Of a stretch of DNA of 41,332 nt, positions 1-41,332 are shown one piece after another. Position numbers and translations under genes: made by a program. The notes under the pieces were generated by a model that was given only the letters and a program-made list of their open reading frames with translations, had not been told where the DNA came from and did no database searches. Each line of letters starts with the position of its first letter. The first letter of the stretch is position 1. This DNA is from Syntrophobacter sp. SbD2 (GTDB lineage: Bacteria; Desulfobacterota; Binatia; UBA9968): assembly GCA_945889495.1 (NCBI GenBank), contig CAMDBU010000035.1:1-41332 (forward strand), given 5' to 3'.

Positions 1-1
1 G

Positions 2-97
2 CACACACTTGGCCTATACCGAACGCCAGCTAAGAAGCAGGGGTTCCGCTACGGTCCGATTTCTACCTTGGAGGCTGCTACCAACAAACCGACCTGA
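2..97 (+). CDS. possible C-terminal end of an upstream gene (partial)
   Basis: An open frame enters from the left edge and runs 31 codons to a TGA at 95-97. The residues (…LYRTPAKKQGFRYGP…) are not low-complexity, but I recognise no family. The downstream gene starts 73 bases later with its own ribosome binding site. With so little sequence this may be chance; the 5' part lies outside the window. Confidence 0.2.
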   Translation, partial: HTLGLYRTPAKKQGFRYGPISTLEAATNKPT

Positions 98-170
98 CAT
101 TTTCGCCTTGCCGTTAACATGACAGATTGACGTTGCTACGACAGGGTAAATTCATTCAAAGGAGCAACCC

Positions 171-845
171 ATGAACCTGATCCACACCATCTACCAACCG
201 CCCGGCGCCGGCCCCCATCCGACGATTCTCACCCTGCACGGCCGCGGCGCCAACGCTTTCGATCTATTGGGTCTGGCGCCTCACCTTTGCGACGGGCAGT
301 TTCTCATCATCTGTCCGCAGGCGCCGCTAGAAGTGCCCATCGGCCCAGACCAAATGGGTTACGCCTGGTACAACGCCAGCCGTGGCGGCACGCCGGACAC
401 CGACGGCATGTTGGAATCGCTCGCAGCGTTAAAAATATTTCTCGACGATTGCCTCAAACAATATCCCATCGACCCCAAACGACTCGCCGTCCTCGGCTTC
501 AGCCAAGGCGGCGTGATGGCGTACAGCTTGGCGTTAACTAATCCGCAACGCTTCGCCGGCCTAGCCGCGCTGAGCACTTGGCTGCCCCGCGAATTAACCC
601 CAAGACTGGCCATTAGCGCCGCCATCCAAGCGCTGCCGACATTGATTCAACATGGCACCAACGACCCGCAGATCGAAGTCGACCGCGCGCGCGATTCGGT
701 GACGCGGCTGCGCGAACTAAACGTGCCGCTGATTTTTAAGGAATACCCAATGGGCCACGAGATCAGGCCCCAAGGACTTTTTGATTTGTCTGCTTGGCTG
801 GAGGAAAAAGTAAGGGCGGCCGGCCGGTCGCCCTTACAAGAATAG
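171..845 (+). CDS. alpha/beta hydrolase, phospholipase/carboxylesterase family
   Basis: A 224-residue cytosolic serine hydrolase of the phospholipase/carboxylesterase group (YpfH or acyl-protein thioesterase-like), expected to cleave small carboxylic or thioesters. The fold markers are in order: TLHGRGAN oxyanion region near residue 21-28, nucleophile elbow GFSQGG with Ser111, acid in HGTNDP (Asp164), and catalytic His195 in PMGHEI. Length is normal for the family and no signal peptide is present. The ATG is preceded by AAAGGAG at a good distance. It converges on htpX with only 19 bases between them. The family is clear; the substrate cannot be read from sequence. Confidence 0.9.
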   Translation: MNLIHTIYQPPGAGPHPTILTLHGRGANAFDLLGLAPHLCDGQFLIICPQAPLEVPIGPDQMGYAWYNASRGGTPDTDGMLESLAALKIFLDDCLKQYPIDPKRLAVLGFSQGGVMAYSLALTNPQRFAGLAALSTWLPRELTPRLAISAAIQALPTLIQHGTNDPQIEVDRARDSVTRLRELNVPLIFKEYPMGHEIRPQGLFDLSAWLEEKVRAAGRSPLQE

Positions 846-864
846 CTGCTGCGGAATATCGACC

Positions 865-1752
865 CTAAGCTTTCAGATAGCTCATATCCTGCGCCATCGC
901 TTCGAGACGGGCGACCCGCTCTTCCATCGCCGGGTGGGTGCTGAACAGCGACGCGAATCTGCCGCCGCTGAGCGGGCTCATGATGAACATATGCGCGGTG
1001 GCGTTTTGCGTCGCGGGGCTCACTTGTAGCGGAATGTTTTGCGCGCCCATGTGCAATTTTTTTAGCGCGCTGGCCAAAGCCAGCGGATCGCCGGAAATCT
1101 TCGCGCCGCCGGCATCGGCCAGATACTCGCGCGAGCGCGACACCGCCATCTGAATCAACATCGCCGCCATCGGCGCGACGATCATCATGAATATCAGCCC
1201 AAAGATGCCGCCGCCGCCGTTGCCTTCCTCATCGTCGCTGCGGCGCCCGCCGCCGAAGATCATCGACCACTGCGCCATCTGCGCCATATAACTGATCGCG
1301 CCGGCGAGGGTGGCGGCGATACTGCTGATCAGAATGTCACGATGCTGCACATGGGCGAGTTCATGGCCGAGCACGCCGGCCAGCTCGCGCTTGTTGAGAA
1401 TGCGCCGAATACCCTGGGTGACCGCCACCGCGGCATGTTCGGGATTGCGCCCGGTGGCAAAAGCATTGGGGTTTTCTTCGGGAATGACGTAGACTTTCGG
1501 CATCGGCAATCCCGCCTTGCCGGCCAACTCTTGGACCAAACTGTATAGCTCAGGATCGTCGTTGGCACTGATCTGTTGGCCGCCGTACATTTTGAGCACG
1601 ATCTTGTCGCTGAACCAGTAACTGAAGAAGTTCATGGCACCGGCCAAGATCAACGCCATCACCGCGCCATTGGGACCGCCGACCATCTGGCCGATCCAGA
1701 CCACCAAGGCGGTCAACATCGCGAGGAGAATAGTGGTACGAAAACCGTTCAT
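865..1752 (-). CDS. htpX: membrane zinc metalloprotease HtpX (M48)
   Basis: HtpX is an inner-membrane M48 protease that degrades misfolded membrane proteins, overlapping in role with FtsH. The protein has two N-terminal hydrophobic segments, the zinc motif HELAH (residues 130-134 from the chosen start), a second pair of hydrophobic stretches around 145-205, and the downstream glutamate ligand in [11 protein letters not shown]. The family signature NPNAFATGR is intact. I start at the ATG at 1752 because AAGGAG lies eight bases upstream; a GTG three codons earlier would overlap that ribosome binding site. Length (295 residues) is standard. It appears to be a single-gene unit. Confidence 0.95.
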
Positions 1753-1922
1753 AGCCTGCACTCCTTTTCTGCCAGTTATCCTACGAAACGCCTAGGTTAA
1801 GTCAAGGTACAATTTTACCATGCGGCAAATCTGCGCATGGCCACGGCAATTGGCAAGTCCCTATTTCAAATTGCCACTGATTGGCCCTAAGATCGCCCAG
1901 CTGTTCATTGGAGGTTTCAATC

Positions 1923-2783
1923 ATGCGAGTCGGAGTAGTGTTCCCGCAAACCGAAATCGGCGCAGATCCGTACTATATAAAAGACTTCGCCCAAGCCGCC
2001 GAAGAGCTGGGCTTTGCTCATATCTTGGCCTACGACCATGTGGTCGGCGCCAACCCGGCAAGCCGGCCCAATTGGCAAGCGCCCTACAGCCACTTAGACA
2101 TGTTTCACGAGCCGTTGGTTCTGTTCGGCTACTTGGCCGGCGTGACCGAGCGAATCGAATTGTGCACCGGCATCGTCATATTACCGCAGCGCCAAACCGT
2201 GCTGGTGGCCAAACAAGCGGCTTCGCTGGATGTCTTGAGCGGCGGCCGTTTACGTTTTGGCATCGGCATCGGCTGGAACGCCGTGGAATACGAAGCCCTG
2301 GGCGAAGAATTTAACAATCGCGGCCGGCGCAGCGAGGAGCAAATCGAACTCCTGCGCCAAATGTGGACGAAGCCGACGGTGACGTTCCAAGGCCGCTGGC
2401 ATAAAGTAACCGACGCAGGAATCAATCCGCTGCCAGTGCAGCGGCCGATCCCAATCTGGTTCGGCGGCAGCGACGAGCGCGCGCTGCGCAGGCTAGCGCG
2501 CCTGGGCGACGGCTGGTTCCCGCTCCTCGGACCCGACGACAAGTGCCGGGCGATGATTGATAAAGTTAGAAGTTTGGCGCAAGAAGCCGGTCGCGACCCG
2601 CAAGCGATAGGCATCGAAGGCCGCGTTCCCTACGGCCAAGGCTCGCCAGAGGAATGGCGCGCGACCATGGCGGCCTGGCAAAATCTCGGTGCCAGCCATG
2701 TGAGCTTCAATTCAATGAAGGCCGGCCTGAAGTCGCCGTCGGCGCATATCGAAGCGCTGCGCCAGTTCGCTAAATTGTGTTGA
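1923..2783 (+). CDS. LLM-class F420-dependent oxidoreductase (TIGR03619-like)
   Basis: A 286-residue luciferase-like TIM-barrel oxidoreductase. The N-terminus (MRVGVVFPQTEIGADP), the central LCTGIVILPQRQTVLVAKQA and RLRFGIGIGWNAVEYEALG segments and the IPIWFGGSDERALRRLARLGDGW segment (split here by position, roughly residues 190-212) are typical of the TIGR03619 F420-binding subgroup. Substrates of such enzymes are mostly unknown. An ATG 14 codons earlier is possible, but TTGGAGG sits nine bases before 1923, which decides the start. No cofactor-F420 gene is nearby, so F420 rather than FMN use is inferred from the subfamily. The gene converges on the selenoprotein gene, with a large hairpin between. 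Confidence 0.88.
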   Translation: MRVGVVFPQTEIGADPYYIKDFAQAAEELGFAHILAYDHVVGANPASRPNWQAPYSHLDMFHEPLVLFGYLAGVTERIELCTGIVILPQRQTVLVAKQAASLDVLSGGRLRFGIGIGWNAVEYEALGEEFNNRGRRSEEQIELLRQMWTKPTVTFQGRWHKVTDAGINPLPVQRPIPIWFGGSDERALRRLARLGDGWFPLLGPDDKCRAMIDKVRSLAQEAGRDPQAIGIEGRVPYGQGSPEEWRATMAAWQNLGASHVSFNSMKAGLKSPSAHIEALRQFAKLC

Positions 2784-2803
2784 GAGGGAATTAGGGATCA
2801 GAA

Positions 2804-2888
2804 TAAGATTAACCACGAAAAACACGAAGGGCACGAAGGGTTCGGATTGCCAGTTCGCCATTTCGTGTTTTTCGTGGTTAAAATCTTA
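2804..2888. repeat. large inverted repeat with CACGAA units between convergent genes
   Basis: The left arm (2804-2828) and right arm (2862-2888) pair over 25 bases with one two-base bulge, giving a long stem and a 33-base loop. The left arm and loop contain ACGAA units spaced about nine bases apart (CCACGAA, CACGAAGGG, CACGAAGGG). The right arm covers the stop codon of the selenoprotein gene. It has no U-tract, so classical termination is doubtful, but it could stall or protect both convergent transcripts. Similar short-period CACGAA arrays are widespread between genes of environmental bacteria; function unknown. Confidence 0.75.
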
Positions 2889-3119
2889 CAATCCCAGCAG
2901 CTCCAAGATCTTTAGTTGATCGAAGCCGACCACCGATTGGCCGTCGATGATCGTCACCGGCGTGCTTTGAAAGCCTTGGTCGATCAGTTCCTTCATCGCC
3001 GCCTTATCGGCGCGAACATTTTTCTCGACAAATTGAACGCCCTTTTGAGATAGAAACTCTACCTCTTTGTGACAGGGGCCTCAGCCAGGCTGGGTGTAGA
3101 CGACTACGGTAGTTGCCAT
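2886..3119 (-). CDS. glutaredoxin-like selenoprotein (in-frame UGA = Sec13)
   Basis: A 77-codon frame read through one UGA at 3081-3083. It translates as MATTVVVYTQPG-U-GPCHKEVEFL…, continuing uninterrupted to TAA at 2886. The fold is glutaredoxin/thioredoxin-like: beta strand TTVVVYTQPG, redox motif U13-G-P-C16, helix, second strand VQFVEKNV, then cis-proline STPVTIIDG (residues 52-60) and VVGFDQLKILELL at the end, a glutaredoxin hallmark. UGA occupies exactly the attacking cysteine position. GGAGGAA lies eight bases before the ATG, and an extended -10 promoter lies further upstream. A hairpin matching the bacterial SECIS pattern follows the UGA. Expected role: cytosolic thiol/selenol redox exchange. 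Alternatives are a sequencing error or a pseudogene from one TGC/TGT change, but the frame is otherwise intact and the SECIS-like fold argues for selenocysteine. SelA/B/C/D are not in this window. Confidence 0.85.
3047..3083 (-). promoter_or_regulatory. SECIS-like hairpin for selenocysteine insertion
   Basis: On the minus strand the UGA (3081-3083) is followed by 15 bases, then a perfect seven-pair stem GAGGUAG/CUAUCUC (3059-3065 with 3047-3053, one G-U pair) closing a five-base loop AGUUU. The loop G is the second loop base and lies 24 bases after the UGA. This matches the known bacterial SECIS rules: a small apical loop with G in its first two bases, and a loop about 16-37 bases after the UGA. 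A short lower helix (CCCU with AGGG) could extend it across an internal loop. Confidence 0.72.
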
Positions 3120-3151
3120 GTTCTCATTCCTCCATGCAATGAATTACCGCC

Positions 3152-3180
3152 CTTATAACACTTCGGATTTGCCGCCGCAA
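3152..3180 (-). promoter_or_regulatory. sigma-70 promoter with extended -10 for the selenoprotein gene
   Basis: Read on the minus strand, TTGCGG (3175-3180) and TATAAG (3152-3157) are separated by 17 bases, with a TG one base before the -10 hexamer (extended -10). Transcription would start about 25 bases before the ATG at 3119, leaving a short leader with the GGAGGAA ribosome binding site. Confidence 0.5.
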
Positions 3181-3244
3181 AACTGCGCCGGGGTAGTTTC
3201 AATGGATTCCATCGCCAGCCAAACATGGTAACTTGAGCGAGCTT

Positions 3245-5095
3245 ATGAGCAGCCGATTATTTATAAGTCGCCGCGCGATCAGTGCCACCGTCGCGATCAT
3301 CCTGGCCGCGCTGTTGGGTCTCGCCACTCGGCCCTGGGAACTGGCGGGCCAGGAAACCACGCCGGCCGACGAGCTGTCGAGCCATGCCAAGTTTTTAGCG
3401 TCACCGGCCCTCGAAGGGCGCGGCACGGGCAGCGCCGGCATCAAGCTGGCGCGCGATTACATCGCCGCCGAGTTCGCCAAATACGGCCTGCGCCCCGGCG
3501 GCGACAACGGCGGCTATCTCCAGCGCTTCGAGGTCGCGGTCGGCGTCAAAGTAAAAACACCGACCAACTTGGCGCTGGGCGAAGAGCCGCCGCTGAATTT
3601 GAACGACAGCTGGGTGCCGCTAGGCATGGCCGCCTCCGGCCAAGCCGAAGGCGAAGTGGTCTTTGCCGGCTACGGTATCAGCGCCAAAGAATATGGCTAC
3701 GACGACTACGACGGCGTCGACGTCAAGGGCAAGATCGTCGTCGTATTGCGCTACGAGCCACCGCCCAAGAACGATCGAAGCCCGTTTAGAAAATCCCCCG
3801 ACTACTCGAGCCACGCCGCGCTGCGCACCAAGGCCAACAACGCCCGCGATCATGGCGCCGTCGCCATGATCCTGGTGGACTTGGACGGTCGCGGCGATGG
3901 CCAGAGCGAACTTTTGTCATTGCGTAGCAGCCTGTGGCGCAGCGGCAATAGTTTACTCGCCGGGCAAATCACCCGACAATTGGCTGAGAGTTGGTTCGCC
4001 AACCATGGCGTGGCGCTCAAAGAGCTCAAAGCGCGCATCGACCGCGACGAGCAACCGGCGTCGCGGCCGTTGGCTGGCGCCAAAATCTCCTTGCAGGTGA
4101 CTCTGGAAGAGGAACGGGCGCCGGCGGACAATGTCGTCGGGATTCTTCCCGGCAAAGCACCTCAGGAGCAGCAGGAATATCTGGTCATTGGCGCCCACTA
4201 CGATCATCTTGGACTTGGCCACTTCGGTGCGCGCGATCAAAGCACTGCCGGCATGATCCACTATGGCGCTGACGACAACGCTTCGGGCACCGCGGTGCTG
4301 CTTCAGGTGGCGCGCCGTTTGAGCCAGATCGAGCCCAAACCGGCGCGCGGAATTATTTTCGTCGCCTTCTCCGCCGAAGAGTTGGGACTCCATGGCTCGC
4401 GCCATTTCGTCAGCCAATGGCCGCGGTTGAGCACGATTAAAGCGATGATCAACCTAGACATGGTCGGCCGCTTGCGTGACGACCGGATCACAGTCTTCGG
4501 CACCCGCTCAGCGCCGCCATTTGAAGCCATCGTTGCCAGCGCCGCCCGCCAGCTAGAGTTGAAAGTTAACCCGGCCGACGGCGTCGGCCCGAGCGACCAT
4601 CTATCGTTTTACAACAAGCAAATTCCCGTGCTGCATTTTTTCACCGGCAGCCATGGCGACTACCACCGTCCCGGCGACACCTGGGACAAACTCAACATTG
4701 AAGGCATGGGGCGCATCGCCGACTTGGTCATCGCCTCAGCAGTGGCCATCGCCGCGCTGCCAGAACCGCCTGGCTTCACGAGCTTACCATCGCGCCCGAC
4801 TTCGGCGGATAGCGCTGAGCGCAGGGTTGGCGGCGTCTATCTCGGGGTTATTCCCGAGTACAGCCGCAATGTTGACGGCGTACTATTGGCCGGCGTGGCG
4901 CCGGGTAGCCCGGCTGCGGCGGCGGGGCTGCGCGAGGGCGATGTGATCGTTCAACTGGCGCAACGCAAAATCAGCAACATCGAGGATCTTACAGACGCGC
5001 TGGCGAGCCACAAACCGGCCGATCAAGTAACCATCACGGTGCAGCGTGGCGCGACCAACGCGGCGCTGCCGACCACTCTGGGCGCGCGCCGTTAG
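3245..5095 (+). CDS. exported M28-family peptidase with PA and PDZ domains
   Basis: A 616-residue zinc aminopeptidase-type protein (M28) predicted to act in the periplasm. It opens with a signal sequence (basic MSSRLFISRR, then a hydrophobic run to about residue 30). A protease-associated insert follows (about residues 125-280, VVFAGYGISAKEYGYDDYDG), then the M28 core: HYDH near residue 318, GADDNASG near 343, AEE near 378, LDMVGR, and SDHLSF with the late GDYHRPGDTWD histidine. A C-terminal PDZ domain (about 525-616) probably binds peptide ends or partners. I start at the ATG at 3245; a TTG four codons earlier is possible, and neither has a strong ribosome binding site. It is divergent from the selenoprotein gene. 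Domain calls are firm, substrate unknown. Confidence 0.9.
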   Translation: MSSRLFISRRAISATVAIILAALLGLATRPWELAGQETTPADELSSHAKFLASPALEGRGTGSAGIKLARDYIAAEFAKYGLRPGGDNGGYLQRFEVAVGVKVKTPTNLALGEEPPLNLNDSWVPLGMAASGQAEGEVVFAGYGISAKEYGYDDYDGVDVKGKIVVVLRYEPPPKNDRSPFRKSPDYSSHAALRTKANNARDHGAVAMILVDLDGRGDGQSELLSLRSSLWRSGNSLLAGQITRQLAESWFANHGVALKELKARIDRDEQPASRPLAGAKISLQVTLEEERAPADNVVGILPGKAPQEQQEYLVIGAHYDHLGLGHFGARDQSTAGMIHYGADDNASGTAVLLQVARRLSQIEPKPARGIIFVAFSAEELGLHGSRHFVSQWPRLSTIKAMINLDMVGRLRDDRITVFGTRSAPPFEAIVASAARQLELKVNPADGVGPSDHLSFYNKQIPVLHFFTGSHGDYHRPGDTWDKLNIEGMGRIADLVIASAVAIAALPEPPGFTSLPSRPTSADSAERRVGGVYLGVIPEYSRNVDGVLLAGVAPGSPAAAAGLREGDVIVQLAQRKISNIEDLTDALASHKPADQVTITVQRGATNAALPTTLGARR

Positions 5096-5130
5096 CGCTA
5101 AGCTCACGAAAAACCGCCACCGACCCAGGA

Positions 5131-5176
5131 ATAAGTGCGTTTTTTCACGAGAAAATGAAAAAAACGCTCCACTTAT
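5131..5176. repeat. imperfect inverted repeat upstream of the GST gene
   Basis: ATAAGTG-CGTTTTTTCA (5131-5147) faces TGAAAAAAACG-CTC-CACTTAT (5156-5176) across eight bases. Pairing is nearly complete apart from small bulges. It could terminate M28 transcription or regulate the GST gene 55 bases downstream; there is no clear U-tract after the stem. Confidence 0.55.
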
Positions 5177-5231
5177 TACAACGTTGTGCTAAGATATCTG
5201 TTGTTGTGAAAGGCAAGGAGGTTAGCCGTCA

Positions 5232-5840
5232 ATGATCAAGCTTTATACGTTTCCGCCATCGACCAACTCGCGCAAGGTGCGCATCGCACTCTTGGAGAAG
5301 GGACTTGAGTTTGAGCGGATCAACGTCGACCTCACCAAAAGGGAACAAAAGAACCCTGATTACCTCAAAATTCATCCATTCGGTCAAATCCCCGCACTAG
5401 ACGACGAAGGCTTCGTGGTTTACGACTCAACGGTGATTAACGAATATCTTGAAGATGAATATCCTTATCCCGCGCTCATGCCGAAGGATTCCGAAGGCCG
5501 TGCCCGGGCGCGCATGATGGAAGATTTTCGCGATTCCTATTTCAATGGCTATTTCGTCCATATCATCCAGGAGAACCGCAAACCCGAAGGCGAGCGCGAC
5601 AGCCAACGCATCGACAACGCCAAGGTCGAGATCACTAAAGCCTTCGACCGCATCGAAGCTGAACTCAAAGGCAAAGAATACTTAGTTGGCGCGTTCAGCT
5701 TGGCCGATGTCGCTTTCATGGCCAACATCGAGCTGCTCGACCGCTTCAGCATCCCGGTGGATCCGGTCAAATATAAAAACGCCGTTGCCTGGATCGCCCG
5801 CTTGAAGGCCCGTCCGAGCTTCGCCGCCTCGGCCCAGTAG
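5232..5840 (+). CDS. glutathione S-transferase family protein
   Basis: A 202-residue soluble GST. The N-terminal thioredoxin-like domain has the start MIKLYTFPPSTNSRKVRIAL (residues 1-20, Ser/Thr-Asn-Ser at the catalytic position), the cis-proline segment GQIPALDDEG, and the glutathione-contact YDSTVINEYLEDEYP. The C-terminal all-alpha domain (about 88-200) has the conserved LVGAFSLADVAFMANIE-type N-capping motif. Such enzymes conjugate or isomerise electrophiles with glutathione; the substrate is not readable. AAGGAGG lies eight to fourteen bases before the ATG. An inverted repeat lies just upstream. Confidence 0.92.
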   Translation: MIKLYTFPPSTNSRKVRIALLEKGLEFERINVDLTKREQKNPDYLKIHPFGQIPALDDEGFVVYDSTVINEYLEDEYPYPALMPKDSEGRARARMMEDFRDSYFNGYFVHIIQENRKPEGERDSQRIDNAKVEITKAFDRIEAELKGKEYLVGAFSLADVAFMANIELLDRFSIPVDPVKYKNAVAWIARLKARPSFAASAQ

Positions 5841-5870
5841 CCGAGCGCCGTGAATTAACCATGACGGATT

Positions 5871-5893
5871 GAAGATGGCCGCTTTCCATCTTC
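5871..5893. other. hairpin between the GST and pcs genes
   Basis: GAAGATGG (5871-5878) and CCATCTTC (5886-5893) form a perfect eight-pair stem with a seven-base loop. No U-run follows on either strand, so it is at best a weak terminator for the GST gene. Confidence 0.4.
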
Positions 5894-5926
5894 GACCTAG
5901 CAATCCTCCCATTTCCTAGACTAACC

Positions 5927-6637
5927 ATGGCGGATCTGATCTTCGCCTGGCTGGTTCACCTCTACACCGCCCTGGGCGCGGTTGTCGGTCTCTACGCAAT
6001 CCTGGCCATCGACGAAGGCAATTTTCGCTTAGCGTTTTTCCTGATGGCCACCACAGTCGTCATCGACGCCAGCGATGGCGCTTTGGCGCGCGCGGCGCGA
6101 GTGAAGGAGCTGCTCCCCTGGTTCGACGGCGCGCTGCTCGACAACCTCGTCGACTATCTTAATTACGTCATCGTCCCCTGCCTGCTGTTGCTGCGCGCCA
6201 ACCTGCTGCCAGCCCAGGACGCGCTCGGGCTCGCCGCCCTGCCGGTACTGGCGAGCGCCTACGGCTTTTGCCAGCGCGACGCTAAGACCGCCGATCATTT
6301 CTTTTTGGGTTTTCCGTCCTATTGGAACGTCGTGGTTTTTTATTTCTATGCGCTCGGCAGCCCGCCTTGGATCAACGGCTTCACGGTTATCGTATTATCG
6401 ATCTTGGTATTCGTGCCGCTGCGCTTTCTCTATCCCAGCCGCGCGCCCCGTTTTCGCATGTCGGTCAACCTCCTGGGCGCGCTCTGGGGCGCCACGGTGT
6501 TTTATCTGATCCACCGTTTGCCCGCTCCGCCCCACTGGCTTGCGCTTGCCTCAATGTTATTTCCCGCCTACTATACCGGACTATCGCTGTGGCTTGAGCT
6601 GCGCCGCGTTCTCACCCAGGGCAGCGCGGACGATTAA
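5927..6637 (+). CDS. pcs: phosphatidylcholine synthase (CDP-alcohol phosphotransferase)
   Basis: A 236-residue integral membrane enzyme with about eight hydrophobic segments. The CDP-alcohol phosphotransferase signature runs from Asp-Gly-Ala-Leu-Ala-Arg (near residue 50) to DGALLDNLVDY, with the 12-residue spacing found in Pcs. The N-terminal AWLVHLYTALGAV, the YLNYVIVPC segment and FLGFPSYWNVVVFYFYALG (near 129-147) are characteristic of phosphatidylcholine synthase, which joins CDP-diacylglycerol and choline to make phosphatidylcholine and CMP. This implies choline uptake by the cell. The ATG lacks a strong ribosome binding site. Pcs is commoner in bacteria that meet eukaryotes or eukaryotic debris. 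Confidence 0.85.
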   Translation: MADLIFAWLVHLYTALGAVVGLYAILAIDEGNFRLAFFLMATTVVIDASDGALARAARVKELLPWFDGALLDNLVDYLNYVIVPCLLLLRANLLPAQDALGLAALPVLASAYGFCQRDAKTADHFFLGFPSYWNVVVFYFYALGSPPWINGFTVIVLSILVFVPLRFLYPSRAPRFRMSVNLLGALWGATVFYLIHRLPAPPHWLALASMLFPAYYTGLSLWLELRRVLTQGSADD

Positions 6638-6658
6638 CTCGGAGAATTGGGAGAGCCT

Positions 6659-8074
6659 GTGAGAAAACTAATTTTGACGCTAGCGGCCATCGTCATTATT
6701 GCCGCGCCATTCCCCGCGCGCGCCCAAAGCCAAAACGGCCGCGGCGCCAACGGCGCGCCCAAGTATGTTTTTCTATTTCTCTCCGACGGCGCCGGCGCGG
6801 CCCATTTGGAAATCGCCCGGCAGTATCGCCAACACATCCACAACGAAGGCATGGTGATCGTCGACAAGATCATGAAGGAAGGCAGCATCGGCGTCATGAC
6901 CACCCATGCGGCCAATTCGCTGTCCACCGACTCAGCCGCCGCCGCCACCGCCATGGCCGCCGGCTGTAAAGCCAAGATCGGCGCTCTCGGCGTCTGCGAC
7001 GATGGCACTGTGGCGGTGAGCGCTATGGAGATCGCCCGCCGGCGCGGCATGAAGTTGGGGCTGGCCACCAACTCGACGATCTACGACGCCAGTCCGGCGG
7101 CGTTTGTTTGCCATGTGCCCAACCGCAAAGATTACCCGGCGATCCTGCGCCGCTACTTGGAGATGGCGCCGGATGTTTTGTTCGGCGGCGGTCTCGACCA
7201 ATTTCTCGCCAAGGGCCAGCCGGGCAGCCAGCGCACCGACGACAGCGACCCGCTGGCCGAATTCGCCAAGTTGGGTTATCAATCGGCGCGCACACTGCCC
7301 GAGCTGCAACGGGCCGGCGGCGACAAAGTATTGGGGCTGTTCGGTCTCACCGAGATGAGCTTCGAGCTCGACCGCGACAAACAGAACGAGCCGTCGGTCT
7401 ACGATCTGACCCAGGCGGCGATCCGCCTGCTCCATGGACCGCGCGGCTTTTTCGCCTTTATCGAATCGGAAAACATCGACCGCGCCTCCCACGCCAACGA
7501 TATCGCCTCGGTGATCCACGACTACCGCGAGTTCGACCGGGCTGTGGGACTGGCCTATGAATTTTACAAAAAGTATCCGCGGGAGACTTTGATCCTGGTC
7601 GCCTCCGACCATGAGTCCGGCGGCCTGGGCATGACGCTAGCGCTAAAAGATCTGTCGAGCAGTAAAGGCAACAACCAGGTGGCCGGCAATCACAGCGACT
7701 TTAAAAAACTCCAAGCCGTCAAGATTTCGCTGCAACAGGCGGCCAAACAGCTGGGTAGCAATCCCAAGAGCGAGGCGGTCGACAAACTCATGGCAGACCA
7801 TTTCCCCGGCTTCACCCTGGCGCCGGAGTACCGCGAGAAAATCGTCAACAGCCAGTACCTGTCGCGGACGATCTTCGCCGAACCGGTGGCCAATGCGCTC
7901 GGCATGATGGTCGCCAACAACACCCAAATCTACTGGCAGAACACCGCCCACTCCAACGTGCCGGTGCTGGTCGGCGCCCTGGGCGTCGGCGCCGAACGGT
8001 TCAAGGGCTATTACGACAACGCCGACTTCGGCAAAAAATTGAAAGCGCTATTGGAAGGCAAAAAACATAATTAA
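6659..8074 (+). CDS. exported alkaline phosphatase (PhoA superfamily)
   Basis: A 471-residue alkaline phosphatase that hydrolyses phosphomonoesters in the periplasm. A signal peptide covers about residues 1-22, ending FPARAQ. The metal- and phosphate-site motifs are present: LFLSDGAGAAH (first metal Asp), STDSAAAATAMAAG with the phosphorylated Ser, the DRASHANDIASVIHDYREFD ligand segment (about residues 275-295), ASDHESGG, and the C-terminal HSNVPVLVGALG histidine. I start at the GTG at 6659 because GGGAGAG precedes it; a TTG four codons earlier would overlap this site. It follows pcs by 21 bases and may be co-transcribed. No PhoB box was recognised. Confidence 0.9.
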   Translation: MRKLILTLAAIVIIAAPFPARAQSQNGRGANGAPKYVFLFLSDGAGAAHLEIARQYRQHIHNEGMVIVDKIMKEGSIGVMTTHAANSLSTDSAAAATAMAAGCKAKIGALGVCDDGTVAVSAMEIARRRGMKLGLATNSTIYDASPAAFVCHVPNRKDYPAILRRYLEMAPDVLFGGGLDQFLAKGQPGSQRTDDSDPLAEFAKLGYQSARTLPELQRAGGDKVLGLFGLTEMSFELDRDKQNEPSVYDLTQAAIRLLHGPRGFFAFIESENIDRASHANDIASVIHDYREFDRAVGLAYEFYKKYPRETLILVASDHESGGLGMTLALKDLSSSKGNNQVAGNHSDFKKLQAVKISLQQAAKQLGSNPKSEAVDKLMADHFPGFTLAPEYREKIVNSQYLSRTIFAEPVANALGMMVANNTQIYWQNTAHSNVPVLVGALGVGAERFKGYYDNADFGKKLKALLEGKKHN

Positions 8075-8095
8075 GCTAGCTAGCGAGCGCCGCCG

Positions 8096-9226
8096 CTACC
8101 CCGCCACCGACACACCGAGCAGCCAGCCGACCAGATAAGTAATCGCCGAGGCGAATAGGCCGATGCCCAACATGCGCGCGCCGCAGAAGAGCGCGCCGCG
8201 CGATGAAAAAATCGACAACAGCGCGCCGACGCCGAATAACGCCAGACAACTCAACAGTGCGCTCGCCACGAACGCGCTAAAGCCGCGGGTGACGATGTAA
8301 GGGATCACCGGCATGATGGCGCCCAAAATAAACGCCGTGAACGAACTGCCGGCGGCGACCCAGGGTGAGCCCAACTGCGACGGATCGAGGCCCAGCTCCT
8401 CACGCGCCAGGGTATCGATGGCGGTGCGCGGGTTCTCGACGATGCGGCGCGCCATCATGCGCGCGTCGGCTTCGGGAATTCCTTTGGCTTGATAGATCAG
8501 CGCAAGCTCTTCTTCTTCCTCCTTGGGCGACATTTCCAATTCTTGCTGCTCCATGGCGATCTGTTGTTCGAACAGTTCGCGCTGGGCGCGCACCGAAACA
8601 TATTCGCCGGCGGCCATGGAGAACGACCCCGCCAACAAGCCGGCGCAGCCGGCAAGTAAAATATATTCCGGCTTCGCTTCGGCGCCGGCGAAACCCATAA
8701 CCAGACTGAAATTGGACACCAGCCCGTCATTGATACCGAACACCGCGGCGCGCAAACTGCCGCCGCGCGAGGCGCTATGCCAAGCCTCGCGGCCGGCGAT
8801 ATCGCCATGGGCCGCCGCCCCCTCGCCCATCTCGCGCAGCACCCGGCTATGGGCGCGTTCTTCGGCCGGCAACCCTTCAGCCTCGCTTTGAGTCAAGTAA
8901 CCGGGCTCATCCCGCGCTTCGAGGGCGCTAACGATGGGCACCACCCGATCAGTGCCGAAGCGCCGCGCCAGCCAACCGAGCGTACGCACGCGCAAACTGC
9001 GCCGGTAAGTCGGCAACACGCCGCCACCGGTTTGGATTAAACGCACCCAGCGCTGCGCATGAAGTTCCTCGGTGCGAACAATCTTACGAAAAATATCGGC
9101 GCGCTTCTGATCCTTCTCCGCCGCCGCCAACGCGCGATAAAGCTCGATACCATCCATCTCGATCAAATAATTCTGACCGTAGCGAACAACGTCGGCGGAA
9201 GTAGGAGTAGAGTTGGGTTCAGCCAT
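8096..9226 (-). CDS. VIT1/CCC1-family membrane protein with N-terminal ferritin-like domain
   Basis: A 376-residue fusion. The N-terminal ~150 residues form a ferritin-like diiron domain (GIELYRALAAAEKD and RTEELHAQRW with the E-x-x-H pattern). The C-terminal half is a VIT1/CCC1 transporter with about five membrane helices, including GINDGLVSNFSLVMGFAGA and the helical EQQELEMSPKEEEEELALIY metal-binding arm. Related proteins (MbfA/ErpA type) export iron or manganese in response to oxidative stress; that role is inferred. I start at the ATG at 9226; an ATG at 9250 and a TTG at 9268 are also in frame, and none has a clear ribosome binding site. Confidence 0.85.
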   Translation of the reverse strand: MAEPNSTPTSADVVRYGQNYLIEMDGIELYRALAAAEKDQKRADIFRKIVRTEELHAQRWVRLIQTGGGVLPTYRRSLRVRTLGWLARRFGTDRVVPIVSALEARDEPGYLTQSEAEGLPAEERAHSRVLREMGEGAAAHGDIAGREAWHSASRGGSLRAAVFGINDGLVSNFSLVMGFAGAEAKPEYILLAGCAGLLAGSFSMAAGEYVSVRAQRELFEQQIAMEQQELEMSPKEEEEELALIYQAKGIPEADARMMARRIVENPRTAIDTLAREELGLDPSQLGSPWVAAGSSFTAFILGAIMPVIPYIVTRGFSAFVASALLSCLALFGVGALLSIFSSRGALFCGARMLGIGLFASAITYLVGWLLGVSVAG

Positions 9227-9274
9227 GAAATTAGAATAGTGGAGAAACATCCAAAGTGTGCGCAGCAAATCCGA

Positions 9275-9311
9275 TAATTCTCAATTATCCATTCTCCATT
9301 ATCAATTATTC
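9275..9311. repeat. AATTATC/CATTNTC short-period intergenic repeat
   Basis: TAATTCTCAATTATCCATTC followed by TCCATTATCAATTATTC: degenerate 7-10 base units of the type seen between genes in many environmental genomes. It lies in the divergent spacer of the VIT1-like and threonine ammonia-lyase genes. Confidence 0.5.
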
Positions 9312-9366
9312 TTCTACCCCATCGTCCTTGCGCGCGCCAGTCTTTTCATTCTAACGTTGCGCCACC

Positions 9367-10575
9367 ATGATCACTTTCGTCGACGTCGAAGAAGCGCGCG
9401 AGCGCATCAAGGAGCAAATCTATTTATCGCCGCTGCCCTACTCGGAAACCCTGAGCCAGATGACCGGCAACCGGGTGTTCTGCAAGCTAGAAAATCTCCA
9501 GCGCACCGGCTCGTTCAAGGAACGCGGCGCGCTCAATCGTCTGCTTACGTTAAATGCCGAAGAAGCCAAACGCGGCGTGATCGCCGCCAGCGCCGGCAAT
9601 CATGGCATGGCATTGGCGTTTCACAGCCACCGACTCAATATAGCCGCGACGATCGTCATGCCGGTATTCGCGCCGCTGATCAAAATCTCGCGGGTGCGCC
9701 AGTACGGCGCGCAGAGTGTCTTGCATGGCGACGATTACGACAGCGCGCTGGCCGAAGCCCAGCGCTTGAGCCAGGAAAACGGGCTAACCTTTGTCTCGGC
9801 CTTCAACGACCCATGGATCGTCGCCGGCCAGGGCACCATCGGCCTGGAGCTCTACGAGCAAAATCCTGATCTCGACGCGGTGATCGTACCGGTGGGCGGT
9901 GGCGGGCTGATCGCCGGCATCGCCTTGGTTTTGAAAACGTTCAATCCGAAAATCAAAATCATCGGCGTCCAGGCCGAGGCTGTGCCGTCGATGAAATCGG
10001 CGCTGGCCGGCGGCGTGCCGGTGCGTTTGCCGCCGGCCAGCACCATCGCCGACGGCATCGCCGTGCGCCGGGTCGGCGAGACCCCGTTTGCACTGGTGAA
10101 AGAATTTGTCGACGAAATCGTCACCGTCAACGAAGGCGAGATCGCCAACGCCGTGCTGCTACTCCTGGAAATCGAGAAGACCGTCGCCGAAGGCGCCGCC
10201 GCCGTGCCGCTCGCCGCCTTGATGAATAAAAAAATCGCACTTAGTGGTAAAAACATCGGCCTGATCGTTTCCGGCGGCAACATCGACATGAATCTGATCG
10301 CGCGGATTATCGAGAAAGGGCTGATTCAAGACGGCCGTCAATGCCGCTTGAACGTCATCGTCACCGACCGCCCCGGCAACCTCGCCCGCCTCAGCCAACG
10401 GATCGCCGACCTGGGCGCCAATATTTTACAAATCGCCCAGAGCCGCGGCTTCGGCCGCATCGCCATCGGCGAAACCGAAGTGGAGCTGATCCTCGAAACC
10501 GCTGGCGCGGAACATATTCAGCGTCTGCGCGACGGCTTAACTCAGGACGGCCTTCGATTGGAAAGCGAAAACTGA
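9367..10575 (+). CDS. ilvA: threonine ammonia-lyase with ACT domain
   Basis: A PLP-dependent enzyme deaminating threonine to 2-oxobutanoate, the first step toward isoleucine, or working catabolically. The PLP lysine is K51 in GSFKERGA, the cofactor phosphate loop is PVGGGGLIAG (near 176-185), and SGGNIDMNLI closes the catalytic domain near 305. A single ACT-like domain fills residues 325-402 (LNVIVTDRPGNLARLSQRIA), giving the ~400-residue form common outside Enterobacteria. The ATG has no strong ribosome binding site; it follows a repeat. The biosynthetic ilvA and catabolic tdcB forms cannot be separated with certainty. Confidence 0.9.
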   Translation: MITFVDVEEARERIKEQIYLSPLPYSETLSQMTGNRVFCKLENLQRTGSFKERGALNRLLTLNAEEAKRGVIAASAGNHGMALAFHSHRLNIAATIVMPVFAPLIKISRVRQYGAQSVLHGDDYDSALAEAQRLSQENGLTFVSAFNDPWIVAGQGTIGLELYEQNPDLDAVIVPVGGGGLIAGIALVLKTFNPKIKIIGVQAEAVPSMKSALAGGVPVRLPPASTIADGIAVRRVGETPFALVKEFVDEIVTVNEGEIANAVLLLLEIEKTVAEGAAAVPLAALMNKKIALSGKNIGLIVSGGNIDMNLIARIIEKGLIQDGRQCRLNVIVTDRPGNLARLSQRIADLGANILQIAQSRGFGRIAIGETEVELILETAGAEHIQRLRDGLTQDGLRLESEN

Positions 10576-10598
10576 TCCGTCTGACAGGAGAAGATTTT

Positions 10599-10687
10599 CA
10601 CCACAGAGCGCACAGAGTTCACAGAGTTGAAGAATCGGAATTGGATGATTTAATCAACTCCGAACTTTGCGCCTTTGCGTCTTTGCG
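10599..10687. repeat. 9-base-period CACAGAG and 8-base-period CTTTGCG repeat
   Basis: CACAGAG occurs at 10602, 10611 and 10620, exactly nine bases apart. CTTTGCG occurs at 10665, 10673 and 10681. The two arrays flank a 38-base core. The rest of the 10576-10811 space shows no gene; a weak TTGACT lies upstream of the next gene. The same heptamers recur at 21643-21738 in another arrangement. Confidence 0.6.
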
Positions 10688-10811
10688 AGAGAAATATCCG
10701 AATCCGAGTAGGTTCAAGCCCGACATTCACTCAACCCGCACACCTGCCATTTGACTTCGCCGCCGCCGTTACGTTAGCTTGCCAGCCAGTTTCACGGCGA
10801 GAAATATCCCC

Positions 10812-11576
10812 ATGGCCGAACGTCTGACCACCGAGCAAATCGAACGCTACAGCCGGCAAATCATGGTGCCGGATCTGGGCGGCAAGGCGCAGATGCGCCT
10901 GCGCGACGGGCGAGTGCTGGTGATCGGCGCCGGCGGTTTGGGCTCGCCGGCGGCGCTTTACTTGGCGGCGGCCGGCATCGGCACGTTGGGCATCGTCGAT
11001 GGCGACAAGGTCGAGCTGTCGAATTTGCAACGCCAGATTCTCCACGCCACCGCCGACATCGGCCGGCCCAAGGTCGAGTCGGCGGCAAGAACTTTGACGG
11101 CGCTCAATCCCGACGTCGCGGTGCAAACATTTTGCACGCGTTTCGATGAGAGCAACGGCGCGGCGATCGCCAAGGACTTCGACTTCATCGTCGACGGCAG
11201 CGATAATTTCGCCACCAAATTTCTCGTCAACGACTTGGCGGTGAAACTGGGCATCGCTTTTTGCCACGCCGGCATCGTCCGCTTGCAGGGCCAAGTGATG
11301 ACCGTGGTACCGGGGAAAAGCGCCTGCTACCGCTGTCTGTTCAAAACCCCGCCGCCGCCGGAAGAAATTTTAAACTGCCAAGCCTCGGGCATCCTCGGCG
11401 CGGTGGCCGGCACCATCGGCACGATCCAGGCCACCGAAGCGGTGAAATATTTGGCCGGCTTCGAGGACGGCCTACTGACCGACCGGTTACTGGTCTACGA
11501 CGCCAAGAACCTGCGCTTCCGCGAAATTGAAGTCAGGCGCGATCCGCACTGCGTCGCCTGCGGCACGGCCATATAA
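10812..11576 (+). CDS. HesA/MoeB/ThiF-family adenylyltransferase (E1-like)
   Basis: A 254-residue ubiquitin-E1-like enzyme that adenylates the C-terminal glycine of a sulfur carrier. Visible motifs are the ATP-binding GAGGLGSPAALYLAAAG, the arginine-finger segment LSNLQRQILH, DGSDNFATKFLVND, a zinc site made of ACYRC and HCVACG, and the crossover/catalytic-loop region NCQASGILGAVAGTIG. There is no C-terminal rhodanese domain, so it resembles MoeB/ThiF rather than MoeZ. The start at 10812 gives the usual MoeB N-terminus (LTTEQIERYSRQIMVPDLG). Its neighbours, a CysO-like carrier and a cysteine synthase, indicate a role in carrier-dependent cysteine synthesis; it may also serve molybdopterin or thiamin carriers. 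Confidence 0.88.
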   Translation: MAERLTTEQIERYSRQIMVPDLGGKAQMRLRDGRVLVIGAGGLGSPAALYLAAAGIGTLGIVDGDKVELSNLQRQILHATADIGRPKVESAARTLTALNPDVAVQTFCTRFDESNGAAIAKDFDFIVDGSDNFATKFLVNDLAVKLGIAFCHAGIVRLQGQVMTVVPGKSACYRCLFKTPPPPEEILNCQASGILGAVAGTIGTIQATEAVKYLAGFEDGLLTDRLLVYDAKNLRFREIEVRRDPHCVACGTAI

Positions 11577-11603
11577 GCGCCAAATTCACCTTGCAAGGCG
11601 CTT
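11575..11603. other. hairpin at the MoeB-like/CysO-like gene junction
   Basis: AAGCGCC (11575-11581, containing the last two bases of the stop codon) pairs with GGCGCTT (11597-11603) over a 15-base loop. No U-tract follows. It may modulate the ratio of E1 enzyme to carrier, or mean nothing. Confidence 0.3.
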
Positions 11604-11662
11604 AGTGAAGGATTATTCTTCGTTACTCAGTCAAATTATGCGCTATTTTCAGGAGGTTCGTT

Positions 11663-11941
11663 ATGTCCGTGCGAGTTCGTGTCCCCACCCCGCTCCGTAA
11701 GTACACGCAAGGGGCCGACGAAGTGAATGGCGACGGCGCCAACGTCAAGTCGTTAGTCGACGATCTGGATAAAAATTATCCCGGCATCAAAGAGCGCATC
11801 TGCGACGAAAGCGGCAAAGTGCGCCGCTTCGTCAATGTTTACGTCAACGGCGACGACATTCGTTTTTTGCAAAATCTCGACACCGCTCTGAAAGAAGGCG
11901 ACAACATTTCCATCGTGCCGGCCATCGCCGGCGGCTTCTAG
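11663..11941 (+). CDS. CysO-like MoaD/ThiS-family sulfur carrier ending in GGF
   Basis: A 92-residue beta-grasp sulfur carrier. The central RRFVNVYVNGDDIRFLQNL and the end IVPAIAGGF match the mycobacterial CysO pattern (RFVNIYVN…, AVAGG). In that system the C-terminal glycine becomes a thiocarboxylate that gives sulfur to a CysM enzyme. Here a phenylalanine follows the double glycine, so the carrier should need trimming before activation. In related systems a JAMM peptidase does this; none is in the window. AGGAGG lies seven bases upstream. The neighbouring E1-like enzyme and CysM support the assignment. Confidence 0.87.
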   Translation: MSVRVRVPTPLRKYTQGADEVNGDGANVKSLVDDLDKNYPGIKERICDESGKVRRFVNVYVNGDDIRFLQNLDTALKEGDNISIVPAIAGGF

Positions 11942-11958
11942 CCGTTCGAGTAATCATC

Positions 11959-12960
11959 ATGGCCCAGACCTCCGCCAACTTGCGATTGGTTCCGGCGAAC
12001 CCGGAAACGCCGGGCAAGGTCGAGTCGGTTCTCGACCTGATCGGCAACACGCCGCTGCTAGAAATCCAGCGCATCGGCGCCGGCCTACCCAAGGACGTCA
12101 GAGTGTTCGCCAAGCTCGAAGGTTTCAATCCCGGCGGGTCGGTGAAAGACCGGCCGGCCTGGCGCATGATTCAGGATGGTTTGCGCAGTCAAAAGTTGCA
12201 GCCCGGGAAGACCATTCTGGATTCAACCTCGGGCAACACGGGCATCGCTCTAGCGATGATCGGCGCGGTGCTGGGCTACCCGGTGGAACTGGCGATCCCG
12301 GCCAACGTCAGCGTCGAGCGCAAACAGATCATCAACGCCTTCGGTGCCAAGATGATCTTTAGCGATCCTATGGAAGGCTCCGACGGCGCCATCCGCCTAT
12401 GCCGCAAACTACTCGAAGCCGATCCGGAAAAATATTTTAAGCCGGACCAGTATTTCAACGAGATGAATCCCCAGGCCCATTATGAAAACACCGGGCCGGA
12501 GATTTACCGCCAGACCGATCGGAAAATCACCCACTTCGTCGCCGGCATCGGCACCGGCGGCACGATCATGGGCACCGGGCGGTATTTGAAGGAAGTGAAT
12601 CCCGCGATCCAGGTGATCGCGGTGGAGCCGGACGATGCTCTGCATGGCCTCGAAGGGTTGAAGCATATGGCGAGCTCCATCGTGCCGGGCATCTATCACG
12701 AAGAACGGCTCGACAGCAAAATCCCGGTGTCCACCGAGGACGCCTACGCGATGGTCTACCGCTTGAGCCAAGAGGAAGGCGTGCTGGTGGGGCAATCGTC
12801 GGGCGCCGCGCTGTTCGCCGCACTGCAAGTGGCGCGCAAGCTCCGCTCCGGCACCGTAGTCACGCTGTTTCCCGATTTTGGCGATAAATATTTGACAACT
12901 AATTTATGGGTCGGCTGGCGCGATCGCGCCGCTGTGGGCAACCTAAAATTCTCGATTTGA
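11959..12960 (+). CDS. cysM: cysteine synthase, CysM type
   Basis: A 333-residue fold-type II PLP enzyme. Markers: LDLIGNTPLLEIQRI, PLP lysine K63 in GGSVKDRPAW, substrate loop [12 protein letters not shown], and phosphate loop GTGGTIMGTGRYL. The SVKDRPAW form and ANVSVERKQ segment resemble mycobacterial CysM, which uses a CysO thiocarboxylate and O-phosphoserine, rather than CysK. It begins 17 bases after the CysO-like gene, so carrier-dependent cysteine synthesis is the natural inference; donor preference cannot be proven from sequence. The N-terminus is about 20 residues longer than usual. A second cysteine synthase is encoded at 37918. Confidence 0.87.
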   Translation: MAQTSANLRLVPANPETPGKVESVLDLIGNTPLLEIQRIGAGLPKDVRVFAKLEGFNPGGSVKDRPAWRMIQDGLRSQKLQPGKTILDSTSGNTGIALAMIGAVLGYPVELAIPANVSVERKQIINAFGAKMIFSDPMEGSDGAIRLCRKLLEADPEKYFKPDQYFNEMNPQAHYENTGPEIYRQTDRKITHFVAGIGTGGTIMGTGRYLKEVNPAIQVIAVEPDDALHGLEGLKHMASSIVPGIYHEERLDSKIPVSTEDAYAMVYRLSQEEGVLVGQSSGAALFAALQVARKLRSGTVVTLFPDFGDKYLTTNLWVGWRDRAAVGNLKFSI

Positions 12961-12962
12961 TT

Positions 12963-13226
12963 ATGGCAACAAAAATCAAAAACGACGGCGTGCGCGAGCG
13001 CGTTTATCTGACATTCCCCAAAGGCTTGATCAAGGAACCGGTGTTGAGCCTGTTGTCGAAACAGTTCGACGTCATCTTCAACATTCGCAGTTCCACGGTG
13101 ACGGCGGAATTGGCGCTGTTAGCTTTGGACATCGACGGCAAAGAAATCGAAGTGGCCAAGGCGATCAGTTGGCTCAAAGGCAAGGGCGTCGCCGTCGAGC
13201 CCATCGAAAAAAACGTCATCGATTGA
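12963..13226 (+). CDS. stand-alone NIL-domain protein
   Basis: An 87-residue protein made almost wholly of a NIL domain (ACT-like ferredoxin fold): RVYLTFPKGLIKEPVLSLLS, then FNIRSSTV and a final KGVAVEPIE strand. NIL domains are otherwise found at the C-terminus of methionine ABC transporter ATPases and in ferredoxin fusions. Stand-alone copies recur in sulfur-assimilation clusters. It starts three bases after the cysM-like stop, so the genes are translationally close. It may sense methionine or another amino acid, or act in homocysteine/cysteine sulfuration; exact role unknown. Confidence 0.83.
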   Translation: MATKIKNDGVRERVYLTFPKGLIKEPVLSLLSKQFDVIFNIRSSTVTAELALLALDIDGKEIEVAKAISWLKGKGVAVEPIEKNVID

Positions 13227-13234
13227 CCGCTGCC

Positions 13235-13696
13235 CTATTGCGCGGCGGCGGAAATCGACAGCACCAACGAGCCGCCTTCATGGGCCGGTCCGCCCAAAAT
13301 AAAATTCCCCTTGTTGGCGATCTTCACCGTGGTATCGATCAGCGGCTTATCGCCCTGGGTCAAACGCACTTTTAGTCCGATGCGGTTATCCTGAAAATCC
13401 TGCGGCGTGATGGTCAGCGAGCGCCCGCCGGGGATTTCAAAGGATTTGCCGTCCTGCCAAGGCACTGTCTGGGTGTCGTCCTTGAGTAGCCGGTAGGAAC
13501 GGTGCTTGAGCGGTTTTAGCTGCTGCTCCATGCCCTTGAGCTTAGGGTCGAACTCATCGCCTTTGTCGCCGCCGAGAATCGTCCGGATCCTCACCTGCAC
13601 CGATTGGGGATTTTTCTCCGCCGCGCTGAGCCAGCCGGCGACGGTGAGAAAAGCCAGGCTAAAAAGCAGGGCCGGACTTCGCAGCTTCTTCAACAT
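13235..13696 (-). CDS. exported protein of unknown function, in the sigma-factor operon
   Basis: A 153-residue protein with an N-terminal signal peptide (MLKKLRSPALLFSLAFLTVAGWLSAAE). The mature part is beta-rich: SVQVRIRTILGGD, a central RSYRLLKDDTQTVPW and a closing GGPAHEGGSLVLSISAAA. I recognise no domain. The frame stays open further upstream, but the ATG at 13696 overlaps the anti-sigma gene by 38 bases and gives a proper signal peptide. Position after an ECF sigma/anti-sigma pair suggests an envelope-stress function. Confidence 0.72.
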   Translation of the reverse strand: MLKKLRSPALLFSLAFLTVAGWLSAAEKNPQSVQVRIRTILGGDKGDEFDPKLKGMEQQLKPLKHRSYRLLKDDTQTVPWQDGKSFEIPGGRSLTITPQDFQDNRIGLKVRLTQGDKPLIDTTVKIANKGNFILGGPAHEGGSLVLSISAAAQ

Positions 13697-14189
13697 TCTC
13701 GTTTTCACCTTCCGGATTTTGATATAGCCAAATGATCGTCGTCTTGGTCTTGTCGTCGCGCAACAGCGCGACATTGCGGCCGTGGGCGTCGATGGACTCC
13801 ACCGAGGCATAGTTATCGGCCTGGCCGCCCACCGGCCACTTGGCGAAGGACAGCAAACCGAGCACAAGCATGATCGCCGCCGGCACCGCCCAGGCCAAAC
13901 GCGGCGCGCTCAAGGTCGACTGGCACCACTCGATCAGCTGCTCATGCCAGGGCCGCTTGGCCTCGATGCGGCGCTCGACTTCGCGCCAGAACGGCGCGAA
14001 CTTCAACTGCGGCGCTTCGGTGCTGAGAACCGTGCCGAGGGTGAGCTGAAGTTTTTCCAACCGGCCGCGCGCCGCCGCGCAGTCGGCGCAGCTCGCCACA
14101 TGACTGCGCACCGCTTCACCGTCCGCGCCGCGCAACTCGCCGTCGAGCCAAGGGCCGAGAGATTCTTGAATGGTTTCACATGGGCTCAT
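13659..14189 (-). CDS. membrane anti-sigma factor with zinc-finger domain
   Basis: A 176-residue anti-sigma factor. An N-terminal cytoplasmic ZAS/zf-HC2 domain carries His30, Cys34 and Cys37 (SHVASCADC). One membrane helix lies at about 97-117, and a ~55-residue periplasmic tail follows (GRNVALLRDDKTKTTIIWLY). Such proteins hold the cognate ECF sigma inactive until proteolysis or a signal frees it. Its start overlaps the sigma stop (14186-14189, ATGA-type junction), the usual coupling that fixes stoichiometry. Confidence 0.87.
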   Translation of the reverse strand: MSPCETIQESLGPWLDGELRGADGEAVRSHVASCADCAAARGRLEKLQLTLGTVLSTEAPQLKFAPFWREVERRIEAKRPWHEQLIEWCQSTLSAPRLAWAVPAAIMLVLGLLSFAKWPVGGQADNYASVESIDAHGRNVALLRDDKTKTTIIWLYQNPEGENENVEEAAKSGPAF

Positions 14190-14740
14190 AAAAAGGCACT
14201 CAACTTATCTTGCAGTTTCTTCCTTGCGTAATGCAGCCGGCTCATCACCGTGCCTTCGGAGCAGCCAAGTATTTCACCGATATCCTTGTAGGACATCCCT
14301 TCGATGGTGCGTAATACGATGACGGCTTTGTGCTCCGGTGTCAATTCGTTGATCGCCTTGGACATGTTCTCACGCAGCTCCCGGTCCTGGACATCGGCGA
14401 AGGGATCCTTGGCAACTTCATTGCGCGCTTCGAACAGGCCATCCATCGACTCGTGAAAATCCAACGGATTGCGCTTTTGCTTGCGCTGCGCGTCAATCGA
14501 GTTGTTGACCGCGATGCGATAGATCCAAGTGTAGAATGACGAGCCTCCCTGAAAACTTTTGATCTTGCGAAAGGCGCGGAAGAACGTCTCCTGAGCGACT
14601 TCCAAGGCGTCCTCGCGGTTGCGCATCAAACCGAGGATCACCATGAAAACCTTCTGATGATAACGCGAGACCAGTTCTTGGAATGCGTCCGCATCCCCAG
14701 CCTGACTCTTCTCAACCAGTTGCCAATCGCTCAGCTCCAC
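14186..14740 (-). CDS. ECF RNA polymerase sigma factor (RpoE-like)
   Basis: A 184-residue group 4 sigma factor. Region 2 (about 14-85) has YHQKVFMVILGLMRNREDAL and the -10 recognition stretch QGGSSFYTWIYRIAVNNSID. Region 4 (about 125-182) has the helix-turn-helix GMSYKDIGEILGCSEGTVMS and RLHYARKKL. The linker FEARNEVAKDP is typical of the RpoE group. It uses a GTG start with a GCAGGA-type site. It heads an operon with its anti-sigma and an exported protein, so it probably answers an envelope signal; I could not identify an ECF-type promoter with confidence. Confidence 0.92.
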   Translation of the reverse strand: MELSDWQLVEKSQAGDADAFQELVSRYHQKVFMVILGLMRNREDALEVAQETFFRAFRKIKSFQGGSSFYTWIYRIAVNNSIDAQRKQKRNPLDFHESMDGLFEARNEVAKDPFADVQDRELRENMSKAINELTPEHKAVIVLRTIEGMSYKDIGEILGCSEGTVMSRLHYARKKLQDKLSAFL

Positions 14741-14812
14741 AACGATCCTGCCTTTTAGACGCCTCTCGGAAACGATTATTCAGCGTTTAAAACAATCCAT
14801 TAACATAAATCC

Positions 14813-14840
14813 TTGCACTTTTCGCCAATTATCCTAGAAT
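14813..14840 (+). promoter_or_regulatory. sigma-70-type promoter for the zinc-ribbon/DUF3426 gene
   Basis: TTGCAC (14813-14818) and TAGAAT (14835-14840) are separated by 16 bases in the divergent space between the ECF sigma gene and the zinc-ribbon gene. Predicted start near 14847; the ribosome binding site AGAGG precedes the ATG at 14898. Confidence 0.45.
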
Positions 14841-14897
14841 CTCGCCAGTTAACCTCATTTCTCTTGTTCAGGTTCTAGAGTCACCAGAGGATTTTCC

Positions 14898-15962
14898 ATG
14901 CTAGTGCAATGTCCGAGCTGCCGCACCACCTACAAGGTCGCCGATGAAGTCGTCAAAGGCGCCGCGCCGGCATTTCGCTGCTCGCGCTGCAAGCACACTT
15001 TCGAGCTCGCAGGCGCGGAAACCGCGCCCGTGATGGGCGAAAAGCCCGCAGCCAACGACCAGGTCGCGGCTGATAAGCCGGAAGAGCGCGAGCTCAGTTT
15101 CAGTTTCGCGCCGGCCACCGCGCCGGCGCCGGAAAGCCACAGCGACGCCGCGCCGGCGGTCGACCCAATCGTCACCATGACCCAACCGCCGGACGTCGAA
15201 GCGAAGATTACCGCAACCGAACAATGGTCGGTGAATCCGCCGCCGCCGGACCAGCCAGAGGACCGGCCGTTTACCATGACGCCAACGGCGGCCAATCAAA
15301 CACCGGAAAAGATCATCGACATCCCCAAGGATTTCGACGCCGGAGAACGCGACTTCCCAGCTCCTCCGGCGCGAGATCATGCCGACAATTCCACCAACAT
15401 CCTGGCGATGACTTCCTACATCGATCAGCGCGCCTCGATCCGGCCCTATTTGAGTTTATTCGCGCTGCTGCTGATCGGCTTTTCCCTGCTGGCGGCGATG
15501 ACCCATGCCAAACCGGCGGCGATGGAGAACCTGGTCAAGCAAATCCCCTTCATCGGCGCTACGGTGCTGAAAAACAATCACCTGAAAGACGGCATCCTGC
15601 TGCAATCCCTGCGCACCAGCTATCAGAGCATCCAGGGCAACCGCGAGGTCCTGGTGCTGAGCGGCGTGGCGATCAATCAAAATCCAGTGGTGATCCGCGA
15701 AGTCAAAGTGACCGGCAAAGTATACAATACCGACGGCAAGGAGCTCGAGCGCCAAACCATCTGGATCGGCAACACGATTTCGCCCAAGATCATCCGCGGC
15801 ATGACCGCCGAGGATATTCCCCACTTGCAGGATCTAAAACCGCTCAAGACCTTCGAGCTGCCGCCGGGCGACTCGATCCCATTTACCATGGTATTTTTAA
15901 AGCCGGCCAAGCAAGCCAAGGACTTCAGTATGGAAGTGCTGCTCGCCGACGGCGAAGTTTGA
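14898..15962 (+). CDS. zinc-ribbon (MJ0042) and DUF3426 membrane protein
   Basis: A 354-residue protein. The N-terminal MJ0042-type zinc ribbon (CPSC…CSRC, residues 5-31) is followed by a long proline/alanine-rich linker, one membrane helix (PYLSLFALLLIGFSLLAAM, about residues 181-199) and a C-terminal DUF3426 domain (VLVLSGVAINQNPVVIREVK, LPPGDSIPFTMVFLKP). This architecture is common in Delta- and Gammaproteobacteria. Its function is unknown; a link between a cytoplasmic zinc-ribbon and an external immunoglobulin-like domain is inferred. Convergent with tatA, 11 bases apart. Confidence 0.83.
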   Translation: MLVQCPSCRTTYKVADEVVKGAAPAFRCSRCKHTFELAGAETAPVMGEKPAANDQVAADKPEERELSFSFAPATAPAPESHSDAAPAVDPIVTMTQPPDVEAKITATEQWSVNPPPPDQPEDRPFTMTPTAANQTPEKIIDIPKDFDAGERDFPAPPARDHADNSTNILAMTSYIDQRASIRPYLSLFALLLIGFSLLAAMTHAKPAAMENLVKQIPFIGATVLKNNHLKDGILLQSLRTSYQSIQGNREVLVLSGVAINQNPVVIREVKVTGKVYNTDGKELERQTIWIGNTISPKIIRGMTAEDIPHLQDLKPLKTFELPPGDSIPFTMVFLKPAKQAKDFSMEVLLADGEV

Positions 15963-15973
15963 TAGGTTCGGAA

Positions 15974-16156
15974 TCAGGAGGGATCGTCAGGATTTTTTTT
16001 CGGCGTAATATCGATCTCATCGGCTTGGTTGACGGTTTTGCGAAACTTGCGAATGCTCTCGCCAATACTGGCGCCCAGGTCGGGCAGGCGCTTGTTGAAC
16101 AGCACCAAGACGATCACCAACACGACCAATAATTCACCCACGCCGAGACCGAACAT
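15974..16156 (-). CDS. tatA: Sec-independent translocase subunit TatA/TatE
   Basis: A 60-residue TatA-type protein: N-terminal helix GLGVGELLVVLVIVLVLF, hinge, then amphipathic helix KRLPDLGASIGESIRKFRK and a charged tail. It polymerises to form the passage for folded Tat substrates. The window encodes one clear Tat substrate (amidohydrolase at 25486). The usual Phe-Gly hinge is Phe-Asn here (LFNKRLPDLG), a modest deviation. TatB and TatC are not in the window. Confidence 0.88.
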   Translation of the reverse strand: MFGLGVGELLVVLVIVLVLFNKRLPDLGASIGESIRKFRKTVNQADEIDITPKKNPDDPS

Positions 16157-16247
16157 CGGACCTCCAGAAGCTCACGGCCAACGCGCCGCCGCCCGACTGC
16201 CGCGGCGAGCCAGATTCGTTGGCTGAGCGATTCGAAGATATACCATC

Positions 16248-17063
16248 GTGACTCGATTGAACATCTCGCTGACTCGGTCCCTGGCGCTTTCGCTGGCGCT
16301 CCACGCGGCGATCTTTAGCTATTTTATACTAATGCAAAAGTTGGCGGCGCGGGTTCGCTCCGAGCCGCCGCCGATCGCGGTGTCCTTACTCCCGCCGCGC
16401 GAGAGAGCACCCAGCGCGCCGGCTGGACGGGCGCCCACCGAAGCGGCGAAAACCCCGGCAAACATCGCTAGGAAAGACGCCGCGAAGGCCCACCAGCAAG
16501 CCTTGCTGCCGCGCGCCGAGAAAGCTCAGGAAAGTCCCCGCCGTCCAGCGGCGGAGAAATCTTCCGCTGTCGAACGGTCGCGGGACGAAGCGGTCAACGG
16601 AATGCCGGTGCCGACCGCTCCGGTGCCGCCGCGCGATCTGCCGGTCGAGAAAAGCGTGGTCAGCGAACGGCGGCTGCCGACGGTGAAAGAACTGCTACCG
16701 CCGCTGACCTATTCCAGTGGCGACAATCGCACTCCGGTGAGCTTGAACACCCGCGATCCGGTCTACGTGAGCTATTTCAACCGGATCAAACAGGCGATTG
16801 AAATCAACTGGGAATATCCCGAACTCGCCAAGCGCTATGGTCTGCAAGGCAAGCTCTCGGTGGAGTTCACCGTCGGCGCCGACGGTCAATTGGAACAGCT
16901 GCGCATGGTGCGCTCATCGGGTTCGCAGTTACTCGATGACGAAGCGCTCCGAGCGATCAAAGCCGCCGCGCCCTTTCCGCGCATCCCGGCCTGGCTCAAG
17001 GGCAGCTCGCTGCCGATTTCCGCGTCCATGGAATATAGCGACAGCCGGCTCAATTACCGCTAA
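16248..17063 (+). CDS. TonB-family energy transducer or cell-envelope protein
   Basis: A 271-residue TonB-like protein. A single N-terminal membrane helix (about 12-28) is followed by a Pro/Ala/Arg-rich periplasmic spacer to about 150 and a C-terminal TonB domain (NRIKQAIEINWEYPELAKRY, LSVEFTVGADGQLEQLRMV, LLDDEALRAIKAAAPFPRIP). TonB transmits proton-motive force to outer-membrane receptors. No exbB/exbD or receptor is adjacent, so it may instead be a TolA- or GltJ-like protein. GTG start with a weak ribosome binding site. Confidence 0.83.
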   Translation: MTRLNISLTRSLALSLALHAAIFSYFILMQKLAARVRSEPPPIAVSLLPPRERAPSAPAGRAPTEAAKTPANIARKDAAKAHQQALLPRAEKAQESPRRPAAEKSSAVERSRDEAVNGMPVPTAPVPPRDLPVEKSVVSERRLPTVKELLPPLTYSSGDNRTPVSLNTRDPVYVSYFNRIKQAIEINWEYPELAKRYGLQGKLSVEFTVGADGQLEQLRMVRSSGSQLLDDEALRAIKAAAPFPRIPAWLKGSSLPISASMEYSDSRLNYR

Positions 17064-17075
17064 ATTTAGATTCCC

Positions 17076-18581
17076 TCAATCGTCTGAGCCAGCTTTGGCT
17101 GGTGACGCTTCCCAGCGCAGCACCGGTTTGCGCGCGGCGCGCGCTTCGTCGAGGCGCGACACCGGCGTGGAGTGGGGCGCACTCTTGACTAGCTCGGGAT
17201 CGTCTTTGGCTTCCTGGGCGATGGCCAGCATGGCGTCGCAAAAACCGTCCAAGGTCTCCGGCGTTTCGGTTTCGGTGGGCTCGATCATCAAGGCGCCCGA
17301 CACCACCAGCGGGAAATAAATCGTCGGCGGATGATAGCCGTAGTCGAGTAGCCGCTTGGCGATGTCGAGAGTGCTGACGCCATTTTTATGCTGGATGCGG
17401 TCGGTAAGGATGCACTCATGCATGCAGGGCTGGTTGTAAGCCAGCTGATAGCTTTTCTCTAATTTGGTGCGAATGTAGTTGGCGTTGAGGAGCGCCATGC
17501 GGCTGGCATTTTCCAAGCCGTCGCCGCCCAGGGACAGAATGTAAGTGTAGGCGCGCAACAGCACGCCGAAGTTGCCGAGAAAAGAGCGCACCCGCCCCAC
17601 CGACTTGGGACAGTTCTCGTCGAGAACGAAATTTTCGCCGGACTTGACGATGCGTGGCACCGGCAAGTAATCGCGCAACTGCGCTTTCACACCCACCGGC
17701 CCGGCTCCCGGCCCGCCGCCGCCATGGGGCGTGGAAAAGGTCTTATGCAAGTTCATATGCAAAACATCGACGCCCATATGGCCGGGTTTGGCGATGCCCA
17801 TGAGCGCGTTTAAATTCGCGCCGTCCAAATAAACCATGCCGCCCTTAGCGTGGACGACTTGGGCGATCGCTTCGATGTTAGTCTCGAACAAGCCCAGGGT
17901 GTTGGGATTGGTGATCATGATCGCCGCGACATCGGCGTCCATGACTTTCTCCACCGCGGCGGCGTCGATGACACCTTTGTCGTTGGACGAGATTTGAATC
18001 ACGTCGTAGCCGCACAACGTCGAGCTCGCCGGGTTGGTGCCATGGGCGGTGTCGGGGACGATGATATTTTTCCGCGGGTCGCCGCGCTCGGCCAAGTAGG
18101 CGCGAATCAGCATCAAGCCGGTGAGCTCGCCCTGGGCGCCCGCCGAGGGCTGCAAACTGACATGCTCCATGCCGCTGATTTCAGCGAGCATCTGTTCCAG
18201 CTCAAAGAGCAGCGCCAGCGCGCCTTGCAAATATTCCGGCGCGGCCATGGGGTGAAGCTGGGCGAAGCCGGGAAAGCGCGCCACCGCTTCGTTGATCTTG
18301 GGATTGTACTTCATGGTGCAAGAGCCCAAGGGATAGAACTGGCTCTCGATGGAAAAATTGCGCTGCGACAGGCCGGTGAAATGGCGCAGCACTTCGAGCT
18401 CGCCCAATTCGGGAAAGTCCGAGATGCCATCTTGGCGCAACAAGTGGGCCGGAATCGAATCCTCGACCTTACCGCCCTCCGCCGGCCAATCCACCGCACT
18501 GCGCCCCGCTGAGCCGCTCTCGAATAAGAGCTTGGGCGGCGCCACCATGGAACGCTTCTTATCTTGCGACAGTTCGGACAA
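17076..18581 (-). CDS. gcvPB: glycine dehydrogenase (decarboxylating) subunit 2, GcvPB
   Basis: A 501-residue P-protein C-terminal half of the glycine cleavage system. With GcvPA it decarboxylates glycine and passes the aminomethyl group to lipoylated GcvH. The PLP lysine is K280 in MNLHKTFSTPHGGGGPG. LGSCTMKYNPKINE, QPSAGAQGELTGL and DTAHGTNPAS are conserved. It starts at a TTG preceded by GAGGAG, which lies inside the end of gcvPA (23-base overlap), so translational coupling is likely. It is the last gene of the unit. Confidence 0.95.
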   Translation of the reverse strand: MSELSQDKKRSMVAPPKLLFESGSAGRSAVDWPAEGGKVEDSIPAHLLRQDGISDFPELGELEVLRHFTGLSQRNFSIESQFYPLGSCTMKYNPKINEAVARFPGFAQLHPMAAPEYLQGALALLFELEQMLAEISGMEHVSLQPSAGAQGELTGLMLIRAYLAERGDPRKNIIVPDTAHGTNPASSTLCGYDVIQISSNDKGVIDAAAVEKVMDADVAAIMITNPNTLGLFETNIEAIAQVVHAKGGMVYLDGANLNALMGIAKPGHMGVDVLHMNLHKTFSTPHGGGGPGAGPVGVKAQLRDYLPVPRIVKSGENFVLDENCPKSVGRVRSFLGNFGVLLRAYTYILSLGGDGLENASRMALLNANYIRTKLEKSYQLAYNQPCMHECILTDRIQHKNGVSTLDIAKRLLDYGYHPPTIYFPLVVSGALMIEPTETETPETLDGFCDAMLAIAQEAKDDPELVKSAPHSTPVSRLDEARAARKPVLRWEASPAKAGSDD

Positions 18582-19908
18582 GACGATCGATCTCCTCTGG
18601 TGGATTCATTTCGGTGACGCAAGTAAGAAAACTATCCGGCAGCTCGGGATACCACTGCGCCAGCGCGATGCCCGGCAGAATTTTTTCCGTGGCGCACTTG
18701 GCGAACAGCTCCGGCACATTTGTCGAACGCAAAACAAACTCATTGAAGAATGGCCCGGTGAACAACGGCGAACAGTTTGCCTGCGATATCAACTTTGCTC
18801 GAGCATCATGGGCGCGGGCGACATTGATCTCGGCGATGCGGCGCAGCCCCGATTTGCCGAGGAGCGCCATGTAGACGGTGGCAGCCAAAGCGCACAAAGT
18901 CTGGCTGGTACAAATATTCGATGTCGCCTTCTCGCGCCGGATATGCTGCTCGCGGGTGGCCAGGGTCAGAACGAAGCCGCGCCGCCCTTCGCCATCGACG
19001 GTCTCACCGACTAACCGGCCGGGAATATTTCTGACAAACTTTTTCTGGCAGGCAAAAAATCCAAAGGCTGGGCCGCCGAGGCTCATCGGCACGCCCAAGC
19101 TTTGCCCCTCGCCGACGGCGATGTCGGCGCCGAACTCTCCCGGCGGCTTAAGTAAGGCCAACGCCAAAGGCTCGCTGGTGACGCTGATCAATTGCGCGCC
19201 AACGCCGTCGCAGGCAGCGCGCATGGGCGCAAGGTCTTCGATTACGCCAAAAAAATTCGGGTAGCCCACCACCACGCACATGGTTTGGTCGTTGAGCTGG
19301 CGTTTGAGCTGTTCGACATCGGTGGCGCCGCTGGCCAGATCGAAGGGGATTTCTTCGAGTTGAACGTCCTCAAGATTTTTCAGATAGGTCGCAACCACCG
19401 CACGGTATTGCGGATGCAGCGCCCGCGAGATCAGTACCCGGCGCTTTTTCACCGGTTGAATGCGCCGCGCCATCAGCACAGCTTCGGCCACCGCCGAGGC
19501 GCCGTCATAGACCGCGGCGTTGGAAACTTCCATGCCGGTGAGTTGACAAATCAGCGTCTGGTATTCGAACAGCGCCTGGAGCGTGCCCTGGCTCACCTCC
19601 GGTTGGTAGGGCGTGTAGGAGGTCGAAAACTCGGCCCGCGAAATGGTCGCGTCCACCGCGCTGGGAATGAAGTGATGATAAATACCGCCGCCGAGAAAGA
19701 AACTCCAGTCGGCCGCCGAAACGTTGCGCGCGCCGAGCGCGCTCAAGCGCCGGCGCACTTCCAGTTCGGTCAACCCGGCGGGCAGTGCTATGGCGGCGCG
19801 CTCGCGCAACGACTGCGGCACATGACGATAGAGATCGTCGAGGGACGCACAGCCGATGGCGCGTAGCATGCGCTCCTGATCGGCAACGGTGTGGGGAGTA
19901 TAACGCAT
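18559..19908 (-). CDS. gcvPA: glycine dehydrogenase (decarboxylating) subunit 1, GcvPA
   Basis: A 449-residue N-terminal half of the P-protein. Typical stretches: YTPHTVADQERMLRAIG at the start, FLGGGIYHHFIPSAVD, TPYQPEVSQGTLQALFEYQT (about residues 96-115), and the GEGQSLGVPMSLGGPAFGFF region near 270. The split P-protein is common in Deltaproteobacteria, Firmicutes and archaea, unlike the single GcvP of E. coli. It sits nine bases after gcvH and overlaps gcvPB. Confidence 0.94.
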   Translation of the reverse strand: MRYTPHTVADQERMLRAIGCASLDDLYRHVPQSLRERAAIALPAGLTELEVRRRLSALGARNVSAADWSFFLGGGIYHHFIPSAVDATISRAEFSTSYTPYQPEVSQGTLQALFEYQTLICQLTGMEVSNAAVYDGASAVAEAVLMARRIQPVKKRRVLISRALHPQYRAVVATYLKNLEDVQLEEIPFDLASGATDVEQLKRQLNDQTMCVVVGYPNFFGVIEDLAPMRAACDGVGAQLISVTSEPLALALLKPPGEFGADIAVGEGQSLGVPMSLGGPAFGFFACQKKFVRNIPGRLVGETVDGEGRRGFVLTLATREQHIRREKATSNICTSQTLCALAATVYMALLGKSGLRRIAEINVARAHDARAKLISQANCSPLFTGPFFNEFVLRSTNVPELFAKCATEKILPGIALAQWYPELPDSFLTCVTEMNPPEEIDRLVRTVAR

Positions 19909-19917
19909 TAGGCGGCG

Positions 19918-20385
19918 CTATTTGTCGTCGTCATCCTTTTCGTCTTCTTCTTCCTCGTCGTCGTCCTCATCTTCGTCTTCGTCTTCTTCGTCGTCATCTT
20001 CCTTTTGCTGGGCGACATACTCGGCGTACTCGTCGGCGTCCATTAAATCTTTTAGATCGTCGATATCGGAAAGCTCGACACGCACCATCCAGCCGTCGCC
20101 GTAAGGATCGTCGTTGATGGTCTCGGGGTTGTCGGGGAGAATTTCGTTGGTCTCCAGCACCTCGCCGCTCACCGGCGCGTAAATATCCGACACCGCCTTG
20201 ACCGACTCCACCGCGCCAAAGGGATCGTCCTTGACGATCTTCTCGCCGACTTCGGGGAGCTCGACGAAAACGATATCACCCAACTCTTCCTGGGCAAACT
20301 CGGTGATGCCGATGGTCGCGCTGGTGCCTTCGACCAGCACCCATTCATGTTCTTTGGAATATTTAAGTCCTTCGGGAAACTCCAT
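19918..20385 (-). CDS. gcvH: glycine cleavage H protein with acidic C-terminal tail
   Basis: The lipoyl carrier shuttling the aminomethyl intermediate between GcvP and GcvT and delivering electrons to lipoamide dehydrogenase. Residues 1-127 are a standard GcvH: KYSKEHEW, GITEFAQEELGDIVFVELP, lipoylated K63 in ESVKAVSDIYAPVSG, and the GDGWMVRVE end. It then adds a tail from residue 129 to 155 with 25 Asp/Glu out of 27, which GcvH normally lacks. The coding strand there is GA-rich with varied GAC/GAT/GAA/GAG codons, so it is not a simple single-codon slippage. AAGGAGG precedes the ATG. The tail's role is unknown. Confidence 0.95.
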   Translation of the reverse strand: MEFPEGLKYSKEHEWVLVEGTSATIGITEFAQEELGDIVFVELPEVGEKIVKDDPFGAVESVKAVSDIYAPVSGEVLETNEILPDNPETINDDPYGDGWMVRVELSDIDDLKDLMDADEYAEYVAQQKEDDDEEDEDEDEDDDEEEEDEKDDDDK

Positions 20386-20419
20386 CGCTGACCTCCTTCG
20401 TGATCCTGAAGCTGCGCCG

Positions 20420-21505
20420 CTAACGGCGATAAAATGGCAATGAAACGATTTTGACCGGAATCATCCGGCCGCGAATCTCGACGTCCAGGCGGTTGTCCAG
20501 CGCCGCCGCGCCGCTCTCGACATAGGCGAGCGCGATCGATTTGTCCAAGGACGGCGATTTGGTGCCGCTGGTAACCGCGCCGACTTTGACTCCGTCTTTG
20601 AAGACGCCGTACTCCGCGCGTGGAATCCCCGGCGCCAAGGCTTCGAGTCCAACCAACTTGCGCGCCACGCCCCGCTGTTTTTGCCGCAGCAGAATGTCGC
20701 GGCCGAAAAACTCCGGCTTGGCTAACTTAACCACCCAATCCAAACCCGCTTCCAAGGGCGTCGTCATGTCATCCAACTCATGGCCGTAGAGCGGATAAGC
20801 TTTTTCCAGCCGCAAGGTATCCCGGGCGCCCAGTCCGACGGCCACTAAGCCGTGCGGTTCTCCAGCTTGCATCAAGCCATTCCACAAACCTTCGGCGGCA
20901 TCGCCATGACAATAAAGTTCAAACCCCGCCTCGCCGGTGTAGCCGGTGCGCGCCACCATGCAGCGGATCGCCGCCACGTCGGCAAAGGCGAAGTGAAACG
21001 ACTTCAACGCCGCCAACGGCTGCGCGGTCAGCAGTTGTAAGATCGCCTCGGCCGCCGGCCCCTGAAGCGCCAGCTGGGCGTACATGGCGCTCTGATTTTC
21101 CACTTCGACATCGGCCGTAGCATGGCTGGCGAGCCAGGCAAAGTCTTTGTCGATGTTCGAGGCGTTGACGCAGATGAAATAGGCCTCGGGCTTGACCCGA
21201 TAAATTATCACATCGTCGATCACGCCGCCCTGCGGGTTGAGCAGGAAATTGTACTGCGCTTGAAAGATTTGCAAGCGCGCCACGTCGTTGGCGGTGAGCC
21301 GCTGGCAAAACTCCAAGGCGCCGGCGCCGCGCACTTCGATCTCGCCCATATGGCTGACATCGAACAGCCCGGCTTTACCACGCACCGCCAGATGCTCCTT
21401 GATGACGCCGCGGTACTGCACCGGCATTTCCCAGCCGGCGAACTCGACCATCTTAGCGCCGGCGCGCCGATGGGCGTCATAGAGCGGCGTGCGTTTCAGC
21501 GCCAT
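20420..21505 (-). CDS. gcvT: aminomethyltransferase (glycine cleavage T protein)
   Basis: A 361-residue T protein that transfers the methylene group from GcvH to tetrahydrofolate and releases ammonia. Seen: TPLYDAHRRAGAKMVEFAGWEMP at the N-terminus (split by position 5-27), the folate-site DVSHMGEIEVRG, TGYTGEAGFELY, and AVGLGARDTLRLEKAYPLYG. The C-terminal barrel ends RGRMIPVKIVSLPFYRR. I prefer the ATG at 21505; a TTG seven codons upstream is possible. It is followed by gcvH after 34 bases. Confidence 0.94.
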   Translation of the reverse strand: MALKRTPLYDAHRRAGAKMVEFAGWEMPVQYRGVIKEHLAVRGKAGLFDVSHMGEIEVRGAGALEFCQRLTANDVARLQIFQAQYNFLLNPQGGVIDDVIIYRVKPEAYFICVNASNIDKDFAWLASHATADVEVENQSAMYAQLALQGPAAEAILQLLTAQPLAALKSFHFAFADVAAIRCMVARTGYTGEAGFELYCHGDAAEGLWNGLMQAGEPHGLVAVGLGARDTLRLEKAYPLYGHELDDMTTPLEAGLDWVVKLAKPEFFGRDILLRQKQRGVARKLVGLEALAPGIPRAEYGVFKDGVKVGAVTSGTKSPSLDKSIALAYVESGAAALDNRLDVEIRGRMIPVKIVSLPFYRR

Positions 21506-21596
21506 CGCCACCGCCCCTGGATACAAGAAGCACTGGTTCGGTTGTTATGTCTCAAGCAGAAATTTCTCCGCGATCCTCGCCAACAAACCAACCCGA

Positions 21597-21738
21597 GGGC
21601 GGGTTTAAAACCCGCCCCTACTGCGGATTCTTTTTTTGTGTTCTTTGCGTTCTTTGCGGCCAATCCCCCCTCCTTCATCCTCCCCCGCAAGCGGGGGAGG
21701 AAAGAGGTGGGGGCTCTGTGCTCTCTGTGCCCTCCGTG
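21597..21738. repeat. repeat-rich spacer between folD and gcvT
   Basis: Four elements lie here. A GGGCGGG/CCCGCCC palindrome is at 21597-21617. CTTTGCG occurs at 21643 and 21652, and CTCTGTG-type units at 21714, 21723 and 21732, all nine bases apart. A perfect CCTCCCCCGC-AA-GCGGGGGAGG palindrome is at 21679-21700. The heptamers are the same family as at 10602-10687. The whole space (21506-21784) shows no gene, and I find no glycine riboswitch. Confidence 0.6.
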
Positions 21739-21784
21739 GTGAGTCATCCGAATCTCACGGCACACTTAATCACGCGCGACCGAA

Positions 21785-22645
21785 CTAACGCTCCCGTTGC
21801 AACGAATCCTTCGCCGCCTTCAAGGTATTGAACAACAACATGCAAATCGTCATCGGGCCGACGCCGCCGGGCACCGGGGTGATCGCCGAGGCGCGCTCCT
21901 TGGCGGTCTCGAACTCGACATCGCCGCACAGTTTGCCGTTGGCTTGCCGGTTGATGCCGACATCGATCACCACCGCGCCGGGCTTGATCCAATCGCCGCG
22001 CACGATGCCGGCCTTGCCGATGGCGACCACGACGATGTCGCCGCGCGCCACTTCATCGCGCAGGCTGGCCGTCCGTGAATGGCAAATCGTCACCGTGGCA
22101 TGTTTCTCGAGTAACATCAGTGCCACCGGTTTACCGACGATGTTGCTGCGGCCGACGATGACGGCGTTTTTCCCCTTGGGATCGCAGTCCACCGACTCCA
22201 ATAACTTCATCACGCCGAGTGGCGTGCACGGCCGGTAGCCGTCGGCGCCGACGACTAAATTGCCCTGATTGACCGGATGGAAACCGTCGACGTCCTTGAA
22301 CGGCGACACCGCGTTGAGAATTTTTTCCGGGCGAATATGCGGTGGCAGCGGCAATTGCACCAGGATGCCGTGGACATGCTTGTCCTTGTTGAGCTGGTGC
22401 ACCAGCGCCAGCAGATCTTTTTCTGACACCGTCGCCGGCAGGAAATGCTCGAAGGACTTGATGCCGACTTCCTTGCAGGCTTTTTCCTTGTTGCGCACGT
22501 AAATATGCGACGCCGGATCGTCGCCCACCAGCACCACCGCCAATCCCGGCGCCATGCTCCAGCGCCGCTCCAAGCCTTCAACTTCTTCCTTGATTTGTTG
22601 CTGAACTACTTTGGCGACGGCCTTGCCGTCGATGATAGTCGCCAT
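21785..22645 (-). CDS. folD: bifunctional methylenetetrahydrofolate dehydrogenase/cyclohydrolase FolD
   Basis: A 286-residue enzyme converting 5,10-methylene-THF to 10-formyl-THF with NADP reduction. Motifs: Y49-x3-K53 in [11 protein letters not shown] (catalytic), [25 protein letters not shown], the Rossmann [18 protein letters not shown], and the end [18 protein letters not shown]. It accepts the methylene-THF produced by GcvT, whose gene lies 279 bases downstream on the same strand, so the cluster forms a glycine-to-formyl-THF route. Co-transcription across the repeat spacer is uncertain. Confidence 0.95.
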
Positions 22646-22717
22646 GATTTAACCCCGCGATTGCTGCGGAAACTATATCGAAACCAAACGCTCGGTAAAA
22701 GTTTAATCTAATATCCT

Positions 22718-22810
22718 CCGCCGCTTGCGGCGGGCACCCTATTCCTGGGGAATCCAAAGGGGGTTGAACATCCCCTTTGGTCGCGAGCGGGGTTCATATC
22801 CCGGTCGCGA
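22718..22810. repeat. three consecutive hairpins in the folD/hydrolase divergent spacer
   Basis: Three stems occur in 93 bases. CCGCCGC-TT-GCGGCGG is at 22718-22733. CCAAAGGGG/CCCCTTTGG with a nine-base loop is at 22754-22780. TCGCGA-G-CGGG/CCCG-G-TCGCGA is at 22781-22810. None has a U-tract. The 334-base space (22646-22979) has no convincing gene; the hydrolase ribosome binding site AGAGGAAA is at its right end. Confidence 0.55.
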
Positions 22811-22979
22811 AATGCTCAATCGATTTGATCTTTTGGATGACATGGAGAATTGGAAAGGTCAACAGCAAGCGCGCCGTTTTCATCGGGAATACTGAAACGA
22901 AGTTATGGCATTGCTGGGCACGGGCGCCGATTGACCTGAGCCCGCTTTACGCATTACATAGACCGAGAGGAAATAATTC

Positions 22980-24071
22980 ATGAGCGAACCGCGTACCGTC
23001 GAAGAAGTCAAAAACGATATCCGCGAGCGGATCGGCACCCGCGCGCCGTTCCTCCACGCCGACAAAGCCGAGTCGGAGCAAGCGCTGGCGCGTATGCCCG
23101 ACTTCCAAGGCGAGACCTGGGCGGCAGCCTGGAACGAGCTCGGCGCCAAGTGGGAAGACAAAGCCCTGGCCGCCGAGAAGGCCGGCGACGCTGGCGAAGC
23201 TAAGTCAGCCTTCTTAAAATCCTACGGTTACTACGGCATCGCCCGCCATCCCTTTCCGAGCTCGCCGGGCAAGCACCATGGCTATTTGAAAACCCGCGAA
23301 ATGTTTTTAGCCGCGTCGAAGTATTTCGACATCGCGGTGGAAAAAGTTTCCATCCCATTCCAACCGAAACCGATCGTCGGCCACCTGCGCCTGCCGAAAA
23401 AGCTGCCGGCGCCGATGATCATGCACTGGGGCGGCATCGACAACTGGAAGGAAGAGCGCCACAGCTTCGGCGAGAACTTCGTCAAGCAAGGCTGGGGCTG
23501 CTTGATCATCGACAGCCCCGGCACCGGCGAATGTCCCATGCTGGCCGGCCCCGACGCTCATCAAGTTCATTTAGCCGTGTTGGAATATCTGCTCAAGCGG
23601 CCCGAGGTCGACTCCAACAAGGTCGCCGCGGTCGGCGCCAGCTTCGGCGGCCACTGGTCGACCAAGCTTGCCCACTTGGCGCCGGACAAACTGCGCGCCG
23701 CGGTCAACTGGGGCGGCGGCATCCATCATTTCTTTCAGCCCCAGTGGCAGGAGCGCTCGCGTCACGCCGATTCGTATCTGTTCGACTTGATCGAAGCGCG
23801 GGCCAATTTATTCGGCAAAAAAACCTTCGACGAACTCTGCGCCGTCATGCCGGCGCTGTCGCTCAAAGATCCCGGCCTATTGGACCAGCCCTGCGCGCCG
23901 CTGTTGATCGTCAACGGCAAGGAAGACAAGCAGGTGCCGCTGGAGGATTTTTATTTACTGCTCGAACATGGCCGCCCCAAGACCATGCGGCTCTTCCCCG
24001 GCGGCCACATGGGCGCGATCCCGAACATCATGAAGACCGTGGTCGACTGGCTGCATACCAAACTGGATTGA
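22980..24071 (+). CDS. alpha/beta hydrolase, dihydroxypseudooxynicotine-hydrolase/FrsA-like
   Basis: A 363-residue soluble hydrolase with a helical N-terminal cap (about 1-120) before the alpha/beta core, as in 2,6-dihydroxypseudooxynicotine hydrolase and FrsA-type proteins. Core markers: MIMHWGGIDNWKEER oxyanion region, IIDSPGTGECP, nucleophile Ser221 in VGASFGGHW, acid Asp316 in NGKEDKQVP, and His343 in FPGGHMGA. Related enzymes cleave C-C or ester bonds. It leads an operon with ligA- and ligB-type genes (five and three bases between genes), so it may process the ring-cleavage product or precursor; the substrate is unknown. Confidence 0.82.
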   Translation: MSEPRTVEEVKNDIRERIGTRAPFLHADKAESEQALARMPDFQGETWAAAWNELGAKWEDKALAAEKAGDAGEAKSAFLKSYGYYGIARHPFPSSPGKHHGYLKTREMFLAASKYFDIAVEKVSIPFQPKPIVGHLRLPKKLPAPMIMHWGGIDNWKEERHSFGENFVKQGWGCLIIDSPGTGECPMLAGPDAHQVHLAVLEYLLKRPEVDSNKVAAVGASFGGHWSTKLAHLAPDKLRAAVNWGGGIHHFFQPQWQERSRHADSYLFDLIEARANLFGKKTFDELCAVMPALSLKDPGLLDQPCAPLLIVNGKEDKQVPLEDFYLLLEHGRPKTMRLFPGGHMGAIPNIMKTVVDWLHTKLD

Positions 24072-24076
24072 AAACC

Positions 24077-24331
24077 ATGAGCCTCTACCAAATGCAAAAG
24101 CTGATCTATCACGTCAATCGCGACGCCGAGCGGCGCGAGCAGTATCGCCAGGACTCCGGCGCCTTCGTGAAGAAGTACGATCTGACCGAACAGGAGAACG
24201 CGGCGATACTGAACGTCGATGTGCGTGCGCTCTACAGCATGGGCGTACACTCGCTGCTCCTACGGCCGTTCACCCTGCTCAACAAAGTGTCCAACGAAGA
24301 TTACGCCAAAGCGCTGAAAGGATTGGTCTGA
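24077..24331 (+). CDS. LigA-type small subunit of extradiol dioxygenase
   Basis: An 84-residue all-helical protein matching the LigA subunit of class III (LigAB) extradiol dioxygenases such as protocatechuate 4,5-dioxygenase. Seen: LYQMQKLIYHVNRDAERREQ, a middle FVKKYDLTEQENAAILNVDV and RALYSMGVHSLLLRPF. LigA caps the active site of the catalytic LigB subunit, encoded three bases downstream. The frame is also open upstream inside the hydrolase gene, but the ATG at 24077 gives the family's usual length. Confidence 0.85.
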   Translation: MSLYQMQKLIYHVNRDAERREQYRQDSGAFVKKYDLTEQENAAILNVDVRALYSMGVHSLLLRPFTLLNKVSNEDYAKALKGLV

Positions 24332-24334
24332 GCC

Positions 24335-25150
24335 ATGGCCATCGTATTTGCCTGCGCCGCCAGCCACGCCCCCGGCATGACCGCCTGGACCGAAGCAGCG
24401 CCCAAGGAACAGGCGGAAACATTTCTCGGCAGCTACCGAAAGCTTGGCGAACGGCTGGCCGCCTCCAAACCCGATGCCATCGTCGCCTTGACGGTGGAGC
24501 ATTGGGCGAATTTTTTCTTGAACGGCATGCCGACCTTCTGCATCGGCCGGGCGGAATATTATGACGGGCCGATCGAAGAATGGCTGCGTATCCCTAAAGC
24601 CCGCGTGCCCGGCGATACCAAACTGTCGGCGGAACTCATCGACGCCTGCCTTGACAGCGGCTTCGACCCGTTATTCTCCGACGAACTGTTGTTCGACCAC
24701 GCGACCTTCTTGCCGCTGCATTTCTTAAATCCCAACATGGCCCTGCCGGTGGTGCCAGTAATCATCAACGCCCTCACCCCACCCATGCCCAGCGCCAAAC
24801 GCTGCTTCGCCTTCGGCGAATTCATAGGCCAGGTTCTCGAACGCAGCGAAAAAAGAATCGCGCTCATCGCCACCGGCGGCCTATCCCACTGGCCCGGCGA
24901 AGCCCAACATGGCCGGATCAATCTTCCCTTCGACAAAAAGTTTTTAGATAATTTAATCACCGGCGACCACCACCAACTAACCGCCTACAGCCACGACGAG
25001 ATCAACACCGAAGCCGGCTCCGGCGGCCACGAGATCAGAACCTGGATCGCGCTCGCGGGCGCGGTGCAGAAATGGAAAGCGGAGTTGGTGGCTTACGAAC
25101 CCGTGGTGCCTTGGGCGACGGGGTGTGGGCTGGTGGAGTTTTCGCACTGA
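24335..25150 (+). CDS. LigB-type catalytic subunit of extradiol dioxygenase
   Basis: A 271-residue class III extradiol ring-cleavage dioxygenase subunit that should bind one Fe(II). Probable iron and acid/base residues: His11 (ASHAPGM), His56 (VEHWANFF) and His185 (GGLSHWPG), with a conserved EAGSGGHEIRTW segment near 226-237. These enzymes insert O2 into a catechol-type ring next to the diol. With LigA it should form a heterotetramer. The substrate class (protocatechuate, gallate or other) is not readable, and some relatives act on non-aromatic substrates. Confidence 0.87.
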   Translation: MAIVFACAASHAPGMTAWTEAAPKEQAETFLGSYRKLGERLAASKPDAIVALTVEHWANFFLNGMPTFCIGRAEYYDGPIEEWLRIPKARVPGDTKLSAELIDACLDSGFDPLFSDELLFDHATFLPLHFLNPNMALPVVPVIINALTPPMPSAKRCFAFGEFIGQVLERSEKRIALIATGGLSHWPGEAQHGRINLPFDKKFLDNLITGDHHQLTAYSHDEINTEAGSGGHEIRTWIALAGAVQKWKAELVAYEPVVPWATGCGLVEFSH

Positions 25151-25175
25151 GAAGACGGGGCAATTGGAAAAAATT

Positions 25176-25391
25176 TCAAACAGGCGTGTCCACCGCCTCA
25201 AGACGGTTGATATAAGCATCAATATCGATCTGTAGTTTGCGGATTTCGTCCACCGGCCCCTCCGCCATGATGGCGAAGTTTCTTGGATTCTTGGGAAAGA
25301 TATCCGCCCGCAAGCCGTCGATGGCTCGACACAAGGACTGAATCTGTTCGATAGCTTGCCGCAGTTGCGCTTCGCTATTTATCGTCGACAT
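25176..25391 (-). CDS. small hypothetical protein
   Basis: A 71-residue, mostly helical protein (EAQLRQAIEQIQSLCRAIDG… RKLQIDIDAYINRLEA) that may form a coiled-coil pair of helices. No known domain recognised. It starts at an ATG and is isolated between the ligB-type gene (convergent) and the amidohydrolase. Composition looks coding, but a non-coding frame cannot be ruled out. Confidence 0.55.
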   Translation of the reverse strand: MSTINSEAQLRQAIEQIQSLCRAIDGLRADIFPKNPRNFAIMAEGPVDEIRKLQIDIDAYINRLEAVDTPV

Positions 25392-25485
25392 ATCCCGTAG
25401 ATCTCGATACTAGCCTAGCCCAGTTGAACATCTCATCCTCGTTTCTTCGAGTACAAAAAACTATTTCTCGCCAACAACATCCCCC

Positions 25486-26412
25486 TCACCCCCACCCCAA
25501 CCTCACCAACAACGCGCGCCCCATGATCCAGTCTTTGTCGTCCTCGGACAGAAAATTTAGCTCCTCGGTGAAATGGCTGATGCGCTGGCGGTAGGTCGCT
25601 TTGGCGAAGGAGTTGGTGATGTCGGTGCCCCAGTAACAGCGGCGCGGGCCGTAGGCGTCGAACAGCCGGCGGATATGCGGCGTGACATCGCGGAACGGAT
25701 AGGGCTCGGCGGAAAACAGCGGCGCCGAGGACAGCTTCACCGAGACGTTGGGATACTTGGCCAGCGCCGCCGACTGTGCGATGGCGGCGGGCACCGCTTT
25801 GTGCTGCACGGTCTCCGACGACACGCCCATATGATCGATGATCAGCGCCAGTTGCGGATGGCGCTCGGCGATGCGAGCGAACTGGTGGCTCTGGCCGGTG
25901 GTGAGATACATCACCGGGATACCAGCCTTTTCCGCCGCCGGCCAAAACCAATCCGCGGTGCCGTCGGTGAGCCAAGCGGCTTGCGCGCCGGCGATGTTCA
26001 AGCGAATGCCGAGCACGCCGGGCTGCGCGCGCCAGGCTTGCAAGCGCCGCGCGTTGGCCGGATTGTCGAGGGCGATGCGGCCCATGACGGCGAAGCGGCC
26101 GGGATAACGGCGCGCTGCCTCTTGACCATAATCAAGCCGCTCGCCGTCCAAACTCGGCGGCACGATGACGATCCGATCGACGCCCGCCTCCTCCATCAAC
26201 GGCACCACCCGCTCGATGGTGAACGGTTCAGGCAGCTGCGGCCGAGAGCCTACCACCCAGGGCCGCTCCGGCGTCGACGCCTTCCACATATGGACTTGCG
26301 CGTCTACGATGACCCGGCGGCGCCCCGGCTGCGCCGCGGCGCAGGACCAACCGCCAGCCGCGGCGACGGTGGCGGCCAACGAGCCTTTGAGAAATTCACG
26401 ACGGGTTAACAT
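25486..26412 (-). CDS. Tat-exported amidohydrolase (amidohydrolase_2 family)
   Basis: A 308-residue metal-dependent TIM-barrel hydrolase of the amidohydro_2 group. A Tat signal opens it: TRREFLKGSLAATVAAAGGW, cut near SCAAAQ. Metal and active-site features: DAQVHMW at strand 1, LIIDHMGVS near the middle, and YWGTDIT at the end of the barrel. Members include decarboxylases and lactonases; the true reaction is unknown. No lipobox is certain, though WSCAAA could act as one. Export would depend on the Tat system whose TatA is encoded at 15974. Confidence 0.83.
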   Translation of the reverse strand: MLTRREFLKGSLAATVAAAGGWSCAAAQPGRRRVIVDAQVHMWKASTPERPWVVGSRPQLPEPFTIERVVPLMEEAGVDRIVIVPPSLDGERLDYGQEAARRYPGRFAVMGRIALDNPANARRLQAWRAQPGVLGIRLNIAGAQAAWLTDGTADWFWPAAEKAGIPVMYLTTGQSHQFARIAERHPQLALIIDHMGVSSETVQHKAVPAAIAQSAALAKYPNVSVKLSSAPLFSAEPYPFRDVTPHIRRLFDAYGPRRCYWGTDITNSFAKATYRQRISHFTEELNFLSEDDKDWIMGRALLVRLGWG

Positions 26413-26607
26413 TGCGCAACCTCCGTGGGTCGAGGACTCTCGAATAACAATTCCGGCGACAATTTATGCCGCGCCGTGGCTCATGGCAAGAATTTTCTCG
26501 CGCCGGCTGCGCCATATTCAACCCTAATAAGCGTGCGCATGAAAGACTGATTGCCATGGCTTCGGCGATCAGACGAGAATTGAGCGCGCCAGCGCGGCGA
26601 TCCCATT

Positions 26608-26636
26608 TTGACAGCCGTTACCGGCAAAGGTAACAT
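26608..26636 (+). promoter_or_regulatory. promoter with overlapping palindromic operator for the DUF4160/HTH pair
   Basis: TTGACA (26608-26613) and TAACAT (26631-26636) are separated by exactly 17 bases. GTTACC (26617-26622) and GGTAAC (26629-26634) form an inverted repeat over six bases that covers the spacer and the -10. The ATG at 26646 is only about three bases from the expected transcript start, so the mRNA may be nearly leaderless. The layout suits autorepression by the HTH protein of the pair. Confidence 0.6.
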
Positions 26637-26645
26637 GAAACAAAT

Positions 26646-26840
26646 ATGGGAAAGCTCAGGCGCGGCGGATACATCTTCGTATCTTGGAAAGGAGATCACT
26701 CGCCGCGTCATGTGCATGTCTATCGCGATGGCAAATTAGTCGTGAAATGGGATTTGGATAATCATAAACCGATGACCGGAACCGCGCCGCGCCGAGTTGT
26801 CGAGCTGATCAGGGAGCTGGTCGCGGAGGGAGAAATATGA
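26646..26840 (+). CDS. DUF4160 protein, candidate toxin
   Basis: A 64-residue DUF4160 protein (YIFVSWKGDHSPRHVHVYRDGKLVVKWDLDNHKPMTG in residues 9-45), with the typical histidine pair PRHVHVY and the RRVVELIREL C-terminal helix. DUF4160 proteins often lie beside DUF2442/HTH partners and are suspected toxin-antitoxin members, without firm biochemistry known to me. The stop overlaps the next start by four bases (ATGA), and a promoter/operator precedes it. Confidence 0.8.
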   Translation: MGKLRRGGYIFVSWKGDHSPRHVHVYRDGKLVVKWDLDNHKPMTGTAPRRVVELIRELVAEGEI

Positions 26841-27307
26841 AGATTCGCTCGGTGAAACCAAACAACAAGAAGAAAGCCTTCGAAGTACAAACCGCCGCCA
26901 AGACCTATCTATTTCCCTACGCCAAAGCGCGTCCCTCCCCCGGTGCAGCGGACCCCGTCGCACGGGTGTATGTGGACAAGGAGCTCGCTCAGGAGGCGCT
27001 GACCTATGAACTCGCCTCGGGGAAATCCGGACTGGTGCATATAGAACAAATCCTGGAGTACCACCAAGACCCAAACTATCTGAGAGATATTTTGCTCTAC
27101 AAGTTGACGTTGGAAGCACAGAAGCGGTTGGCTCGAAGCCCGCTGGCCAAGCGCGAGATTGTCCGCCGGCTCGGCACCTCGGCGACGCAGCTTTACCGGC
27201 TCCTTGACCAGACCAACTATGCAAAGTCGGTGGACCAGATGGTGTCACTGTTACAGGTATTGGATTGCGACGTCGATCTGGTGGTTCGCGCCAAGGTCGC
27301 TAGTTAA
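26837..27307 (+). CDS. DUF2442-like/HTH protein, candidate antitoxin
   Basis: A 156-residue partner of the DUF4160 protein. The N-terminus (MKIRSVKPNNKKKAFEV) resembles DUF2442, whose usual gene pairs with DUF4160. The C-terminal ~60 residues hold a helix-turn-helix (LAKREIVRRLGTSATQLYRL, then DQMVSLLQVLDCDVDLVVR). Such a protein could bind the GTTACC/GGTAAC operator upstream and neutralise the DUF4160 partner. Toxin-antitoxin function is inferred from layout. Confidence 0.78.
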   Translation: MKIRSVKPNNKKKAFEVQTAAKTYLFPYAKARPSPGAADPVARVYVDKELAQEALTYELASGKSGLVHIEQILEYHQDPNYLRDILLYKLTLEAQKRLARSPLAKREIVRRLGTSATQLYRLLDQTNYAKSVDQMVSLLQVLDCDVDLVVRAKVAS

Positions 27308-27320
27308 AACTCTCCGAGCA

Positions 27321-27335
27321 TCTCAACTATTGAGA
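27321..27335 (+). terminator. weak hairpin after the DUF4160/HTH pair
   Basis: TCTCAA-CTA-TTGAGA forms a six-pair stem 14 bases after the stop codon, nested within ACTCTC/GAGAGT. The following bases are GTCCTTCC, not a clean U-tract, so termination is doubtful. The remaining spacer to 27444 has no gene. Confidence 0.3.
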
Positions 27336-27444
27336 GTCCTTCCCTGCCACAGCCCGACGCTCGTAGCGCATTCGGTAACGCTGACCCATCACACCCGACG
27401 CGCTCCAATCGGCCTACCCAACGCACTTGTCTGACCCGGGCCGA

Positions 27445-28656
27445 TCATTCCCGCGCGATCCGATAATCGCGCACATGGGGAAAGCCGATGAACAGAGCGA
27501 CGACGATCAGGAGAATAATCACCGCGCCGGCGCCGGCGGCCATTTCGGCGCCGATGACGGCGGCCAGCGCGCCGGATTGGAATTGGCCGAGCTGCGGGCC
27601 GCTGTTGGTGAAGATGCTGTTGATCGCCGACATGCGGCCGCGCAGTTCGTCCGGCGTGCTCAATTGATTGATCGTCGAGCGCAGGATCGCGCTGATGGCG
27701 TCGCCGATGCCGGAGCCGGCAAGAAATAAGACCGACAGCCAAAACCAGCGCGAATAGGCGAAGCCCAACAGACAGACGCCGTAGATCGTCACGCCGAGAA
27801 GTATCCAGTGGCCCGCCTTGCGGACCTGGCCGAATAGACTCAAGCCCACCGCGCCGGTGAGCGCGCCGGCGGCACTGGCGGCGTAGAGCATGCCCAAGCC
27901 TTGCGGCCCGACGGCGAGAATGTCCCGGGCGTAGATCGGATAGAGCGCGCGCACCGTGCCGAAAATGTTGGCGCCCAAGTCCATCATCAAGAATGGAAAA
28001 ATCACCGCGTGGCCCCAGACGAAACGAAAGCCGACGCCCAAGGCGCCGAGCGACACCGTGCGCCAGCCACCCCGTTGCGGCAGCTCGGCGCGGATCAAGA
28101 GGAGCACGGTGAGCATGACGATCCATGAGATCGCGTCGACGGCGTAGCATAGCGCCGGCCCGGCGAAGGCCAACACCAGGCCGGCGATGGATGGCCCGGC
28201 GATGGTGGCGATCTGCCGCTGGGTGCTGGAGATCGCCGTGGCCCGCGCCAAATCTTCGGCTGGGACCAGATTGGTCACGATGGCGTGACGCGATGGCGCT
28301 TCCAGTGAACTGAACAACGCCAAAAACACCGTCGCGATGTACAACGTCACCGAGCTAACGCTGCCGGTGACGGTGACAAACGCCAGGACGCCGGAGACCA
28401 CGAACAAGCTCGCCTGGGTGACGATCATCAAACGGCGCCGGTCCATGGCGTCGGCGAGCAAGCCGCCAAACAACAACATCGCCACCTGCGGCACCGCGCG
28501 CACTAGGCCGATCAAACCGATCTGCAACGGCGAGTTGGTGAGTTCATAAATCTGCCAAGCCATCGCTACGGTGGTGAACTGGCTACCGATGCTGGAGAGC
28601 AACAGCCCGATCCAAAAAATCCGAAAGTCGCGATGGCGTAAGGGCGAAAGAATCAT
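27445..28656 (-). CDS. MFS transporter, EntS/MFS_3-like
   Basis: A 403-residue major facilitator with about 12 membrane helices. The N-terminus MILSPLRHRDFRIFWIGLLL and the SSIGSQFTTVAMAWQIYELT stretch are characteristic of the MFS_3/EntS group of drug or siderophore exporters. The loop motif GLLADAMDRRRLM corresponds to the conserved 2-3 loop. The frame is open further upstream, but the ATG at 28656 gives the family N-terminus. It follows mutM by 79 bases, a space holding a short tandem repeat. Substrate unknown. Confidence 0.86.
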   Translation of the reverse strand: MILSPLRHRDFRIFWIGLLLSSIGSQFTTVAMAWQIYELTNSPLQIGLIGLVRAVPQVAMLLFGGLLADAMDRRRLMIVTQASLFVVSGVLAFVTVTGSVSSVTLYIATVFLALFSSLEAPSRHAIVTNLVPAEDLARATAISSTQRQIATIAGPSIAGLVLAFAGPALCYAVDAISWIVMLTVLLLIRAELPQRGGWRTVSLGALGVGFRFVWGHAVIFPFLMMDLGANIFGTVRALYPIYARDILAVGPQGLGMLYAASAAGALTGAVGLSLFGQVRKAGHWILLGVTIYGVCLLGFAYSRWFWLSVLFLAGSGIGDAISAILRSTINQLSTPDELRGRMSAINSIFTNSGPQLGQFQSGALAAVIGAEMAAGAGAVIILLIVVALFIGFPHVRDYRIARE

Positions 28657-28690
28657 GAAAATTGAAATGAGTGAATGCCGCCATCCGAAA

Positions 28691-28726
28691 CGTTTTGAGC
28701 GACTTGAAGGTTTTGAACGGCTTGAG
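28691..28726. repeat. two degenerate 18-base tandem units
   Basis: CGTTTTGAGCGACTTGAA (28691-28708) and GGTTTTGAACGGCTTGAG (28709-28726) match at 14 of 18 bases. They lie between mutM and the MFS gene. Their nature resembles the other degenerate intergenic arrays in this window. Confidence 0.5.
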
Positions 28727-28735
28727 CCTCTGAAT

Positions 28736-29557
28736 CTATTTTTGGCACCCCGGACAATAAAAAGCGCTGCGGTTGCCGATAGCAACGCGCTTGATAATCC
28801 CTGGGCAACTCCGGCAGCTTTCCCCATGGCGGTCGTAGACGCGCAGATGATTTTGAAACTCGCCGGACTTGTCGTCGGCGTCGCGGTAATCGGAGAACGA
28901 CGTACCGCACCATTGGATCGCGTCGTGCAACAGTTCCGGGATCGCCGCGGCGATCATGGCGACCTGCTTGCGCGTCAAGCGCCAAGAGCGCGTCGTCGGC
29001 TTGACCTGAACCATCGCCAACACTTCGTTGGCGTAAATATTTCCCAAGCCGGCGACGATCTGCTGGTCGAGCAAGAGATCCCGAATGCGCCGGTCCGACG
29101 CCCTGGTAAAGCCGAACAGATACTCGCCGCTCAAGCGTTCGTCGAAGGGATCGACGCCGAGATGGCGCAGCTGCGCTAACTCGCCCAAGGCATCGGCCTG
29201 GGTGGCGATGGCAAGCCCAAAGCGGCGCGGATCGTGGTAGCGCAGCTGGCGGCCGTCGTCCAAATCGACGACGATATGATCATGCTTCTGGTGTGGGGTG
29301 TCGCGCTCGGTGGCGATCAATTTACCCGACATGCCCAAATGAAACAGCCAGACGTTGTTGTCGGTCAAATTGAGCAGAATATATTTGGCCACCCGCTCCA
29401 CCGACTCGACGCGCTTACCGGCGAGCTTTTTCACCTGCCGCTCGTCGACGCGCACGCGCAGCCGCGGCTCGCGCACGTCGATGCGCTCGATGGTCCGGCC
29501 GAGTAGATGGGGCCGCAGACTGCGGCAAACGGTTTCGACTTCGGGAAGTTCGGGCAT
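28736..29557 (-). CDS. mutM: formamidopyrimidine-DNA glycosylase
   Basis: A 273-residue base-excision repair glycosylase/lyase removing 8-oxoguanine and formamidopyrimidines. It has the catalytic N-terminal P2-E3 (MPELPEVETV), lysine K58 (VAKYILL), HLGMSGKL, the DPRRFG intercalation loop, LLDQQIVAGLGNIYANE helix-two-turn-helix, and a C-terminal zinc finger (CRSCPG … FYCPGC). All family residues are intact. It follows rsmA after nine bases, in the tsaD-rsmA-mutM run. Confidence 0.96.
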   Translation of the reverse strand: MPELPEVETVCRSLRPHLLGRTIERIDVREPRLRVRVDERQVKKLAGKRVESVERVAKYILLNLTDNNVWLFHLGMSGKLIATERDTPHQKHDHIVVDLDDGRQLRYHDPRRFGLAIATQADALGELAQLRHLGVDPFDERLSGEYLFGFTRASDRRIRDLLLDQQIVAGLGNIYANEVLAMVQVKPTTRSWRLTRKQVAMIAAAIPELLHDAIQWCGTSFSDYRDADDKSGEFQNHLRVYDRHGESCRSCPGIIKRVAIGNRSAFYCPGCQK

Positions 29558-29566
29558 GGGGGTTGG

Positions 29567-30451
29567 TTAGTCGCCAGTGGTCAGTTGCCGGTTGTCAGTT
29601 GGGATTAGGCCGCTTTGCCGCAGCGCTTGCGCCAGTTTGATAAATTCGTCGACGCTCAAGGTTTCGCCGCGCCGTTGCGGATCGACGTCGTTGGCGGCGA
29701 GCAGTTGATCGACGGCGGCGCGTGGGCACGGCAGCCAGGCACCGACGGCGTTGCTCAAGGTCTTGCGCCGCTGGCCGAAGGCGGCGCGCACCAGGCCGCG
29801 CAGCGCCGGCATATCCGCGTCGCTCGCCCGCGCCCGCGGCAACAGCTCGATTTTTAGAATCGTCGACTGCACCTTGGGGGGCGGATAGAAAGCCGCCGGC
29901 GAGACCTGTACTTTTTCGACGATGCGGCCATGCACTTGGCACCACACCGACAGGGTGCCGTAGGCTTTCGATCCCGGCCCGCTGGCCATGCGCTCGGCCA
30001 CTTCCTTTTGCACCATCAGCACCAGCGAGCTGAAATGATCGCGCCAATCGAAGATGCGAAACAGCACTTCCGTAGAAATGTTATAAGGTAAGTTACCGGC
30101 GAGTTTCAATTTACCCGGCGGCAAGAGCTCAGGCAATGCGACCGCGAGAATATCGCCGTAGATGAGATGGAACTTGGCGTTGCCGCCCAACTCACCTGCG
30201 CGCAAACGCTCGGCCAATAGTTCATCGAGCTCCACCGCCCAGACCGCTTGGGCGCGCTCGACCAAGCGGCGGGTGAGAAATCCCAACCCCGGGCCGATCT
30301 CGACCACGCCGTCATCCGGCTGCAAATCGAGCAAGCGCAGGATCGCGTCGATGACATGCTCGTGAATCAGAAAGTTCTGGCCGCGGCTTTTGCGCGGGCG
30401 AAACTCGCTGTCGCGCAGCATGGCGCGCACTTCTTCATGGAGGGTCGGCAT
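29567..30451 (-). CDS. rsmA: 16S rRNA dimethyladenosine transferase RsmA
   Basis: A 294-residue SAM-dependent enzyme that dimethylates A1518 and A1519 of 16S rRNA during 30S maturation. Motifs: KSRGQNFLIHEHVID, VEIGPGLGFLTRRLVERA (SAM site I), the NLPY catalytic motif in LAGNLPYNIS, and AAFGQRRKTLSNAV in the C-terminal domain. Start at the ATG at 30451 is a choice: the frame continues to a TTG at 30481, and neither site is strong. The last ~12 codons (PTDNRQLTTGD) fall in a GTCAGTTG-type repeat. In the tsaD-rsmA-mutM run. Confidence 0.93.
   Translation of the reverse strand: MPTLHEEVRAMLRDSEFRPRKSRGQNFLIHEHVIDAILRLLDLQPDDGVVEIGPGLGFLTRRLVERAQAVWAVELDELLAERLRAGELGGNAKFHLIYGDILAVALPELLPPGKLKLAGNLPYNISTEVLFRIFDWRDHFSSLVLMVQKEVAERMASGPGSKAYGTLSVWCQVHGRIVEKVQVSPAAFYPPPKVQSTILKIELLPRARASDADMPALRGLVRAAFGQRRKTLSNAVGAWLPCPRAAVDQLLAANDVDPQRRGETLSVDEFIKLAQALRQSGLIPTDNRQLTTGD
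29580..29601. repeat. GTCAGTTG direct repeat within the rsmA 3' end
   Basis: GTCAGTTG occurs at 29580 and 29594, with GCCAGTG just before. This low-complexity pattern is usually intergenic, yet here it encodes the end of RsmA. Confidence 0.5.
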
Positions 30452-30494
30452 CCTCGGCGACTTAGCAACTGGGCGATGCAATTTGTCGAACGGG

Positions 30495-31493
30495 TTAAAG
30501 CGTCAGATCGGCGTCGGCGCTGAGCTCGTAGCCGTCATGGCGGCCGCGCTTTAGCCAGTGGTAGCCGGTCAGCGCGATCATGGCGCCGTTGTCGGTGCAA
30601 AATTTTGGCGCCGGACAGAACACTTGAATACCTTCGCCGCCGCCCTTTTCGGCCATCTTGGCGCGCAGCCGGCTGTTGGCGGCGACGCCGCCGGAGAGCA
30701 CGATGCGATTGACCCCATGGGCGAGCGCCGCCCGCAGCGTCGGATTGACCAGCATGTCGACCACCGCTTCTTGAAAACTCGCCGCGATGTCGGCCTGGCG
30801 CGCCTGCCACTGGGCTTCGCCTTGGTCCTTCAGATAATGCCAGGCCGAGGTCTTGATGCCACTGAAGCTAAATTCATAGGGGCTGTTTTTAAATCGCGCG
30901 CGCGGAAAGCGCACCGCTTTGGGATTGCCGGTCTTGGCCAAGTTATCGATGATCCGACCGCCGGGATAGCCGAGCCCCATCATCTTGGCGACTTTGTCGA
31001 AGGCTTCGCCGGCGGCATCGTCGCGGGTACCACCGAGATGAACATACTCACCGACGCCTTTGACCAGATAGAGCAGCGTGTGGCCGCCGGAGGCGAGCAA
31101 GGCGATGTAAGGATATTGAACGTCATGTTCCAAATGGATCGCCAGCAAATGGGCTTCGAGGTGATTGACGCCGACGAACGGAATGCCGCTGCGAAACGAC
31201 AAGCCTTTGACCAACGACATGCCGACCAGCAACGAGCCGACCAATCCCGGGCCGTAGGTGACCGCGAAGCCGTCGATATCGGCCAACTTAGCGCCGGCGT
31301 TTTTGAGCGCGCCGTCGACGATCGGCAAAATATTTTGAATATGCTGGCGCGACGCCAGCTCCGGCACCACGCCGCCGTAGGGGCCGTGGACGCTGTCTTG
31401 GGACGACACCACGTTGGCGAGAATGGTTTTGCCGTCTTGCAAAAGCGCCGCGGCGGTATCGTCGCAGGAAGTTTCAATGCCCAGAACTATCAT
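30495..31493 (-). CDS. tsaD: tRNA threonylcarbamoyladenosine transferase TsaD
   Basis: A 332-residue ASKHA-fold enzyme that, with TsaB/TsaE, transfers the threonylcarbamoyl group to A37 of ANN-decoding tRNAs. It has LGIETSCDDTAAALL at the start, the metal histidines H111 and H115 (NHLEAHLLA), LLASGGHTLLY, and LSGGVAANSRLRA near the end. Length and motifs are canonical. TsaB/E/C are not in the window. It precedes rsmA by 43 bases. Confidence 0.96.
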   Translation of the reverse strand: MIVLGIETSCDDTAAALLQDGKTILANVVSSQDSVHGPYGGVVPELASRQHIQNILPIVDGALKNAGAKLADIDGFAVTYGPGLVGSLLVGMSLVKGLSFRSGIPFVGVNHLEAHLLAIHLEHDVQYPYIALLASGGHTLLYLVKGVGEYVHLGGTRDDAAGEAFDKVAKMMGLGYPGGRIIDNLAKTGNPKAVRFPRARFKNSPYEFSFSGIKTSAWHYLKDQGEAQWQARQADIAASFQEAVVDMLVNPTLRAALAHGVNRIVLSGGVAANSRLRAKMAEKGGGEGIQVFCPAPKFCTDNGAMIALTGYHWLKRGRHDGYELSADADLTL

Positions 31494-31503
31494 GATCCAT
31501 GCT

Positions 31504-32265
31504 CTACTTTGCCGCCGGGGAGGTTTCGCCGCTCACCCGCGCCAAGCCCTCGCTGGCGGTCTTGTTGCCTGAATTGATGCGCAGCGATTGCTGGTAGCTG
31601 GTTTCAGACTTTTGCGGCTGGCCCAGCGAACGATAATTCTCACCGCGCAGCGCATGCAGCTCGGACATCCAGAACGGTTCGCCGCCCAGGCGCGACTGCG
31701 CGATGTCGAGCAGGTTGAGCGACTCTTGATGGCGCCCTAGGCGATGTTGCGCCTTGGCGAGATAAAAATAGCCGTAGCCGTTGGTCGAGTCGATGACGAT
31801 GGTGCGCTCCAAGCGGCTCAGCGCCTTGGCGGCATCGCCGCCATCGAGCAGCTTGCGCCCCTCTTCGGTGAGACGTAGCGACGCCGCCCGTTGCGGCGAT
31901 ACGCCGGGCGTGATCTTCGCCAATAAAGAGCTATCGTCGGCCAGCGCCGGTGTCGCCGGCGCGGCTGGCGTTTCGCCGCTGCCACGCGGCTCGGTAACGC
32001 TCGCCTGCTTCACCGGCTCCTTGGTAGTCACCGGCGGCGTCTTAGCGCGAATATCCTGCTCGCGGATTTTGCTTTCCTGGGGCAGCGGCTTGCGCACCGC
32101 TTCCAACGGCGGCGGTGGCGGCGGCACCGGTGGCGGTTGACTGACTCGCGCGCTCGGCGCCGGTGCGCTCGGCGGCACCGGCGTGCGATAGCTCGGTTGC
32201 GGCGCGCAGCTCGCTAGCACAGCGGCCGACAGCACATAGCAGGCGTGGTAACGAAGTCGCGACAT
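31504..32265 (-). CDS. TPR-containing lipoprotein
   Basis: A 253-residue putative lipoprotein. The signal ends in a lipobox (YVLSAAVLASC, Cys near residue 19). A long Pro/Thr-rich tether follows (about residues 20-125), then two to three TPR-like units (LLDGGDAAKALSRLERTIV, YGYFYLAKAQHRLGRHQESL, ALRGENYRSLGQPQKSETSY). Tandem ATGs at 32268 and 32265 are both possible. It lies between pbp1B and tsaD; a scaffolding role for the periplasmic wall synthase is only a guess. Confidence 0.78.
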   Translation of the reverse strand: MSRLRYHACYVLSAAVLASCAPQPSYRTPVPPSAPAPSARVSQPPPVPPPPPPLEAVRKPLPQESKIREQDIRAKTPPVTTKEPVKQASVTEPRGSGETPAAPATPALADDSSLLAKITPGVSPQRAASLRLTEEGRKLLDGGDAAKALSRLERTIVIDSTNGYGYFYLAKAQHRLGRHQESLNLLDIAQSRLGGEPFWMSELHALRGENYRSLGQPQKSETSYQQSLRINSGNKTASEGLARVSGETSPAAK

Positions 32266-32284
32266 CATGATGATCCCATCTTTA

Positions 32285-34570
32285 CTAAACCGGCTCCGCC
32301 GGCTTGGCGGGGGTGGGCGGACAGGGCTCGCCAGCGGGCTCGCCTTCGCGCGTGGCTGGGCCACATTTTTCCGCTGGCGCAGCCTCCGGCGTCTCGACGC
32401 GCACGGCTGGAGGAATGAAATCGGTCACCGGCATGCCCGCCGTGGCGGCTTTCATAAATTCGGTCCAGATCGGCAGCGCCGCTTCGGCGCCGGACAGACC
32501 GATTTTCGCCGGGCCGTCGTAGCCGACCCAGACCACGGCGAGTAGTTCCGGCGTGTAGCCGACAAACCAGGCGTCTTTGTAATCGTTGGTCGTGCCGGTC
32601 TTTCCCGCCGCCGGCCGGGTAAATCCCCAGCGCCGGGCGGAAGCGCCGGTGCCGCGGTCCATTACGCCTTTGAGCAGCTGGTTCATGCTGTAAGCCAGAC
32701 CTGGGCTGAGCACCTGTTCCAGTTTGACGTCGCGCTTCTCCAAGATCTTAGTGTTTTGGTCCATCACATGTTTGACCGCCACCGAGCGCGCACGCACACC
32801 GCCGTTGGCGAGAGTGGCAAACGCCACCGCCACTTCCAGCGGCGTCACTTCGGCCGAGCCCAGCGACAGCGACGGCACCGCCGGCAACGCACTCTCGATG
32901 CCCAAGCGGCGCGCCATGTCGCGCACCCGGCGGATGCCGACATCCTGAGCTACCCGCGCGGTGGCGGAATTGAGCGAGCTCTCCAGCGCGCGGCGCACCG
33001 TCACCGCACCGAAGTATTCGTTGTTATAGTTATGCGGCTGCCAAGACTGGCTACCGTCGTAGGACCAAGTGAATTGGCTGTCGTTCACCACCGTGTCGGC
33101 CGAATACTGCGTGCCGCTTTGCCCGCCATGCATGAAGGCGGCGAGAAACACGAAGGGCTTGAACACCGAACCGGCCTGCCGTTTAGCTTGAAAAATCCTG
33201 TTGAACTGCGACTTCTGATAATTGCGCCCACCGACCATCGCTTTGATTTCGCCGGTCTGCGGCCGGATCACCACGATGGCGCCCTCCAAACCTTCGTCGG
33301 CGTTTTTTTTCTTTTTCAATGCCGGATGAGACGCTTCCAGTTTAGCCAAACCTTCGACCAAGGCTTTTTCGGCGATCTTTTGCATTCTCAGATCGAGCCC
33401 GGTGAAAATCCGCAAACCGTCCTTTTCCAGAACGTCTTTCGGATAATTCTGATCCAGCTCGCGGCGGATGTAGTCGACGTAGTAAGGCGCTTCGTTGGTG
33501 ACTTTCACCAGCGCCCGCTGTGGTAACTTCTCTTGATACGCGGCGTCGTATTGTTTCTTGGTGATGATTTTATCGTCGAGCAATTTGGCCAGGACCACAT
33601 TGCGCCGCTTGGTCGCCGCATCGGCGTTGCGGTAGGGCGACAATCGATTGGGCGCGCGAATCAAACCGGTGAGCAGCGCGGTTTCACCGACGGTCAATTC
33701 CGCCAGCGGCTTGGAATAATAAAATTGCGCCGCTTCCCATATACCGAAGACACCCTGGGAGCCCCGTTGGCCCAAATAGATTTCATTCAAATAGTTCTCC
33801 AGGATCACTTCCTTGGAGTACTTGCGCTCGGCGATCAGCGCCATCACCGCCTCGGGAAACTTTCGTCCCAGGGTGCGCTCATCGCTCAACAAAAAGTTTT
33901 TCATCAACTGCTGGGTCAGCGTGCTGCCGCCCTGCTGTAAACTCAGATGGCGCAGGTTGACGAACATGGCGCGCAGGATACCGATGGGATCGACACCCGC
34001 GTGGCTGAAAAACCGTTCGTCCTCAATGGCGAGGATCGACTTGATCAACAGCGGCGGCACTTCCGGCAACTTTACGACGCGCCGCTCCTTCCAAATATGT
34101 TGATACAGACCGGTGACTACCTCGGGCTCGAGTTCAAGATCGAACTTTTCCGATTTGTTGGCGAGGTTTTCGATGCGGGTCAAAATATTGCCCTGAAGCG
34201 TCAAGCGAACCGGATAGCCTTTGACCTTCTCGGTGGGAAACTCGAAGTCGTGGAGAAAAGCCTCCACCGTGCCCTCGCCAGGGTTGAGCCGATAGGTGCC
34301 CTGGGTCTTGGGCGGCACCGCCACTTCGTAGTAACCGAGCCGACGCAGTTTGTCGGTGAGATCCTCTAAGCGCAGATTGACGCCGACGTAGAGGTGAAAG
34401 CTATCGGAATAGATCTTCGAGGCGAAGTCCCACTTGCGCCCTTCGAATTTCTTGGTGACCTTGTCTTCCCAATCCTTGAGAAACCACGCGCCCGCGACCA
34501 GGCCGCTGCTGGTGATGACCAGAAGTACGATGAGGCCGATGCTGAAGATTCGAAGCTGCAACTTCTTCAA
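32285..34570 (-). CDS. bifunctional penicillin-binding protein, PBP1B-like
   Basis: A 761-residue inner-membrane glycan polymerase/transpeptidase. One N-terminal membrane helix is followed by a UB2H-like domain (LRLEDLTDKLRRLGYYEV, about residues 67-150). The transglycosylase domain has EDERFFSHAGVDPIGILRA and GGSTLTQQLMKN. The transpeptidase domain has the catalytic SVFK (Ser in AGSVFKPF), SLN, and KTGTT. The UB2H domain, which in E. coli binds LpoB, puts it in the PBP1B group. TTG start with GGGAG eight bases upstream. The C-terminus is Pro/Glu-rich. Confidence 0.92.
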   Translation of the reverse strand: MKKLQLRIFSIGLIVLLVITSSGLVAGAWFLKDWEDKVTKKFEGRKWDFASKIYSDSFHLYVGVNLRLEDLTDKLRRLGYYEVAVPPKTQGTYRLNPGEGTVEAFLHDFEFPTEKVKGYPVRLTLQGNILTRIENLANKSEKFDLELEPEVVTGLYQHIWKERRVVKLPEVPPLLIKSILAIEDERFFSHAGVDPIGILRAMFVNLRHLSLQQGGSTLTQQLMKNFLLSDERTLGRKFPEAVMALIAERKYSKEVILENYLNEIYLGQRGSQGVFGIWEAAQFYYSKPLAELTVGETALLTGLIRAPNRLSPYRNADAATKRRNVVLAKLLDDKIITKKQYDAAYQEKLPQRALVKVTNEAPYYVDYIRRELDQNYPKDVLEKDGLRIFTGLDLRMQKIAEKALVEGLAKLEASHPALKKKKNADEGLEGAIVVIRPQTGEIKAMVGGRNYQKSQFNRIFQAKRQAGSVFKPFVFLAAFMHGGQSGTQYSADTVVNDSQFTWSYDGSQSWQPHNYNNEYFGAVTVRRALESSLNSATARVAQDVGIRRVRDMARRLGIESALPAVPSLSLGSAEVTPLEVAVAFATLANGGVRARSVAVKHVMDQNTKILEKRDVKLEQVLSPGLAYSMNQLLKGVMDRGTGASARRWGFTRPAAGKTGTTNDYKDAWFVGYTPELLAVVWVGYDGPAKIGLSGAEAALPIWTEFMKAATAGMPVTDFIPPAVRVETPEAAPAEKCGPATREGEPAGEPCPPTPAKPAEPV

Positions 34571-34696
34571 ATCCGATGCTCCCGGTTAACCATTGAATCT
34601 TGAGAATCTTGGCGCACAAATTTGCCAAATGCAATGGAAAGAGGGCCGGCGCGGTCGCCGAGCCCTCAAGAAATTATCCAACATTGACAAGTGCGC

Positions 34697-36196
34697 TTAA
34701 CGTTGCGGTTTGAGCGCCAAGAACAACGTGCTCTCACCGCGCCGCACCAGGAACAATACACCGCGTCCCTTTTTAATCGCCGCCACCGACTTGCGGTACT
34801 CGTCGAGATTGCGGATCGGCCGGCGGTCGATTTCCATCAGCACGTCGCCGCGCCGAATGCCGGCGTCATCGGCGGCGCTACCCGGCTCCACTGCTGAGAC
34901 CACCACGCCCTCGGCTTTTTCCAAGCCCAAGCTTTCGGCCATTTGCGGCGTCAAGCGCTGCACGGTGAGACCGAGTTCGCCCTTCTCCGGCGCCGAGGCG
35001 ACCACCTCTTCATCCTTGAGCTCGCCGACGGCGACGCCGAGGGTTATTTCTTTCTTATCGCGCACCAATTTCATGCGGACTTTTTTATCCACCGGTGTGC
35101 GCGCCACGATGATCGGCAGATCGCCGGAATCTTTGACCGGGTTGCCGTCAAACTCGACGATGACATCGCCAACCTTAACGCCAGCTTTTTCCGCCGGCCC
35201 ATCCTTGGAGACATTGGCGACCAAAGCGCCTTGAGCTTTGTCCAGACCGAGGCTGTCGGCGATCTCCGGGCTGACTTTTTGAATCAACACGCCCAAAAAG
35301 CCGCGCGTGACTTTGCCCTTGCCGCGCAATTGCGGCAAGAGCTCTTTGACCAGATTGATCGGGATCGCGAAGCCGATGCCCATGTTGCCGCCGGTGCGGC
35401 TGAAGATCGCCGTGTTGATGCCGACGATCTCGCCGCGCAAATTGATCAACGGCCCGCCGGAATTGCCGGGATTGATCGACGCATCGGTTTGAATGAAGTT
35501 GTCATAGGGCCCCTGGCCGATATGCCGCCCTTTGGCGCTAACGATGCCGGAGGTCACCGTGCTGTCCAAACCGAAAGGGTTACCGATCGCCACCACCCAC
35601 TCGCCGACTTCGAGCTTGTCGGAGTCACCGAAACTGGCCGCGGGCAGGGACGACTTGGCGTTGATCTTGATCACCGCGACATCGGTCTTGGCATCGCGGC
35701 CGATCACCTTGGCTTCATATTCTTGATCGTCGGAAAGTTTGACGACGATCTTCGAGGCGTTCTCCACCACATGATTGTTGGTCAGGATCGAGCCGTCGCT
35801 ATCGATGATGAAGCCCGAGCCAAGACTACGCTGGCGCTGCGGCCCGCGCGGCGTCGGTCCGCCGAAAAACCGTTTCCAAAAATCGTTGAACTGATCGTCC
35901 TCGCCGCCAAAAGGGCTGCCGAACTCCTGGCCGCCGCCACGCCCTTCGCTAACCTGAGTGGTGGAAATGTTGACCACCAGCGGCTTCATCTTTTTCGCCA
36001 AGGTGACGAAATCGGGCAGACCACCGGATAAGCGCGACTCGGGCGAGCCGGCATCGCCCAAGAAGTTCACCGCCCGGCCCGGCGACAACCAGTCCAGACT
36101 GCCGCTGATTCCAAGCCCCACCACCAGCGACACTAGGGCGACTAATATCGCGCCCTTCATACTGATGCTGCCGCCCCATTTACTTTCCGGTTCCAT
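34697..36196 (-). CDS. Do-family serine protease/chaperone HtrA (DegP/DegQ)
   Basis: A 499-residue periplasmic protease. A membrane anchor or uncleaved signal (about 14-36) is followed by the trypsin-like domain with His142 (LTNNHVVEN), Asp172 (TDVAVIKI) and Ser246 (NPGNSGGPL), and two PDZ domains (about 285-375 and 400-495). All catalytic residues are intact. It degrades misfolded envelope proteins. AGGAG precedes the ATG. It follows the DUF1844 gene by eight bases, so the two are coupled. Confidence 0.93.
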   Translation of the reverse strand: MEPESKWGGSISMKGAILVALVSLVVGLGISGSLDWLSPGRAVNFLGDAGSPESRLSGGLPDFVTLAKKMKPLVVNISTTQVSEGRGGGQEFGSPFGGEDDQFNDFWKRFFGGPTPRGPQRQRSLGSGFIIDSDGSILTNNHVVENASKIVVKLSDDQEYEAKVIGRDAKTDVAVIKINAKSSLPAASFGDSDKLEVGEWVVAIGNPFGLDSTVTSGIVSAKGRHIGQGPYDNFIQTDASINPGNSGGPLINLRGEIVGINTAIFSRTGGNMGIGFAIPINLVKELLPQLRGKGKVTRGFLGVLIQKVSPEIADSLGLDKAQGALVANVSKDGPAEKAGVKVGDVIVEFDGNPVKDSGDLPIIVARTPVDKKVRMKLVRDKKEITLGVAVGELKDEEVVASAPEKGELGLTVQRLTPQMAESLGLEKAEGVVVSAVEPGSAADDAGIRRGDVLMEIDRRPIRNLDEYRKSVAAIKKGRGVLFLVRRGESTLFLALKPQR

Positions 36197-36204
36197 CCAA
36201 GCTC

Positions 36205-36633
36205 CTATCGCTTCTTCACTGCTTCGACATACTTCATGCGCAAATCGAAAAGGATTCCTTCCATCAGCCGATCCTCGTTGGCGTTCAGGTTGCCGCGGGT
36301 TTTTTCTCGCAGCATGCCGACCAGGTCGATCATCTGTTTGGCCACGCCGATATCGGTTTCGATCTTACCGCTCATCGGGCTGGGGATCTCACCTAAATGC
36401 ATCAAAGCCTGGGTGCTCAAGCTAATCACAAAGGTCGAGAAATCGATCTCCGGTAACGCGTTGTCTTGACCACTCCCCGGCCGCTCCGGCGCCGGCTCTG
36501 CCGGTGGCGGCTCACTGGCGACCTGGGGCGCTTCCGTGGTCTCGTCCCGCGCCTCGCCGGTCTCCGGTGAGAATCGCCGACGATCCTGAACCGTGAATCC
36601 TTGGTTTTCGATTTTTTCTTCTTCTGCCGCCAT
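36205..36633 (-). CDS. DUF1844 protein
   Basis: A 142-residue protein. An acidic, Pro/Glu-rich N-terminal half (1-70) precedes the DUF1844 domain: FSTFVISLSTQALMHLGEIP and a helical region (AKQMIDLVGMLREKTRGNL) ending MKYVEAVKKR. DUF1844 proteins are common in Deltaproteobacteria and Chlorobi, often near htrA-type genes. Function unknown. GGGAGAAG lies upstream. Spacing to htrA implies one transcript. Confidence 0.85.
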   Translation of the reverse strand: MAAEEEKIENQGFTVQDRRRFSPETGEARDETTEAPQVASEPPPAEPAPERPGSGQDNALPEIDFSTFVISLSTQALMHLGEIPSPMSGKIETDIGVAKQMIDLVGMLREKTRGNLNANEDRLMEGILFDLRMKYVEAVKKR

Positions 36634-36805
36634 TTCTTTCTTCTCCCGTAAACCCTAGAGAAAAAAAAGCCTGGAAAGCGCAACCGCAATCGACCATCGG
36701 ATCGCGCCCACCAGACGATCGGTTAAAAATTCTGTCTATTCGGAATCAGGCACAATGGTTATGAGAATAATTCGCTCGACTTGGACTCGCAAACACGTGT
36801 TCGGA

Positions 36806-37843
36806 TCAAACTGTAATCCCCACCCCTAGCCTTGTCAAGTTAGCGATTTCCGGGAGCTTTCTGAGCTCATGAATAACTTCCGCCGGGGTCAGCCCGGACA
36901 AGCAAGGATGATCCGCGGCGCGCTCCATGGCAGGGTCGTCGCAAGGTGAACCAGCGATCGCCCGGCGCAAAACCGTCACCCGCGGCCCGCGTGGCGCCCA
37001 TTGGCGCTCGTCCGATGGGCCGAATAGCGCCACGGTACGGCTACCCACCGCCGCGGCGAGATGGGACACGCCGCTATCGTTGCCGAGGCAAAGATCGCCG
37101 CCGGCCAAGAGCGCCGCCAATTGCGCCAGGTCGAGATCGCCGGCGACAATCCCAGCGCCGGATAATCGCTCGACGCCGCGCCGTTCGCGCTCCACCGGCC
37201 CAAGGACAACCACCACCTGGCCGCCGAGTTGAGCGCGCCACCACTGGGCGATCTCAAGAAAATTCTCCTCAGGCCAATTTTTCTCCCGGGCGCCGCTGCC
37301 GGGAGCGACGATCAATCGCGGCACTCCGGCGCAACCGTTGGCGCGGTAGAAATCGTCGCGCCAATGGAGAGCCTCGGGACGGAGCGACACCAACGGCTCT
37401 GGTTCGTCCGGCGATTGAGCAGCGACGCATGCCAGATAAAAATCCGCCTGATGACCGGTAAAAGTTTCCGAGCGAAAGGGAAACAGCTGCGCGCGTCCGG
37501 GAGCGACCTCTTGCAGCTGTTCGACGAACAGCGACTGCTGGCTGGCGAACCAGGAATAGACCGCGTTATAGAGTTCGAAGAATTGGCGAACCCGCTCGTC
37601 GCCGACGCCATCGGTCATGAATAATTGGCGGATTTCGTAACGTTCCAAGGACAACACGCGCACCGCGGGCGGCGCGATGGCGGCGAACTCGCTGCGCGCC
37701 AGCAAATCGACGGCGTAGCTGCGCGCAAGAGAGTGCAGCGCCGGCAGAAAACAGATGAAGTCGCCCAGAGCGCCGGGAAACAGCGCGCAGAGCCGCGGCT
37801 TGGCGCTCTCAGCGAGCGCGGTTTCGGCTAAATTCATTGACAT
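36806..37843 (-). CDS. family 9 glycosyltransferase (heptosyltransferase-like)
   Basis: A 345-residue GT9 enzyme. The N-terminal FPGALGDFICFLPALHSLAR acceptor region and the C-terminal nucleotide-sugar region (VAPGSGAREKNWPEENF, GNDSGVSHLAAAVGSRTVAL, FGPS) match ADP-heptose:LPS heptosyltransferases. It probably works at the inner face of the membrane on lipopolysaccharide core. The frame stays open to 37900, but paired ATGs at 37843 and 37837 give the normal N-terminus; no strong ribosome binding site. It is divergent from cysK by 74 bases. Confidence 0.83.
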   Translation of the reverse strand: MSMNLAETALAESAKPRLCALFPGALGDFICFLPALHSLARSYAVDLLARSEFAAIAPPAVRVLSLERYEIRQLFMTDGVGDERVRQFFELYNAVYSWFASQQSLFVEQLQEVAPGRAQLFPFRSETFTGHQADFYLACVAAQSPDEPEPLVSLRPEALHWRDDFYRANGCAGVPRLIVAPGSGAREKNWPEENFLEIAQWWRAQLGGQVVVVLGPVERERRGVERLSGAGIVAGDLDLAQLAALLAGGDLCLGNDSGVSHLAAAVGSRTVALFGPSDERQWAPRGPRVTVLRRAIAGSPCDDPAMERAADHPCLSGLTPAEVIHELRKLPEIANLTRLGVGITV

Positions 37844-37917
37844 TGACCGGTCGAGACTATAGCATTTTGCCAGTGGCAAATCGAAATTCACTCCCTTCAT
37901 GAAAGTCGAGACAATTC

Positions 37918-38846
<929 letters not shown>

Positions 38847-38871
<25 letters not shown>

Positions 38872-39659
38872 GCGAAATCCTGCGCCAATCGGAGCGGCTG
38901 CTAGTGGCATTCTCCGCCGGCGTCGATTCGACCTTTTTGTTGAAAGCGGCCCATCTCGCTCTCGGCGACGGCGTCATCGCGCTCACCGCGTCATCTGCGT
39001 CCGTGCCACCTGGCGAGCTTGAAGCGGCGAAAAGTTTTGCCGCCAGCCTGGGCTGCCGCCATATCGTGCTCGACTCCCACGAGATCGACAATCCCAATTA
39101 CACGCAGAACCCGGTCAATCGCTGTTTTTTCTGCAAAGACGAACTCTATAAAATTTGCCGTGAGCAGGCGGACAAATTGGGCTTGTCGACCATCGTCGAT
39201 GGCACGAACCTCGACGACCTCAAAGATCATCGCCCCGGACTGCAAGCCGCCGATCAATGGCACGTGCGCCATCCACTAGTGGAAGCCGGCATGACCAAGG
39301 ACGACATTCGGCGCTACAGCCAGGAGCTCGACCTGCCGACCTGGGACAAACCATCGAGCCCTTGCCTGTCATCGCGCTTTCCCTATGGCACCGCCATTGA
39401 TCTGGAAAAATTGAAGAAGGTCGGCAGCTGTGAAGTATTTTTGAAAGGGCTGGGCTTCCGCGAATTCCGCGTGCGTTATCACGATGATCTGGCGAGAATC
39501 GAAGTCAACCCGAGCGAATTCGACAAGCTCTTCGATAAAGCCCTACGCGACGCCATCGTCAAACGTTTCAAGGAAATCGGCTTTAAATTCGTCAGCCTCG
39601 ACCTCCAAGGCTTTCGCAGCGGCAGCTTGAACGAAGGCCTCAAAGCGCCGGCCAATTAG
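38847..39659 (+). CDS. larE: ATP-dependent sacrificial sulfur transferase LarE
   Basis: A 270-residue PP-loop ATPase. LarE donates sulfur from its own cysteine to make the nickel-pincer nucleotide cofactor of lactate racemase-type enzymes. Seen: PP-loop FSAGVDST (22-29), the [11 protein letters not shown] pair C93/C96, and the C173 segment [11 protein letters not shown], equivalent to the sacrificial cysteine region. The reading frame overlaps cysK. larB, larC and a LarA homologue are absent from the window, so the target cofactor is inferred. The end overlaps ispD by four bases. Confidence 0.9.
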
Positions 39660-40354
39660 CCGACCACTCGGGCGGCAATCAGCGCCTCGGCCAGCAGTAA
39701 ATCTTCCGGCACCGTAATCTTAAAGTTGGTGCGCTCCCCTTCGACAACGAAGACCGGCTTGCCCATGCGCTCCACCACCATGGCGTCGTCGGTAGCGTCG
39801 TAACCATCGCGCACAGCCAACTCATGGGCGGCGACGATCAGTTCACGGTGAAAAATTTGCGGCGTCTGGATCTCCCATAGCCCGGCCCGTTCCGGCGTGT
39901 TTTGCACCAAACTATCGGCGCCCACTCGCTTGAGGGTATCGCGCGCCGGCAGGCCAACCACCGCCGCGCCATGAACCCGCGCCGCTTCGATACAGCGGTC
40001 GATGAGCGGCGTGGAAACGAACGGCCGGGCGCCGTCGTGAATTAGCACCAGATCAGCGCTGGCGCTGATCTTTTCCAAGCCCCGGCGCACGGATTCTTGG
40101 CGCGTCGCGCCGCCGGTTTGAAGAATAATGGCGCGGCTTTTGAACGAAACCTCAGCGTCGAGCAGTTGGCGGCAATAGTCGATATCCTCGGAGCCGACGA
40201 CAAGGACCAGGTCGGTTACTGATTGCGAAGAAAACACCCGGTCGAGCGTGCGCAGGATCAGCGCCCGGCCGGCGATCGGCAGATAGGTCTTGGCAGTGGC
40301 GCCGCCGATGCGGCGGCCAGCACCCGCGGCAACTATGATCGCAGTCACATACAT
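39656..40354 (-). CDS. ispD: 2-C-methyl-D-erythritol 4-phosphate cytidylyltransferase
   Basis: A 232-residue MEP-pathway enzyme that couples CTP to methylerythritol 4-phosphate. Motifs: IIVAAGAGRRIGGATAKTYL (nucleotide-binding loop), LVLIHDGARPFVS, TPQIFHRELI and DDAMVVERMG. A GGAG site lies six bases before the ATG, right behind the U-tract of a strong hairpin that follows carD. It is convergent with larE. ispF, often next to it, is not present here. Confidence 0.95.
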   Translation of the reverse strand: MYVTAIIVAAGAGRRIGGATAKTYLPIAGRALILRTLDRVFSSQSVTDLVLVVGSEDIDYCRQLLDAEVSFKSRAIILQTGGATRQESVRRGLEKISASADLVLIHDGARPFVSTPLIDRCIEAARVHGAAVVGLPARDTLKRVGADSLVQNTPERAGLWEIQTPQIFHRELIVAAHELAVRDGYDATDDAMVVERMGKPVFVVEGERTNFKITVPEDLLLAEALIAARVVG

Positions 40355-40369
40355 CGGCGCTCCAAAACA

Positions 40370-40400
40370 AAAGAGCCGAGAGATAAGCTCTCGGCTCTTT
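40370..40400 (-). terminator. intrinsic terminator/attenuator between carD and ispD
   Basis: AAAGAGCCGAGAG (40370-40382) and CTCTCGGCTCTTT (40388-40400) form a perfect 13-pair stem with a five-base loop. On the minus-strand transcript it is followed by TTTTGTTTT-type U-rich sequence and then the ispD ribosome binding site. It should end most carD transcription; any ispD transcription from the carD promoter would need read-through. Confidence 0.85.
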
Positions 40401-40427
40401 GAAACATATTCGATTTCGCTTCGCTAC

Positions 40428-40910
40428 TCAGTGGGTGAATATGTGACGCAGCTCTTCCATAATTTTCTCTTCCGAATGGGAGCGCGCGATGGACAGCTCT
40501 TTGACCAGCAAATTGCGCGCGGTATCGAGCATTTTACGCTCGCCGAAAGAAAGCTCTTTATCGCCTTTGAGGACGAACAGATCGCGCAACACCTTGGCGA
40601 TTTCTAAAATCGAGCCAGTCTTGATCTTTTCGGTGTACTCGCGATAACGGCGATTCCAAGTCTGCTGGTCGGTTCCGACCTTCTTGGTACGCAAAACCTT
40701 GTAGACCTTGTTGACCATTGCCCGGTCGATGATCTTGCGCAAGCCCACGGAATCGACATTGTCGGTGGGGATCATGATCTTCATATCGGTTTCTAAAATG
40801 CGCAGCATATAAAACTTCCGCTCCGAGCCCGAGATGGTATGCGAACGGATCGCTTCAATCTCGCCAACCCCATGGGCCGGATAAACAACCTTCTCACCTA
40901 CCTTAAACAT
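40428..40910 (-). CDS. CarD-family transcriptional regulator
   Basis: A 160-residue CarD/CdnL-type protein. The N-terminal RNA polymerase-interacting domain has FKVGEKVVYPAHGVGEIEAI and the IPTDNVDSVGLRKII stretch. The C-terminal helical DNA-binding domain has WNRRYREYTEKIKTGSILE and LSFGERKMLDTARNLLVKEL. CarD binds RNA polymerase beta and stabilises the open complex, affecting rRNA and other promoters. GAGGAGG lies just upstream of the ATG. It is separated from ispD by a terminator. Confidence 0.94.
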   Translation of the reverse strand: MFKVGEKVVYPAHGVGEIEAIRSHTISGSERKFYMLRILETDMKIMIPTDNVDSVGLRKIIDRAMVNKVYKVLRTKKVGTDQQTWNRRYREYTEKIKTGSILEIAKVLRDLFVLKGDKELSFGERKMLDTARNLLVKELSIARSHSEEKIMEELRHIFTH

Positions 40911-41332
40911 GAGAACCTCCTCGTGAACCGAAACATTCGCGTTTGAGAACGAACCAGAGTCGATGATGGATGGCTGAAACTAGAACACAGTGAAAAGCAG
41001 GCGGGGTGGGCTGGATAGCGCGGCGAGCGAAACTGACATCGGGTAATGTTTTAATTTGCATCGTGCCGCGCGTCATCGTCCCGCTGCCGGAACGTCAAAA
41101 AAAATTAGCGGCCACCAACTGCGGACCGCCATTTCGGATAACCAGCAGGTAACTTATACAACAGACGCAAACGGCCCGTCAAGCTATATAGTGCCTGACA
41201 GAAAACCCCGTTTTTTTAGAACCCGGCCTGCTAATTTTTGAGCGCAACACGCGGGTTTCGTGTTTTCATGTGCGAACGGCAAAGTTTTGGAGTTATTGCG
41301 AATCCCCACACGCGTTGCGTCAACTTCTGGAC
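40911..41332. other. gene-free right end of the window
   Basis: This 422-base stretch holds the upstream region of carD and nothing else I can support. Short open frames are unconvincing. AT-rich stretches (41095-41106, 41209-41241) contain a distant AAAAATTAGC/GCTAATTTTT pair, and no promoter stands out clearly. Confidence 0.6.

Follow-up and report, generated by a model that had tools for sequence, protein, structure and literature searches.

A predicted selenocysteine-containing glutaredoxin encoded across an in-frame UGA in a draft genome of the class Binatia

We analysed a stretch of 41,332 nucleotides (hereafter the window) corresponding to positions 1 to 41,332 of contig CAMDBU010000035.1 of Syntrophobacter sp. 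SbD2 (assembly GCA_945889495.1; Desulfobacterota, Binatia), whose draft genome comprises 5.64 Mb in 239 contigs and is 95.6% complete. The minus strand of the window carries a frame of 77 codons that runs from an ATG (3119-3117) to a TAA (2888-2886) with a sole in-frame UGA at residue 13 (3083-3081; Table 1). An earlier note on this DNA had described such a frame with one UGA at the first redox position, and we recovered it with the coordinates and codons given there. Translated with UGA as selenocysteine (Sec, U), the N-terminus of the protein reads MATTVVVYTQPG-U-GPCHKEVEFLSQKG. A standard gene caller would be expected to stop this gene after 12 residues or to miss it altogether.

Table 1. 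Features of the predicted Sec-glutaredoxin locus, in coordinates of the window.
Feature	Position	Strand	Basis
CDS, 77-aa predicted Sec-glutaredoxin, UGA13 as putative Sec, TAA stop	2886..3119	-	Frame, PF00462 match, homologue codons, SECIS test
UGA codon for predicted Sec13, first residue of the UGPC motif	3081..3083	-	Frame; TGA, TGC or TGT only in 60 non-duplicate loci
TGT codon for Cys16, second residue of the UGPC pair	3072..3074	-	C16 invariant in 57 aligned homologues
Predicted bacterial SECIS hairpin GAGGUAGAGUUUCUAUCUC, with a stem of 8 bp that starts 15 nt past the UGA and a GUU loop closed by A-U	3047..3065	-	Pairing, covariation, folding
Ribosome binding site GGAGGAA	3127..3133	-	Sequence; GGAGG in 24/28 near-orthologous loci
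Extended -10 element TGTTATAAG	3152..3160	-	Sequence; TGnTATAA in 11/28, TGnTAT[A/G]A in 19/28 near-orthologous loci
M28-family peptidase with PA and PDZ domains, divergent neighbour, outside the Sec gene	3233..5095	+	Domain matches

The upstream signals were compared in 28 near-orthologous loci, a set from which six duplicates had been taken out and in which the window's own locus is counted. The ribosome binding site proposed in the earlier note is present, and 24 of these loci keep GGAGG no more than 25 nt from the start. The extended -10 promoter proposed alongside it stood up less well: the element itself is there, but TGnTATAA within 75 nt of the start was found in 11 loci and the looser TGnTAT[A/G]A in 19, and on the minus strand a consensus scan of 2780-3260 returned no complete sigma-70 promoter. 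Conservation is thus good for the ribosome binding site and partial for the -10 element.

The gene stands alone, with a luciferase-like monooxygenase gene (1881-2783) convergent to it. Within the window's family the divergent M28 gene was recovered in 17 of 19 loci, and in the remaining two the contig stops 739 and 328 bases upstream; in nine loci of two sister families it was not found within about 1.5 kb upstream. Directly after the glutaredoxin stop lies a long inverted repeat with CACGAA-type units (2805-2887, TTAACCACGAAAAACACGAAA ... TTTCGTGTTTTTCGTGGTTAA), which may be a repeat element or mark where transcription ends; its 17-mer ACCACGAAAAACACGAA occurs in none of 112 other loci. The five Rfam matches in 2700-3300 were all to microRNA models, far under their cut-offs, and all fell on the repeat (2794-2895), and we rejected them.

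With Cys standing for Sec, the read-through protein matched the Pfam family Glutaredoxin (PF00462) at 49.1 bits (cut-off 22.9), and this match spans the UGA. An AlphaFold2 model built from a 57-row alignment (pLDDT 90.8) has the strand and helix order of a glutaredoxin and places residue 13 immediately before a helix formed by residues 14-25. The protein thus combines a thioredoxin-like fold, a U/CxxC motif at helix 1 and a conserved proline (P54) before strand 3. Five residues are invariant in the 57 aligned proteins, namely 13 (Cys standing for Sec), 16, 23, 54 and 65. The top Foldseek match of the model was 7c10, the dithiol form of cGrx1 (TM 0.93/0.96, 51% identity), and the best solved structures by sequence were 7c10 and 7c12, both aligning without gaps from residues 1-77 to residues 1-77. 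A protein search of the window's own genome recovered the gene itself along with a single distant paralogue of the Cys type (29% identity).

None of the NCBIfam models reached its cut-off with the 77-residue protein. The best profile was TIGR02196 GlrX_YruB (70.7 bits, cut-off 88.55), followed by TIGR02194 NrdH (50.5 bits, cut-off 85.75), and the four profiles named Uxx-star also scored under their cut-offs (NF041212, 44.1/66; NF041114, 23.3/72; NF041211, 32.4/100; NF047338, 26.1/97). NrdH receives electrons from thioredoxin reductase, and the second rank of its profile, together with the closeness in fold of NrdH structures (query TM 0.84 for 4fiw and 0.86 for 4hs1 in Foldseek), raises the possibility that the Sec protein functions like an NrdH-type redoxin, with thioredoxin reductase as its electron source, and not like a glutaredoxin that depends on glutathione. 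We consider this rather unlikely, though it deserves more weight than any other alternative discussed below: the top profile is that of a YruB-type glutaredoxin, itself also under its cut-off, and the top structure is cGrx1.

Searching for homologues at E<=1e-8, we obtained matches in 51 of the 395 genomes of the phylum and in 54 of the 148 genomes of the class. A match to the glutaredoxin was present in 22 of the 25 draft genomes of the window's family, so that nearly all of this one family keeps a predicted Sec-dependent glutaredoxin. Sequence was extracted for part of the listed matches, giving 68 loci that include the window's own and its distant paralogue; for the remaining matches the search output is limited to "1 TGA" or "none". 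Of the 68 loci, 66 allowed residue 13 to be placed, and these have TGA in 51, TGC in eight, TGT in seven and no other codon. The earlier note had suggested checking whether Cys or Sec fills this position in homologues, and after removal of six duplicates the answer was one or the other in every case (TGA 45, TGC 8, TGT 7; n=60, window included). The frame stays open past the TGA in all 45 of the TGA loci, the other 15 carrying Cys codons. The 26 loci L086-L112 minus L106, whose proteins are 64-95% identical to that of the window, all have TGA, and TGA is present in every near orthologue that has residue 13.

In a tree of 58 proteins, the window's order and the more distant L025, L060 and L113 formed a 29-row group in which all members are of the Sec type, with support 92/87. 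In the rest of the tree Sec and Cys alternate; six changes between the two, in either direction, are needed, of which at least four are forced by well-supported branches, although the tree as a whole is built on few columns.

Downstream of the UGA lies a hairpin that was absent from the earlier note and that we regard as the strongest element of the case. Columns 16-23 after the UGA pair with columns 27-34, in the layout GAGGUAGA-GUU-UCUAUCUC. The bSECIS model, as laid out in section 5 of PMC13188914, has G first in the loop followed by U and an energy limit of -7.5 kcal/mol. The hairpin fits this description in having G then U in a loop located 23 nt past the UGA. The free energy of the 19-mer alone is -7.3 kcal/mol, narrowly short of the model's limit, and that of a 52-nt stretch is -14.2 kcal/mol. 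Compared with shuffled sequences, the 52-nt stretch is uninformative (z -0.84, with 43 of 200 shuffles folding as well), and the z of -3.56 for the 19-nt hairpin alone applies to a hairpin picked after the fact. Eight pairs also arise in 2.7% of synonymous recodings of the window sequence, so that this single sequence is weak evidence and it is the comparison that carries the case for a SECIS element.

We compared stem pairing in homologues with a null of 2000 random synonymous recodings of the same proteins. Pairs form in 307 of the 320 stem cells of the 40 distinct Sec sequences, where recoding yields 190.7 (sd 7.9, maximum 218), a difference whose z is not a probability since the sequences are related. 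In the 15 distinct Cys sequences, by contrast, 53 of 120 stem cells pair and the synonymous null gives 53.2. All eight stem pairs are intact in 28/40 Sec sequences and in 1/15 Cys sequences. Third positions are also constrained over codons 18-24, with an entropy of 0.42 bits in 34 near-orthologous loci (duplicates included) versus 1.15 bits in 39 later codons, these being the codons after residue 28 whose commonest residue is present in more than 20 loci.

A covariation test on 20 of the 40 Sec sequences pointed in the same direction. The fraction of paired cells was 94.4% (83.2% in shuffles), cells changed on both sides numbered 16 (4.5 in shuffles) and the covariation score was 0.391 (0.182 in shuffles), and none of 500 shuffles equalled any of these three values. 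Shifting the stem partner lowered the pairing to 34-75%. Two counts did not exceed those of shuffles in the same 20 sequences, namely pairs with double changes (2) and further pair types (8). As judged from these sequence comparisons, the SECIS hairpin is under RNA-level selection in UGA genes and not in Cys genes.

One Cys gene has nonetheless kept the complete stem: the Synergistaceae Cys-glutaredoxin at L061:4001-4216, with TGT at residue 13, retains all eight SECIS stem pairs and looks as though Sec gave way to Cys recently, leaving a remnant SECIS. In L033 and L048, six of the eight stem pairs are retained.

The interrupted frame could have a more ordinary explanation, with the UGA acting as a genuine stop or arising from a sequencing error, and the gene being a pseudogene or one for a Cys glutaredoxin. 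Single-base errors do occur in draft genomes such as this one of 239 contigs, and some relatives with a UGA gene have no visible Sec genes. Against this, TGA occupies the same codon in three quarters of the non-duplicate loci, the frame downstream of it is conserved as protein, and selection on the hairpin is seen in UGA genes but not in Cys genes, so we regard a stop or an error as highly improbable. More specifically, a misread TGC or TGT at codon 13 is very unlikely, because TGA is found in every near orthologue with residue 13 and because the hairpin is under selection in TGA genes but not in Cys genes.

The earlier note had supposed that the organism makes selenocysteine and had named the genes to look for, and all four were found in the window's genome. 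The tRNA-Sec scored 73.1 bits (cut-off 47) and was called tRNA-SeC with anticodon tca by ARAGORN, which assigned the seven weaker matches to the tRNA-Sec family to tRNA-Ser (three), tRNA-Leu (three) and tRNA-Gly (one). The genes selA (614.4 bits), selB (411.2 bits) and selD (377.2 bits) are consecutive on contig C26 and all over their cut-offs. The selD gene (L019, G000:C26:37215-38141) is a selenoprotein gene too and contains one in-frame TGA, within SAGUAAK; selenophosphate synthetase is listed with the motif UxxK in PMC13188914. Taken together, the gene almost certainly encodes a small glutaredoxin in which the UGA at codon 13 would be translated as selenocysteine.

The distribution of Sec genes in the draft genomes of relatives was less uniform. 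In the window's family, selA was over cut-off in 22 of 25 genomes, the exceptions being G198, G517 and G528, and in the class it was over cut-off in 123 of 148. In the phylum set, 29 of 31 genomes with a UGA match and 17 of 20 without one had selA over cut-off, so that its co-occurrence with the gene adds little. The loci L053-L061 lead to nine further genomes, seven of which hold a UGA gene (L053-L058, L060). Among these seven, five (G396, G397, G398, G400 and G402) have a tRNA-Sec over cut-off that scores more than 70 bits, selB was over cut-off in three (G396, G400 and G402) and a partial selB of 203.3 bits was present in G397; in G395 and G399 neither tRNA-Sec nor selB was over cut-off. 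G388 (73% complete) has a UGA gene, tRNA-Sec and selB, without selA.

One genome that departs from expectation is G198, a member of the window's family given as 100% complete. It has three UGA-containing glutaredoxin-like matches (on C19, C137 and C33), and a genome search found none of selA, selB and tRNA-Sec over cut-off in it. Such a genome would suit a scenario in which UGA is reassigned, or read as another residue such as Trp or Cys, without the Sec pathway. We find this scenario scarcely credible: the UGA glutaredoxin of G198 (L024) retains all eight SECIS pairs, selA is over cut-off in three other genomes of its genus (G525-G527), other genes of the window terminate in UGA (for instance at 2781-2783) and the Sec pathway is complete in the window's own genome. 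The simplest explanation for the absence of Sec genes from some relatives is assembly gaps and missing contigs, since three genus-mates of G198 have selA and several selA and selB matches end at contig ends. There is only a very slight chance that some relatives (G198, perhaps along with the genomes that carry L053 and L057) have kept the UGA glutaredoxin and its SECIS without a recognisable SelB or tRNA-Sec (in G198 also without SelA) and use another decoding route.

Returning to selenocysteine insertion as the preferred reading, the expected course of events can be drawn from established Sec biology and from cGrx1. SelB carrying Sec-tRNA-Sec would bind the hairpin and Sec would be inserted at UGA13. 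By analogy with cGrx1, Sec13 would then attack an oxidised partner, Cys16 would resolve the intermediate, and the protein would be recycled by a reductase or by a thiol, for example glutathione.

Clostridium oremlandii, the source of cGrx1, is a Firmicute, unlike the host of the window. According to PMC7642778, cGrx1 of strain OhILAs is natively a selenoprotein (PDB 7c10, 7c12 and 7c13) whose catalytic selenocysteine was swapped for Cys for the structures, Cys13 being catalytic and Cys16 resolving; a selenoprotein MsrA is proposed there as its partner in C. oremlandii. The nearest structure to our protein is thus the Cys form of a protein that, on this description, has Sec at the same residue number, and its resolving Cys16 likewise carries the number found in the window's protein. 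Since residues 13 and 16 of cGrx1 are called catalytic and resolving in the same text, we infer that Sec13 is probably the attacking residue. The two proteins, alignable without gaps over residues 1-77 and 51% identical in the fold match, differ in their motif, which is of the UPHC type in cGrx1 (CPHC in the Cys form) and UGPC in the window's protein.

The background stated in the earlier note, namely that bacterial glutaredoxin selenoproteins with UxxC exist, agrees with the literature. Sec-glutaredoxins of Geobacter sulfurreducens, Alkaliphilus metalliredigenes and Moorella thermoacetica are tabulated in PMC1794560, and Glutaredoxin PF00462 with UxxC appears under "Experimentally verified" in Table 1 of PMC13188914. 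The window's protein resembles these, by their published description, in belonging to PF00462 and in having a UxxC motif with Sec for the first Cys. The NCBIfam Uxx-star profiles (NF041212, NF041114, NF041211 and NF047338) describe related glutaredoxin-like (seleno)proteins, but family 1 is listed with UxxT in PMC13188914, whereas the window's protein has UxxC. In the literature searched, Binatota occurred together with selenocysteine only inside a reference list, nothing was found for Binatia with selenoprotein, and the motif UGPC was in none of the listed papers on selenoprotein glutaredoxins.

Sec-glutaredoxins are therefore already established, and the window's protein adds a member to them, because the kind is already listed and no NCBIfam cut-off was reached. 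Its presence here would be no surprise for a selenoprotein specialist. The value of the locus lies in the comparison, in which one protein family has both Sec and Cys forms and a SECIS that tracks the codon, a clean set for a study of Sec gain and loss.

The window contains 12 other frames that read through a single UGA. Ten of these were scanned with Pfam (14898-15965 and 41056-41332 lay outside the scan), and a domain crossing the UGA was found in 0 of the 10. One of the other frames, 25375-26412, resembles a selenoprotein gene by its letters: the UGA that closes an amidohydrolase gene reads UGGC, a UxxC motif, and is followed by an open tail of 36 residues. We rejected this frame as a selenoprotein candidate since U309 falls beyond the Amidohydro_2 domain, which ends at residue 298, and no domain was matched in the tail; its UGA is probably a true stop.
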